DNA from: Candidatus Saccharimonadota bacterium
GTDB lineage: Bacteria > Patescibacteriota > Saccharimonadia > Saccharimonadales > Saccharimonadaceae
Reading direction: 5' to 3'
Assembly (NCBI GenBank): GCA_017432225.1
Contig: JAFRJN010000003.1
Span: forward strand, 1 to 45,887
DNA length: 45,887 nucleotides
Shown here piece by piece: positions 1 to 45,887 of this stretch. The notes under the pieces are model-generated. The model ran no database searches. It was not told where the DNA came from and saw only the letters and a list, made by a program, of their open reading frames with translations. The first letter of the stretch is position 1, and each line of letters begins with the position of its first letter. A program made the translations under genes and the position numbers.

Positions 1-273
1 ATTGTTTGTTCCTACTGCTACATCTAGGTCTGTACTAGCAAAAGGTGTAGTACTAGGATTGAGAGTCAGAGATACCGTGTCAGTAGAGACTGTCACGTTT
101 AGTGATGTGCCGATATTTACATTATAGTCTAGAGATTCGGCGGAAGCGGAAGAAATAGAAATAAGTGGCAAAACTAGAAGTGCACCAATTCCAGAAATTC
201 CAAAAAGGCCACAAAAGGCCTTATTCACAGATTTGTAATTTAATTTTGATTTGATACTATGTTGTATGACCAT
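1..273 (-). CDS. Secreted/surface protein, N-terminal part (cut by window edge)
   Basis: This is a leftward reading frame of 91 codons that runs off the left edge. It starts at ATG 273-271, four bases after an AAAGGAG ribosome site at 284-278. The N-terminus has Lys residues (to about residue 18), then a hydrophobic stretch (about 24-40: FGISGIGALLVLPLISI) and a small-residue SSASA cleavage-like site near residue 45. This looks like a Sec signal peptide. The mature part is rich in Thr, Ser, Val and Asn with alternating polar residues (NVTVSTDTVSLTLNPS), suggesting an extracellular beta-rich domain. No family is recognised. It is preceded by a long folded leader (274-463) that can hide its ribosome site, so translation is probably regulated. 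Confidence 0.75.
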   Translation of the reverse strand, partial: MVIQHSIKSKLNYKSVNKAFCGLFGISGIGALLVLPLISISSASAESLDYNVNIGTSLNVTVSTDTVSLTLNPSTTPFASTDLDVAVGTNN

Positions 274-463
274 ACGGCTCCTTTGTTATTTTAGTAACCC
301 GGGAGCCTCTAAAAATAGTGAGGCACCACGAGGTGCTACAGTAACATATTTCCATAAGCATTGCCTAAAGAAACACGCACTTCCTCATGGTGCCATTTCT
401 ATGTTCCTTTAGACCTGCGATATAAAATATCGGCTGCTTTTAATGAAAATATGTAACTGTAGC
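274..463 (-). ncRNA. Structured 5' leader, candidate cis-regulatory RNA (riboswitch-like)
   Basis: The leader of the secreted protein folds extensively on the minus strand. Closing helix P1 pairs 463-445 with 353-335 (19 positions, one U-U and one G-U) and begins at the expected transcription start. Inside it are a perfect 6 bp hairpin (432-418) and helix P2 (412-402 with 375-365). The loop of P2 (394-383) is complementary over 12 bases to 333-322, just downstream of P1, giving a pseudoknot. Bases 336-323 can alternatively form a local hairpin. Further down, 307-302 (GGCTCC) pairs with 281-276 (GGAGCC), which contains the ribosome site, with inner GTTA/TAAC pairing. No known riboswitch consensus was recognised. 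Structure is seen; a regulatory role is inferred. Confidence 0.55.
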
Positions 464-469
464 AATTTA

Positions 470-498
470 ATTATATTATGCTTTTTCTGCTTGTGCAA
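470..498 (-). promoter_or_regulatory. Promoter of the structured leader
   Basis: Reading leftward, TTGCAC (498-493), a 17 bp spacer and TATAAT (475-470) form a near-consensus sigma-70-type promoter. Transcription should start near 463, the first base of helix P1. It lies back to back with the cysteine desulfurase promoter. Confidence 0.7.
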
Positions 499-501
499 GT
501 C

Positions 502-529
502 TTGATTTTTTGGGGAAAAATTGTATAAT
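502..529 (+). promoter_or_regulatory. Promoter of cysteine desulfurase (leaderless)
   Basis: TTGATT (502-507), a 16 bp spacer and TATAAT (524-529) precede the ATG at 536 by only six bases, so the transcript should begin at or next to the start codon. Confidence 0.65.
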
Positions 530-535
530 ATAGTT

Positions 536-1807
536 ATGATTTATTTGGACCATGCGGCGGCGACGCCAGTTTCAAAAAAAGTGTTTGAGGCGATGGAGCC
601 GTATTTTTCGCATGAGTTTTTTAATCCGAGTGCGGCATATCTGCCGGCCAAGAAGGTATCTGCTGAATATGAAGCAGCTAAAGGGGTGATTGCACACGCG
701 ATTGGCGCTAAATCTCATGACCTCGTCATTACCGCCGGGGCGACCGAAGCAAATAATCTGGCATTTAGTTTTTTAAATAAAGAACCTGTATTTTCTTCAT
801 CTGGACTTGAAAAATCAGAAATGTCATACGCAGGACAGCCGGCAGAACCGTCTCCTTCGGAGACGAACCTGTCGGTGTCGTCTGGAATATACATTCCTGA
901 TTTTTCAAATCATTTTATAATTCAGAAAATACAGGTTCTTTATTTATCTACTGAACATGATTCGGTGCGGAAGGTGGCGGAAAAGTACGGTGGCGCGGCG
1001 ATTGACGTCGATAGAAACGGGCGGATTTTGCTGGATGATTTGAAGGCGAAAATTACTGATGATACTAGGCTGATTTCCGTGGCGCTGGTCAATAATGAGC
1101 TCGGGACGATACAGCCCCTGTCGGAAATCGCGGCGATAATCCGCAAAGTTCGGCTGGACCGGCTCTCCCGCGGAGTGAAGACTCCGCTTTATCTCCACTC
1201 CGATGCTTCGCAGGCGATGAATCTTCTAAATGTGAACGTGGCGAGACTCGGAGTAGATCTTCTCACCTTGAACGCGGCGAAAATTTACGGACCGAAGGGG
1301 GTGGGTGCGCTCTATGTTTCGCATGAGGTAAAGCTGAAACCATTAAATTACGGTGGCGGGCAAGAGATGGGACTCCGCTCGGGCACAGAAAATGTGCCAG
1401 GGGTGATGGGATTTGCCAAAGCAGTAGAAGAGGTAACGAAACATCTCAATGGAAATCGCAAAAAATATGCCTTGTGGCGCAAGATTTTACTAGATGAATT
1501 ACAGGGGTACGAGCTAGTCAACAAGAAGCACACACTTGACAATTTCGTAGTTCTATGCTATAATGGTATAGATGCAGAGAGATTGATCTTTCTTCTTGAA
1601 GACAGGGGTGTGTATTTATCAACTGGGGCGGCATGTGCGGCGTCTAAGGGAGTAAAATCGCATGTCTTGAAAGCGATTGGGCTATCTGATTCGGAAATCG
1701 CGGGGTCTTTAAGAATTACCCTGGGCGAGACTAATACCGAAGAGCAAATCCACGAGGCCGCGAAGCTAATTAATGAAGCGGTAAAGATAGAAAGGAGGCG
1801 AAGATGA
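536..1807 (+). CDS. Cysteine desulfurase (NifS/IscS family)
   Basis: PLP-dependent enzyme of about 423 aa that moves sulfur from cysteine to an enzyme persulfide; here it most likely feeds the adjacent mnmA. The N-terminus MIYLDHAAATP is the classic family start. ATG 536 is preferred over an upstream in-frame TTG at 521, because 521 lies inside the promoter. The PLP lysine is in NAAKIYGPKG (Lys249) and the active-site cysteine in STGAACAAS (Cys367), followed by SHVLKAIG. Between NNLAFSF and the LYLSTEHDSV strand there is an extra ~54-residue segment (about residues 82-135), poor in conserved residues. It coincides with a fold-back repeat at 779-941. The stop overlaps the mnmA start (ATGA), so the genes are translationally coupled. 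Confidence 0.93.
   Translation: MIYLDHAAATPVSKKVFEAMEPYFSHEFFNPSAAYLPAKKVSAEYEAAKGVIAHAIGAKSHDLVITAGATEANNLAFSFLNKEPVFSSSGLEKSEMSYAGQPAEPSPSETNLSVSSGIYIPDFSNHFIIQKIQVLYLSTEHDSVRKVAEKYGGAAIDVDRNGRILLDDLKAKITDDTRLISVALVNNELGTIQPLSEIAAIIRKVRLDRLSRGVKTPLYLHSDASQAMNLLNVNVARLGVDLLTLNAAKIYGPKGVGALYVSHEVKLKPLNYGGGQEMGLRSGTENVPGVMGFAKAVEEVTKHLNGNRKKYALWRKILLDELQGYELVNKKHTLDNFVVLCYNGIDAERLIFLLEDRGVYLSTGAACAASKGVKSHVLKAIGLSDSEIAGSLRITLGETNTEEQIHEAAKLINEAVKIERRRR
779..941. repeat. Fold-back element in the cysteine desulfurase gene
   Basis: This 163 bp segment is almost entirely self-complementary. The outer arms 779-796 and 924-941 are a perfect 18 bp inverted repeat (AAAGAACCTGTATTTTCT). A second pair, 807-824 and 891-908, matches at 17 of 18. 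The centre holds GTCTCC-TTC-GGAGAC flanked by a longer imperfect helix. It is open in the host frame and encodes the family-atypical insertion. The layout (arms, internal hairpin, CGGTGTCGTCTGGA-like tail) resembles the alaS/rluB/obgE elements, but core identity is weak, so membership in the same family is uncertain. Confidence 0.8.
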
Positions 1808-2847
1808 CCGAAACCGTCTTCGTTGGTATGTCTGGCGGGGTGGATTCGAGTGTGTCGGCGCTACTTCTTAAAAACCAGGGCTATAAGGTCAAGGGGGTTT
1901 ATATGAAAAACTGGTCGAGGAACCTGCCGGGCATGAAATGCCCGTGGGCGGAGGATCTGGCGGACGCGAAGCGGGTGGCGGTGAAGCTCGGAATTGACTT
2001 TGAAGTCTGGGATTTTGAAAAAGAATACCACGACAAGGTGGTGAAATATATGCTAGACGAGTTTAAGAAAGGCAATACGCCGAACCCGGACATTATGTGC
2101 AACCAAGAGATTAAGTTTAAGCTTTTTTATGAAACCGCCATGGAAAAAGGCGCTGATTTTATCGCCACGGGACATTATGCGAGAGTAAAAGACGGAAAGT
2201 TATTGCGGCCTGTGGACGAGAAAAAGGACCAGACTTATTTTCTTTACCGGATTTCGGAGGAGGCTCTTTCGCACACGATTTTCCCAGTGGGGGAGATGCT
2301 AAAAAACGACGTCAAGAAGCTGGCGGAGAAGAACGGGCTTCATAATGCCTATAAAAAAGAGTCGATGGGGGTATGCTTCGTGGGGGAGGTCGGGATGAAA
2401 GATTTTCTTAAAGAATACATTGAGACAGAGCCTGGGGAAATTCGCGAAATTGAGACCGAGAAGGTCGTCGGGCATCACGATGGTGCGGTATTTTATACGA
2501 TTGGGCAAAGGCATGGACTGTATATCTCTGGGAATGCGGGCGAGGTAAATAGCGGGTTGCCATATTATGTCGTAAAAAAAGACCTCGCAAATAACATCGT
2601 GTATGTATCGAGAAATCTGAATGATACAAATATTTGGGCGGGCGAAATTAGATTGAAAGATATTTTTATTAGAAATACAGTGCCTAAAAATATTCAAGTA
2701 AGACTTAGGCATCTAAATGAGCTCATTCCGGCAGAACTGGATGGCGATACAGTGAAATTCGCGCAAAAAGTCAAACGTCCGGCGTCGGGACAATCAATCG
2801 TATTTTACGATGGTGAGATTTGCCTAGGCGGCGGGATTATAGTCTAG
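1804..2847 (+). CDS. mnmA: tRNA-specific 2-thiouridylase MnmA
   Basis: ATP-dependent enzyme that places sulfur on uridine 34 of Lys, Glu and Gln tRNAs. At 347 aa the length is normal. The PP-loop SGGVDSS is at residues 10-16. The two catalytic cysteines are visible in MCNQEIKF (Cys99) and GVCFVGE (Cys191), and GHYAR and DQTYFLY are present. The C-terminal beta-barrel ends with SGQSIVFYDGEICLGGG. The start overlaps the preceding stop as ATGA, with AAAGGAGG upstream (1791-1798). The pairing with a cysteine desulfurase gives a complete sulfur donor and acceptor unit without visible Tus relay proteins. Confidence 0.97.
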   Translation: MTETVFVGMSGGVDSSVSALLLKNQGYKVKGVYMKNWSRNLPGMKCPWAEDLADAKRVAVKLGIDFEVWDFEKEYHDKVVKYMLDEFKKGNTPNPDIMCNQEIKFKLFYETAMEKGADFIATGHYARVKDGKLLRPVDEKKDQTYFLYRISEEALSHTIFPVGEMLKNDVKKLAEKNGLHNAYKKESMGVCFVGEVGMKDFLKEYIETEPGEIREIETEKVVGHHDGAVFYTIGQRHGLYISGNAGEVNSGLPYYVVKKDLANNIVYVSRNLNDTNIWAGEIRLKDIFIRNTVPKNIQVRLRHLNELIPAELDGDTVKFAQKVKRPASGQSIVFYDGEICLGGGIIV

Positions 2848-3053
2848 GATACATTAACCATTGCGACGTCCATGCAAAGCAGGATAGCAGTAATAAAACC
2901 AAGTGCGGTCACGATATAGATATGCATACGCTCGGTGTTGGACAGCTCTTTGCAAGATTTTTTGCAACAAGTCTTGGTCGCGGCCTTTCTGTGAGTTTTG
3001 TTTGCGACTTTTTTACTCGCGGTTTTAGTAGTTTTTTTCTTTTTTGTAGGCAT
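2844..3053 (-). CDS. Small Lys-rich membrane protein, unknown function
   Basis: 69 aa, convergent with mnmA and overlapping its last four bases. The first ~40 residues are very basic, with Lys, Thr and Ala repeats like a histone H1 tail (KKKKTTKTASKKVANK), followed by a CCKKSC cluster. The C-terminal part (about 45-66, MHIYIVTALGFITAILLCMDV) is one likely membrane span. Support for a real gene is an AGGAG site five bases before ATG and a good promoter (3109-3081). No family is recognised. A membrane-tethered nucleic-acid or polyphosphate binder is possible but speculative. The Cys cluster could be redox active or bind metal. Confidence 0.6.
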   Translation of the reverse strand: MPTKKKKTTKTASKKVANKTHRKAATKTCCKKSCKELSNTERMHIYIVTALGFITAILLCMDVAMVNVS

Positions 3054-3080
3054 ATAACTCCTTTTTTAATGCTTATTTTT

Positions 3081-3109
3081 ATCATAACACAGGCTAGGAG
3101 GTTTTGCAA
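3081..3109 (-). promoter_or_regulatory. Promoter of the Lys-rich small protein
   Basis: Reading leftward, TTGCAA (3109-3104), a 17 bp spacer and TGt-TATGAT (-10 at 3086-3081). The -35 box falls within the spacer of the rightward alaS promoter, so the two promoters compete for space. Confidence 0.55.
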
Positions 3110-3114
3110 GAGTG

Positions 3115-3123
3115 TGATATAAT
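3115..3123 (+). promoter_or_regulatory. Extended -10 promoter of alaS (leaderless)
   Basis: TGA-TATAAT lies seven bases before ATG 3131. There is no consensus -35; the upstream spacer GCAAGAGTGTGA resembles that of other promoters here. Confidence 0.6.
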
Positions 3124-3130
3124 TATCTCT

Positions 3131-5110
3131 ATGAACGCGAATGAAATTAGACAAAAATTTTTGGATTTTCAGGTTTCTAAAGGACACAAGGTGATCCAGC
3201 CGGCGCCACTAGTGCTCGAGGGCGACCCGACGACGCTATTTACTGGGTCGGGGATGCAGCCACTTTTGCCATATCTTCTGGGCAAAGAGCACCCGGAGGG
3301 AAAGAGACTCACCGATGCTCAACCGTCTATGCGCCTGCAAGACATTGAGGATGTGGGCGACCCACGGCATACGACTGTGTTTGAGATGCTGGGCAACTGG
3401 TCGCTCGGGGATTATTTCAAACGCGAGCAGATTGAGAACTTTTTTGAATTTTTAACTTCTGTGGTGGGACTGGACCCAGAGAAGATTTATGTGACTTGCT
3501 TCATCGGCAACGAAAAATACGGCATCCCGAAAGATACCGAAGCGGCTGAGATTTGGCAGTCCGTCTTTGAAAAGGCTGGGGTAGAAGCAAAAATTGCCGA
3601 GATTGGGTCTGCTAAAGAAGGCGATAAACGGGGAATCAAGCCGGGTGAGAGGATTTTCTTTTACGATGATAAGGAGAACTGGTGGAGCCGAGGTGGCGGG
3701 TGCGAGTCCACGCCGATTGGCGACCCATGCGGGCCGGATTCCGAGGTGTTTTATGATTTTGGTGAGGACAAACAAGATGTAGAAAAATACGGACTGGCGC
3801 ACCCGGCGAGTGATGGGGCGCGGTTCATGGAAATCGGCAATCAGGTGTTTATGCAGTACCGGCGCCTAGCTGACGGGTCTTTTGAAGAACTTGAGAAGAA
3901 AAATGTGGACTTTGGTGGCGGGCTAGAGCGGATTGCAGCGGCGGCGATTGGGTCGTTTGACGTATTCAAAATCTCGCTGATGAAGCCGATCATTGAGAAG
4001 CTGGAGGCTATCTCTGGGAAGTCGTATGACAACAACACCGACGAGATGCGGGTGATTGCCGACCATATCCGGGGGGCGTATCTCTTGGCTGCGCAGGGGC
4101 TGGTGCCATCTAATAAGACTCAGGGGTATGCGATGAGGCGGCTGGTACGGCGGGCTATCCTCCGGGCGCTGGATCTTGGGATTTCGTCGAATTTCTTGTC
4201 GGGAATCGTGCCGATTGTGGCCTCTAATTATGCGGATTTGCCGGATTCGATTTTGACCCATCGGGAAGTGGCCCTAGAGGTGCTACTCAAGGAGGAAAAT
4301 GCGTTTAGAAAGACCTTGAACAGAGGTCTCAAAGAGCTCCGGAAAGCTGTTAAACAACAAAGCAAGTCCCCCTCGGGACACGGGTCGCTTCAGCCCGTCG
4401 TTACGGGTGAAGCGCCCTCTTCCTCGGTCGTAACCTCCGGACGGTCCCGAGAAGGGCTTGCTTTGTTGTCTGGATATGATCTTTTCAAGCTTCAAGATAC
4501 TTATGGATTTCCGTTTGAACTATCTGTAGAGGAGTGCTATCGCGAGGGGATTGAGCTGACGCCGAAGTATCGTGAGGAGTTTGACGCGGCTCTCAAAGAA
4601 CAGAGAGAAAGGTCGCAGACGGCCTCAAAGGGGATGTTCAAGGGTGGCCTTGAGGACCACGGTGAGCAGACGGTGAAGTATCATACTGCTACGCATCTGC
4701 TTCTAGCAGCGCTCAAGAAGCACGTTTCCCCTGATATCGTGCAAAAGGGGTCGAATACGACCTCGGAGAGGACAAGGTTTGACTTCAACTGCGACCACAA
4801 ATTGACCCCGGAGGAGATTTCGGCGGTAGAGGACCAGGTGAATGAGTGGATCTCGGAAGATCTCCCGGTAGTATTTGACGAGTACGAGAAGGCTTACGCG
4901 CGCGATACTCTGAAGGCGCATGGGCAGTTCTGGGATAAATATCCAGATGTGCTCAAGGTTTATACGATTGGAGACTTTGAAAACCCGATTTCTAGAGAGG
5001 TCTGTGGTGGCCCACACGTGGAACATACAGGGGTGATTGGGCATTTTAAGATTGTCAAAGAAGAGTCTTCCTCCGCTGGAGTCCGGAGAATCAAGGCGAT
5101 TTTGGAATAA
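3131..5110 (+). CDS. alaS: Alanyl-tRNA synthetase, lacking the C-terminal domain
   Basis: Charges tRNA-Ala. The start MNANEIRQKFLDF at 3131 fits the family and the leaderless promoter; an upstream TTG (3104) would begin upstream of the -10 box. Class II motifs include FTGSGMQPLLPYL and GGGLERIAA. The editing domain has HTATH (about residue 518) and CGGPHVEHT (about 624). The protein stops at 659 aa, right after the editing domain (AGVRRIKAILE), whereas typical bacterial AlaS is about 870 aa with a coiled coil and C-Ala domain. Residues about 408-446 are foreign-looking (SPSGHGSLQPVV, then TGEAPSSSVVTSGRS) and are encoded by a fold-back repeat placed before the conserved DTYGFPFEL segment. Confidence 0.97.
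   Translation: MNANEIRQKFLDFQVSKGHKVIQPAPLVLEGDPTTLFTGSGMQPLLPYLLGKEHPEGKRLTDAQPSMRLQDIEDVGDPRHTTVFEMLGNWSLGDYFKREQIENFFEFLTSVVGLDPEKIYVTCFIGNEKYGIPKDTEAAEIWQSVFEKAGVEAKIAEIGSAKEGDKRGIKPGERIFFYDDKENWWSRGGGCESTPIGDPCGPDSEVFYDFGEDKQDVEKYGLAHPASDGARFMEIGNQVFMQYRRLADGSFEELEKKNVDFGGGLERIAAAAIGSFDVFKISLMKPIIEKLEAISGKSYDNNTDEMRVIADHIRGAYLLAAQGLVPSNKTQGYAMRRLVRRAILRALDLGISSNFLSGIVPIVASNYADLPDSILTHREVALEVLLKEENAFRKTLNRGLKELRKAVKQQSKSPSGHGSLQPVVTGEAPSSSVVTSGRSREGLALLSGYDLFKLQDTYGFPFELSVEECYREGIELTPKYREEFDAALKEQRERSQTASKGMFKGGLEDHGEQTVKYHTATHLLLAALKKHVSPDIVQKGSNTTSERTRFDFNCDHKLTPEEISAVEDQVNEWISEDLPVVFDEYEKAYARDTLKAHGQFWDKYPDVLKVYTIGDFENPISREVCGGPHVEHTGVIGHFKIVKEESSSAGVRRIKAILE
4354..4469 (+). repeat. 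In-frame fold-back palindromic element, copy A (in alaS)
   Basis: 116 bp. The outer arms 4354-4366 (ACAACAAAGCAAG) and 4457-4469 are perfectly complementary, and the helix continues to 4379/4444 with few mismatches. The core has an inner hairpin (CGCTTCAGCCCGT with ACGGGTGAAGCG) and the tail CCTCGGTCGTAACCTCCGGA. The core is nearly identical to copy B and related to copies C and D. Read on the plus strand it encodes PVVTGEAPSSSVVTSGRS without a stop. Confidence 0.92.
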
Positions 5111-5135
5111 CAGGGGTAATCCAGAGCGTACACCA

Positions 5136-5182
5136 GTTGACCGCCGTAGGAGTGTGAACCGACGCCCGGCGGACAACTTTTT
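5136..5182 (+). terminator. Terminator after alaS, with overlapping alternative hairpin
   Basis: Arms 5136-5146 and 5167-5177 pair over 11 bases with one mismatch, followed by TTTTT. The same CAAC-TTTTT segment (5174-5183) is also a perfect 10 bp partner of 5187-5196, so the two hairpins exclude each other. The second overlaps the -35 box of the next promoter. Confidence 0.55.
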
Positions 5183-5193
5183 CGAAGAAAAAG

Positions 5194-5222
5194 TTGACAT
5201 TTTAGCGTAAGTGTGATATAAT
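5194..5222 (+). promoter_or_regulatory. Consensus promoter of the Pro-rich membrane protein
   Basis: TTGACA (5194-5199), 17 bp spacer TTTTAGCGTAAGTGTGA, and TATAAT (5217-5222). Spacer and boxes nearly match the promoters at 19092 and 31524. A 70-base leader follows, with a small hairpin (ATAACC with GGTTAT). Confidence 0.85.
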
Positions 5223-5292
5223 GTAAGTAATAACCTTGTGGTGGGGTTATCGTAACTATAAACAATTTTTCCATAAATAAGGGGGTGGAAAT

Positions 5293-6045
5293 ATGTTTAA
5301 TTTTAACAGAAAAGACGATATGTTTGAGGAGTACTACGCCAGTAAGGCGGAGAGCTCTACGGCAACAGAGGAAGTTCCTAAAAGGTTTTCTCCAGAAGAA
5401 TGCCAAGAGGAAAGATCCGAAGGAGAGTTTGACGAATATTACTCCGACAAGGAACCCGCAAAAGAGAAAGAAATTCCGATGGTACCCAGGAGATTGCATA
5501 CGGCAACAGTATGCTTTTATAGTATTATCATGATTCTGCTGGTGATAGGAAATTTCTTTAATAGCCGTCACATAAAACGGGTTGAAGAAGATTTGAGGCT
5601 TGCGACTGAAGAGGCTGAATTTTCTCGAGCAACCATCAAAGCCTACGAATTACGTGCAGAGAGAGACGAAGAGCTAATTGATTCCTTACAGAGGGAGTTA
5701 GCAGTGAAGGAGCTAGATTCATTCCTCAGAAATTACGATTTTTCAGAGTCTGATTCGGCTATATCGGATGATTTGCCAGATGAGTCTCAAGCAGAGCCTG
5801 ACGTTACGGCGCCGACCGCAAGACGGCTTAACCCATCATCTGATCCAAAACCGAATCCCGATCCGGACCCTAAACCGGATCCCGATCCGAGCCCGGAGCC
5901 GCCGAGCCCGGAGCCGCCTAGTCCGGGGCCGGATAGTCCGAAGTCGCAATCATACGATGGAATAGATATTGTTCCGAATGATGATTCTGGGCCAGGCGCC
6001 TATGTCGACGATTTTATGAAAACACAGCCGTCTTCGGATGGTTGA
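5293..6045 (+). CDS. Single-pass membrane protein with coiled coil and Pro-rich tail
   Basis: 250 aa, unknown function. The ATG at 5293 follows a G-rich ribosome site (GGGGGTGG). Residues 1-68 are charged and probably cytoplasmic. Residues 71-88 (ATVCFYSIIMILLVIGNF) form one membrane span. About 92-145 is a charged heptad-rich helix (RVEEDLRLATEEAEF, QRELAVKELDSFL), a likely coiled coil. About 170-220 is a repetitive Pro/Asp/Ser-rich stalk (NPDPDPKPDPDPSPEPPSPE) ending in a polar tail. The order suggests an extracellular stalk displayed from the membrane. The stalk DNA is more G+C-rich than its surroundings and may vary in length. Confidence 0.7.
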   Translation: MFNFNRKDDMFEEYYASKAESSTATEEVPKRFSPEECQEERSEGEFDEYYSDKEPAKEKEIPMVPRRLHTATVCFYSIIMILLVIGNFFNSRHIKRVEEDLRLATEEAEFSRATIKAYELRAERDEELIDSLQRELAVKELDSFLRNYDFSESDSAISDDLPDESQAEPDVTAPTARRLNPSSDPKPNPDPDPKPDPDPSPEPPSPEPPSPGPDSPKSQSYDGIDIVPNDDSGPGAYVDDFMKTQPSSDG

Positions 6046-6058
6046 CACCACAGCACTT

Positions 6059-6092
6059 TAAATCCCACCTTTCATATAAGGGTGGGATTTTT
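6059..6092. terminator. Bidirectional terminator
   Basis: AATCCCACC (6061-6069) pairs with GGTGGGATT (6081-6089), flanked by A and T runs. It separates the convergent Pro-rich protein gene and the FtsA/PilM-like gene. Confidence 0.8.
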
Positions 6093-6101
6093 CATGATTG
6101 G

Positions 6102-7328
6102 TTAATTTTGGAGGAGTTTGGCGAATTTGGCCTTCAAGCCCTTTTCCTCGGGGGCGCCTTCGAGGGTGTCGGTGCCGACCCTTAAGAGCCCTAGGGCGGT
6201 AGCAAAGGAGTGGTCGAGCTCCTTCGCATGGTCGCCGAGGATGAGGTTAGGCAGGCCGTTGATGTCGAGTAAATTGATAATCGGGCGGCGGGAGAAGGGC
6301 AGGCCCTCATACCAGTCGGAAGTAGCGAGCTGCTCTTGAAGTAGTGACAGCCCCGCGCCACCACCGCAAAGCATGACGTTGCGAGGCAAAGTGCCGATAG
6401 TCTCAAAATCTTCCAGGGCGACTTCTACGCCGGTAAACCAAACCGAGAGATTGCGCGAGAGAGCGGTCTCGATTTTGGCTTTTTTGGCATCATCGAGTTT
6501 GCCGGAGTCGTAGTCTAGCTTGTATTTTTCGGCGGTTTCGTAATCGACGCCGAGAGCCTCCTCAATCTGATGAGTGAAGCTGCGGCCGCCGATAGAAAAC
6601 ATTTTGGTGCCTTCGACGCCACCGTCATCGACGATGGCGATGTCGGTAGTGCCGCCACCGATGTCCATCACCACGCCAGAGAAATTAGAGTCCAAATCAT
6701 CGCCGAGACAAGCACGGCAAACCGCAAATGGCTCGACTGCCACGGTGAGAAGATCGAGGTTTAGCTCGGCGCAGACCTTCTCGATGGCGGAAACATGAAT
6801 CATTGGGGCAAAGGCCGTATAAAATTGAATTACCACGTCGGAGCCGTTAAAACCGACAGGATTAGAAATCTTGTAGCCGTCAATCATCAGGGAAACAATG
6901 GCGGAGTTAATCAGCCGGACCTCGACATTTTTGTTGCCGGTTTCTAACGCTACAGTCTTTTTGGCGACTTCGCCGGATTTCTGCTGGACGCGTTTAATGA
7001 TATTCTGCATTTCTTCCTCGGTGATAGGCTTCTTGGGGTCTTTCCTGACATAATGGACGGTGGTAGTGTTACCTTTAATCAACTCGCCAGCGATACCGAC
7101 GACGGTGAGCTCGGCGCGCTCGCCAGAGTCGTCTTCAACTTTGACCAAAGCCTCTTCGCAAGTGGAAACCACAGCCGGAATATCGGCAATAGCGCCGTTA
7201 TACATGCTGCCGTCCTGCTGCTTAACCTTGGCGACACCGAGAATCTCGATATTGCCCTTCTTCGCCGGCTTCGCGAGGACAGCCTTGACAAATTCTGTAC
7301 CAATATCTAGGCCCAAAATAGTGCTCAT
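6102..7328 (-). CDS. FtsA/PilM-family actin-like ATPase
   Basis: 408 aa. The N-terminal phosphate-1 loop is LGLDIGTEFVKAV. An SHS2-like insertion follows (GNTTTVHYVRKDPKKPITEEE). The second phosphate site is VVMDIGGGTTDIAIV and the adenosine motif is VMLCGGGAGLSLL. The tail GLKAKFAKLLQN looks like a short amphipathic membrane-binding helix, as in FtsA. FtsA anchors the division ring and PilM anchors type IV pilus assembly. No ftsZ or pil gene is adjacent, so the choice is open; the SHS2 arrangement favours FtsA. It is last in the operon after the pseudouridine synthase, overlapping it as ATGA. Confidence 0.85.
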   Translation of the reverse strand: MSTILGLDIGTEFVKAVLAKPAKKGNIEILGVAKVKQQDGSMYNGAIADIPAVVSTCEEALVKVEDDSGERAELTVVGIAGELIKGNTTTVHYVRKDPKKPITEEEMQNIIKRVQQKSGEVAKKTVALETGNKNVEVRLINSAIVSLMIDGYKISNPVGFNGSDVVIQFYTAFAPMIHVSAIEKVCAELNLDLLTVAVEPFAVCRACLGDDLDSNFSGVVMDIGGGTTDIAIVDDGGVEGTKMFSIGGRSFTHQIEEALGVDYETAEKYKLDYDSGKLDDAKKAKIETALSRNLSVWFTGVEVALEDFETIGTLPRNVMLCGGGAGLSLLQEQLATSDWYEGLPFSRRPIINLLDINGLPNLILGDHAKELDHSFATALGLLRVGTDTLEGAPEEKGLKAKFAKLLQN

Positions 7329-8089
7329 GGCTTAATTATAACACACTTTCCGGGCTTTAGGCTGCTTAATTGATATTTTCCAAAGCTGGTTCGGTGCAAC
7401 TTTTTTACTTGGTAGCCGAGAGCGGCGAAAGTGCGGCGGATCTGGCGATTACGCCCTTCGGATAATTTGACAATATATTTATCATTTTCATGAATTATAA
7501 TAAACTTACTGGGGCCGTCGTCGAGCATGATGCCGTAGTCGGAAATCATTTGCTGATGCAGAGGCTCTAGGGGCCTGTCGAGCTCGACTTCGTAAATCTT
7601 TTCTTTATGGAACTTCGGATGGGTCATCTGAAAAGCAAAATCGCCGTCGTTCGTCAGCAAAATCAGGCCGGAACTGTCTTTGTCGAGGCGGCCGACGGTT
7701 TTTAACTTTTTATATTCTTCTGGCAATAAGTCGTAAAGCGTGGGGGCTGGCCCTTGAGCGCGACGAGAGCAGACGTAGCCGACCGGCTTGTTAAACGCAA
7801 TATACAAGTAGTCCGTGTCAAACGGGATTATACTTCCGTTATACCATACTTTGTCATTTTTGTCAATACGGGCGCCGAGTTCGGCTATTTTGTCATTGAT
7901 TTTAACCTTTTTATTTTCAATCAAAATATCGGCTTCGCGACGAGAAACTCCGATGCGTTCGGCGAGAAACTTATTCAAGCGAAAAGACCCCTTCGGACAC
8001 GGGTCGCTTCGGCCCGTCGTTACGGGCGAAGCGCCCTCTTCCTCGGTCGTAACCTCCGGACGGTCCTCAGGGGTCATTTTCGCTTTCAT
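7325..8089 (-). CDS. RluB/RsuA-family pseudouridine synthase
   Basis: 254 aa, converts a uridine in rRNA to pseudouridine. An S4 RNA-binding domain starts at about residue 37 (FRLNKFLAERIGVSRREAD), followed by the catalytic domain with the invariant aspartate in GRLDKDSSGL and QMTHPKFHKEKIYEVEL. The first ~36 residues precede the normal family start and are encoded mostly by fold-back copy B (EVTTEEEGASPVTTGRS). The element sits between the ATG and the S4 domain. Overlaps are ATGA on both sides (with the response regulator upstream and the FtsA-like gene downstream). Whether it acts as RluB, RsuA or RluF cannot be decided. Confidence 0.92.
   Translation of the reverse strand: MKAKMTPEDRPEVTTEEEGASPVTTGRSDPCPKGSFRLNKFLAERIGVSRREADILIENKKVKINDKIAELGARIDKNDKVWYNGSIIPFDTDYLYIAFNKPVGYVCSRRAQGPAPTLYDLLPEEYKKLKTVGRLDKDSSGLILLTNDGDFAFQMTHPKFHKEKIYEVELDRPLEPLHQQMISDYGIMLDDGPSKFIIIHENDKYIVKLSEGRNRQIRRTFAALGYQVKKLHRTSFGKYQLSSLKPGKCVIIKP
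7977..8085 (-). repeat. In-frame fold-back palindromic element, copy B (in pseudouridine synthase)
   Basis: 109 bp. Arms 7977-7991 (AAGCGAAAAGACCCC) and 8070-8085 match except for one bulged base, extending to about 7998/8063. The core is nearly identical to copy A but is translated from the opposite strand. The inner hairpin is CGCTTCGGCCCGT with ACGGGCGAAGCG. The arms differ completely from those of copy A. Confidence 0.92.
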
Positions 8090-8463
8090 TGTTGTCTATC
8101 GCCTAAAACTTCGTGTATCGCATTTACCACATCTTCGATGCCAACCTGGGATTTGACGAGGTAGCGGTCGCAGCCGAGGCGCTCGCCGCGGAGCCTTTGG
8201 TCGTCAGCGGAAAGGGCAGTCATCATAATGACTTTGATTCCGGCCGTTTCTGGAGTATTGCGGAGAATGTCGAGCATATCAAATCCAGAAATTTTCGGCA
8301 TCATCACATCCGAGAGAATTAAGTCTGGCTTCTCACGCACGGCCACAGCCAAAGCTTCTTCGCCGTCTCCTGCCGAGACTACCTCGTAGCCTTCGGCAGT
8401 AATTCTAATGCTGTAAATCTCACGCAGCGCCGCGTCGTCCTCTACTACCATTACTTTTGTCAT
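8086..8463 (-). CDS. Stand-alone response regulator (CheY-like receiver)
   Basis: 125 aa consisting only of a receiver domain with no output domain. The acidic pair is VVEDD (Asp9/10), the phosphorylated residue is Asp52 (LILSDVMMP), the signalling Thr is at 82 (MMTAL) and the conserved Lys is 104 (YLVKS). It probably acts by protein contact, or as a phosphate relay for the kinase encoded directly upstream. Start and stop overlap both neighbours as ATGA. Without an output domain it should not be a DNA-binding regulator. Confidence 0.95.
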   Translation of the reverse strand: MTKVMVVEDDAALREIYSIRITAEGYEVVSAGDGEEALAVAVREKPDLILSDVMMPKISGFDMLDILRNTPETAGIKVIMMTALSADDQRLRGERLGCDRYLVKSQVGIEDVVNAIHEVLGDRQQ

Positions 8464-9767
8464 TTGTTTCCTCCTTCTATATTAAATTTATTTTGTACTT
8501 CTGGTGCTGCTTGTGGAGCAGTCGGCGGAGCTTTGGTCTGCATCATTTGAGCGTTCTCCACGGCGATCATACGTTTCTGATACTCTTCGGCGGAAATGCG
8601 GGGCAAAGAGACATAGAAGGTTGTGCCTTGGCCGACTGTAGATTCTGCCGAAACATGGCCACCCATCGCCTCGACGCGCTGTTTAACGATATAAAGTCCG
8701 AGACCGGTACCGCCGATCTCGCGAGTATCGGTATTATCGGCACGATAAAACTTTTGAAAGACATGAGCGAGGTCGGCCGACGAAATGCCGATGCCGGTGT
8801 CGGTGACATTAATAATAATATGCTCATCATCAGCCGTGACGTTGACGAAAATCGAGCCGCCCTCACCGGTATATTTAATGGCGTTGTCGATAAGATTATC
8901 CATTACCTCGCGGAGAAAATTGGGGTCAGCCGAGCCGTAAATCATTTGCTCGAGCCGGTGCTCATCTGGAGCAAGCGAAGTGTTAGCGCCAAAAACTAGG
9001 TTTAGGCTCTTTTCTTTGGCCTTGACTTCGTGGTCTAGGACAATTTGCTTGATAAAGCTAGACATTTCGATCGGCTGGAACTCGGGGCGGATGCGGCCGT
9101 CGTCGAGTTTGGTGACGTCGAGCAAATCTTGGAAAAGTTTGCCCAGGTGTTTTGACGCTTTGGACGCCGACTCGAGGTAGCCCCGTGCGCGGTCGTCAAT
9201 GGTGGCAGTCTGTGGGTTCAGACACAGAGTAATATACCCATCGATCGTAGCGACGGGGGTGCGCATTTCGTGAGAAGCGGTAGAGATAAACTCGGTGTGT
9301 TCACTCTCCTCGGCGAGCTCCTTTTCGATGTTACGGAAAGTAATAATTTTGTCGCCATTTTGAGTGGGGAGTACAGTGATGGCGATAGGGATGCGTTTGC
9401 CGGAATTGCCAGAGATTAATAGACAGTCATAATCCTCTAAAGCTTGACTTTGATTGACAGCGCGAACTAGCGGATTTTCTGCGGGTGGCATTTCGCGGCC
9501 ATCTTTGGTCTCGATTTTGAGAACTAGCTGATAATCAAGCCCGGTAGCGAGATTAGCGGTGCCGTACCCGGCCATGGTGGTAGCCGATGGGTTGATAAAA
9601 CGCACCGTATTGTTCTGGCCGAGCACCACGACGCCATCTTGGATATTATTCAAAGCCATCGTGGCAATCTGTTCTTCGCTGCTAACAGCCGGCATGATCG
9701 CCTGCATGACTGCGGGAGTTGGATCTACGGGCGGTTCGGGTTTTTTCTTATGAAAAATATCAAGCAT
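8460..9767 (-). CDS. Soluble PAS-domain histidine kinase
   Basis: 435 aa. No membrane span is visible, so sensing should be intracellular. A PAS domain covers about 33-147 (GVVVLGQNNTVRFINP), followed by the H-box FISTASHEMRTPVATIDGY (His166), the N-box DNLIDNAIKYT, DTGIGIS, FQKFYRAD and GGTGLGLYIVK. The C-terminus is a Met/Gln/Pro-rich tail. It is the first gene of a four-gene operon (kinase, regulator, pseudouridine synthase, FtsA/PilM-like), all joined by four-base overlaps, which suggests a link between a sensory input and ribosome or division/pilus functions. Confidence 0.95.
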   Translation of the reverse strand: MLDIFHKKKPEPPVDPTPAVMQAIMPAVSSEEQIATMALNNIQDGVVVLGQNNTVRFINPSATTMAGYGTANLATGLDYQLVLKIETKDGREMPPAENPLVRAVNQSQALEDYDCLLISGNSGKRIPIAITVLPTQNGDKIITFRNIEKELAEESEHTEFISTASHEMRTPVATIDGYITLCLNPQTATIDDRARGYLESASKASKHLGKLFQDLLDVTKLDDGRIRPEFQPIEMSSFIKQIVLDHEVKAKEKSLNLVFGANTSLAPDEHRLEQMIYGSADPNFLREVMDNLIDNAIKYTGEGGSIFVNVTADDEHIIINVTDTGIGISSADLAHVFQKFYRADNTDTREIGGTGLGLYIVKQRVEAMGGHVSAESTVGQGTTFYVSLPRISAEEYQKRMIAVENAQMMQTKAPPTAPQAAPEVQNKFNIEGGNK

Positions 9768-9822
9768 TTGGTTTTATTTTAACATAGGCGGATAAAAAAT
9801 GGTAGCGGTTAATAAAATAATG

Positions 9823-9831
9823 TGCTATGAT
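9823..9831 (+). promoter_or_regulatory. Extended -10 promoter, leaderless
   Basis: TGC-TATGAT ends six bases before ATG 9838. Confidence 0.55.
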
Positions 9832-9837
9832 GGTAAT

Positions 9838-11604
9838 ATGAATAAAGACGTCATTTATATTGAACCGGAAGAGGATATTACCGATATCATCGCCAAAATT
9901 GAGGGCGCCAAATCCAAAGTTGTGGCTCTGGTCCCACCCAAAAAGGCTGGCGTATTTCGGAGTATTGTAAATATCAAATTAATTACCAAGTCGGCGGCGG
10001 GGGCAAACAAAGTAGTAGTGCTAGTAACCACTGACCCGTCAATCGTGAAGCTCGCAGCGGCAACCAAAATGCCAGTGACCAAGGATCTCAAGACCGCGCC
10101 AGTGATTCCCGAGAATGAAGACGAGATCGAGGATAGTGAGACTGTAGACGTAGATGATGAGGCCGAGATTGAGGCCGAGGAAGAGTCTGCCGAGGATGGT
10201 GAGCCGAGCGAAGAAAAAGATGAAGAAAAGGATGGTAAAGAAGCCGAGGACGAGCCAGAAAAAGAGAAAGTAGAAGATTCAGAGGATCTAGAAGAAGCCG
10301 AGGAAGAAGAAACATCCAAAGGAAAGTCAGACAAGAAAGAAGACAAGAAACCGGCCAAAAAATCTGCCGGCAAGCTAGCAAACAGCAATAATCCGGTTCT
10401 GGAATGGATTGGCACGCATAAAAAAGCCGATATTGCTATCTGCTCTGGCCTGGTCATACTAATTATCGTGGCGATTTGGGCATTTGCGATTGCTCCAGCG
10501 GTGACGATTACTTTGAAGCTCGAGACTGTGACGGGTAATTTCTCCGAAAATGTCACTTTCACCCAGACTTTGGCCGACGAAAAGGTCTCCGAGGGGAAGT
10601 TCTATATTGAAGAGAAAAAGCAGGAGTCCAAATCAGAGGTAGAGTTTGAAGCCACCGGCACCAAAAACGTCGGCGATAAGGCTAGTGGCAAGATCAAAGT
10701 GACACATTATTTCCCGATAGATGAGGAAGGTGGCACCGTAACAATAGGTGATGGGGCTACCTTTACTAATTCTGGGCTCACTTACACTGTAACTAGTGGC
10801 GCGAGCGTGCACTGGGATGGCGATGTGACTGCCGCGGCTAAAGATTGCGAAAATTACTCTACCGCCGGATGGAAAAATAAAGGATGCGCGGTGTCGGCAA
10901 CTGTTACGGTGGCGGCGACAGATTCGGGAAGTAAATACAATATCGCTTCTACTTCTTCGGGATGGTCCTCCTCTGTGGCGGGTCTAGATGTGATCACTAA
11001 TGAAGCGATGACCGGCGGGTCCGACAAGAATGTGACCGTAGTCCAGCAATCTGACATTGACAAGGCAATGACTTCTGTCACTGCAGAGAATGAATCGGAG
11101 AATAAGAAGAAATTAATCGAGTCACTTGAAGAAGGGCAGTTTGCGATTGAATCTAGCTTTAAACAGACCGTCTCGGATCCAGTTTCTTCACCGAAGGTGG
11201 GCGAAGAGGTGGAGGATAGCAAAAAGGCTAAACTCACTGTCACCACTACAAGTACGATTTTTGTAATGGATGAGACCAAACTCAAGGAATTTATTGAGGA
11301 AAAAGCCAAACTTCAAGAGGGCTACAAAATTTACACGATGAATGACCCATTTGTAGAGAACTTTACAAATACTGATGCGGGCTACATTGGCAAGCTTAAG
11401 ACCTCTTATGTGGCTGGATCGACAATTACAGAGAACGAAGTGGTCGAAACCGTCAAGGGTAAGGGGATTGGTACGGCCAAGAGAGACCTCTCTGATAACT
11501 TTAGCGGTATCAAGACGATTACGATTGACACTTCCGTGCCTTGGGTCACCTCTGTACCAAGTAATGCCGAGAAGATTACTGTAAAGATCAACACCGAGGA
11601 GTAG
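9838..11604 (+). CDS. Baseplate J/gp47-like membrane protein of Patescibacteria
   Basis: 588 aa. The start at 9838 (MNKDVIYIEPEEDITDIIAK) is chosen because of the leaderless promoter. The N-terminal ~90 residues (KVVALVPPKKAGVFRSIVN, KVVVLVTTDPSIVKLA) match, from memory, a domain annotated in this phylum as baseplate J-like. About 91-170 is a very acidic then basic linker. One membrane span lies at about 199-221 (LVILIIVAIWAFAIAPAV). The rest is a Thr/Ser-rich beta-rich extracellular part with KVTHYFP- and TVTVAATDSGS-like strands. Role unknown; surface assembly is a guess from the name only. The family call rests on recall of the N-terminal pattern. Confidence 0.7.
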   Translation: MNKDVIYIEPEEDITDIIAKIEGAKSKVVALVPPKKAGVFRSIVNIKLITKSAAGANKVVVLVTTDPSIVKLAAATKMPVTKDLKTAPVIPENEDEIEDSETVDVDDEAEIEAEEESAEDGEPSEEKDEEKDGKEAEDEPEKEKVEDSEDLEEAEEEETSKGKSDKKEDKKPAKKSAGKLANSNNPVLEWIGTHKKADIAICSGLVILIIVAIWAFAIAPAVTITLKLETVTGNFSENVTFTQTLADEKVSEGKFYIEEKKQESKSEVEFEATGTKNVGDKASGKIKVTHYFPIDEEGGTVTIGDGATFTNSGLTYTVTSGASVHWDGDVTAAAKDCENYSTAGWKNKGCAVSATVTVAATDSGSKYNIASTSSGWSSSVAGLDVITNEAMTGGSDKNVTVVQQSDIDKAMTSVTAENESENKKKLIESLEEGQFAIESSFKQTVSDPVSSPKVGEEVEDSKKAKLTVTTTSTIFVMDETKLKEFIEEKAKLQEGYKIYTMNDPFVENFTNTDAGYIGKLKTSYVAGSTITENEVVETVKGKGIGTAKRDLSDNFSGIKTITIDTSVPWVTSVPSNAEKITVKINTEE

Positions 11605-11650
11605 TAACAGAGGTCGAGTAGTGGAGAAAATTAACGCGAGGAGATAAATT

Positions 11651-13039
11651 TTGAAGATTATCGGACTAGATATAGGCACCAAACGCATTGGCGTGGCCAA
11701 GGCGGACTCGAGCACGCGGATAGCCGTACCAGTAGGGTTTTTGCTCGCAGATGGTTCAGAATGGCAGGAAATCGCTAAAATCGCAAGTCTTAGCAACACC
11801 AATCTGTTTGTTCTGGGCTTACCACGCAGTAATGAGGGCAATGAGACCCAGCAGACTCTCTATGCGCGCCAGTTTGCTAAAAAACTCCGCGAAAAAATCC
11901 CAGAGGCCAAAATCCGCTTTCAAGATGAGTCTCTGACTTCGGTAGAGGCCGAAAATAGACTAAAAACGCGCAAAAAGCGCTACGAAAAGGGGGAGATAGA
12001 CGCCGAGGCGGCCTCGATTATATTGCAAGATTTTTTGGAAAATTTTAAAAAAAATGATATAGAGATAGAGAAAAAAGTAGAAAAAAATGATAATTTTTTA
12101 AAAAATAATGTAGAGAGCATTAAAACCGCAGTAGAAAAGGAAAGTGATAAGGTAAAAATGACCGCAAAAAAGACCAAACATAAGATGAAAAAATGGCCCT
12201 TTGTAACCCTGATTTCGATAGCCTTACTGGCGGCTGGGGTCGGGGGTGGAGTGTGGCTGATCCAGAGAGAGCAGGCGCGGCGCGAATATGAAGAATACGT
12301 CAAATGGGTAGAGTCGCAGACGGCGGAAGTGTTTAATTTTACTATTCGCCCAGGGGAGACGATTTTTGATATAAAAAAGGCTTTGATAGAGAAAGGTTAT
12401 CCTGCTTCAGAGGTGGAGGAGGCGTTTAATGCCGATTACGACTTTGATTTTCTCAAAAAACGGCCTGCAGGAGCGTCACTCGAGGGCTATCTATACGGGG
12501 AAACTTATGATTTTTACGAAACTGCCACGGTAAAAGATATTTTGACTAAATTCCTCACTGGGATGGGGAAGGTGATTTCCGAGAATAATCTGGAAGCGAG
12601 ATACGCCAAGCAGGGACTGTCGCTCTTTGATGGGATTACGCTGGCTTCGATCGTACAAAAAGAGTCGCCAGCCGGAGAACAGGCTACGGTAGCACAAGTG
12701 TTTTTGACTAGGCTCAAATATGGGTGGAGACTGGGTAGCGATGTAACGGTATCGTACGCTCTTGACGTGGTCGATCCAGAGCGAAATATTTACAAAGATA
12801 ATCAAGCGGCGCTACAGGTTGATTCGTGTTACAATACGCGAATTTACGCTGGGCTCCCCTGTGGGCCGATTGCCAATCCTAATCTGGCGGCGCTTTTGGC
12901 GGTGGCCGAGCCATCAGATACGGAGTACCTGTATTTCTTGACAGGGGACGATGGTTTGATGTATTATAGTTATACAGAGGCCGAGCATAATCAGAACGCT
13001 TACCTCCATTGCCGGACCCTCTGTAATATTTCATTATGA
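11651..13039 (+). CDS. YqgF-MltG fusion: RNase H-fold resolvase domain plus endolytic transglycosylase
   Basis: 462 aa, start TTG 11651 after GAGGAG (11638-11643). Residues 1-137 are a YqgF/RuvX-type domain (IIGLDIGTKRIGVAKAD, VLGLPRS, QDESLTSVEAE, DAEAASIILQDFL), which in other bacteria processes 16S rRNA ends. A Lys/Asn-rich AT-rich linker follows (138-180), then a membrane span at about 184-205 and an MltG domain (LASIVQKES with catalytic Glu338, VFLTRLKYGWRLGSDVTVSY, YNTRIYAGLPCGPIANP). MltG cuts new glycan strands in the wall. In many bacteria the two genes are neighbours; here no stop separates them. An internal ATG at 12158 could yield MltG alone. Confidence 0.9.
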   Translation: MKIIGLDIGTKRIGVAKADSSTRIAVPVGFLLADGSEWQEIAKIASLSNTNLFVLGLPRSNEGNETQQTLYARQFAKKLREKIPEAKIRFQDESLTSVEAENRLKTRKKRYEKGEIDAEAASIILQDFLENFKKNDIEIEKKVEKNDNFLKNNVESIKTAVEKESDKVKMTAKKTKHKMKKWPFVTLISIALLAAGVGGGVWLIQREQARREYEEYVKWVESQTAEVFNFTIRPGETIFDIKKALIEKGYPASEVEEAFNADYDFDFLKKRPAGASLEGYLYGETYDFYETATVKDILTKFLTGMGKVISENNLEARYAKQGLSLFDGITLASIVQKESPAGEQATVAQVFLTRLKYGWRLGSDVTVSYALDVVDPERNIYKDNQAALQVDSCYNTRIYAGLPCGPIANPNLAALLAVAEPSDTEYLYFLTGDDGLMYYSYTEAEHNQNAYLHCRTLCNISL

Positions 13040-14121
13040 CAAAGAAAACTAATCAAACTTTTGAAAATTTAAAGAAAATTGGGCCGTACTTTTTGGCGGC
13101 GGCGCTGACGCTTATGACGGTGATACTAGGTTCGATTGGTAAGAGCCAGTCGGGCACTACGCTAAATCTTGATACTTTTGCCAAGGCCGATTACGACATT
13201 TCGGTGGATCAGCTCTCCGAGATGTATGTGGTGGCGGACCTCTCTGATGCGCTGGGGCTAGCCTCGGCCTCGGACGTGGCGTCAAACTACGTGATAACAA
13301 CTTCGATGTACGACGCCGGCCAGACCGCTACAGGCAAGCTGGAGAAGCCAGCAATCACCAATATCGTGGTATCGCGCGGGGTGATTGAATATACCGTACA
13401 AGAAGGCGATACAATGGAGTCGATCGCAGCCAAGTATGGTCTGACTACCGACCAGATTCGTTGGTCCAACAACCTCAAGACCACCGCGGTAACACCAGGA
13501 AATGTACTAGTTTTGCCGAGTGTGCCCGGGATTGTCTATACCGTCAAATCTGGCGATACAATTGAATCGATTGCGTCGAAATATGGCTCGACGGCAGCAG
13601 AAATCACCGCGCTAAATGACCTTGAGGTTAGCGGCATCAAGGAAGGCGACAAAATCGTGATCAAAAACGGCTCCCTACCGGAGACAGAACGGCCAGAATA
13701 TGTGGCACCGAAACCGGTTACTTATCGGACGACTTATAGCTATTCGTATCTAGGTAATACTTCGGAGCGTCAAAATATCACCGTGCTCGGCCGGATTTAT
13801 GGACTGGGTGGGCCGTACGGGGCGGGACAATGTACACAATGGGCTTGGAGCAAACGCCAAGATCTGCCGTCTAACCTCGGCAATGCCAACACTTGGGCGG
13901 CGCGCGCAGCAGCGGCTGGGTATGTGGTAAACCGGACGCCTTCGGCAGGTGCGATTTTCCAGACTTCTTCTGGTTGGTATGGGCACGTAGGGTACGTGGA
14001 AGCGGTCAACCCGGATGGGTCAATCACAGTGACTGAAATGAACTATGGCTATTCGCCATATCTAGTGATTCGGGCGACAATTCCAGCCAGCTCGGTCGGC
14101 AACTTCAATTACATTCACTAA
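13036..14121 (+). CDS. Membrane-anchored LysM-LysM-CHAP peptidoglycan hydrolase
   Basis: 361 aa. An N-terminal signal/anchor is at about 13-33 (IGPYFLAAALTLMTVILGSIG). LysM1 is at about 117-161 (YTVQEGDTMESIAAKYGL) and LysM2 at about 168-212 (YTVKSGDTIESIASKYGS). A CHAP amidase/peptidase domain covers about 255-361 with Cys266 (GQCTQWAW), His317 (GHVGYVE) and EMNYG. It should bind glycan and cut stem peptides. It overlaps the YqgF-MltG gene (ATGA), so a glycan-strand enzyme and a peptide-cutting enzyme are made together, fitting wall remodelling or host-wall attack. Its stop overlaps that of the convergent obgE. Confidence 0.93.
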   Translation: MTKKTNQTFENLKKIGPYFLAAALTLMTVILGSIGKSQSGTTLNLDTFAKADYDISVDQLSEMYVVADLSDALGLASASDVASNYVITTSMYDAGQTATGKLEKPAITNIVVSRGVIEYTVQEGDTMESIAAKYGLTTDQIRWSNNLKTTAVTPGNVLVLPSVPGIVYTVKSGDTIESIASKYGSTAAEITALNDLEVSGIKEGDKIVIKNGSLPETERPEYVAPKPVTYRTTYSYSYLGNTSERQNITVLGRIYGLGGPYGAGQCTQWAWSKRQDLPSNLGNANTWAARAAAAGYVVNRTPSAGAIFQTSSGWYGHVGYVEAVNPDGSITVTEMNYGYSPYLVIRATIPASSVGNFNYIH

Positions 14122-15473
14122 TAGTCTTCTACTAGAGTAAATTCTTTGCCAGCGATACTGATGATCGAGTCGGGTTCGGCGCCGAGGGAAGTGAGTTCGC
14201 CGCGGATGCCCATTTTCTTCATAATGTCACGGAGGCGGTTAACGGAAGCGTAGTTGTTCATATCGGTGCGGCGGGCGAACTTTTCGATTTTCTCGCCGGT
14301 GACCACGAATTTGTCGTCTAGTTTCTCAATGTTCCAAGTATCTTTTAAGACTTCTTGATTTAGAGAAATAGTAGGGATGTCTTTAGAGAAATCTAAAAAC
14401 GACTTTTCTCGGGCCGCGTCCCTCGCGCCCGTCTTCACGGGGCTCGGGCGCTTATCCTCGGTAGCGACCTCCGGAATCCCTCGAAAAGTATTTTTAGATT
14501 TCCTACAAACCTGCCAGAGTTCTCTCAAAACTTCAGTAAGTCCCGTATGAGCGGCGCTAGAGATTGTGAAAATCTGGGCATCAGGATTTTTGGCAAGGAT
14601 TGAGGACATTTGCATTTTGATAATATCTTCGTCGATGCCTTCGCACTTGGTGAGAGCGACGATTTCGGGCTTCTCGCCTAGATTGCCGTATTTTTTGAGC
14701 TCGTTTCTGATGGTCTGATAAGCTAATCCAGCGTCGTCACTATAAACATCGATGAGATGGAGCAAGACCGCAGTGCGCTCGACATGGCGAAGAAAATCGT
14801 GGCCCAAGCCTTTACCCTCGGAAGCGCCCTCAATTAGCCCCGGAATATCCGCGATCAAAAGGTCATGGCCGTCCACTGTCGCCACACCAAGCTGGGGAGT
14901 GATGGTGGTAAAGGGATAATCTGCAATCTCGGGAGTGGCGTTGGAAACGACCGAGAGAAAAGTAGATTTACCGGCGTTCGGCAAGCCGACTAGACCGACA
15001 TCGGCCAGCATTTTGAGCTCAATTTTGGCGATAAACTCCTCGCCTGGCTCGCCGACCTCGGCAATAATAGGAGCCTGACGAGTAGAACTCTTGAAATGAG
15101 CGTTGCCAAAGCCACCCTCGCCACCTTTTGCGACGATAGCGGTCTGGCCGTCCTTAATGAGTTCGGCGACTATGGCATCGTCTTTATAAACCACAGTACC
15201 AATCGGCACTTCCACTATCAAATCTTCACCGCTACGGCCCGCGGAGCGCTGACCGGAGCCATTTTTGCCATCTTTGGCAGTCAAAATCGGAGTAAAACGG
15301 AAGTCGATCAAAGTATCGGTATCTTTGTCGGCTCGAAAAACAATATCGCCGCCTTTGCCACCGTCGCCACCGTCGGGGCCACCTTTAGGAATATAAATTT
15401 CGTGACGAAAAGATACGGCGCCGTCGCCGCCTTTGCCAGCTTTCAAACTCACTTCTGCTTTGTCTACAAACAT
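14118..15473 (-). CDS. obgE: GTPase Obg/CgtA
   Basis: 451 aa ribosome-assembly GTPase. The glycine-rich Obg fold covers about 1-155 (GGPDGGDGGKGGD). In the G domain are GLPNAGKST, DIPGLIEGA and the specificity motif TKCE. The C-terminal OCT-type domain ends VNRLRDIMKKMGIRGEL... Between them, residues about 322-362 (FRGIPEVATEDKRPSPVKTG, then ARDAAREKS) are encoded by fold-back copy C. This linker position should tolerate an insertion. The start at 15473 lies six bases after a -10 box, so a leaderless transcript is expected. Overlaps the convergent LysM-CHAP gene by four bases. Confidence 0.97.
   Translation of the reverse strand: MFVDKAEVSLKAGKGGDGAVSFRHEIYIPKGGPDGGDGGKGGDIVFRADKDTDTLIDFRFTPILTAKDGKNGSGQRSAGRSGEDLIVEVPIGTVVYKDDAIVAELIKDGQTAIVAKGGEGGFGNAHFKSSTRQAPIIAEVGEPGEEFIAKIELKMLADVGLVGLPNAGKSTFLSVVSNATPEIADYPFTTITPQLGVATVDGHDLLIADIPGLIEGASEGKGLGHDFLRHVERTAVLLHLIDVYSDDAGLAYQTIRNELKKYGNLGEKPEIVALTKCEGIDEDIIKMQMSSILAKNPDAQIFTISSAAHTGLTEVLRELWQVCRKSKNTFRGIPEVATEDKRPSPVKTGARDAAREKSFLDFSKDIPTISLNQEVLKDTWNIEKLDDKFVVTGEKIEKFARRTDMNNYASVNRLRDIMKKMGIRGELTSLGAEPDSIISIAGKEFTLVEDY
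14388..14502 (-). repeat. In-frame fold-back palindromic element, copy C (in obgE)
   Basis: 115 bp. Arms 14388-14399 (GAAATCTAAAAA) and 14491-14502 match perfectly; a small internal loop follows, then ACTTTTC/GAAAAGT and GGG/CCC. The core has inner hairpin GCCCGTC-TTC-ACGGGGC and tail CCTCGGTAGCGACCTCCGGA. Translated in the same relative orientation as copy B (B: SPVTTG; C: SPVKTG). Confidence 0.92.
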
Positions 15474-15479
15474 ATTTAT

Positions 15480-15488
15480 ATTATACCA
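15480..15488 (-). promoter_or_regulatory. Extended -10 promoter of obgE (leaderless)
   Basis: Minus-strand TGG-TATAAT ends six bases before the obgE ATG, downstream of the terminator of the small RNA. Confidence 0.65.
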
Positions 15489-15499
15489 TAAAAATTAAG

Positions 15500-15650
15500 A
15501 AATAAAAAGACGGCCTTTCGGCCGTCCCTAGCTGATGCGCGCCCACCCTAGGGCACATTGGTTTGTTTTAATCCGCTGTTTGTTTTTATTATTAATGTAA
15601 GTCTCCACACTCCACTAATCTTCAGTGGAACCCTGTGAAGCGTACCAGCT
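15500..15650 (-). ncRNA. Candidate small structured RNA (~150 nt), class unknown
   Basis: A consensus promoter points leftward into a gene-free stretch and an intrinsic terminator ends it. The predicted RNA begins with AGCUGGUACGC, which pairs with GCGCAUCAGCU (15540-15530; one mismatch, one wobble) as a closing helix. Inside are a strong hairpin (UCCACU-gaagauu-AGUGGA, 15629-15611, extended by UCACA/UGUGG), an A-rich unpaired stretch, and GCCCUAGGGUGGGC. Then GACGGCC-GAAA-GGCCGUC plus a U-run (15526-15503). SRP RNA and tmRNA motifs are absent. 6S RNA is possible from size and closing helix but unproven. Its terminator precedes obgE, so a terminated obgE leader is an alternative. Confidence 0.6.
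15503..15526 (-). terminator. Terminator of the small RNA
   Basis: Minus-strand GACGGCC (15526-15520), four-base loop and GGCCGTC (15515-15509), followed by TTTTTT. Confidence 0.85.
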
Positions 15651-15657
15651 TATTTTT

Positions 15658-15686
15658 ATAATAAAGCATAAGCGTGGGGGTGTCAA
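15658..15686 (-). promoter_or_regulatory. Strong promoter of the small RNA
   Basis: Minus-strand TTGACA (15686-15681), 17 bp spacer, TATTAT (15663-15658). The predicted start coincides with the first base of the closing helix. Confidence 0.8.
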
Positions 15687-15748
15687 GACATTTTTTTGAT
15701 TTTTTCACGAAAAGTTGTGGAAAAGCTTTATTTTATGAAAGAATGTTG

Positions 15749-15754
15749 TAAAAT
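15749..15754 (+). promoter_or_regulatory. -10 box of trmD (leaderless)
   Basis: TAAAAT ends six bases before ATG 15761, the same geometry as other leaderless genes here. Confidence 0.45.
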
Positions 15755-15760
15755 ATAGAT

Positions 15761-16423
15761 ATGGTTAAGTTCACGATTATTACATTATTTAGGGAGGCCT
15801 TGGAGCCGTACCTCAAGACCTCCATGATGTGGAAGGCCACGGAAAAGGGGCTGGCGGAGTTTGATTTTGTAGACTTGCGCGAGTTTGGGCTGGGGCCGCA
15901 CAAGTCGGTAGATGACACGCCGTATGGGGGTGGGGATGGGATGCTACTCCGGTGCGAGCCGGTGTTTAATGCCATTGAGTCCGTCAAGGCCAAGGACCCG
16001 AGCGCTAAAGTGATCTTGCCGACCCCGGTGGGAGAAATTTGGAATCAAGAAAAAGCAAGAGAATTTCCTAAAGAAGGCCATTACATCATCTTGTGTCCAC
16101 ACTACGAGGGATACGACGAGAGGATACTCTCTATCGTGGATTACAAGATTTCTTTGGGGAAGTTTGTGTTGACCGGTGGAGAACTGCCGGCGCTGGTGAT
16201 AATTGATTCCATCGTGAGATTAATTCCAGGGGTGCTGGGGGGCGAAAATTCTGCGATTATTGAATCGTTTTCCGATGGAAACAATCTAGAGTATCCGCAA
16301 TATACCAAGCCGTACGATTTTCGGGGAATGAAAGTACCGGATGTGCTACTCTCTGGGAATCATGGTGAGGTAGACAAGTGGAGAAAAGAACAGAGCAAAC
16401 GGCTAATGGCCGGGGATAAATAA
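15761..16423 (+). CDS. trmD: tRNA (guanine-N1-)-methyltransferase TrmD
   Basis: 220 aa. Methylates G37 of tRNAs using S-adenosylmethionine in a knotted active site. Family signatures are DLREFGLGPHKSVDDTPYGGGDGM (in part), LCPHYEGYDERI, SLGKFVLTGGELPALVIID and RLIPGVLGG; the C-terminal VLLSGNHGEVDKW is typical. Length is slightly short but complete. No ribosome site precedes the ATG, matching a leaderless transcript. Its TAA overlaps the recG ATG (TAATG), so the two are coupled. The usual partners rpsP, rimM and rplS are not adjacent. Confidence 0.97.
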   Translation: MVKFTIITLFREALEPYLKTSMMWKATEKGLAEFDFVDLREFGLGPHKSVDDTPYGGGDGMLLRCEPVFNAIESVKAKDPSAKVILPTPVGEIWNQEKAREFPKEGHYIILCPHYEGYDERILSIVDYKISLGKFVLTGGELPALVIIDSIVRLIPGVLGGENSAIIESFSDGNNLEYPQYTKPYDFRGMKVPDVLLSGNHGEVDKWRKEQSKRLMAGDK

Positions 16424-18462
16424 TGGACCTTAATGCCTCTGTTGAGACCCTCAAGGGGGTTGGCCCCAAGACCGCCGAAATTCTAAAAAAAGCCGGGATT
16501 AGGACGGTGCGGGACTTTTTTTATAATCTCCCTAGAGATTATGAGAATTTCCAGGCGGCCACCTCTATCTCGGAACTGCGCCCGGGCAAAGTGGTGGTTA
16601 AGGGGAAAATCGAAAATTTGACCTCTAGAAGGGCTAAGAAGCGCAATCTCTCGATTATTGAAGGGCTAGTTAGAGATGAAACAGGGGCAGTGAAGGTGGT
16701 GTGGTTTAACCAAAGTTACCGTTTAAGGCAGTTTGCGCCAGATAAAGAATACCTGTTTTCTGGCACTTTTGAGTTCAAAAATGGCCGTTTTCAGCTGACT
16801 TCGCCATCGAGCGCCTTATATACCGATGTCGATTTGAGAAGCGGTCTAGCGCCCATCTACGTGGCCCACGGAGGGCTAAAATCAAACGATTTTCGGCGAT
16901 TTTTAAATTCGGCGCGGGATAAATTTGCCGAAATCCCCGATTTGCTCCCCACGGTTAAATCAGGGGTGAGAAGAGAGGCGCTATTCTATGCGCATTTCCC
17001 GAATTCCGAGAAATCTATTGCTGGAGCGAGGGAATATCTGGCCTACGAGGAGCTGTTTGAGCTGATTTTGGCCGCCAAGCTTAATCGGCGCGAAAATGAA
17101 AAATTGAGAGCCACCCCTGTAAAGTTCGATGCGGGCAAAATCCGTGATTTTGTGGCTAAATTGCCCTTTAAATTGACCAACGCCCAGAGGAGAGCGGCTT
17201 GGGAAATTTTTCAGGACATGGAGAAAAATACTCCGATGAACCGGCTACTCCAGGGGGATGTGGGGTCGGGCAAAACCATGGTGGCGGCGCTCGCGGCCTA
17301 CGAGGCGTTTCTCTCTGGTGGGCAGGTGGCAATTTTGGCGCCGACGGCGATTCTCGCTTCACAACATTATGAAGGGATTGGACCTTTGCTCGGTGGTTTT
17401 GGGGTCAAAACGGCGCTTCTGACCGGCGCCACCAAGAAAAAACCGGAGCTGAAGAAAATGATTGCCTCTGGGGAAGTCAATGTGGTAGTGGGGACGCACG
17501 CCTTGCTCACCGATAATACGGAATTTTCTAATTTGACCCTAGTGGTGATTGACGAGCAGCACCGCTTTGGGGTAGAGCAGAGACAAAAATTGACTCTAAA
17601 ATCCCCCAAGGACAAGGCGCCACACCTGCTCGCAATGACGGCCACACCGATTCCGCGCTCACTGCAATTAACGATTTTTGGCGACCTCGACGTTTCGATT
17701 CTAGACGAGCTACCAAAGGGCCGGCAGCCGATTGAAACCAAAATTTTGCCAGAGATTGAGCTTTCCGAGAAACTTTATCCAGAGATCCTGAAAACCGTGA
17801 AAGCGGGGCAGCAAGTTTACTGGATTTGTAAGGCGATTGAAGATGGGGCTGGTGGCGATAATTCTGGGACAAATAAAGCTGATATTACCTCGGTCAAGGC
17901 TCGCACCAAACGCCTGCAAGAATTATTCCCAAAGCTCAAGATTGAGCTTCTACATGGCAAGATGAAACCGCTTGAGAAAGACGAGGTGATGGGGCGATTT
18001 TCGGAGGGGAAAATTGACATTTTGGTCTCCACTACAGTGGTGGAAGTGGGGGTGGACGTACCAAATGCGACACTGATGATAATCGAAAATGCCGAGGGTT
18101 ATGGCCTGGCGCAGCTTCACCAGCTCCGCGGCCGCGTGGGGCGAGGTTCGGTGAAATCGGATTGTTTCCTCCTTACCTCTGGAGACGCGACGCCGTCGAG
18201 ACGCCTAAAAGAACTTGAGAAATCTTCAGATGGGTTTCATTTGGCCGAAGTGGATCTTAAGATGCGCGGGCCGGGTGAAATTTACGGTGCTTTGCAGCAC
18301 GGGGCGCTGGATCTTAGAATTGCGTCGCTTTCGGACACGAAATTAATTCAAAAAGCTCAAAAAGATGCAGAAAATTTCCTCAAACTAGGCCCTGGTATGT
18401 TACAATATAAGGAATTGATGGATGGTATTTCCAAATATCAACAGATTACAACATTAAATTAA
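16423..18462 (+). CDS. recG: ATP-dependent DNA helicase RecG
   Basis: 679 aa. Remodels stalled forks and branched DNA. An N-terminal wedge/OB domain covers about 1-160 (SVETLKGVGPKTAEILKKAG at the start, then LRPGKVVVKGKIENL). The helicase part has LLQGDVGSGKTMVAALA (Walker A, about residue 276), LAPTAILASQHYE, DEQHRFGVEQRQ (about 379), TATPIPRSLQLTIFGDLD, STTVVEVGVDVPNATLM and QLRGRVGRG. The C-terminal TRG-type region is present (GPGEIYGALQHGALDLRIA). Coupled to trmD by TAATG and followed 13 bases later by rsmD, probably one operon. Confidence 0.98.
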   Translation: MDLNASVETLKGVGPKTAEILKKAGIRTVRDFFYNLPRDYENFQAATSISELRPGKVVVKGKIENLTSRRAKKRNLSIIEGLVRDETGAVKVVWFNQSYRLRQFAPDKEYLFSGTFEFKNGRFQLTSPSSALYTDVDLRSGLAPIYVAHGGLKSNDFRRFLNSARDKFAEIPDLLPTVKSGVRREALFYAHFPNSEKSIAGAREYLAYEELFELILAAKLNRRENEKLRATPVKFDAGKIRDFVAKLPFKLTNAQRRAAWEIFQDMEKNTPMNRLLQGDVGSGKTMVAALAAYEAFLSGGQVAILAPTAILASQHYEGIGPLLGGFGVKTALLTGATKKKPELKKMIASGEVNVVVGTHALLTDNTEFSNLTLVVIDEQHRFGVEQRQKLTLKSPKDKAPHLLAMTATPIPRSLQLTIFGDLDVSILDELPKGRQPIETKILPEIELSEKLYPEILKTVKAGQQVYWICKAIEDGAGGDNSGTNKADITSVKARTKRLQELFPKLKIELLHGKMKPLEKDEVMGRFSEGKIDILVSTTVVEVGVDVPNATLMIIENAEGYGLAQLHQLRGRVGRGSVKSDCFLLTSGDATPSRRLKELEKSSDGFHLAEVDLKMRGPGEIYGALQHGALDLRIASLSDTKLIQKAQKDAENFLKLGPGMLQYKELMDGISKYQQITTLN

Positions 18463-18475
18463 GCGAGGCCCAAAA

Positions 18476-19063
18476 ATGAGCAAAAGAGAATTCGGCGGAG
18501 AAGTAGAAATCACTGGAGGAGAATTTAGAGGGCGGAAGTTAGTCACGCCAGGCGAGAGCACTCATCCGATGGGCTCTAGAGAAAAATTAGCAATTTTTAA
18601 TGCTCTGGGGAGCAAAATTGAAGGTGCGGTCGTTTTGGATGCCTATGCCGGAAGCGGAGCGCTAGGGATTGAAGCTATCTCGCGGGGGGCTGGGAGCGTG
18701 GTTTTTATAGACAAAGCTCCAGGGGCACGACGAGCAATCAAACATAATATTGAAACTTTTGATATTGCAGAGAAATGCGTTTTGGAACCAATGAGAGTAG
18801 AAGAATATGCACAGTGCAACTGCCCTCCTGGCGGCCCGACGCTATCCAATATGCACCTATTAGAGAAATTTGATATTATTTTCGCCGACCCGCCCTATGA
18901 TGATTTTGACCCAAGAGGTGTAGATGATATATCTTATTATTTGAAGCCGGGTGGCACCTTGGTGTTGTCGCATCCGGGGCCAGCACCGAGATTTATGTGG
19001 ATCGATTTGAAAAAGACCAAAAAATACGCTGGAGCGTATATTTCCTATTATATCAAGCACTAG
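18476..19063 (+). CDS. rsmD: 16S rRNA (guanine-N2)-methyltransferase RsmD
   Basis: 195 aa. Methylates G966 of 16S rRNA. Signatures are GGEFRGRKLVTP, the SAM site VLDAYAGSGALGIEAISRG and the catalytic FADPPYDDF. Between the acidic helix and the DPPY strand there is an unusual CNCPPGGPTLSNMH segment (about residues 115-128) that is Cys/Pro-rich and not typical of the family. Its DNA carries a direct repeat (AATATGCAC at 18804 and 18848) but no inverted arms, so it is not one of the fold-back elements. The rest is standard. Confidence 0.93.
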   Translation: MSKREFGGEVEITGGEFRGRKLVTPGESTHPMGSREKLAIFNALGSKIEGAVVLDAYAGSGALGIEAISRGAGSVVFIDKAPGARRAIKHNIETFDIAEKCVLEPMRVEEYAQCNCPPGGPTLSNMHLLEKFDIIFADPPYDDFDPRGVDDISYYLKPGGTLVLSHPGPAPRFMWIDLKKTKKYAGAYISYYIKH

Positions 19064-19091
19064 CGTTTTTCTTGATTTTAGGTGATAATAC

Positions 19092-19120
19092 TTGCACTTT
19101 TAGCAAAAGTGTGATATAAT
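19092..19120 (+). promoter_or_regulatory. Promoter of small anchored protein
   Basis: TTGCAC (19092-19097), 17 bp spacer TTTTAGCAAAAGTGTGA, TATAAT (19115-19120). Nearly the same spacer as at 5194 and 31524. A ribosome site GGAG follows at 19131. Confidence 0.8.
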
Positions 19121-19142
19121 TAGAGTATAAGGAGTTTATTAA

Positions 19143-19544
19143 ATGTATTATCAGGGAGAAATCGAGAAGAAAGATCGCCAAAAGGTCATCATGATTGCTA
19201 CGGCCATCGTAGCTGTGGTGCTGATTTTGGTCGTATCGATCATCGTGGTGGCGACTCGGAAATCTGGTAGCGAGAACGCAGGCGGCGACAACAACACGGC
19301 ATTTGTAGAGGACGAGAGCAAGGAAGAGGAAAAGAAGGAAGAGACAAAGGAAGAGGAGAAAAAGGAAGAGGCTGTCGTGGAAACTACTACTGTGACCGTC
19401 TCGACCAAGACCGAGAGCACCGCTGAAACTACCGATACGGTAGCTAGCACCGGTCCTGAAGATTTACTGCCACTAGCACTTTCACTAGGCAGTATCACCA
19501 CCGCCGGCACGGCTTACATGATGTCGCGTAAGCAACAGTTCTAA
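19143..19544 (+). CDS. Small surface protein with N- and C-terminal hydrophobic segments
   Basis: 133 aa, no known family. A hydrophobic segment at about 16-36 (VIMIATAIVAVVLILVVSII) may be a signal anchor. Residues 55-80 are Glu/Lys repeats and 80-105 are Thr-rich (TTTVTVSTKTESTAET). The C-terminus reads ASTGPEDLLPLALSLGSITT..., a hydrophobic run, then RKQQF. That order (TG-containing motif, hydrophobic stretch, basic tail) looks like a sortase sorting signal, though the motif is not LPxTG. It may be a small wall- or membrane-displayed protein with a flexible charged stalk. Confidence 0.65.
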   Translation: MYYQGEIEKKDRQKVIMIATAIVAVVLILVVSIIVVATRKSGSENAGGDNNTAFVEDESKEEEKKEETKEEEKKEEAVVETTTVTVSTKTESTAETTDTVASTGPEDLLPLALSLGSITTAGTAYMMSRKQQF

Positions 19545-19550
19545 AGCTTA

Positions 19551-19580
19551 AAACCGAGAATTTGCGTTCTCGGTTTTTTG
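19551..19580 (+). terminator. Terminator of the small anchored protein
   Basis: AACCGAGAA (19552-19560) pairs with TTCTCGGTT (19567-19575), loop TTTGCG, then a T-run. It runs into the tRNA-Leu promoter. Confidence 0.85.
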
Positions 19581-19589
19581 TGATATAAT
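19581..19589 (+). promoter_or_regulatory. Promoter of tRNA-Leu(UAG)
   Basis: TGA-TATAAT ends eight bases before the tRNA 5' end, so the precursor should have only one or two extra 5' bases. Confidence 0.6.
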
Positions 19590-19597
19590 TATCTTAT

Positions 19598-19682
19598 GCC
19601 CGTGTGGTGGAATTGGTAGACACGCTAGCCTTAGGAGCTAGTGCCTTCCGGCTTAAGAGTTCGAGTCTCTTCGCGGGCACCA
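19598..19682 (+). tRNA. tRNA-Leu (anticodon UAG)
   Basis: 85 bases including encoded CCA. The acceptor GCCCGTG pairs with CGCGGGC (one G-U). The anticodon stem CTAGC/GCTAG encloses CTTAGGA with anticodon TAG. A long variable arm (GTGCCTTCCGGCT) marks a type II tRNA and the T-arm has GTTCGAGTC. Reads CUA and probably other CUN codons. Confidence 0.95.
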
Positions 19683-19700
19683 ACATTTTAGCAAGTAAAA

Positions 19701-19730
19701 AGTGGCCTAGTAAACTAGGTCACTATTTTT
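19701..19730. terminator. Bidirectional terminator
   Basis: AGTGGCCTAG (19701-19710) pairs with CTAGGTCACT (19715-19724) with one mismatch, with A-run before and T-run after. It ends tRNA-Leu rightward and the helical protein leftward. Confidence 0.75.
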
Positions 19731-19742
19731 AATAAAGGTACC

Positions 19743-20258
19743 TTAATCTTTTAAATCTTGGTCAATGGTAGTGAGAGCGGTATCAACTTCTGCTAGCATA
19801 TGCATGAGCTTGTCTTTTTCTTTTTCGAATTTCTCGAGGTCCTGCACACGATAAGCGGCATGGTCGTATTTCTTAGCCAACCCTTCGTGAAATTCTTCTT
19901 TGGCAGTTTTAACCATCTCGCTAATCCCTAGCAGGTTAACTCTGATGTCCTCGGCAGTTAGAGCAGTTTGACTTTCGCCGATGAGCGGCGTGTACTCGTC
20001 GCGAATGATAACATAACGGAAAAACGCCAGTATCTCAGCCGTTTCCTCGATACGCTCGGCCAATTTGTCCATATCATCCTCGATAAAGTGGTTTCTAGTA
20101 CGGTCTTCACCGTTCTCCTTTGCGGTATCTTTTACAGTTTCGTCTAAACGAGCTTTTAATTTTGAAATTTCACACCCGCAGAGATTTGTTAGTACCAGCC
20201 TGAAACCATCTGGATTATTCGCCAAGATTTGATAAAGTTCGAAAATGCTTATACTCAT
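19743..20258 (-). CDS. Hypothetical charged helical protein
   Basis: 171 aa, no recognised family. The start is taken at 20258 (MSISIFELYQILANN) because GGGGGT sits just upstream; an in-frame ATG at 20288 has no such site. The protein appears soluble and mostly alpha-helical, with a short N-terminal CGC motif (NLCGCEIS) and a C-terminal charged heptad stretch (VQDLEKFEKEKDKLMHMLAE), so a coiled coil is likely. It stands alone between convergent tRNA-Leu and a divergent FAD oxidase. Confidence 0.65.
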   Translation of the reverse strand: MSISIFELYQILANNPDGFRLVLTNLCGCEISKLKARLDETVKDTAKENGEDRTRNHFIEDDMDKLAERIEETAEILAFFRYVIIRDEYTPLIGESQTALTAEDIRVNLLGISEMVKTAKEEFHEGLAKKYDHAAYRVQDLEKFEKEKDKLMHMLAEVDTALTTIDQDLKD

Positions 20259-20395
20259 ATTTTTACCCCCTTTCATAAACATAATCAATAGTATAATACC
20301 ACAAAATCACTGTTTTGGCAATAAATACGGTTTTTCACATTTTGAATTTTTCTAAAAAATCTGTACTAAAACCACTACCATTTCCATTTTTTGTG

Positions 20396-20404
20396 TGTTA
20401 TAAT
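20396..20404 (+). promoter_or_regulatory. Promoter of the FAD oxidase
   Basis: TGT-TATAAT followed ten bases later by ATG 20415 with AGCAGG between. Confidence 0.55.
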
Positions 20405-20414
20405 CGTAAGCAGG

Positions 20415-22001
20415 ATGGGCAAGGTTGCGAAATATTTAAATCAGTTGACAATTGGTAATGTCTTTGACACGCCGGATGTGCTTGAAGCGTACGCTGTAGA
20501 TTGCTCTGCGCTTAAAATCAAGCCGAAGCTAGTCGCTTTTCCGGAGTCGACTGAAGACATCCGCAAAATTATGCGTTTTTGCTATCAATTAGCGCAAAAA
20601 GGTATCAAAATCCCCGTGACCGTTAGAGGCTCTGGTCTCGACGAGATGGGAGCTGATCTCACAAACAGCCTGCTCGTATCCACCGAGAAATTAAATAGAT
20701 TGCTTGAAGCCGACAAACGCGAGAGGCTGGTACGGGTTCAAGCTGGCATCACTCTAAAAGAGTTAAATACTGCACTTTCCATTAACGGCCTCACCATACC
20801 AGTAGGCGGACACGAAAGCGACACCATTGGCGGGATTATTTCTAATTGTCCGAGCGATGATTTTGCCGGCAAATACGGCGGCATTATGAATTATGTCGAA
20901 CGGATTGAAGTAGTACTGGCAAACGGCGACGTTTTGCAGACCAACCGCTTGCCTGGGCGGATGGTGTCGAAAAAGGCCAAAGAAAAGTCTCTCGAAGGGA
21001 CGATCTACCGCAAATTATCTGAAATCACCAAAGCCAATAAGCCACTAATTGACGATATTCATACTAATAACACCGGCTCGGCGGGCTATCCGACCATTGC
21101 ACAGGTCAAACGAGGCAACTCGCTGGACATTGCACCTTTGTTCTTTGGTGCGCAAGGGACGCTAGGGGTGATTACCGAGGTGATTCTGCGGGCGGTACCG
21201 GTCAAATCCGGAGCTCGGCGCGTGGTAGCTACCTTTGAAGAGTTTGACGTGGCACAGAAATTCCTTGATCTCGCTAACTCTCTGAAGCCAAAAGAGCTGA
21301 ACGTCTATGATATTAAAATCATCAAGACCGCCGAAGAGTCTGGCAAGAGGTTAAGCGAAATCACCAAAAAACTCGAAAAAGGCTACGTGGTATTTGCTAA
21401 ATTTGATGGAAAACCGGGCTCGGCGATCCGCAAAATTATGAGCGTACGAAAAGTTTTACCAAGTTCGACCCAGCTAATTGTAGAAGACAACAAAAATACG
21501 GCCAAGCTTGACGAGTTTGAAAATTCGCTAGCGAATTTCTTAAACAGCACTCGCACTGGCGAGCGTGTACCGCTGATGACGGATTTTTATATGCCGTCTT
21601 CTAGGCTTTCGAGATTTATCGCCGACCTTGGTTTACTCGAAAAAAGCTTAAAGCTAGACCTTGCGATTTATGGGTCTTATGCAGCGTCGAACTACAATCT
21701 ACGCCCGCGGTTCAAGATTTCTGATAAAGATTTTGGCAAAAAAGCCGTGGCGTTCCTCCGGGCCGGCACCTACATCATCAATCATGAAGGCGGATCAATC
21801 ACCGGTGGCAATCCAGAAGGGCGAGTAAAGGCGCTAGTAACAAACGATGCAATGCTAGAGAACGAGAAAAATCTGTACAATGCGATTAAAGATCTATTTG
21901 ATAAGCATGGGCTCTTAAATCCTGGCGTCAAGCTCGGGGCGGACAACAAGTTTACGATTACACATTTTAGGGATAGCAGCTCTTCCAAAATTATTGTTTA
22001 A
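20415..22001 (+). CDS. FAD-binding (GlcD/D-lactate dehydrogenase type) oxidoreductase
   Basis: 528 aa. The start at 20415 (MGKVAKYLNQLTIG) is favoured by the AGCAGG site and lies downstream of the -10 box. The FAD PCMH-type domain has PVTVRGSGLDEMGADLT, VRVQAGITLKELN and GHESDTIGGIISNCPSDD. Then PLFFGAQGTLGVITEVILRAVPV and a C-terminal cap with KHGLLNPGVKLG, the FAD-linked oxidase C-terminal signature. The substrate is probably a 2-hydroxy acid such as D-lactate or glycolate, but it cannot be fixed. No iron-sulfur subunit or electron acceptor gene is adjacent. It is one of the few redox enzymes in the window. Confidence 0.88.
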   Translation: MGKVAKYLNQLTIGNVFDTPDVLEAYAVDCSALKIKPKLVAFPESTEDIRKIMRFCYQLAQKGIKIPVTVRGSGLDEMGADLTNSLLVSTEKLNRLLEADKRERLVRVQAGITLKELNTALSINGLTIPVGGHESDTIGGIISNCPSDDFAGKYGGIMNYVERIEVVLANGDVLQTNRLPGRMVSKKAKEKSLEGTIYRKLSEITKANKPLIDDIHTNNTGSAGYPTIAQVKRGNSLDIAPLFFGAQGTLGVITEVILRAVPVKSGARRVVATFEEFDVAQKFLDLANSLKPKELNVYDIKIIKTAEESGKRLSEITKKLEKGYVVFAKFDGKPGSAIRKIMSVRKVLPSSTQLIVEDNKNTAKLDEFENSLANFLNSTRTGERVPLMTDFYMPSSRLSRFIADLGLLEKSLKLDLAIYGSYAASNYNLRPRFKISDKDFGKKAVAFLRAGTYIINHEGGSITGGNPEGRVKALVTNDAMLENEKNLYNAIKDLFDKHGLLNPGVKLGADNKFTITHFRDSSSSKIIV

Positions 22002-22057
22002 ATTGGGTCGTTTTGAAGATTTTTGAAGGTGGTTTTGGTTTTTATTATCTCAAAATG

Positions 22058-22066
22058 TGCTATAAT
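22058..22066 (+). promoter_or_regulatory. Extended -10 promoter of tig
   Basis: TGC-TATAAT followed by a short leader with AGGAG before ATG 22090. Confidence 0.65.
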
Positions 22067-22089
22067 ATACACAAATAGGAGTTTACTCA

Positions 22090-23370
22090 ATGAAAACTAA
22101 ATTTAAGAAGATTTCTGACTCGCGCGTGGAGCTCACCGTGACTTTGGAGGCAAAAGAATTAAAAGAGGCCGAGGAAAAAGCCCTCGTGAAACTAGCCAAA
22201 GAAGTAAAGGTGGAAGGTTTCCGTAAGGGCAAGGTGCCAGTGGATGTGGCCCGAAAATTTATCCCAGAAAATGATCTAAACGCTCAAGCGGTTGACATTG
22301 CAATTCGTGCCAGCGTACTTCCGGCTTTCCGTGAACACGAGAAGATGCCGCTAGTCGCGCCGAATGTCAACGTGACCAAATATGTCCCAGGCGAGATGGC
22401 GGAGTATACTGCAGTGGCCGACATCGTACCAGAGGTAAAACTCGCTGACTACAAGAAACTGAAGGTCAAGCGTGAAAAGGCCGAGGTTTCCGAGGCGCAG
22501 ATTAAAGAAGTTTTGGACAACATTGCTAAATCTTTTGCCGAGAAGAAGCCAGTAAAGCGGGCGGCCAAGCTCGACGACGAGGTGATTATCGATTTCGTCG
22601 GCAAGAAGGGCGACAAAGCCTTTGATGGTGGTACGGCCAAGGATTACAAGCTGGTGCTTGGGTCCAAGACCTTTATCCCTGGGTTTGAAGAGGGCATCGT
22701 CGGTCACGAGCCAGGCGATAAGTTTGATCTCAAGCTCACCTTCCCGAAAGATTACGGAGTAAAAGATTTGGCGGGAGCCAAAGTAGTATTCGAGACTCTA
22801 GTAAAGCAAATTAACGAAGTCGCGAAGCCCGAGATTAACGATGATTTGGCCAAAAAAGTCGGTGGTTTTAAGAGCTTGAAAGAGCTCAAAGCCGACATTA
22901 AGAAAAACTTGGAAATGCAAAACGAGCATCGACTGAATGAGAAGTTTAAGGACGATTTAATCCAAGAACTAGTGAAGACCTCCAAGATTCCAGCACCGGA
23001 TATTTTGATCGAAGACCAGATAAGGATTATCCGCGACGATATGACTCGAAACGCGGTCTCGCGTGGTCTTTCCTCTCTTGAAGAGTTCGTCGAGAAGTCT
23101 GGCGAAACCATGGAAAATTGGGAGAAAGAAGCTAAAAAAGTCGCCGAGACCCGAGTAAAGGCGTCGCTAGCACTCCAGGAAGTGGCAGTAAAGGAAAAAG
23201 TCACCGTGTCGGATGCAGATGTCGAGGCCAAAATCGCGGAGCTTCGCGATGTATACAAGAATTCACCAGAGGCGGTCAAGAGTTTGAAAGACCCGAATGT
23301 GAAGATGGACATCCGGAATCGAATGACCATCGAGAAAACGCTGGATCTACTTGTAAATTTCAATAAATAG
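22090..23370 (+). CDS. tig: Trigger factor
   Basis: 426 aa ribosome-associated chaperone and prolyl isomerase. The N-terminal ribosome-binding signature is GFRKGKVP (about 48-55). An FKBP-like domain covers about 150-235 (DDEVIIDFVGKKGDKAFDGG, PGFEEGIVGHEPGDKFDL). The rest is the long helical C-terminal cradle (KVTVSDADVEAKIAELRDVY). The order and length are standard. It lies upstream of rpsL-rpsG, whose promoter overlaps its end. Confidence 0.97.
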   Translation: MKTKFKKISDSRVELTVTLEAKELKEAEEKALVKLAKEVKVEGFRKGKVPVDVARKFIPENDLNAQAVDIAIRASVLPAFREHEKMPLVAPNVNVTKYVPGEMAEYTAVADIVPEVKLADYKKLKVKREKAEVSEAQIKEVLDNIAKSFAEKKPVKRAAKLDDEVIIDFVGKKGDKAFDGGTAKDYKLVLGSKTFIPGFEEGIVGHEPGDKFDLKLTFPKDYGVKDLAGAKVVFETLVKQINEVAKPEINDDLAKKVGGFKSLKELKADIKKNLEMQNEHRLNEKFKDDLIQELVKTSKIPAPDILIEDQIRIIRDDMTRNAVSRGLSSLEEFVEKSGETMENWEKEAKKVAETRVKASLALQEVAVKEKVTVSDADVEAKIAELRDVYKNSPEAVKSLKDPNVKMDIRNRMTIEKTLDLLVNFNK

Positions 23371-23379
23371 TGCTATAAT
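23351..23379 (+). promoter_or_regulatory. Promoter of rpsL-rpsG
   Basis: TTGTAA (23351-23356), 17 bp spacer with TGc, TATAAT (23374-23379). It overlaps the last codons of tig. Confidence 0.65.
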
Positions 23380-23384
23380 AAGGG

Positions 23385-23525
23385 GAAGAGTTTCGGCTGG
23401 TCTATGATTGCTGTGAATAGACTAGCAAAGTGGCGAACGCTAGATGTGGGGTTTTGGGGTGCTTTTAGCCCATCAAAACACTAGATATAGCGTAGTCAAG
23501 ACCACTATATATTATATATAATAAT
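23385..23525 (+). promoter_or_regulatory. Structured leader of rpsL-rpsG
   Basis: A ~155-base leader contains a 10 bp hairpin (23396-23405 with 23417-23426, one G-U) and a second one (GTTTTGGGG at 23451-23459 with CCC-AT-CAAAAC at 23469-23479), roughly closed by CGCTA/TAGCG. This could be an autoregulatory site for S7 or S12. The structure is seen; the role is inferred. Confidence 0.4.
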
Positions 23526-23540
23526 TAAGAAGGAATTTTA

Positions 23541-23954
23541 ATGCCAACTATCAATCAGTTGATTAGAAAGCCTCGCAAAAAGGCTCAAAAGAAATCCAAA
23601 TCTCCGGCACTTGGGTCTATCATCAATACTCTGAAGACCAAGCGCTACGAGAAGGCGGCACCGCTCAAACGTGGCGTCTGCATCAAGGTTACTACCAAGA
23701 CCCCAAAGAAACCAAACTCCGCGATGCGCAAAGTCGCTCGTGTCCGTCTTACCAACGGTCAGGAAGTTTGGGCTTACATCGGCGGTGAAGGCCACAACCT
23801 GCAGGAGCACGCTGTGGTACTAGTAAGAGGCGGTCGTGTGCCAGATCTTCCAGGTGTACGTTACCATGTGGTACGTGGGACTTTGGATCTTCAGGGCGTG
23901 CAAGGTCGCAAGCAAGGCCGTTCTAAATACGGTGCCAAGAAGGAGGGTAAGTAA
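23541..23954 (+). CDS. rpsL: Ribosomal protein S12
   Basis: 137 aa. Decoding-site protein of the small subunit. Conserved motifs are [38 protein letters not shown] and the [13 protein letters not shown] loop. The two Lys positions where streptomycin-resistance changes occur in other bacteria (in TPKKPNS and the GVRYH region) look wild type. AAGGAA precedes the ATG. Followed two bases later by rpsG. Confidence 0.98.
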
Positions 23955-23956
23955 TT

Positions 23957-24433
23957 ATGCCACGCAAAACTACTAAATCTTTGGAACGCAAAGTTTCTCC
24001 AGACCGCAGATACCAGTCTATCCTAGTGCAGAGGCTCATCAATAAGTCGATGCTGGATGGCAAAAAGCAGGCCGCCGAGCGCGCAGTCTATACTGCGATC
24101 GAAGGCGCAGCCAAGAAGCTCAAGTCTGAAAACCCAGTAGAAGTACTCGAAAAGGCGATTGCTAACGTTTCGCCAGATTTTGAGGTGAAGTCACGCCGGG
24201 TCGGTGGCGCTAACTACCAGATTCCATTCCCAATTTCGGGACACCGGCAGCTGCATTTTGCTTTCTCATGGCTAGTGCAGAGCGCACGGGCCCGCAAGGG
24301 TATGCCTTATGCTAAAAGGCTAGAAGCCGAGATTGTCGATGCTTACAATGAACAAGGTGCAGCCTTCAAGAAGAAGGAAGATTGTCACCGTATGGCAGAA
24401 GCGAACCGTGCATTTGCACATTTTGCGCGCTAG
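23957..24433 (+). CDS. rpsG: Ribosomal protein S7
   Basis: 158 aa. Primary 16S rRNA-binding protein that nucleates the 30S head. Signatures are LVQRLINKSMLDGKKQAAER, VKSRRVGGANYQIP and KKEDCHRMAEANRAFAHFA. Near-contiguous with rpsL. The usual downstream fusA and tuf genes are absent; two hairpins and then the gapA promoter follow. Confidence 0.98.
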   Translation: MPRKTTKSLERKVSPDRRYQSILVQRLINKSMLDGKKQAAERAVYTAIEGAAKKLKSENPVEVLEKAIANVSPDFEVKSRRVGGANYQIPFPISGHRQLHFAFSWLVQSARARKGMPYAKRLEAEIVDAYNEQGAAFKKKEDCHRMAEANRAFAHFAR

Positions 24434-24439
24434 CGCTTT

Positions 24440-24520
24440 GAACTTTTCTTTAAAAAGAAAAGTTCAGCAAAAGAAATAAGTTTGAAGAAAAAGGCAGGCG
24501 CATGTCCTGACCTTTTTCTT
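24440..24520 (+). terminator. Tandem hairpins ending rpsG transcript
   Basis: The first hairpin is GAACTTTTCTTT/AAGAAAAGTTC (24440-24465). The second is GAAAAAGGCAGG with CCTGACCTTTTTC (24487-24518), ending in a T-rich tract. The second has terminator form. Confidence 0.7.
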
Positions 24521-24530
24521 TGATTATTAA

Positions 24531-24557
24531 CTATTTAATTCTTTCAGAATTAAATAG
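24531..24557. promoter_or_regulatory. Perfect 12 bp palindrome at the gapA promoter, possible operator
   Basis: CTATTTAATTCT-TTC-AGAATTAAATAG lies just before the gapA -10 box and covers the -35 region. Its symmetry and position suit a dimeric repressor site. No regulator gene is adjacent. Confidence 0.45.
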
Positions 24558-24561
24558 GATA

Positions 24562-24570
24562 TGATATAAT
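24562..24570 (+). promoter_or_regulatory. Extended -10 promoter of gapA operon
   Basis: TGA-TATAAT, followed by a short leader with AGGAGGT before ATG 24596. Confidence 0.65.
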
Positions 24571-24595
24571 ATTCATAAGTAGTATAGGAGGTAAA

Positions 24596-25591
24596 ATGAG
24601 ACTAGCAATTAATGGGTTTGGGCGGATTGGTCGGAATGTACTAAAGATTTTGATGGAAAAAGGCGGGGTCGAAGTCGTCGCGATTAACGATATTACTGAC
24701 AGCAAGACTTTGGCGCATCTTCTGAAATACGATTCGTCTTATGGCGTTTATAATAAGACCGTAGAGGCGAAAGACGACGCGATTATCGTGGACGGCAAAA
24801 AAATCCAGATTTTGGCGGAAAAAGAGCCAGAAAAATTACCATGGAAGAATTTAAATATCGACGTAGTGATTGAATCAACCGGATTTTTCACTAAACCAGA
24901 AGACGCAAGAAAGCACATTGAAGCCGGCGCGAAGCGTGTAATTATCTCTGCGCCAGCCAAAGGTGAAGGCGCTAAGACCATCGTGATTGGCGTAAATGAC
25001 GAGATGGTCGAAGACTCGGACGAAATTCTATCCAACGCGTCCTGCACCACCAACTGTATCGCGCCGATTATGAAAGTGCTCGAAGACAATCTCGGGATCG
25101 AAAAGGCAATGATGACGACGGTGCATTCCTATACCGGGTCGCAGAGAATTCTCGATGCTCCAGCCAAGGACCTCCGGGAAGCCAGAAGCGCAGCGGAGAA
25201 TATCGTACCGACCACCACTGGCGCGTCCAAAGCGGCGGCGCTGACCGTCCCGGCGCTCAAGGGCAAGTTTAACGGACTTTCCATTCGCGTCCCGACTCCG
25301 GTCGTGTCGTTATCAGACATCACCGCCGTAGTCAAAAAAGATACCACCATAGAAGAATTAAATGAGCTATTTACCAAAAAATCTAATGAAGAAAATTACC
25401 GAGGCATCATCGGTGTGACGAACGAAGAGCTAGTCTCCAAAGATTTCGTCGGCGATCCACATTCATGTATTGTAGATTTACCACTGACTGACGTAGTGGG
25501 CGGCAATATGATCAAAATCGTAGCCTGGTATGACAACGAGTGGGGATATTCTAACCGTTTGGCGGAGCTCGCCACGGAGTACAGGAGTTAG
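24596..25591 (+). CDS. gapA: Glyceraldehyde-3-phosphate dehydrogenase
   Basis: 331 aa. Oxidises glyceraldehyde-3-phosphate to 1,3-bisphosphoglycerate. INGFGRIGRNVLK is the Rossmann motif and Asp32 in AINDITD suggests NAD preference. The catalytic site is SNASCTTNC (Cys about 150), with TTVHSYTGSQ and WYDNEWGYSNR. A strong AGGAGGT site precedes ATG. First gene of a run with rpiB (two bases later), rpe and a PfkB-type kinase, combining lower glycolysis and pentose interconversion. Confidence 0.98.
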   Translation: MRLAINGFGRIGRNVLKILMEKGGVEVVAINDITDSKTLAHLLKYDSSYGVYNKTVEAKDDAIIVDGKKIQILAEKEPEKLPWKNLNIDVVIESTGFFTKPEDARKHIEAGAKRVIISAPAKGEGAKTIVIGVNDEMVEDSDEILSNASCTTNCIAPIMKVLEDNLGIEKAMMTTVHSYTGSQRILDAPAKDLREARSAAENIVPTTTGASKAAALTVPALKGKFNGLSIRVPTPVVSLSDITAVVKKDTTIEELNELFTKKSNEENYRGIIGVTNEELVSKDFVGDPHSCIVDLPLTDVVGGNMIKIVAWYDNEWGYSNRLAELATEYRS

Positions 25592-25593
25592 AA

Positions 25594-26043
25594 ATGCAAG
25601 TGTTTGTCGGAGCGGACTACCGCGGATTTGAAAGAAAAAATCAATTAGCGGAGTTTTTGGTTGCCCAAAATTACGAAGTAAAAGATGTCGGGGCGTACGA
25701 GTATAGTGAGGGAGACGATTTTAACGATCCAGCGATACAGGTCGCCAAAAATATACGCGAGAATCCGACGGCGAGAGGTATTTTGATTTGCGATTCGGCG
25801 CACGGCGTGACGATGCAGGCTAATCGCTTCAAAGGTGTCCGCGCGGCGCATTGCGACTCACCCGAATCAGCCAAGCTTGCAAGGGAGCATGATGATGCAA
25901 ATGTGCTATGTATGTCGGCACATTTTATAGATAAGGCCAAGATGCAAGAAATCGCGATGGCATTTCTTGAAACTAATTTTGAATCTTTGGAACGGCGCGT
26001 TCGCCGCATTAATCGTTTAGACGAAAGGGAAGATTATGATTAG
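25594..26043 (+). CDS. RpiB/LacAB-family sugar-phosphate isomerase
   Basis: 149 aa. Members interconvert ribose-5-phosphate and ribulose-5-phosphate. It has FVGADYRGFERK and KGVRAAHCDSPESAKLAREHDDANVLCMSA. The catalytic cysteine region reads ILICDSAHGVTMQANR (Cys66), where RpiB usually has CGTGIGMSIAANK. The Gly-rich phosphate loop is therefore altered, so substrate may differ. It overlaps rpe by eight bases, supporting a pentose-phosphate role. Confidence 0.88.
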   Translation: MQVFVGADYRGFERKNQLAEFLVAQNYEVKDVGAYEYSEGDDFNDPAIQVAKNIRENPTARGILICDSAHGVTMQANRFKGVRAAHCDSPESAKLAREHDDANVLCMSAHFIDKAKMQEIAMAFLETNFESLERRVRRINRLDEREDYD

Positions 26044-26692
26044 GACAGTCACGGTGGTGCCGGCTGTGCTCGCGGAGAGCAAAATCGAATACCGCAAGCA
26101 AATCGAAAAAATCAACAACTTTAGCCGACGTGTGCATATTGACGTATCGGACGGAAATTTTGCTCCAGCCACGACACTCGATGTTTCTAATATTTGGTGG
26201 CCGAAGGAATGGAAGGCCGATATTCATCTAATGGCAGCTTACCCGTCCCAACATCTGGATGTGATTTTGAAATTGAAGCCTTCGCTTTGTATTTTGCACG
26301 CCGAAGCGAGTGAAGATTTACTGCCGATTTTTGCTACTTTGCGGCAAAATGAAATCAGGACTGGGCTGGCACTACTGCCGTCTACTTATCCGGGACTAGT
26401 CAAACAGTATATTGATTACGTCGATCATGTGTTGATTTTTGCGGGGCAGCTGGGGGTGCAGGGCAGCCCGGCCGACATGATGCAAATGGAAAAAATCGGG
26501 ATTGTCCGGAGCATGAAGCCGGAGCTTGAGATCGGCTGGGACGGCGGAGCTAATAAAACAACCATGCGAGCTCTCGCGCACGCAGATTTAGACGTAATCA
26601 ATGTCGGCTCGGCGCTTTCTAAAGTAGACAACCCGACGGAAGTCTATCACGAACTGGTCGCCGAAATTGATAAGAATGGAGTGGTACTATAA
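26036..26692 (+). CDS. rpe: Ribulose-phosphate 3-epimerase
   Basis: 218 aa TIM barrel interconverting ribulose- and xylulose-5-phosphate. Metal and acid-base residues are visible in RVHIDVSDGNFAP, DIHLMA and the aspartate of IGWDGGANKTT. The phosphate site NVGSALSK is near the end. The N-terminus (MIRTVTVVPAVLAES) matches the family's PSILAAD-type opening. Sequence is divergent from the Escherichia protein but complete. It overlaps rpiB upstream, and its stop shares one base with the kinase ATG. Confidence 0.9.
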   Translation: MIRTVTVVPAVLAESKIEYRKQIEKINNFSRRVHIDVSDGNFAPATTLDVSNIWWPKEWKADIHLMAAYPSQHLDVILKLKPSLCILHAEASEDLLPIFATLRQNEIRTGLALLPSTYPGLVKQYIDYVDHVLIFAGQLGVQGSPADMMQMEKIGIVRSMKPELEIGWDGGANKTTMRALAHADLDVINVGSALSKVDNPTEVYHELVAEIDKNGVVL

Positions 26693-27654
26693 TGACTAAA
26701 ATTTTATCTCTCGGCTCGGCCCTAAACGACATTTATCTGATCGACCATGACGATCTCACACCAACGGAAATCGGCGAAGAGTCGATTTTTGGCAAAATCT
26801 TGGTGGGAAGCAAAGTAGATATTGATAAATTAAGCTACGAAGTGGGCGGTGGCGGCGTCAACTCAGCTATCACTTTTGCTAGGCATGGGCACGAAGCGGT
26901 ACTGATGGCAAATATCGCAAAAGACACGGCCGGGGATGCGATTTTGAATGTCCTAGACCGCGAAGGCGTGGATACTGGATATATCGAATATTCCGACAAA
27001 CACGCGACCGGTTCGTCAGTAATTCTGCTGGATTCGCGAGGCGGGGAAAGAACAATTCTAACCTACCGCGGAGCGAGCAAAATTTTTGATAATTTTGATC
27101 CTAATTTACTAGAAATAATCCGGCCAGACTGGCTATATATTACTACTATGCGGGGCGATCTCAAAACTTTGAAAAAGTTTTTAGAAAAAGCAAGAGAACT
27201 AGAAATTAAAGTAATGTTCAATCCGGGCGTGAAGGAGCTAGAGGATAATAGCAAGGTGCTGGGACTACTAAAATATGTAAACGTGCTCCTAGTAAACAAA
27301 AGTGAGGCAGGGAAGCTGGTGCCGGGTGGTTCGCTAGAGGAGCTGCTTTATCATTTGAAAAATTATTGCGAAGCTATCATCATCACCGACGGCGCGATGG
27401 GCGGAATCGCCACAAACGGCGAAGAAACTTACCGGTTTGGTCTTTACGAGGACGTCAAAATTAAGGACGCGACGGGAGCGGGCGATGCGTTTGGCTCGGG
27501 ATTTTTGGCCGCAACTGTAGATGGCAAAAGCTTCCGGCAAGCACTAATCTTTGCCTCGGCCAATTCGACCGCAGTAATTACCAAAATCGGTGCAAATCGC
27601 GGAATTTTAGCGCGCAAAGTCAAGCTCCACCCGATGCCAATACAAAAAATCTAG
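26692..27654 (+). CDS. PfkB-family carbohydrate kinase
   Basis: 320 aa. It has GGGGVNSAITFARHGHEAVLM (sugar binding), ATGSSVILLDSRGGERTIL, LLVNKSEAGKL and the ATP/anion-hole signature DATGAGDAFGSGF with catalytic Asp. The substrate could be ribose, fructose or another sugar; position in a pentose-phosphate operon favours ribokinase-like activity feeding rpiB and rpe. It joins rpe by a one-base overlap (TAATG). Confidence 0.9.
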   Translation: MTKILSLGSALNDIYLIDHDDLTPTEIGEESIFGKILVGSKVDIDKLSYEVGGGGVNSAITFARHGHEAVLMANIAKDTAGDAILNVLDREGVDTGYIEYSDKHATGSSVILLDSRGGERTILTYRGASKIFDNFDPNLLEIIRPDWLYITTMRGDLKTLKKFLEKARELEIKVMFNPGVKELEDNSKVLGLLKYVNVLLVNKSEAGKLVPGGSLEELLYHLKNYCEAIIITDGAMGGIATNGEETYRFGLYEDVKIKDATGAGDAFGSGFLAATVDGKSFRQALIFASANSTAVITKIGANRGILARKVKLHPMPIQKI

Positions 27655-27665
27655 TCCTACCGGTA

Positions 27666-27674
27666 TGATATAAT
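27666..27674 (+). promoter_or_regulatory. Extended -10 promoter of LOG gene
   Basis: TGA-TATAAT with AAAGGAGG further down before ATG 27695. Confidence 0.65.
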
Positions 27675-27694
27675 TAAGTAAATAAAGGAGGCCT

Positions 27695-28405
27695 ATGTTG
27701 GCAAGTGAAGAAGAGCTAATTCAGAAAATGACGATTGAAGATTTGGAACGGATTAATGCGTATTCCAAAGATCTGGCGACGGGACTAAAGATGGTACGGA
27801 CCTTCCCGCAAGGGGTGACGATTTTTGGCTCGGCGAGGCTGCCGCAAGATAATAAATATTGCCAGATGGCGTACGAGCTGGGCGCGGGACTGGCCAAAAA
27901 TGGCCACGCGGTAATTACCGGCGGTGGGCCTGGCATTATGGAAGCAGCCTCGAAGGGCGCTTATGAAATTGGCGGGCATACAATCGGGTTTAATATCAAA
28001 CTATCGCACGAACAATTCCCGAATCCGTATCTGACCGATACTTATACTTTTGAATATTTCTTTGCTAGGAAAGTATCACTCGCGATGGCGGCGAAGGTGT
28101 TTGTATTTTTCCCGGGTGGGTTTGGCACAATGGATGAGATTTCCGAAATTTTGTGCTTGATGCAAGAAAATAAAATGCCAAAGATGCCGGTATTTCTAGT
28201 GGGGGCGGACTATTGGTCGGCGTTTGACACAGTGATTCAAAAAATGGTAGAATTGAAGCTAATCGACGAAAACGACGCGGGGATTTTTAAAATTACTGAC
28301 AATGTGATGGATGTCGTGGATGCGGCCAACAAAATCGGTCATCCAAAAATTTCTGAAAACTTCTACGATGGGTTCAAAGAAGCTAGTGCAATAATGAATA
28401 GCTAG
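27695..28405 (+). CDS. LOG-family (lysine decarboxylase-like) protein
   Basis: 236 aa. Family members release the base from nucleotide monophosphates, in some cases cytokinin ribotides. The Rossmann signature is [10 protein letters not shown], with [16 protein letters not shown] and the defining [14 protein letters not shown]. The N-terminal helix is extended compared with the shortest members. A strong AAAGGAGG site precedes ATG. Its stop overlaps the convergent enolase stop. Natural substrate not inferable. Confidence 0.9.
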
Positions 28406-29724
28406 AATGGCCTGGTGAGCTTGAGGGTGGGGCTGCTCTCGGCAATTCTAATTAATTCATTATATTTGGCAATTCTTTCGCTGCGGGAGAGAGAACCGGT
28501 CTTGATTTGGCCGGTGCCGAGCCCGACGGCGAGATGAGCGATGGAAACATCTTCAGTTTCGCCGGAGCGGTGCGACATGATGGTCTTGTAGCCAGCTTTT
28601 TTGGCCATTTTTACCGCTTCGATGGTCTCGGTGAGGGAACCGATTTGGTTTGGTTTAATCAAAATCGCATTGGCGACTTTTGACTCAATACCACGTTTTA
28701 ATAGCTTGGTATTAGTGACGAACAGGTCGTCGCCGACTAGTTGGATTTTGCCACCTAGCCGCTTGGTTAGAATTTGCCAATTCTCCCAATCGTTCTCCGA
28801 GAGGCCGTCCTCAATCGAGACTACGGAATAATTTTCAACCAAATATTGATACCAATTAATCATGTCGTCGGCGGTTTTCCAATCGCCGTTGGTCCTCAAC
28901 TCATAACGACCTTTATCATAAGGTGGGTCGGCCGGATCGTCTACGTAAAATTCGCTTGCGGCAATGTCCAGAGCGATTTTGATGTCTCTTCCAAAATTGT
29001 AGCCGGCTTTTTTGACGGCAGACTTGATACAGTCGAGCGGCTCGTTGTTACCACCAGCGACCTTTGGCGCGTAGCCACCTTCGTCGCCGACGGTAGTCGG
29101 GTAGCTCTTTTCTTTCAAAATATCTTTGAGAGCGTGGAAGACTTCGGCACCCATGCGGACGGCTTCATTAATCGTGCCGGCCGAGGCAGGAATAATCATG
29201 TATTCCTGGAAGTCGGTAGCCCAAGCGGCGTGTTCACCACCATTCATTACGTTCATCATTGGCATCGGGATAGACATTTCTTTGGCCGTGCCGGCAAGCT
29301 CGGCGATATACCGATAGAACGGCAGACCTTTGGCGCGAGCGGTGGCTTTAGCGTTAGCCAGTGAAACCGCAAGGATAGCGTTGGCGCCAAGACCCGATTT
29401 ATTATCGGTGCCGTCTAGCTCCAGCATTAGCTCGTCAACCTGCCGCTGATCGGAAGAGTTATCTATCAGAACTTCTTTGATTTTGTTGTTAACATTCCAG
29501 ACAGCCTTTTCTACGCCTTTGCCATTAAATCTTTTGGGGTCCTGATCGCGAAGCTCTAGAGCTTCGCCGGAACCAGTGGAGGCACCGGACGGCACAGCGG
29601 CCCGGCCGGAAGCACCGTTTGACAAAAATACTTCTGCCTCGACAGTAGGATTGCCACGAGAATCGAGAATCTGCCGAGCCCTAATGTTTTTGATAGTAAA
29701 ATTTTCTGTTTCTAAATTATTCAT
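28402..29724 (-). CDS. eno: Enolase
   Basis: 440 aa. Converts 2-phosphoglycerate to phosphoenolpyruvate. Signatures are [23 protein letters not shown]-like [47 protein letters not shown] (catalytic Lys) and [11 protein letters not shown] short non-conserved extension precedes the family start. The -10 box lies six bases before the ATG, so it is leaderless. With gapA it gives part of lower glycolysis. Confidence 0.98.
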
Positions 29725-29730
29725 ATCAAT

Positions 29731-29739
29731 ATTATAGCA
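29731..29739 (-). promoter_or_regulatory. Extended -10 promoter of eno (leaderless)
   Basis: Minus-strand TGC-TATAAT ends six bases before ATG 29724. Confidence 0.65.
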
Positions 29740-29831
29740 TGAGCGGATTTCATTTTTTGAATTTATTATGGTAATTTCAAAATTTTTATGTTAAAATTAA
29801 GTCAATAAAGTTTTAAAAGGAGGTTTTTTAT

Positions 29832-31508
29832 ATGGATGGGAACCCTGAAGGGACGCCAAATCCCCTCAATCCTGTACAAGGTGTAACTCCCGAGGTTAAC
29901 GAGCCGGAAGTTCTAGAGCCGAGTACGGATACGGCGGCGGGCACAGGGGATTTAGACTTCATCGAGACGGAGGAGACATCGTACGAGGTCGATGCGCCGA
30001 TGGGGTCTATACAAGAAGTGCGTACTGCCGTGGATGATTATGCAGCGGTGAAGCCTGCTAGTTTTGCAGAGCCGGCAGCAAAGCCAGCGACAATCAGCGA
30101 ACCAGTGCGAAGCGCTGCACCTGCGCCGAGGCCAGCTCGACCAGCACATAGCATAGTAGATCCGATGATGCGGCCAGTCTCACGCCCTAGCGTGGCAGCG
30201 GCTACGCCGGCGGCTCCAGCAGTTCCAGAAGCACCAGTTGCTCCAGCTACCCCAGAGGCACCGGCAGCTCCGGCGACACCAGCTCCAACCACGACGCGAG
30301 CGGAGAATAATTTTGATACTTTTAGCATGGAAGAAGGCTCTGCCGATACTTTGGACCAGAATATCAGACAAATAACTGGCGATAATTTGGTGGCGAGCGA
30401 TTCAATCGTAGAGTCGAAGCCTAAAAACGGCGGCAAGAAAAAGGCTCTCATAATTGGCGCGATCGTGTTTATTATGCTAGCGATCATTTGTGGTGCGGCT
30501 GCAATTGCAATCGTGGTGGTCAAAAATACCGACCGCGTTGGCATGGCGATTGACAAACTGCTAAATGGGCAAATGTCCAGTATCGTAGAGCTTAAAGGCA
30601 CGATTGATTCGACTAGTGAGTCAGCAGCAGACGACGCGCCAGAATCAAGTTCTACCATGACGGCAAATTTTGACGGGACTTTTGACACGGTGTCTCTAAT
30701 GAACAAAGTCGACGCGACGCTGACCTCCAAGACTAGCACCGGCGCAGAAATTGCACTCGACATTGAGGAAATCACCAACAAGAGCGGCGATACTTATTTT
30801 AAAATATCCGGGCTTAATAGCCTCCTCAAAACCCTCACCTCGCCAACCTTTAGCGCGGAGTCTTCGCTCACTACCGATTCCAATGCATCGTTCATCAGTG
30901 CAGCCACCACGCTCTATACTAATTTAGTCAATCAAATTGAAGACCAATGGGTTCTGGCCTCGAGCGATACCACCAACGTCGCCGAGAGTGTATCCGTGGT
31001 AGATAACACTACTATATGTGCGGTTTCGGCGCTTTCGAATTTGCAAAAATATGGCAGCGACCTCGCGGCAAAATATCGAGCTAATTCGTTTATTTCTGCC
31101 ACGAAAGACGGACTAGGGATCGCCAAAAAGAAAAACGAGCTTTACAAATTAAACTTTGACAAGACAAAAATGAACGCGTTTGTAAAATCGGCGGGTACGA
31201 ATGGTTTTGTGACGGCTCTTAACGAATGCGCCAGCAATAACAATGAAGACGAGGATGCCGAGACCAGCTCGACTTTGTTTGAAGAAATCTTTGCCAATTT
31301 ACCGACAATCTATGTAGAAGTTGACGACAAGGACAATTTTACTAGGGTGTATTTCACGTCGACGGTTGAGGCGAGCGGCGTTTCGACTAGCACCAAGGCC
31401 GACATTGATATTTCCTATCCTAATGCTTTGCAAATCGTCGAGCCAGAAGAATACAAAAACTTTTCTACGGTTTTCTCGGAAGTTTTCTCGGGATTCGTAA
31501 TCCTCTAA
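29832..31508 (+). CDS. Membrane protein with long Pro/Ala-rich cytoplasmic part, unknown function
   Basis: 558 aa. AAAGGAGG precedes the ATG. Residues 1-195 are acidic and then very Ala/Pro-rich (AAATPAAPAVPEAPVAPATP), likely disordered. A membrane span lies at about 203-230 (ALIIGAIVFIMLAIICGAAA). The remaining ~325 residues should be outside and alternate Ser/Thr-rich strands with a helical part; two cysteines (NTTICAVSAL and ALNECASN) could form a disulfide. No family is recognised. The overall plan (disordered N-terminus, one span, extracellular domain) resembles the protein at 9838. Confidence 0.75.
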   Translation: MDGNPEGTPNPLNPVQGVTPEVNEPEVLEPSTDTAAGTGDLDFIETEETSYEVDAPMGSIQEVRTAVDDYAAVKPASFAEPAAKPATISEPVRSAAPAPRPARPAHSIVDPMMRPVSRPSVAAATPAAPAVPEAPVAPATPEAPAAPATPAPTTTRAENNFDTFSMEEGSADTLDQNIRQITGDNLVASDSIVESKPKNGGKKKALIIGAIVFIMLAIICGAAAIAIVVVKNTDRVGMAIDKLLNGQMSSIVELKGTIDSTSESAADDAPESSSTMTANFDGTFDTVSLMNKVDATLTSKTSTGAEIALDIEEITNKSGDTYFKISGLNSLLKTLTSPTFSAESSLTTDSNASFISAATTLYTNLVNQIEDQWVLASSDTTNVAESVSVVDNTTICAVSALSNLQKYGSDLAAKYRANSFISATKDGLGIAKKKNELYKLNFDKTKMNAFVKSAGTNGFVTALNECASNNNEDEDAETSSTLFEEIFANLPTIYVEVDDKDNFTRVYFTSTVEASGVSTSTKADIDISYPNALQIVEPEEYKNFSTVFSEVFSGFVIL

Positions 31509-31523
31509 TAACAGAGGTAGGTC

Positions 31524-31552
31524 TTGACATTTTGCCATAAGTGTGATATAAT
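31524..31552 (+). promoter_or_regulatory. Consensus promoter of uvrC (leaderless)
   Basis: TTGACA (31524-31529), 17 bp spacer TTTTGCCATAAGTGTGA, TATAAT (31547-31552), then six bases to ATG 31559. Confidence 0.85.
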
Positions 31553-31558
31553 GGTCTT

Positions 31559-32815
31559 ATGGACGAGAAATTGAAACAAAAACTAAAAGAACTCCCGGCC
31601 GCTCCGGGAGTTTATTTTCATAAAAACACGGCAGGGGAGATTATTTACGTGGGCAAAGCGGCGGTACTCAAAAATCGGGTGAGGCAGTATTTTCAAAATC
31701 CCGCTAATCGCGACGTCAAGACCGCGGCGCTGGTTGCGGAAATCGCCGATACGGATTGGATCGTAGTGGATACGGAGATGGACGCATTGTTTCTCGAATC
31801 CGAGATGATTAAAAGGTATATGCCAAAGTGGAATATTTTGCTTCGCGATGACAAGACCGTCTCGTATGTGCGGATTCCGATGAAACTCGAAGTGCCAGAT
31901 ATTTCGTTTACGAGAAATCCGGTAGACGACGGCGCGACATACGTGGGGCCGTTTTATGGTAAGTTGGCGGTAGAGAAGGCCGTAAGGAATCTCCGGCGGA
32001 TTTTCCCGTATTACAATAAACCTTACACGGGGCGAAAGACTCTAGACACGGACCTTGGGCTAACTCCGGGGATTGAGATTGGCAAATGTACGCCAGAAGA
32101 TTACAAAAGAAATTTAAAAAAACTAATTCGTTACCTTGAGGGTGGGCGCGAAAAACTTTTGAAAGAGCTAGAAAAAACTATGCGGGAGGCTTCCTCGCGG
32201 GGCGACTTTGAGCTAGCGGCGGAGGCGCGAGACCAGCTGTTTGGCCTTAAAGAGCTCAAGAAAAAAATCGTGTTTTCGGATAAAGAATTTCTCGACATTT
32301 CATCTGACCAAGCGCTTCTTGGCCTACAAAAAATGCTGGGGCTAGAAAAACCACCTCGGCGAATTGAAGGATACGATATTTCGCATCAGTCGGGGACTAA
32401 CACAGTGGGAAGTATGGTGATTTTTATCAATGGAGCTTCGGCGAGGAATGAGTATCGGAAGTTCAAAATCCGTACGTCAAAAAATGATGATTTAAAAAGT
32501 ATGACGGAAGTTCTAACTAGGCGCTTAAAGCACAAAGAATGGGAGTATCCGGATTTGATTGTGCTGGATGGCGGGATAAACCAGGTGAGAGCGATTTTGC
32601 CGATTGTGGCGCCGTACAATATACCGGTGATTGGACGTGATAAGTCCGGGGATCACTCGAAATCCTCGGGAGTAAAAATTATTTATGATGGAAAAATCAT
32701 GCCTTTAAATCCATCATCACACATTGCGCGGCTGATTGCGCGAATTGATGAGGAATCGCACCGGTTTGCCATTACTTATCATTCTTTGCTAAAACGAAAA
32801 TCTATGCTAAAATAG
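31559..32815 (+). CDS. uvrC: UvrABC excinuclease subunit C, lacking HhH domain
   Basis: 418 aa against about 600 for typical UvrC. The N-terminal GIY-YIG nuclease (LPAAPGVYFHKNTAGEIIYVGKA, with LKNRVRQYF, LESEMIKRY and PKWNILL) makes the 3' cut. A UVR motif at about 200-235 (LEKTMREASSRGDFELAAEA) should contact UvrB. The RNase H-like domain (RRIEGYDISHQSGTNTVGS, VLDGGINQV, DEESHRFAITYH) makes the 5' cut. The protein ends right after it (LLKRKSMLK), so the C-terminal helix-hairpin-helix pair is missing. Confidence 0.95.
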   Translation: MDEKLKQKLKELPAAPGVYFHKNTAGEIIYVGKAAVLKNRVRQYFQNPANRDVKTAALVAEIADTDWIVVDTEMDALFLESEMIKRYMPKWNILLRDDKTVSYVRIPMKLEVPDISFTRNPVDDGATYVGPFYGKLAVEKAVRNLRRIFPYYNKPYTGRKTLDTDLGLTPGIEIGKCTPEDYKRNLKKLIRYLEGGREKLLKELEKTMREASSRGDFELAAEARDQLFGLKELKKKIVFSDKEFLDISSDQALLGLQKMLGLEKPPRRIEGYDISHQSGTNTVGSMVIFINGASARNEYRKFKIRTSKNDDLKSMTEVLTRRLKHKEWEYPDLIVLDGGINQVRAILPIVAPYNIPVIGRDKSGDHSKSSGVKIIYDGKIMPLNPSSHIARLIARIDEESHRFAITYHSLLKRKSMLK

Positions 32816-32832
32816 ATATATAGGAGTTATTT

Positions 32833-33063
32833 ATGCAGATAGGAACGTTTTTACAGGCAACGACATTAATTTCCGCGATTCTCACCATTCTTTTGATTCT
32901 TTTGCAGCAGCGGGGGGCGTCGCTCGGGGCTGGCTTTGGTAGCTCGGGCGAGCTATACACCACACGGCGAGGGCTAGAGAAATCATTATTTATAGCTACA
33001 ATTGTATTTGCGGTGATTTTTGTAGCTTCAATTTTGGCATTACTATTAATCCCGGTAGAGTAA
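32833..33063 (+). CDS. secG: Protein-export membrane subunit SecG
   Basis: 76 aa with two membrane spans (about 5-24 and 50-72) and the typical loop LLQQRGASLGAGFGSSGELY. It supports SecYEG-dependent export, needed for the many signal-peptide proteins here. A -10-like TGC-TAAAAT overlaps the end of uvrC, and AGGAG precedes ATG. The next gene starts one base after its stop. Confidence 0.93.
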   Translation: MQIGTFLQATTLISAILTILLILLQQRGASLGAGFGSSGELYTTRRGLEKSLFIATIVFAVIFVASILALLLIPVE

Positions 33064-33064
33064 G

Positions 33065-34798
33065 ATGGCAGGATCACTAAACAAGCGTGGGCAAAAGATT
33101 TTAAAGAAATTTTCGCGGGTCTCGATCAAAGCGAGTGAAGAGGGCAAAGAACACATCAAGGAAAACTTCATCGCAAAACTAGGAAATATTCGCAAAATTC
33201 GCCTTTTGGTGCTTGAATGGAGCCTTCTTGTTGTCGTTTTGATTTTGCTTTCGGTGGCACAAGCGTTTTGGTTTGGTGAATCCTATGCGGTAGACGCTTA
33301 TGTAGATGGCGGCACCTACATCGAAGCCACCATCGGGCGAGTCAGCTCAATGAATCCACTATTTGCCACGACTAATAGCGAAAAAGTCCTTTCGAAATTG
33401 ATGTTCGCGACATTAGTGGCGGATGATTATTCTGGCCACCCTGGCCCAGAGCTGGCCAGCACCGTAAGATACACCGACGAGGGCAAAACTTGGCGAATCC
33501 ATTTGCGCGACGGTCTAGTTTGGTCGGACGGCGAGCCGCTTACAAACAAAGATGTGCTATTTACTATTGAACTAATTCAAAATCCAGCAGTAAATACGAT
33601 TTTTACGGCTAACCTTGAGGGGGTTAAGGTACACGAAGAGGAGAATGGCGATATCGTGTTTGACTTGCCTTCGGCTTATGCGGATTTTGAGACCGCACTA
33701 GCGTTTCCAGTTGTGCCAGAACATATTTTGAAAGACACACCCTTAAAAACTTTGGTAGAGGCCAACTTTTCAAAATCGCCAGTCACGAGCGGAGCGTTTA
33801 CCTTTAACGCCGTGCAGGGAACCAAAGAAGAAGAAAGAGTATACTATTTGACGGCGAATACGAACTATTTTCTAGGTAAGCCGATGGTGAGCAGCTTTGC
33901 AGTGCACACCTACGAAGACGAAGATGACGTAGTGGCGGCGATTAACGCAGGTGGCGTGACAGCAACGGCGGAAGTTGACGGGAAAGAGTCGGTCCAAGTA
34001 ACTTCGGAAAGTTATAACAAGCGGTATTCAAAAATTAGCTCCGGAGTGTTTGCCTTTCTCAACACCTCGCGAGGAAGTTTAAGCAGTGCGGATATGCGCC
34101 GGGCGATTCGGCTCGGGCTGAACCTCGCGGAGATTCGCGCAGCGGCGCCAGACACGGAAGCGTTGGATTTTCCGATTCTTAACTCCCAGATTGAGCTTTC
34201 GAATTTGCCATCGATCCCGACCGGAGACGCAGAAACGGCGCGAGAGAAAATCAGTGAGCTTGGCGGTGGCGAAACCATTAATTTAGAAATTGCCACAGTT
34301 AACTCTGGGTACCTACCTGAAGTGACGGCAAAGCTCGCGGAAAATTTGGAGGCGCTAGGTATTAAATGTAGCGTGTCTGTATACGCGGAGAGCCAAGAGT
34401 TCGTGGCGAATATTGTTTCAAAACGCAACTATGATATTTTGGTTTATAATGTGGAGCTAGGGGCTGACCCTGATCCTTTGGCCTACTATCATTCTTCGCA
34501 AGCGAAAGCTTCGGGGATGAACTTGTCCAACTACCGAAATGCTCTGGTAGATGATTTGCTGATTGGGGCGCGGGGGACGATGGACGAGACTTTGAGAGCG
34601 CGGAAATACGAAAAGTTTTTGGAATATTGGGCGACGGACGCGCCAGCGATTGGCCTGTATCAGGCTAACATGACTTATATATATAATAAGAACGTACAGA
34701 CTTATAACGAATCCAATGTGCTAACTACCGCGATCGACCGCTTTGCTAACGTAGAAGATTGGGCAGTAAACAAGGGAACAAAAAACCAGACACCGTAG
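33065..34798 (+). CDS. Membrane-anchored peptide-binding protein (ABC transporter family 5 type)
   Basis: 577 aa. It has the OppA/DppA-type fold: YIEATIGRVSSMNPLFAT, WRIHLRDGLVWSDGEPLTNKD, ALAFPVVPEHIL and ADMRRAIRLGLNLAEI. There is no lipobox. A basic cytoplasmic start (about 1-50) is followed by a span at about 51-70 (VLEWSLLVVVLILLSVAQAF), so the binding domain is held by an uncleaved anchor. No permease or ATPase genes are adjacent. Peptide or amino-acid uptake suits a host-dependent organism. It begins one base after secG. Confidence 0.88.
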   Translation: MAGSLNKRGQKILKKFSRVSIKASEEGKEHIKENFIAKLGNIRKIRLLVLEWSLLVVVLILLSVAQAFWFGESYAVDAYVDGGTYIEATIGRVSSMNPLFATTNSEKVLSKLMFATLVADDYSGHPGPELASTVRYTDEGKTWRIHLRDGLVWSDGEPLTNKDVLFTIELIQNPAVNTIFTANLEGVKVHEEENGDIVFDLPSAYADFETALAFPVVPEHILKDTPLKTLVEANFSKSPVTSGAFTFNAVQGTKEEERVYYLTANTNYFLGKPMVSSFAVHTYEDEDDVVAAINAGGVTATAEVDGKESVQVTSESYNKRYSKISSGVFAFLNTSRGSLSSADMRRAIRLGLNLAEIRAAAPDTEALDFPILNSQIELSNLPSIPTGDAETAREKISELGGGETINLEIATVNSGYLPEVTAKLAENLEALGIKCSVSVYAESQEFVANIVSKRNYDILVYNVELGADPDPLAYYHSSQAKASGMNLSNYRNALVDDLLIGARGTMDETLRARKYEKFLEYWATDAPAIGLYQANMTYIYNKNVQTYNESNVLTTAIDRFANVEDWAVNKGTKNQTP

Positions 34799-34803
34799 GG
34801 GCC

Positions 34804-34894
34804 TGGTGCGCGCGACTGGACTTGAACCAGCACAGCCGTGAATGTGGCCACTACCACCTCAAGGTAGCGTGTCTACCAATTCCACCACGCGCGC
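34804..34894 (-). tRNA. tRNA-Leu (anticodon GAG)
   Basis: 91 bases with encoded CCA (34806-34804). The acceptor GCGCGCG pairs with CGCGCGC. The anticodon stem CTACC/GGTAG encloses TTGAGGT with anticodon GAG. A long variable arm and GTTCAAGTC in the T-loop mark a type II leucine tRNA. It reads CUC and CUU. Confidence 0.94.
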
Positions 34895-34905
34895 TTGTAC
34901 TTATT

Positions 34906-34914
34906 ATTATACCA
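34906..34914 (-). promoter_or_regulatory. Extended -10 promoter of tRNA-Leu(GAG)
   Basis: Minus-strand AAAGTGTGG-TATAAT ends 11 bases before the tRNA 5' end; the AAGTGTG spacer end is shared with other promoters. Confidence 0.6.
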
Positions 34915-34936
34915 CACTTTTTATTTTTGAAAAGAG

Positions 34937-34965
34937 TTTACAAAAAATATTTTGCCGTGTATAAT
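34937..34965 (+). promoter_or_regulatory. Promoter of the secreted protein at 34988
   Basis: TTTACA (34937-34942), 17 bp spacer, TATAAT (34960-34965); AAGGAGG precedes ATG 34988. Divergent from the tRNA promoter. Confidence 0.75.
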
Positions 34966-34987
34966 AATAGAATAAATAAGGAGGTAG

Positions 34988-36034
34988 ATGAAGAGTTTTA
35001 TTAAGAAATTTGCGCTGCTTATCATGCTCGTACTGACTGGTATTGCAATAAATAGCGTCGCCCTGGATGGCAATATTTATGCTGATGAGGATACCGAGGC
35101 GAACACTACTAGCGAGAGTAGCGATGAGAGCAATAATAATGTTGCGACCAGTATTAGTATCAGCCCAGTGAGTAAAATTTTACAGCTGGCGCCAAGCTCC
35201 GAATACACCGACAAATTTACGATTACAAACAACGGTAGCGGACCACTAAAATTTGAAGTCTATGCAGCACCGTATTCCTATACTTATTCTGACGCGGAGG
35301 ATGCCTATAAGCTCGGGTTTGATCACGAGAGCGTATATACCCAGATTACTCGGTGGATCACTTTCAAAGATACTGCAGGCAACTACGTGGAGAAGCCTAC
35401 CTTTACGGCTGCGCCAGGGGAGAATGTAGTCGTAGAATACAAGATCTCCACCCCAGAAAGCATCCCAGCTGGCGGGCAATATGCAGTACTATTTGCGCAT
35501 ACTCTATCCGATTCTACTGGGGCTAGCGGCATCAAGACTGAAGCCAGCCCAGGGCTAGTAGTGTATGGTCGCGCGGATGGCGATACGGTGGTAGCAAGTG
35601 AAGTTTCTGATCTAAAAATCGAACAGACCATCAAGGTCGAAGGGGCAGACAAAACCTTGATCAACGCTTCGGGTAAAGTAAAAAACACCGGTAACGTTGA
35701 CTTTATGGCTAGCGGCGTACTAAAAGTCACCGGTATCTTTGGCAACGTTTATTATGAGAGCACCGCGGCATCTGCAGGCGCTCGAATTTCGGTGATTCCA
35801 GATACAGAGCTCGTCGTATCGGATACTTGGAACGAGACTCCGTTCTTTGGCCTATTTAATGTCGAGTGGACGGTCTATGCCAATGGCCAGGCCAGTGAGA
35901 CCATTACCAAATTTGTGGCGATTATTCCGCCAGTTTTGATAATTGTTATGATTTTACTATTGACAATCGTAATTGTGTGGATTATAATCGTAATCAGGAA
36001 ACGCAAAGAACGTCGGTCCAAATTCATGGTTTAG
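34988..36034 (+). CDS. Secreted, C-terminally anchored Ig-like surface protein
   Basis: 348 aa. The signal peptide is at about 1-32 (FALLIMLVLTGIAINSVALDG). A Ser/Asn/Glu-rich linker is followed by beta-sandwich material (SISPVSKILQLAPSSEYTDK, FTITNNGSGPLKFEVYAAPY, PAGGQYAVLFAH) like the N-terminal domain of DUF916/WxL-associated proteins. A second domain covers about 215-300. The C-terminus is a membrane span (about 315-338) plus a basic tail RKRKERRSK. It probably binds wall material or another surface protein. Family assignment is by resemblance only. Followed by another surface protein 73 bases later. Confidence 0.75.
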   Translation: MKSFIKKFALLIMLVLTGIAINSVALDGNIYADEDTEANTTSESSDESNNNVATSISISPVSKILQLAPSSEYTDKFTITNNGSGPLKFEVYAAPYSYTYSDAEDAYKLGFDHESVYTQITRWITFKDTAGNYVEKPTFTAAPGENVVVEYKISTPESIPAGGQYAVLFAHTLSDSTGASGIKTEASPGLVVYGRADGDTVVASEVSDLKIEQTIKVEGADKTLINASGKVKNTGNVDFMASGVLKVTGIFGNVYYESTAASAGARISVIPDTELVVSDTWNETPFFGLFNVEWTVYANGQASETITKFVAIIPPVLIIVMILLLTIVIVWIIIVIRKRKERRSKFMV

Positions 36035-36107
36035 TCCGACAATCCTAGTGGAGTAGGATCTTTGCCAGACCAAAATAAAAATATAAAAATAAAAGAAAGT
36101 AGAGTGT

Positions 36108-37088
36108 ATGAAAAGAGCACACAAAAAAATACTCGGCTCTATCGGTTTGGGGGTAGTGGTTGCGACTACTGCAGTAGCGGCAACTATACCCTCTCCGATG
36201 GCAGCCGCAGTCACGGCCGGTAGTGTTACCGACACCATTAAAGTAACAGTCTTGTCACCGAACCCGGATTTGATTCCGAGTACCGACAAGGGAGACATTA
36301 TAACTACTCCAGATTACGATTTTAGCGTATATTACAGTAGTTTACTCCATATTAAGGCCACCCTAGTCAATTATGATGCGGACGGGAATATAAAATATAG
36401 CGAAGTGCTTTGGGATGAGGATTTGGACGGCTCGGCTGGGTCGAAAGATTTTGATTTAAATTTAGACGACTATGGTGGATACGGTAATTTTGCAATTACC
36501 TTTACCGGAACAGGCGGAGAGGGAGTAGAAGTAGAACAAATTTTGTCAGTGGCATACGTAATAGATGCTAGAGATATTGAAACCAACCCGGACACCGGCG
36601 AAGCAGATACGGAAGTGAGCGTGCCTAGTAGCGATGTAAGCTCGATCGAGACTTATGTCTATGATTCGGATGGAGCGCTGGTGAGGATTCTGAAAGCTGA
36701 CCCAGAGACTGGCGTGCTAAATGTGTACGATGCGTCGGGGAATTTACTCTTTACGATTAATGATGGATACGAATATGGTGTGCTAGTGATTGCGATGACG
36801 GGTCTCTCGGCGGGAGATTACAGTGGTAAAATCGTCTTTAGGGACGCTAGTGGTGATTTGGTGAGTGGAATGATTCTGCTCAACATTAAGCACCAGACAA
36901 GCGAGATTATCGTGCCAGATACTGGTAACTTCTTCCAGGGGCTAAATATCTCGAGAGAAGATTATCTGATTACGGGACTAATTGCATTTATGGTGATTGG
37001 CGTGGTGGCATTTGGGATTGTGAAGAGGAACCATAGTGACGCTACTCATGTTAAAAGCGGAAGGATTAACGGAAAAAATCGCCGTTAA
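36108..37088 (+). CDS. Secreted beta-rich surface protein with sorting-signal-like C-terminus
   Basis: 326 aa. The signal peptide is at about 1-34 (LGSIGLGVVVATTAVAATIP, then PMAAA). The body is acidic and beta-rich (DYDFSVYYSSLLHIKATLV, YVYDSDGALVRILKADPETG) and resembles repeated Ig-like domains. Near the end comes EIIVPDTGNFFQG, then a hydrophobic segment (about 286-306, LITGLIAFMVIGVVAFGIV) and a basic tail. VPDTG followed by a span and positive charges resembles a sortase signal. No sortase gene is in the window. Probably co-transcribed with the preceding surface protein. Confidence 0.72.
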   Translation: MKRAHKKILGSIGLGVVVATTAVAATIPSPMAAAVTAGSVTDTIKVTVLSPNPDLIPSTDKGDIITTPDYDFSVYYSSLLHIKATLVNYDADGNIKYSEVLWDEDLDGSAGSKDFDLNLDDYGGYGNFAITFTGTGGEGVEVEQILSVAYVIDARDIETNPDTGEADTEVSVPSSDVSSIETYVYDSDGALVRILKADPETGVLNVYDASGNLLFTINDGYEYGVLVIAMTGLSAGDYSGKIVFRDASGDLVSGMILLNIKHQTSEIIVPDTGNFFQGLNISREDYLITGLIAFMVIGVVAFGIVKRNHSDATHVKSGRINGKNRR

Positions 37089-37099
37089 CAAAAAAATAG

Positions 37100-37131
37100 C
37101 TTCGCCGGAATTGTGTGTGGCCGGCGAAGCC
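37100..37131 (-). terminator. Hairpin with minus-strand T-run
   Basis: GCTTCGCCGG (37100-37109) pairs perfectly with CCGGCGAAGC (37122-37131). The run of A before it gives a T-run on the minus strand, so it looks like a backup terminator for leftward transcripts. Confidence 0.5.
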
Positions 37132-37181
37132 AAGGGGGAATTCAGTGGGGAAAAATGTTTGATAAAAAAGTTTGATAAAAA

Positions 37182-37214
37182 GTTCGGCGCCATAAAACTG
37201 CGAGGGCGCCGAAC
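37182..37214 (-). terminator. Second hairpin in the same gap
   Basis: GTTCGGCGCC (37182-37191) pairs perfectly with GGCGCCGAAC (37205-37214); A runs flank it on both sides. Confidence 0.5.
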
Positions 37215-37215
37215 A

Positions 37216-37244
37216 AAAAACTAGGCCTTTAAGGCCTAGTTTTT
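37216..37244. terminator. Bidirectional terminator after rpmE
   Basis: CTAGGCCTT-T-AAGGCCTAG (37221-37239) between A- and T-runs, adjoining the rpmE stop. Confidence 0.85.
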
Positions 37245-37587
37245 ACTCTTCGATAGCAGAGTTGGCTTTGGCTTCTTTCTTCTCTTCTTCTTTGGCTTGC
37301 TTTTTGGCTTTGTTACCAAGAGATTCGCGAAGCTTGGCGGCGCGCTCGGCACGAGCCTTGAAGCGGTCGACTCGACCTTCGGTATCGATAATCTTTTCCT
37401 CACCGGTGAAGAACGGGTGAGAAGCTGATGAAATCTGAACCTTGACTAGAGGATACTCATTGCCATCGGTCCACTTGATGGTCTCGTCGCTTTTGGCAGT
37501 AGATTTAGTCAAAAACGAGAAGCCAGCGGCTTCGTCGGAAAAGACGACAGCACGATAATCTTTAGGGTGTAAATCTGTTTTACTCAT
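37243..37587 (-). CDS. rpmE: Ribosomal protein L31, type B (zinc-free)
   Basis: 114 aa, start at 37587 ([16 protein letters not shown]) chosen over an upstream ATG by family alignment. Core motifs are [16 protein letters not shown] and [12 protein letters not shown]. The CxxC zinc ligands of type A are absent. A Lys/Glu/Ala-rich tail of ~40 residues extends beyond the usual ~85 aa. Such zinc-free forms replace the zinc type under zinc limitation in other bacteria; here it may be the only copy. Only ~11 bases separate the -10 box from ATG. Confidence 0.93.
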
Positions 37588-37598
37588 AATTATCATTA

Positions 37599-37607
37599 AT
37601 TATATCA
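37599..37607 (-). promoter_or_regulatory. Extended -10 promoter of rpmE
   Basis: Minus-strand TGA-TATAAT 11 bases before ATG 37587, with a very short leader and no ribosome site. Confidence 0.55.
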
Positions 37608-37630
37608 GAGATTTGAAAAAATGTAAAGAG

Positions 37631-37655
37631 AAAAGGCGAGCCTAAAGCTCGCCTT
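37631..37655 (-). terminator. Terminator of clpP-like gene
   Basis: AAGGCGAGC (37633-37641) pairs with GCTCGCCTT (37647-37655) just after the clpP-like stop, with a T-rich tract on the minus strand. Confidence 0.75.
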
Positions 37656-37658
37656 CCG

Positions 37659-38306
37659 TTAAAGTGTAGAGGTGATGTCGGTGACGATTTCGTCGATAAA
37701 ACCTTGGCGAAGTGCGTCTTCGGGGAGCATGTAATACTCTACCCTCACCAGAGCATCGTATTCTTCACTAGACATTTTACTGTGGTTTAGAACGTGAGTT
37801 TTGACAACTTCGTTTTCGAAACGTTTGTCGAATTCGACTTTGTCTTGTAATTTGGAGCCGCTGTCAAACCCCGAGTTAAAACCATCATGCATCAGGAAGG
37901 TCATGTAGGGAAGCGAGAAACGCTTGCGCCCGGCAATCCCGATTAAAAATCCCATCGAGCACCAACGGCCGATATTAATAGTATAAACTGGGGTTTTGCT
38001 CAACTTAATGGCAGAGATTGCCGAAAACCCTTCGGATTGATCGCCACCAGGACAGTTGATGTAAAGCCTGATAGGAGTACGCTCATCTACGGGAATTTGA
38101 TGCTCTTCATCGTAGCGGTTATAGTCCATGATGTCGTCAACAATTTTGGTGCATATAGATATGTCGCTGAAATCATCGTCGTCCCAAGCCGTACGGATGA
38201 GACTAGTTAGATAGATACGTCGGTCATTCCTGGTAGCTAAAGCTGCGTGGTCATCTAGGCCGATATTATAGACATATTTTACATCTTTTGGTATATCAAA
38301 AAACAT
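37659..38306 (-). CDS. Divergent ClpP-class serine protease
   Basis: 215 aa. The start is MFFDIPKDVKYVYN at 38306, after AAGGAGGTGG; an in-frame ATG at 38348 lacks a site. The fold markers are IRLYINCPGGDQSEGFSAI, GRWCSMGFLIGIAG (nucleophile Ser117; usual form GQAASMGA) and FLMHDGFNSG (His140; usual MIHQP). It is therefore probably active but distant from housekeeping ClpP, and may be a second paralogue. Acidic N-terminal insertions (WDDDDFSDIS) are unusual. No Clp ATPase is nearby. Promoter is divergent from rpsB. Confidence 0.82.
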   Translation of the reverse strand: MFFDIPKDVKYVYNIGLDDHAALATRNDRRIYLTSLIRTAWDDDDFSDISICTKIVDDIMDYNRYDEEHQIPVDERTPIRLYINCPGGDQSEGFSAISAIKLSKTPVYTINIGRWCSMGFLIGIAGRKRFSLPYMTFLMHDGFNSGFDSGSKLQDKVEFDKRFENEVVKTHVLNHSKMSSEEYDALVRVEYYMLPEDALRQGFIDEIVTDITSTL

Positions 38307-38363
38307 ATAACCACCTCCTTGAAATATGAATGTGCTATTAGTTGCCACCTCTATACTGAGACT

Positions 38364-38392
38364 ATTGTATCAGATAGACTTGATTTTTACAA
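38364..38392 (-). promoter_or_regulatory. Promoter of clpP-like gene
   Basis: Minus-strand TTGTAA (38392-38387), 17 bp spacer, TACAAT (38369-38364). The -35 boxes of this and the rpsB promoter are adjacent, so binding probably competes. Confidence 0.65.
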
Positions 38393-38408
38393 GCATGTGT
38401 GGTATAAT
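38380..38408 (+). promoter_or_regulatory. Promoter of rpsB-tsf
   Basis: TTGATT (38380-38385), 17 bp spacer ending TGTGTGG, TATAAT (38403-38408). Confidence 0.75.
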
Positions 38409-38434
38409 AAAGTTATATACTATTTAACGAAACA

Positions 38435-38471
38435 GTTTCCGGGGGATTTCCTGATGCGAGGTCCCGGAAAC
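38435..38471 (+). promoter_or_regulatory. rpsB leader hairpin
   Basis: GTTTCCGGG (38435-38443) pairs perfectly with CCCGGAAAC (38463-38471) in the ~80-base leader, shortly before the ribosome site. Leader structures for S2 autoregulation are known in other bacteria; this may be an analogue. Confidence 0.45.
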
Positions 38472-38492
38472 AAAGAGAAAGGAAATCATATT

Positions 38493-39179
38493 ATGGCAGT
38501 AGATGTCGATATGAAAGCTCTGCTCGAAGCTGGTGCTCATTTTGGGCACAAGGCGAGCCGGTGGCACCCAAAGATGGCGCCATACATTCACAGCAAGCGC
38601 CAAGGCGCGCACATTATCAATCTCGAAAGGACCGTGGAGGCACTAGAAACAGCGCTCCCTAAAATCACCGAGATTGCCAAGACCGACAAGAAGATTCTCT
38701 TTGTCGGCACCAAGAAACAAATGAAAGAGATCGTTAAGACTGCGGCCGAGTCGGTCGAGATGCCTTACGTGACGGTCCGCTGGGTCGGTGGCACCCTGAC
38801 TAACGTCGAGACAGTTAACCGTCAAATTCGGAAGCTCAAAGATCTCGAAAAGCGGATGGCTTCGGGCGAGCTCGAAAACCGCTACTCCAAGCTGGAAGTC
38901 CAGAGATTCCAAGAAGAAATCGATCTATTGAATGAACGCTATGGCGGCATCAAGAACATGAGCGAGCAGCCAGCAGCAATCGTGGTCGTGGATGCAAACG
39001 AAGACAAAAACGCGATTCGTGAGGCGAACACGCTACATATCCCGGTGTTTGCTTTGACCGATACCAACGTAGACCCGTCCAACATCGACTACGTAATTCC
39101 TATGAACGACGACGCGATCAAAGCTACCCAGCTAGTTTTGGATTACATCGTGGCCGCGATTAAAGAAGGCAGAAAATAA
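38493..39179 (+). CDS. rpsB: Ribosomal protein S2
   Basis: 228 aa. The start at 38493 (MAVDVDMKALLEAGAHFGHK) follows AAAGGA. Signatures are SRWHPKMAPYIHSKRQGAHII, VRWVGGTLTNVETV, AAIVVVDANEDKNAIREA and the closing IPMNDDAIKATQLVLDY. Complete and of normal length. Forms the standard rpsB-tsf pair with a 76-base gap. Confidence 0.98.
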   Translation: MAVDVDMKALLEAGAHFGHKASRWHPKMAPYIHSKRQGAHIINLERTVEALETALPKITEIAKTDKKILFVGTKKQMKEIVKTAAESVEMPYVTVRWVGGTLTNVETVNRQIRKLKDLEKRMASGELENRYSKLEVQRFQEEIDLLNERYGGIKNMSEQPAAIVVVDANEDKNAIREANTLHIPVFALTDTNVDPSNIDYVIPMNDDAIKATQLVLDYIVAAIKEGRK

Positions 39180-39255
39180 GCATTTTTCACGAAGGGAGCG
39201 CCGTTCAAGATTCCGGTGACTCCTGTTAATAAAATAAGTCTTAAAGGAGGCAAGA

Positions 39256-39846
39256 ATGGCTGAAATCACAGTCGAACAAATCAAAAAGTTAAAAGAGCTC
39301 TCTGGCGCCGGGCTAACTGACGCCAAGAAAGCACTCGTCGAGGCCGATGGTGACTTTGACAAGGCACTCGAGGCAATGCGCAAAAAAGGTCTAACCAAGG
39401 CCGAGAAGCGGGGCGACCGCGAAACTCGTGAAGGTCTCGTCGAGTCCTATATCCACGATGGTCGGCTCGGCGCAATCGTGGAAGTCAACTGCGAAACTTC
39501 TTTCGTAGCCAAGACCGAGGAGTTCAAAACTCTCGCTCACCAAATTGCGATGCAGATCGCCTCGATGGCGCCGCTTTATGTGTCTGAAAATGACATTCCA
39601 GAGGAAGTCAAAGCTGCTAAAATCAAAGAATTAGAAGCGAACTTCAAGGGTCCAGAAAATATGAAGGAAAAAATCCTCGAAGGGCAAGTGAAGAAAGCTT
39701 TCTCGGATAAGGTTCTTCTAAATCAACCATACATCTTGGATGATTCGAAGACCGTCGAGCAGTTCATCAAAGAAGCAATTGCCAAGACTGGTGAAAATAT
39801 CACCGTCAGACAGTTCAAGAGAATTGAACTTGGTGTAACCGAATAA
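39256..39846 (+). CDS. tsf: Elongation factor Ts, short form
   Basis: 196 aa nucleotide-exchange factor for EF-Tu. The UBA-like N-terminus has LKELSGAGLTDAKKAL and the core VEVNCETSFVAKTEEFK. At 196 aa it is shorter than the ~280 aa Escherichia protein and closer to the Thermus type, with one subdomain and the coiled coil missing. AAAGGAGG precedes ATG. Fold-back copy D begins three bases after the stop. Confidence 0.97.
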   Translation: MAEITVEQIKKLKELSGAGLTDAKKALVEADGDFDKALEAMRKKGLTKAEKRGDRETREGLVESYIHDGRLGAIVEVNCETSFVAKTEEFKTLAHQIAMQIASMAPLYVSENDIPEEVKAAKIKELEANFKGPENMKEKILEGQVKKAFSDKVLLNQPYILDDSKTVEQFIKEAIAKTGENITVRQFKRIELGVTE

Positions 39847-39848
39847 GC

Positions 39849-39966
39849 AAAACAAAAAACAGACCTTTCTCGGGCTGCGTCCGGCCGGCCCGTCGCCACG
39901 GGCGGCCGGCGCTCATCCTCGCGCTGCCGCGCTCCGGAGGCCCTTCGAAAGGCTGTTTTTTGTTTT
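39849..39966 (-). repeat. Fold-back palindromic element, copy D (tsf-uppS gap)
   Basis: 118 bp that exactly fills the gap between the convergent tsf and uppS genes and reaches two bases into the uppS stop. Arms 39849-39862 (AAAACAAAAAACAG) and 39953-39966 are perfect and continue as CCTTTC/GAAAGG and GGG/CCC. The core is related to copy C (inner hairpin GGCCGGCCCGTC-GCC-ACGGGCGGCCGG-like, tail GCTCCGGAGG). Although not in a gene, the frame matching copy C is still open (EDERRPPVATGRPDAARE). It could serve as a two-way terminator. Confidence 0.9.
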
Positions 39967-40633
39967 ATTTTCCAAACCTTCTACTTCGAGAATCGTATTC
40001 TTTAATGATGTCCGCCATATCTTCTGCTGACATCTCGGGGAAGTATTTTTTGATAAACATGAACTCGGCGTAGGAGGAACGCCAGAGCATGAAGCCGGAA
40101 ATTCTCTCCTCGCCGGAGGTTCTCACCACCATGTCTACATCCGGGATTTCGGGATGGTAGAGGTGGGCGCGGATGGTCTCGGGAGTGATTTTTTGATTAT
40201 TCTCAAGAGCGAGATTAGCAGCGTCGGCGATTTCTTGCTCGCCGCCATAGTTAAAGCAGAAACAGACCGTGGCGCCGGTGCAGGCGCGGGTGATTTCTTC
40301 GGCTTTTTCGATGGCTTTTTCTAGGCTCTTTGATACCCGATTTTTGGAGCCGAGAATCAGCATACGGGCGTGTTTCTTGGCTAATTTTTCAGCGTATTTG
40401 GGCAAACGAGTCTCGGCGAGTTTCATGATGTAACTAACTTCGTCGGAGCTTCGGCCCCAGTTCTCGGTGCTAAAGACATAGAAAGTAATGTATTTAACCC
40501 CGGCTTCATCGGCGGCGCCGACTAGAGTCTCGATGACGTCGAGGCCTTTCTTGTGACCCTCAATAGAGGGCAAGCCTTTGCTTTTGGCCCAACGGCGGTT
40601 GCCGTCGGCGATAATCCCTAGATGTGTCAGCAT
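39965..40633 (-). CDS. uppS: Isoprenyl (undecaprenyl) diphosphate synthase
   Basis: 222 aa cis-prenyltransferase making the lipid carrier for wall synthesis. HLGIIADGNRRWAKSKGL holds the catalytic Asp10; other signatures are TFYVFSTENWGRS, CFNYGGEQEI and VVRTSGEERISGFMLWRSSYAE. Complete, slightly short. It starts one base after the frr stop, so both are one leftward operon. Its 3' end abuts fold-back copy D. Confidence 0.96.
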   Translation of the reverse strand: MLTHLGIIADGNRRWAKSKGLPSIEGHKKGLDVIETLVGAADEAGVKYITFYVFSTENWGRSSDEVSYIMKLAETRLPKYAEKLAKKHARMLILGSKNRVSKSLEKAIEKAEEITRACTGATVCFCFNYGGEQEIADAANLALENNQKITPETIRAHLYHPEIPDVDMVVRTSGEERISGFMLWRSSYAEFMFIKKYFPEMSAEDMADIIKEYDSRSRRFGK

Positions 40634-40634
40634 A

Positions 40635-41180
40635 TTAAATCTTCATTATTTCATCTGATTTGGCTTTGAATTCGGCGTCGACCTTGTCCGAAAATTCTTT
40701 GGTGATTTCGTCGATTTCTTTTTCGGCGCGTTTTTTGACATCTTCGCTCATTTCTGACGCGATTTTGACGGCCTTACGAGCGTCCTCACGGATGTTTCTA
40801 ATAGCAATTTTGGCGTTTTCGACCTTTTCGGAGGCATTTTTGACGATTTCTTTGCGGCGTTCCTCGGTGAGAGGTGGGATCGGCACACGAATCACGCGAC
40901 CATCGTCGGCCGGGTTGAGGCCGAGAGCCTGATCGGCGCGGATGGCGGACTCGATAGCGGCGATGTTGCCCGGGTCAAAAGGAGTGACGACCAGAAGCGT
41001 AGCGTCGGCGGCAGCGATATTGGCAGCCTGGTTCAATGGCATAAATTGGCCGTAAACTTCCACCTTAACACCGGCGAGCATATCGGGATGAGCACGACCA
41101 GTGCGAACCTTTTTCATCTCCGTCTTGAATCGCTCGACCGCCTCGTCCATCTTTTTACGATCTTCTTTAATGTCAAACAT
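40635..41180 (-). CDS. frr: Ribosome recycling factor
   Basis: 181 aa that splits post-termination ribosomes with EF-G. It has TEMKKVRTGRAHPDMLAGV, the hinge region VVTPFDPGNIAAIESAIR and VRIPIPPLTEERRKEIVK, and ends in helical domain I. AAGGAG precedes ATG. Promoter is back to back with rseP. Unlike many bacteria there is no pyrH upstream. Confidence 0.97.
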   Translation of the reverse strand: MFDIKEDRKKMDEAVERFKTEMKKVRTGRAHPDMLAGVKVEVYGQFMPLNQAANIAAADATLLVVTPFDPGNIAAIESAIRADQALGLNPADDGRVIRVPIPPLTEERRKEIVKNASEKVENAKIAIRNIREDARKAVKIASEMSEDVKKRAEKEIDEITKEFSDKVDAEFKAKSDEIMKI

Positions 41181-41204
41181 AAAAACTCCTTACTTACTGT
41201 TTTT

Positions 41205-41213
41205 ATTATATCA
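41205..41213 (-). promoter_or_regulatory. Extended -10 promoter of frr-uppS
   Basis: Minus-strand TGA-TATAAT (41213-41205), directly adjacent to the rightward extended -10 box of rseP. Confidence 0.6.
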
Positions 41214-41222
41214 TGTTATAAT
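41214..41222 (+). promoter_or_regulatory. Extended -10 promoter of rseP (leaderless)
   Basis: TGT-TATAAT ends six bases before ATG 41229. Confidence 0.6.
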
Positions 41223-41228
41223 AATTAT

Positions 41229-42584
41229 ATGGATATTTTTCTAGGTATAGTGGTAGGTTTGATTGTATTAATGATCCTGGTCATCGTGCATGAGTTTGGG
41301 CATTTTATCGCTTCGAGAAAAAATGGGGTAAACGTGCTGGAATTTGGGATCGGGTTTCCACCGAGAGCGGTAGCCTGGATTAAAGACCCAAAGACCCATA
41401 AGTGGCGGAGGCTAAAGAAATCCGAATGGGGCGCGAATAACGTAGCCAAGACCGTTGGGATGGAAAAATCCAGCCAAAAGTCTGAAAAATCTGGCAAAAA
41501 CACCAAAAATCTGACCAAAAATGCGGAAAATCAGACGACGCTCCTTTCAGTCAAAAACAGAGATAAAATCATCCAGGACGGTCTGATTTTTAGCATTAAT
41601 TGGCTACCGATTGGCGGATTTTGCCAGATGGACGGGGAATCGGCCGAGGACGAGAGAAAAGGCACTTTTGGTAATGCCAGTTTTTGGAAGAAAACCAAGA
41701 TTCTTTTCGCCGGCGTGGCGATGAACTGGCTCACTGCCTTTATTATTTTGACTGTACTAGCCTGGACAGGAATGCCGACATTCCTCGACGGGCAATTTAC
41801 TATAGAAGCAGATACTAGGGTCGAGCAGACACCGGTCAAAGTAGCTTCGGTACACGAAAATTCACCGGCAGAAGCCGCTGGCTTCCAGGCGGGCGATTAT
41901 ATCTTGAAAGTAAATGATGAGGATGTGCATTATGGCACGGACATCATTGAAATAAATGAAAAAAATGCCGGGGAAGAAGTAGTCTATAAGGTCCTCCGCA
42001 AGGGCGAAGAGGGGTGCAACTGCGACCAGAATCTAGATCTAACCGCCACTTTGAACTCCGCGGACGCCGAATATTTGCTGGGAGTAGCGATGGAATCGTC
42101 GGCATCACTATCTTATTCGAGCTGGAGCGCACCAATCGTAGGGGCGGGCTTAACTCTTCAAATCACGGGCGAGACTTTTAAGGGCCTGGGGCAACTAGTC
42201 TGGAACTTGATCACAGGAGTGGGACGGCAGTTTAGCCCAGACGATTCAGTACGCGAAAGTGGCCGAGAAGCCATTGAGACGGTCGGTGATTCGGTGACGG
42301 GGCCAGTAGGGATTTTGGGAGTTTTGTTCCCATCTTTTGTTTCAACTGGGCCAGCCAACGTAGCCTTTATCGCGGCACTGATTTCGATTTCGCTAGCTTG
42401 TATGAACGTGCTGCCGATTCCGGCCCTTGATGGGGGACGGTGGGTACTAATTGGAATCTACAAACTACGCCACAAGAAACTCACCAAAGAAACGGAAGAA
42501 AAAATCGTAACTAGAGCTTTCATGGTGCTACTGGCACTAATTGCAATCGTGACAATTTTAGACATCACAAGGTTTTTTAGATGA
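41229..42584 (+). CDS. rseP: Site-2 zinc metalloprotease RseP
   Basis: 451 aa intramembrane protease. The start at 41229 (MDIFLGIVVGLIVLMILVIV) follows the leaderless promoter. The zinc site is HEFGHFIASRKNGV at about residue 22 and LPIPALDGGRW near the C-terminus. A PDZ domain is at about 195-280 (VHENSPAEAAGFQAGDYIL). An additional Lys/Asn/Ser-rich stretch (about 79-105, SSQKSEKSGKNTKNLTKNAE) separates the first helix from LPIGGFCQMDGE; it is low-complexity DNA with a weak 10 bp inverted repeat. Overlaps the next gene as ATGA. Confidence 0.95.
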   Translation: MDIFLGIVVGLIVLMILVIVHEFGHFIASRKNGVNVLEFGIGFPPRAVAWIKDPKTHKWRRLKKSEWGANNVAKTVGMEKSSQKSEKSGKNTKNLTKNAENQTTLLSVKNRDKIIQDGLIFSINWLPIGGFCQMDGESAEDERKGTFGNASFWKKTKILFAGVAMNWLTAFIILTVLAWTGMPTFLDGQFTIEADTRVEQTPVKVASVHENSPAEAAGFQAGDYILKVNDEDVHYGTDIIEINEKNAGEEVVYKVLRKGEEGCNCDQNLDLTATLNSADAEYLLGVAMESSASLSYSSWSAPIVGAGLTLQITGETFKGLGQLVWNLITGVGRQFSPDDSVRESGREAIETVGDSVTGPVGILGVLFPSFVSTGPANVAFIAALISISLACMNVLPIPALDGGRWVLIGIYKLRHKKLTKETEEKIVTRAFMVLLALIAIVTILDITRFFR

Positions 42585-43303
42585 AAAAACAGGTGTGGGC
42601 TAAAATCTTTGGCATAATCTTGCTACTCGGGTGGGTATTTGTAGGGTTAATCGGCACAGAGATAATAGTAGGACTAGCCATCAGCTGGCTGCTACCTGCA
42701 GACGTACTGGCTTCTCCGGTGGTCAATGCCACTTTTTCGGTGATTGCGTACATTCTAGGGCTAATTTTGATAGTACTCGTACCATCAAAAGTCCCGAAGG
42801 TCCGCGAGTTAGTCAAATCCACCAGGGAGAGACTGGGGCTCAAAGGTCTACCGACTTGGACGGACCTCGGGCTGGCGCCGATTGGCTATATCGCAGCTAT
42901 CGCACTGGCGGCGGGACTGACCGCACTGTTTAGCCTTTTCCCGTGGTTTAATTCTAGTGAGGCGCAGAATTTGGGATATAGTATTTATATGCAGGGCTGG
43001 GAGCGAGGAATCGCTTTTGTGGAGCTTGCAGTATTTGCGCCGATGATTGAGGAGCTGATTTTTAGAGGATGGCTGTATGGCAACCTCAGAATTAGAGCAC
43101 CAAAGATAGTGGCGATTTTACTCGTATCTTTGCTCTTTGGACTGGTGCACATGCAATGGAATGTGGGGGTGTCGGTATTTGCAATGTCGGTAGTATCCTG
43201 CACGCTTCGAGAAATCACAGGGACGATTTATGCCGGGACTTTACTTCATATTATCAACAATGTAGTGGCTTTTTACCTAGTATATGTGGTAGGTATGGGG
43301 TAA
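42581..43303 (+). CDS. CPBP-family intramembrane protease
   Basis: 240 aa with about seven membrane spans. It has the Abi/CaaX motifs: EELIFRGWLYG (two Glu and Arg), FGLVHMQWN and LLHIINN. Members cut prenylated or other membrane peptides and some give bacteriocin self-immunity. ATGA overlap with rseP means two intramembrane proteases are translationally coupled, perhaps acting on the same substrates in turn. Substrate unknown. Confidence 0.92.
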   Translation: MKKQVWAKIFGIILLLGWVFVGLIGTEIIVGLAISWLLPADVLASPVVNATFSVIAYILGLILIVLVPSKVPKVRELVKSTRERLGLKGLPTWTDLGLAPIGYIAAIALAAGLTALFSLFPWFNSSEAQNLGYSIYMQGWERGIAFVELAVFAPMIEELIFRGWLYGNLRIRAPKIVAILLVSLLFGLVHMQWNVGVSVFAMSVVSCTLREITGTIYAGTLLHIINNVVAFYLVYVVGMG

Positions 43304-43306
43304 ATG

Positions 43307-43315
43307 TGTTATAAT
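43307..43315 (+). promoter_or_regulatory. Extended -10 promoter of proS (leaderless)
   Basis: TGT-TATAAT ends seven bases before ATG 43323. Confidence 0.6.
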
Positions 43316-43322
43316 TTAAGAC

Positions 43323-44546
43323 ATGAGATTATCAAAGACTTTTATCAAAACTTTGCGTACCGCGCCAAAAGATGAAACGGCGACAAACGGGGCGCTTCTG
43401 ACTCGGGCGGGCTACATTCATAAAGAAATGGCCGGAGTGTACGATTATTTGCCACTGGGCCTTCTCACTATCGAAAAGATCAAAAATATCATTCGTGAGG
43501 AGCTAAATGCTATCGGCTGCGAAGAGGTGCTAATGAGCGCCCTGCAAAATCCCGAGCTCTGGGAAGCGACAGGGAGATTTAGCGACCAAGAAGTGGATAT
43601 TTGGTTCAAAACCGAACTATCGGCTGGTGGGGTATTAGGGCTTGCTCCGACCCACGAGGAGCCGATGGTTGAGATGATGAAAAATTATGTGTCTTCATAC
43701 AAAGATCTGCCTCTGTACGTCTACCAGTTCCAGACCAAATTTAGAAATGAGCTCCGGGCTAAATCGGGGATTATGCGCGGGCGCGAGTTCTTGATGAAAG
43801 ATTTATATTCTTTCCATACTTCAGAGGAAGATTTGGACGAGTTTTATGGCAAAGTCGAAGGAGCATACAAGAAAATTTTTGAAAGATTAGGACTAGGTGA
43901 CTCGACTTATGAGACTTTTGCCTCCGGCGGAATTTTTGCTAAATTTTCACACGAGTATCAGACTATTTTGCCGGTAGGGGAAGATACGATATATTACAAT
44001 AAAGATAAATCCCTGGTTTTAAACAAAGAGGTCTTCACGCCAGAAGTTTTGGCGGATTTTGGGGTGGACGCTAAAGATTTCACCGAGACTCGTGGAGCAG
44101 AAGTTGGTAACATTTTTAAATTAAAGTTTAAATACAGTGAGCCTCTAGGATTGAAATACGCCACCGAGGACAATAAATCCGAATTTGTCTACATGGGCTG
44201 CTACGGTATCGGCGTATCCAGAGTAATGGGGGTGATTGCGGAGAAATTTGCCGATGATAAGGGCTTGGTCTGGCCGGAAGCAGTAGCGCCGTTTAAATAC
44301 TATCTCGTCGGAATTGGCGAGGATGGAACTAGAAAAACCGAAGGAATTTACGCCGAGCATAAAGACGAGATATTGTTTGATGACCGCGACGTGCGGCCGG
44401 GCGAGAAATTTGCCGATTCGGAACTGATGGGGATACCTCAAAGGATTGTGATTTCAGATAAGACTTTAGCTTCTGGCGGCGCAGAAGTGACAAATCGTGC
44501 AACGGGTGAGACGAAAATTGTTGACTTAAAAGAACTTTTCGTGTAG
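43323..44546 (+). CDS. proS: Prolyl-tRNA synthetase without editing insertion
   Basis: 407 aa class II synthetase of bacterial type. Motifs are YDYLPLGLLTIEKI, LAPTHEEPMVEMMKNY, QFQTKFRNELRAKSGIMRGREFLMKD (in part) and GCYGIGVSRVMGVIAE. The ~180-residue INS domain that removes mischarged alanine is missing between motifs 2 and 3, which explains 407 instead of ~570 aa. The C-terminal anticodon-binding domain ends GGAEVTNRATGETKIVDL. If no free-standing editing protein exists elsewhere, Ala-tRNA-Pro errors could be tolerated. Confidence 0.97.
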   Translation: MRLSKTFIKTLRTAPKDETATNGALLTRAGYIHKEMAGVYDYLPLGLLTIEKIKNIIREELNAIGCEEVLMSALQNPELWEATGRFSDQEVDIWFKTELSAGGVLGLAPTHEEPMVEMMKNYVSSYKDLPLYVYQFQTKFRNELRAKSGIMRGREFLMKDLYSFHTSEEDLDEFYGKVEGAYKKIFERLGLGDSTYETFASGGIFAKFSHEYQTILPVGEDTIYYNKDKSLVLNKEVFTPEVLADFGVDAKDFTETRGAEVGNIFKLKFKYSEPLGLKYATEDNKSEFVYMGCYGIGVSRVMGVIAEKFADDKGLVWPEAVAPFKYYLVGIGEDGTRKTEGIYAEHKDEILFDDRDVRPGEKFADSELMGIPQRIVISDKTLASGGAEVTNRATGETKIVDLKELFV

Positions 44547-44577
44547 AATATACATAGTATTTGATAGTGGAGTAATT

Positions 44578-45024
44578 ATGAATAAAAAAGAGATTCATTT
44601 GACTGCTGACGGCAAGAAAGAGCTAGAGGAAGAGCTGAAAGTTTTGGTGGCAAGAAGGCCAGAAATTGCCGAAAAAATTGCTACCGCAAGAGCATTTGGC
44701 GATTTGTCAGAAAACGAAGAATATAGCTCGGCCAGAAGTGAGCAAAAAATGGTCGAGAATCGGATTCTCGAGATTCAAGACATTTTGAAAAATGCCAAGG
44801 TCATTCGCGCCGGCAAGAAAACTAGCGTAACGCTGGGGGCTAACGTCAGAATTGATTTAGGCGGGCGCAAAATGGAGTACACCGTAGTTGGTGCAACCGA
44901 AGCCAATCCGTCAGGTGGCAAGATTTCTAACGAATCACCAATTGGCAAAGTGATCATGGGCCACAAAGAGGGGGATAAAATTGATTTCAATGGCCGCACG
45001 GTCAAAATAATTTCAATTAGCTAA
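44578..45024 (+). CDS. greA: Transcription elongation factor GreA
   Basis: 148 aa. Rescues backtracked RNA polymerase. The N-terminal coiled coil (about 1-72) includes LTADGKKELEEELKVLVARR and the acidic-tip region ARAFGDLSENEEYSSA. The C-terminal FKBP-like domain has YTVVGATEANPSGGKISNESPIG (in part). Slightly shorter than the usual ~158 aa. A terminator follows at 45038. Confidence 0.97.
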   Translation: MNKKEIHLTADGKKELEEELKVLVARRPEIAEKIATARAFGDLSENEEYSSARSEQKMVENRILEIQDILKNAKVIRAGKKTSVTLGANVRIDLGGRKMEYTVVGATEANPSGGKISNESPIGKVIMGHKEGDKIDFNGRTVKIISIS

Positions 45025-45037
45025 ATTAGCTAACAAA

Positions 45038-45060
45038 AGCGCCCTCCGGGGTGCTTTTTT
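45038..45060 (+). terminator. Terminator of greA
   Basis: AGCGCCC (45038-45044) pairs with GGGTGCT (45049-45055; one G-U), then TTTTTT. Confidence 0.85.
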
Positions 45061-45070
45061 GGTATTTTTA

Positions 45071-45079
45071 TGTTATAAT
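45071..45079 (+). promoter_or_regulatory. Extended -10 promoter of lysS (leaderless)
   Basis: TGT-TATAAT ends six bases before ATG 45086. Confidence 0.6.
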
Positions 45080-45085
45080 AATTTT

Positions 45086-45887
45086 ATGTTACTGGAAGAT
45101 TATCGAAACGAAAGATTAAAAAAATTAGAAGCCTTGAGGGAGCGGGGAATCGACCCTTATCCGTCGAAATCTCTTCGCAATACTTATATTTCTGAGGTCT
45201 TGAACCATTTTGACGAAAAACAGGGGCAAGAAGTAGTGGTAGCGGGGCGGATTGTAGCAATCCGTTCGTTTGGTAAATTGGTATTTTTAAAACTGCGTGA
45301 CAAGAGCGGAGAAGTTCAAATTTTTATGAAAGCGGTGCCGGAGGAGACGCCATCCGGGATGCTTGGAGCAAAGGACGTAAAACTGCTCGATACTGGCGAT
45401 TTTGTAGAGGCGCGTGGTATCGTCGATAAGTCGCAGACTGGCGAAATTTCGGTATTTTCAAATTTTGTGCGGATTCTAGTGAAGACGCTCCGGCCTTTGC
45501 CAGAGAAGTTTACTAACAAAGAAGAGCGCTATAGAAGGCGCTATGTAGACATGAATGTCAATCCGGAAGTACGAGAGAGACTGGTTAGGCGTTCGAAATT
45601 CTGGCAAGCGACGCGTGATTTCATGAACAAACATGGTTTTGTTGAAGTAAATATCCCAGTTCTAGAACACACGACGGGCGGGGCAGACGCGACCCCATTT
45701 GTCACTCACATGGATGCTCTAGATGAAGATTTTTACCTTAGGATTTCGCATGAACTACCTCAGAAGCGTCTACTTGGTTGTGGATTTGAAAAGGTCAACG
45801 ACATCGGGCCAAGATTGAGGACTGAGGGGATTGAGGACGAACAATTACCAGAACATATTGCCTTTGAGGCGTATTCGGCTTACGAAA
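45086..45887 (+). CDS. lysS: Lysyl-tRNA synthetase, class II (cut by window edge)
   Basis: 267 complete codons to the right edge. The start MLLEDYRNERLKKLEALRE is at 45086. The OB-fold anticodon-binding domain has VVAGRIVAIRSFGKLVFLKL and the class II core has EERYRRRYVDMNVNPEVRE, FVEVNIPVLEHTTGGADATP and LRISHELPQKRLLGCGFEKV. ADATPFVTHMDA fits LysRS rather than AspRS or AsnRS. The normal RNEG segment reads RTEGIEDEQLPEH, slightly divergent. The protein is truncated only by the window. Confidence 0.93.
   Translation, partial: MLLEDYRNERLKKLEALRERGIDPYPSKSLRNTYISEVLNHFDEKQGQEVVVAGRIVAIRSFGKLVFLKLRDKSGEVQIFMKAVPEETPSGMLGAKDVKLLDTGDFVEARGIVDKSQTGEISVFSNFVRILVKTLRPLPEKFTNKEERYRRRYVDMNVNPEVRERLVRRSKFWQATRDFMNKHGFVEVNIPVLEHTTGGADATPFVTHMDALDEDFYLRISHELPQKRLLGCGFEKVNDIGPRLRTEGIEDEQLPEHIAFEAYSAYE

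Follow-up and report, generated by a model that had tools for sequence, protein, structure and literature searches.

The window analyzed here, a stretch of 45,887 nucleotides from a Candidatus Saccharimonadota bacterium (GenBank assembly GCA_017432225.1, contig JAFRJN010000003.1), opens with the N-terminal part of a secreted protein gene, which is read leftward and is preceded by a long leader. A first-pass annotation of the letters alone described this leader as a pseudoknotted structure with sensor and switch parts in the order expected of a riboswitch. The locus therefore raises the question of whether the leader is an RNA switch, whether it has relatives, and which genes such a switch would control.

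Architecture of the leader

The leader family shares a common plan, with a long closing helix (P1), two inner arms (P2 and P3), and a pseudoknot of 10 to 13 bp between a strand in the loop of P3 (S1) and the strand that lies 3′ of P1 (S2). The coordinates of these elements in the window are listed in Table 1. All of the leader parts described in the first-pass annotation are found where it placed them on the minus strand, including a local hairpin that competes for S2. P1 opens at 463/464 and closes at 334/335. In the pseudoknot, S1 at 394-383 (GGCACCAUGAGG) pairs with S2 at 333-322 (CCUCGUGGUGCC) through 12 pairs, one of which is a G·U pair. The loop that the first-pass annotation called the P2 loop is that of the second inner arm, here named P3. 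Near the gene, GGCUCC at 307-302 pairs with GGAGCC at 281-276, where the ribosome site is located 2 nt ahead of the AUG at 273, and the hairpin claimed to cover that site is thus present. The predicted folding energy of the leader is -72.2 kcal/mol, compared with -46.8 ± 4.5 kcal/mol for shuffled sequences (z -5.6; 0/200). The U-rich loop of P2 is also found in the majority of relatives. The window copy is slightly atypical within the family because five bases separate its U-tract from the hairpin.

Table 1 Features of the leader and its gene in the window.
Feature	Position	Strand	Basis
Leader element, upstream of secreted protein gene	274-465	minus	
-10 promoter box TATAAT	470..475	minus	sequence match
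P1 5′ strand, from inferred transcription start (463)	443..465	minus	fold and covariation
P1 3′ strand, including inner P1 extension	334..360	minus	fold and covariation
P2 hairpin, loop U-rich	418..434	minus	fold
P3 5′ strand	396..415	minus	fold and covariation
P3 3′ strand	363..374	minus	fold and covariation
S1, P3-loop strand UGGCACCAUGAGG, pseudoknot 5′ partner	383..395	minus	matched versus swapped pairing
S2, CCUCGUGGUGCC, pseudoknot 3′ partner, also partner of S3	322..333	minus	pairing tests and covariation
Local hairpin of S2, competing, GCACC/GGUGC	323..337	minus	sequence
UUUUU tract, 5 nt from hairpin in window copy	311..315	minus	sequence
S3, GAGGCUCC, partner of S2 or S4	302..309	minus	S2:S3 shuffle test and own-genome table
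S4, GGAGCC, holds Shine-Dalgarno sequence	276..281	minus	S3:S4 shuffle and swap tests
Secreted/surface protein gene, N-terminal 91 codons, runs off contig	1..273	minus	ORF; paralogues match Fib_succ_major

Covariation of the helices and the pseudoknot

Compensatory changes, proposed beforehand as a check on the structure, are abundant in related leaders. RNAalifold applied to eight leaders predicted 42 pairs, 30 of which have changes on both sides. In an alignment of 82 rows into which the pseudoknot was written, and which includes one antisense echo and one truncated hit, 93.3% of cells are paired compared with 63.9% in shuffles, with 1194 versus 363 both-side changes and a score of 0.653 versus 0.17. 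This signal was lost when the alignment was slid by 1 to 3 columns. Fitting the alignment to the nested structure favors P1 and P3. The pseudoknot lies outside the fitted model; its 11 counted pairs reach 97.2% pairing, and four of them have both-side changes. P1, P3, and the pseudoknot covary massively.

Matching of the two pseudoknot strands was also assessed by exchanging partners between leaders, in permutation tests that remove shared ancestry only in part. S1 prefers its own S2 over the S2 of relatives, both in the genus of the window (z -10.5; 0/10000) and in other genera (z -8.0; 0/10000). Compensated S1/S2 combinations include AUGAGG/CCUCGU, GUAAGG/CCUUGC, GUUAGG/CCUAGC, and GAUGG/CCAUC. 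Together, these comparisons establish the helices and the pseudoknot at the level of sequence. If P3 and the pseudoknot were packed alongside P1, the lengths of P1 and P3 would be expected to correlate positively, and no such correlation is present (Spearman -0.35); the median lengths agree with such packing (25 bp versus 14 + 13).

Transcription start

Of 158 copies, 151 have a -10 box (at least five of six matching positions) that ends 4 to 6 nt 5′ of the element, compared with 14% in shuffled controls; in 133 copies the distance to the modeled 5′ end is exactly 4 nt. The position of this box, combined with the usual spacing, places the transcription start at the third base of the element. 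This base is a G, and its pair with C is retained in 81/81 rows. In the window, TATAAT at 475-470 gives a start at ~463. Transcription would consequently begin at P1, as the first-pass annotation had it, rather than downstream of the 5′ strand of P1. We found no translated leader peptide with regulatory codons of the trp type: P1 begins at the transcription start and leaves no room for one, and many copies have GUA or GUU in place of the AUG within S1.

Mutually exclusive strands

S2 has three mutually exclusive partners, which are S1, S2 itself in a short hairpin, and a later strand, S3. Among 57 non-redundant leaders from the genus, S2:S3 complementarity has a z of -26.7 relative to dinucleotide shuffles (swap test 0/5000), and in other genera the corresponding z is -10.4 (swap test 0/5000). 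S3 can in turn pair with S4, which is the ribosome site or the start region. This S3:S4 complementarity is evident within the genus (z -7.9; swap test 0/5000) and marginal outside it (z -1.8), which suggests that control of translation may not be universal in the family. Direct pairing of S2 with the ribosome site was also considered, and gave no signal (z -0.5 in the genus, 0.0 in other genera).

The seven sense-strand copies in the window's own genome each have S1:S2, S2:S3, and S3:S4 complementarity. S4 corresponds to the ribosome site in the copies from the window and from C16, C7, and C6:257, and to the first codons of the gene in C1, C6:18328, and C15. In the copy at C6:257-396, S1, S2, and S3 are altered jointly in a core that otherwise hardly varies (GGGAUC/GGUCCC/GGGAC). 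The competing-strand architecture that the first-pass annotation read as sensor and switch parts is conserved, and the 1:2, 2:3, 3:4 order of the strands is, judged by pairing potential, the logic of a switch. A search of the own genome for a trans-acting RNA carrying S1 yielded, beyond the leaders, scattered one-mismatch matches alone. Some copies from the genus (L165 and similar ones such as L223) have an extra short hairpin that encloses S3, formed in L165 by UACGCCUUU/AAAGGCGUA, and this hairpin is possibly an extra layer of control.

Distribution of the leader family

The initial leader search of the own genome found three further leaders before paralogous secreted genes, and later models raised the number of sense-strand copies to seven, all of them upstream of secreted paralogues. 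The deepest search gave nine matches in this genome and 38 to 48 in four relatives with genomes of 0.8 to 0.9 Mb. The palindromic helix also produces antisense echoes among these matches. We therefore counted distinct places by hand and obtained at least 41 for G064 and at least 36 for G056, with E < 1e-16 in every case.

Sampling at increasing taxonomic depth, with stricter filters that make the genome counts lower bounds, found a match at E <= 0.01 in at least 50 of 147 sampled genomes of the genus, and matches in at least 50 of 295 genomes of the family, spread over at least 16 of 61 genera. Further families of the order also have matches, and a phylum-wide sample gave seven positive genomes, all in one and the same order of Saccharibacteria. 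We also scanned named prokaryote genomes with a pattern that consists of S1 and S2 and does not require P1 or P3. Among the matches listed, all but two of 80 loci are in records named Candidatus Saccharibacteria, many of them from ruminant gut, and 80/80 of the listed loci also match the covariance model (E of 2.5e-6 or better). The two exceptions, L257:5793-5944 and L251:2390-2545, are on contigs from rabbit gut that were binned as Dysosmobacter and Oscillospiraceae. We suspect that these contigs are mis-binned, as the L257 gene resembles Saccharibacteria surface proteins. A 14-base pattern was scanned on viral contigs as well; a pattern that short matches by chance. Based on the sequence models, the leader is a member of an undescribed RNA family present across several genera and families of one order.

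Genes behind the leaders

In the genus of the window, an N-terminal hydrophobic segment is found in 81 of 84 leader genes, compared with 11 of 34 control ORFs, which were the raw, uncurated ORFs of the window, and 96% of the leader genes are accordingly predicted to encode secreted or membrane proteins. Of four complete proteins from the genus that were scanned, three match Fib_succ_major; two of these matches exceed the curated cut-off and one falls just short of it. In other genera the gene types are more varied, with a hydrophobic N terminus in 25 of 40 leader genes, and they include type IV secretion pilins, a surface lipoprotein domain, a DNA methylase, and a radical SAM protein.

The contig of the window (1-273) and contig C16 (L008 1-246) break at the same point inside a paralogous gene, and the last ~46 residues before both contig ends are identical (AESLDY...VGTNN). 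This shared break point, together with the many leaders of relatives that lie near contig ends, suggests repeated and possibly recombining surface genes.

A few copies are found in other settings. At L344:201-327, a leader-like element lies ~200 nt 5′ of a gene resembling that for ribosomal protein S12, is followed by a second copy of an S1/S3-type strand, and has lost the U-tract. The copy at L140:1433-1577, where no promoter box was seen, has aspS on one side and a murJ-like gene on the other, and the copy at L196:1356-1492 is ~290 nt ahead of an ileS-like frame; neither has an obvious surface gene directly behind it.

Proposed mechanism and alternative explanations

The conserved, structured cis leader with covariation that is asked of a riboswitch is present here, and sequence covariation supports its mutually exclusive strands. 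The anatomy given in the first-pass annotation is correct and its switch reading is well supported by sequence, with a riboswitch in the strict sense as one candidate form. The evidence points to a new RNA family whose members act in cis as leader switches, working as outlined below, and we assign this reading a probability of roughly 0.6. The direction of switching, the use of the terminator-like part, and the nature of the signal are what we infer beyond the structure itself. P1 would fold once transcription begins and display S1 in the loop of P3. S2, which emerges directly after P1, could then be captured by S1, pair with the later S3, or fold on itself into a hairpin that, together with UUUUU, resembles an intrinsic terminator in form. 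Free S3 would bind S4, hiding the ribosome site or the start codon. With the pseudoknot formed, S3 would be free, S4 hidden, and translation low; a signal at the P3/S1 region would open the pseudoknot, allowing S2 to take S3, which would expose S4 and raise translation. In most copies, transcription could also end early at the self-hairpin and UUUUU, an effect that would be weaker in the window copy. Besides a small molecule, the signal could be a protein, an ion, temperature, or the speed of transcription.

The terminator-like part could instead be the whole device, with the S2 self-hairpin and UUUUU as a terminator, S1:S2 as the antiterminator, and the pairing of S3 secondary. UUUUU follows S2 almost invariably (122 of 126 copies in the genus and 39 of 42 in other genera), persisting in copies such as L346 and L377 where S1 has no complementary A-run, and most copies from other genera have a perfect GACACC/GGUGUC self-hairpin. 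However, the strong S2:S3 complementarity in both sets and the S3:S4 complementarity in the genus would be superfluous for a pure terminator, L179 retains the pseudoknot while only a few weak pairs are left of its self-hairpin, and in the window, where the U-tract is 5 nt away, a terminator scan of the leader strand did not detect the hairpin. We consider attenuation unlikely to be the sole function of the leader. Given the short stem of the self-hairpin, 5 to 6 bp, and the displacement in the window copy, we regard attenuation of transcription as a probable second layer of control.

A leader that does not switch would also be expected to have some of these properties. An extreme 5′ helix could protect the mRNA or dock a shared RNA-binding protein, which fits both the finding that almost every copy has P1 at its transcription start and the presence of long helices whose sequence is free to vary. 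That explanation does not account for the conservation of S1, S3, and S4 as mutually exclusive partners with matched pairing, and we regard it as improbable. Many copies per genome, often at contig ends, would likewise be expected of a DNA-level palindrome or the end of a mobile element that does not act as RNA. We rejected this idea, to which we give almost no weight, on the bias in wobble pairs: G·U pairs outnumber A·C mismatches by 289 to 36, so that the constraint acts on the transcribed strand, and both the fixed distance to the promoter and the constant orientation relative to the gene also argue against it. The cis-acting switch thus remains our preferred reading.

Relation to known RNAs and significance

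No Rfam family matched the window leader, or the element in 20 related loci, at the gathering score, and relaxed thresholds gave nothing relevant, in agreement with the first-pass annotation, which recognized no known class. In the open-license literature, we found no earlier description of the family. Like riboswitches with pseudoknotted aptamers that sequester the ribosome site, these RNAs are 5′ leaders with a compact, covarying pseudoknot fold and with strands whose mutually exclusive pairings would conceal the ribosome site. In contrast to them, the leader family matches no Rfam class and has few conserved unpaired core nucleotides, and its ligand binding is putative. The mutually exclusive 1:2, 2:3, and 3:4 pairings are shared with four-strand attenuators of the trp leader type; however, in the leader family 3:4 would hide the start region without forming a terminator, 1:2 is a pseudoknot, and a leader peptide has no room. 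LOOT RNA (RF03000) is likewise structured, occurs in the same kind of genome, and precedes a gene for a small membrane protein, but it differs in sequence and secondary structure, and its model does not match the element. In L356, LOOT matches 2745-2862 and not the element at 1501-1648, whereas our model R3 finds the element and not the LOOT site. The LOOT RNA in L356 is 1.1 kb downstream of a leader copy and is a second orphan RNA class in that genome.

To our knowledge, the number of copies per genome would be very high for any class of cis-regulatory RNA. From ~41 loci in a genome of ~0.9 Mb, we estimate that one RNA family precedes up to ~5% of genes, nearly all of them for surface or membrane proteins. 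Judged from the sequences, this looks like an RNA-based control system for surface display in these Saccharibacteria. The chances appear evenly balanced that the surface proteome of a group of epibiotic Saccharibacteria is controlled mainly by an undescribed class of RNA switch, with 40 or more copies that respond to one shared signal in a genome of <1 Mb. In Saccharibacteria and other Patescibacteria, control of the change between the free and the host-attached state has been termed completely unknown, and control of translation is suspected (PMC11665869). Such a family would give a direct handle on this regulation, and a natural inducible part for genetics.

Follow-up and report, generated by a model that had tools for sequence, protein, structure and literature searches.

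The window (the whole 45 887-nt stretch analysed, contig JAFRJN010000003.1 of a Candidatus Saccharimonadota bacterium) carries a nifS/iscS-type cysteine desulfurase gene whose reading frame (Aminotran_5) stays open through a large fold-back. What is such a structure in the middle of an essential enzyme's gene, and how did it arise there?

Structure of the fold-back

The outer arms, P1 and P1′, are perfectly complementary, as the earlier note had stated, yet they extend over 23 nt rather than 18 bp; they lie 127 nt apart, and no longer perfect pair within 250 bp was found in the window (Table 1). The second arm pair and the internal hairpin noticed earlier were also recovered: the inner arms (21 nt) are 90% complementary, and the core hairpin has arms at 839–855 and 859–875. 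The predicted RNA minimum free energy is −75.6 kcal/mol versus −31.8 ± 3.8 kcal/mol for 200 dinucleotide shuffles (z = −11.5), none of which (0/200) folded as well. The fold-back is genuine and lies well outside what chance would produce.

Two other inverted pairs were seen in the window. One (334–464; 22 nt, 91% complementary, 87 nt apart) lies just upstream of nifS outside the listed ORFs; the other (41520–41597; 17 nt at 88%) falls within an ORF for an M50 peptidase.

Table 1. Positions of the nifS fold-back, its parts and the F1 fold-backs in the window
Feature	Position	Strand	Remark
nifS/iscS-type cysteine desulfurase ORF, open through the element	521–1807	+	PF00266, 7e-52
nifS start codons	TTG 521; ATG 536	+	ATG 536 likelier
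F2 element body, GAACCTGTATTTTC...GAAAATACAGGTTC	781–938	+	Common to copies at other loci; stretch matched by 45/118 genus genomes
Left outer arm P1	774–796	+	774–785 (TAAATAAAGAAC) is an inverted copy of native 935–946 (12/12 identity)
Right outer arm P1′	924–946	+	935–946 (GTTCTTTATTTA) are native Val-Leu-Tyr-Leu codons, conserved in genus NifS
Inner arm P2 (GACTTGAAAAATCAGAAATGT)	804–824	+	
Inner arm P2′ (ACATTCCTGATTTTTCAAATC)	891–911	+	
Conserved internal loop and left side of covarying 3-bp stem (GTCATACGC-GG-NNN motif)	825–838	+	Invariant columns; columns 28–34 covary with 74–82
Apical hairpin CCGGCAG-AAC-CGTCTCC-TTC-GGAGACG-AAC-CTGTCGG, symmetric AAC/AAC internal loop	839–875	+	
Right half of the covarying stem, with the conserved GGAATATAC internal loop	876–890	+	Invariant and covarying columns
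F1 (A–D) fold-back	4354–4469		In AlaRS
F1 (A–D) fold-back	∼7977–8090		Pseudouridine synthase N-terminus
F1 (A–D) fold-back	∼14388–14503		In Obg
F1 (A–D) fold-back	39849–39966		Between genes, after EF-Ts

An insert at a short loop of NifS

We compared 56 NifS loop sequences of the genus, related loci included. In 32 of them the loop has 14–24 aa and residues 82–135 of the window protein (counted from ATG 536) are absent; the other 24 have a longer insert at exactly the same place, with lengths that are all multiples of three. The proposal that the fold-back is an insert at a normally short loop is thus borne out by the protein alignment. An insert-free orthologue (L202) matches the structure PDB 4r5f (3.8e-63), and no interrupted gene was found among the NifS genes examined.

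The AlphaFold model (alignment of 38 sequences, moderate quality, mean pLDDT 69.6) predicts residues 83–127, between a helix at 68–79 and a strand at 132–136, to be a disordered loop (pLDDT < 50), putatively at the surface. With the segment missing from most orthologues and predicted to be disordered, a conserved NifS domain, the finding that the earlier note had named as fatal to its reading, was excluded.

In a tree built without the loop, the window NifS groups with three empty relatives (L202, L031 and L206). Gain and loss of the element (F2, see below) in NifS need four changes, three of them forced by well-supported branches; F2 therefore entered the site repeatedly, unless species exchanged NifS alleles. 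We judge the window copy to be young, and not old as had been suggested, from its perfect arms and the lack of an insert in its nearest relatives, L202 and L031. The same loop hosts F2, F1 (the A–D elements of the window), reversed F1, F3 and F4.

F2, a genus-restricted family with a covarying core

When the 118 genomes available for the window's genus were searched with the element's DNA, 45 gave matches. It is thus a dispersed repeat, which we designate F2; it comprises ∼100 unique copies (105 in the count used for coding analysis). Recurrence in many independent assemblies makes an assembly chimera (inverted duplication) unlikely. The covariance model located F2 in this genus only among the 143 genera of the order, under strict filters that weak relatives may escape. 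A degenerate core pattern occurred in 85 stretches among the genomes of 84 980 species, all from Candidatus Saccharibacteria and mostly from ruminant-gut isolates. Viral carriage found no support, as searched viral contigs gave no core match. The window's own genome holds a single F2 copy and eight matches to the A–D hairpin motif.

The core, aligned in 43 copies, has 24 pairs with 99.1% of cells paired, and 13 pairs are changed on both sides. Double-changed cells number 127 versus 33 in shuffles (2–18 in slid controls). The internal-loop bases GTCATAC/GGAATATAC and AAC/AAC are nearly invariant, which suggests recognition by a protein; one conserved G.U (columns 39–70) and two conserved A.C positions likewise hint that a specific structure is recognized. 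The invariant GTCAT is the reverse complement of ATGAC, which is frequent in RPE-4/6/7 (PMC3767692); with five bases this is probably chance.

F2 and F1 have the same arm behaviour, in-frame residence and sites (AlaRS, Obg, NifS and MnmA). Their separation into two families, one of the options raised earlier, is upheld, as homology was ruled out by covariance search: the F2 model scores 108 bits on the nifS element and has no match with E ≤ 10 at the four A–D sites (4354, 8000, 14400 and 39850). The F1 core is different (a CCCGTCNNNACGGG hairpin and a CGGT..ACC hairpin). The ‘distantly similar’ core of the earlier note is not supported: the two CGGT...GGA strings fall in different structural places, belonging in F2 to one strand of a long helix and in A–D to a small hairpin.

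Other elements accompany F2. F3 elements of ∼70 bp (GGGTCCTGCC...GTCACCC) are present in NifS, MnmA and elsewhere (L218, L227, L066, L165 and others); they share their ends with full-length F2 and with one F1 element, as though a single terminal module served several cores. A small hairpin element, CGTCCGCTGG.CGTCGCCT...GCGGTC, is nested in or beside the F2 core at L213, L066 and L130, in G081 and G166.

Residence in protein-coding genes

Genes contain 87 of the 105 unique F2 copies, with an open frame running through the element; they fall into 33 host-gene clusters, and 75 are in sense orientation (same-site copies are partly vertical, so that these counts are not independent, and the ORF search favours open frames). 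One frame, encoding a polar peptide, is used by 67 of the 87. Frame +2 is open in 45 coding copies and used in three, hence survivorship of open frames alone cannot account for frame choice. Sites are shared by several families: the MnmA site holds F2, F1, F3 and others, the TatD site holds F2 and F1, and AlaRS and Obg, occupied by F1 in the window, hold F2 in other species.

Strong structure within essential housekeeping genes could also point to an intron-like self-splicing element or a byp-like translational bypass, either of which would yield a NifS protein without the insert. A removed insert needs neither an open frame nor a length divisible by three, yet the frame is open and in phase through all 87 coding copies, unlike what is expected of group I/II introns, and lengths at the NifS site keep the frame. 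We consider removal extremely improbable. From the open frame and the predicted disordered loop, a host protein with translated F2 is the expected product.

Outer arms as native flank and inverted copy

The outer arms, measured in 93 F2 copies, have a mean length of 22.8 nt, differ by locus and are almost fully Watson–Crick paired. Their outermost bases are locus-specific, since in ExoIII, TatD and NifS native coding sequence forms one arm and an inverted copy of it forms the other. In ExoIII, the arm adjoining the insert consists of the conserved SGTAIL codons; the inverted copy is exact over 30 nt in L112 and 21 nt in both L119 and L272, and is seen with both insert orientations. Genuine empty ExoIII orthologues have longest inverted matches of 4–9 nt and mostly read (F/Y)G(D/N)PL(T/N)EGR at this place. 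Identity of the copy to its own native flank exceeds that to the flanks of other hosts in ExoIII (0.79 versus 0.64; 0.55 for empty sites) and in TatD (0.75 versus 0.57). Judged from these sequences, the copy tracks the synonymous codons of its own host, the own-versus-cross gap being moderate. Little inverted copy is found at L062, L182 and L178. In the window the inverted copy spans 12 nt, of which the GAAC/GTTC part (positions 781–785 of the left arm) may be F2's own end.

Among copies with GGGTCCTG...CACCC ends (n = 41), the next five bases outward are complementary in 95, 95, 93, 85 and 68% of cases (25% expected by chance), and beyond ∼5 bases complementarity drops sharply towards background. 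A defined integration step would fit this drop better than random template switching, as would a preference for palindromic targets.

The latter would mean that elements insert at the centre of pre-existing short palindromes, with native flanks on both sides and nothing copied. Besides the limit at ∼5 bp, some empty NifS sites agree with such target choice: two form a 5-2-5 palindrome (L222, TGGAC-GG-GTCCA; L205, ACGTG-AC-CACGT), and L206 has CTAGATAAAG..CTTTATCTAG. However, L222 has the element's terminal GGGTCC between GTCC repeats and reads as a deletion scar. L206, like L222, resembles the palindromic scar of an element since lost, and at L290 an internal deletion has left a remnant. The native ExoIII motif is conserved protein sequence whose inverted match grows from 4–9 nt in empty sites to as much as 30 nt in filled ones, and the copy follows each host's codons. 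Target choice is an unlikely explanation.

If F2 were a functional structured RNA or ribozyme, its helices would be held by compensatory selection in the transcript, in line with the strong covariation and the invariant internal-loop bases. On the mRNA strand, however, P1 of sense copies has no excess of G.T over A.C (11 versus 42, with 16 of the A.C at one shared site), so that this test gave no support to mRNA-level selection on the arms; Watson–Crick arms of this kind are expected if DNA copying, not RNA selection, keeps the pairing. Variable core pairs, too, switch Watson–Crick type almost without G.U intermediates, and copies lie in both orientations relative to genes and also between genes. 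In Rfam the window had no match at the gathering cut-off, and a scan of F2 loci at E ≤ 1 gave no hit above it. Read on the minus strand, the two conserved A.C sites become G.U and may reflect a minus-strand RNA. Overall, we hold an RNA function to be very unlikely.

Candidate machinery

F2 resembles REP elements and MITEs in being short, palindromic and non-autonomous. A classical MITE with terminal inverted repeats and direct target duplication, moved in trans by a transposase as in the REP/RAYT system, would explain the small size and inverted ends, and the GGGTCCTG...CACCC ends shared by F2, F3 and one A–D element suggest shared machinery. Against this, only five of the 118 genus genomes have a Y1 transposase (PF01797), and the F2-rich genomes G054, G081, G075 and G007 are not among them, so that RAYT mobilization is ruled out for F2-rich genomes. 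No consistent direct target duplication was found (one F3 pair is compatible with a 4-bp GTCC repeat); flanks are inverted, and F2 differs also by its in-frame intragenic residence. We regard the MITE reading as quite unlikely.

A link to reverse transcriptase was not supported: RVT_1 is present in 32 of 45 F2-positive and 38 of 73 F2-negative genomes, a comparison confounded by kinship, and the F2-rich G081 lacks it. RVT_1 was seen in 70 of 118 genus genomes, mostly in frames of ∼380–430 aa, perhaps of diversity-generating retroelements.

It is a doubtful extension that several unrelated Saccharibacteria families share one integration mode, in which a folded strand joins the target and self-primes, duplicating the flank in inverted form. 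Such fold-back-primed transposition would run without a recognizable transposase, and its target duplication would be inverted, not direct.

Proposed mode of spread

The explanation we favour, with a probability of about 0.7, is that F2 is a selfish element resembling the Rickettsia palindromic elements (RPEs), whose arms grow and stay perfect through template switching on the fold-back. The window fold-back would be one young copy of a genus-restricted group of short, non-autonomous, structured palindromic repeats moving through Saccharibacteria genomes. Insertion would depend on an enzyme, of the host or of a mobile element, that recognizes the conserved core. As the element inserts, or later, the nascent strand would fold back on the palindrome and copy the native flank, lengthening the arm outward, and template switching would keep the arms identical. 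Reverse-complement copies are known to arise by template switching, which also homogenizes arms and repairs stems without G.U intermediates (PMC8794818, PMC8604942); the lack of G.U excess and the tracking of native codons fit this process. Loss by deletion between arms would leave short palindromic scars.

F2 probably survives in essential genes because one of its frames is stop-free and polar and the site is a tolerant loop, presumably at the surface, that could accept ∼50 extra residues. By analogy with RPEs, it would be translated within the host protein and not removed.

Relation to known systems and implications

RPEs are palindromic repeats of 100–150 bp found in frame in housekeeping ORFs, which they leave unbroken (PMC10969869, PMC3767692), and a given locus can carry different families in orthologous genes (PMC3767692). 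F2 is like RPE-1 to RPE-10 and their Wolbachia relatives in size (∼100–150 bp), in having many copies per genus, in leaving the host frame intact and in sharing orthologous sites with other families. In contrast, no shared sequence was found, the F2 core pattern being confined to Saccharibacteria (a test with a single degenerate pattern). Neither a covarying multi-loop core nor host-derived inverted outer arms, both features of F2, were found reported for RPEs in the open-licence literature. Quasipalindrome mutations by template switching likewise create and homogenize inverted-repeat arms (PMC8794818, PMC8604942, PMC7202029); they arise at any inverted repeat, whereas in F2 a mobile element would be the substrate and host flank would be copied.

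We conclude that F2 forms a new family of protein-coding palindromic elements. It behaves like RPEs but is unrelated to them by the pattern test made, and its arms are host-derived. In the open-licence literature, protein-coding palindromes have so far been described as a feature of Rickettsia and Wolbachia, and we found there no reports of palindromic elements in Patescibacteria, CPR or Saccharibacteria.

The perfect compensatory pairing of F2 is a warning that such pairing need not mean RNA function. To our knowledge, the origin and movement of protein-coding palindromes are an open question. Comparison can test it in an independent genus-wide system with ∼100 copies, in which filled and empty orthologues form many pairs, several families occupy the same codons and the arms derive from the host. 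Conserved enzymes such as NifS, MnmA, TatD, TsaD, ExoIII, TrmD, AlaRS and Obg would gain loops of ∼50 residues from selfish DNA.
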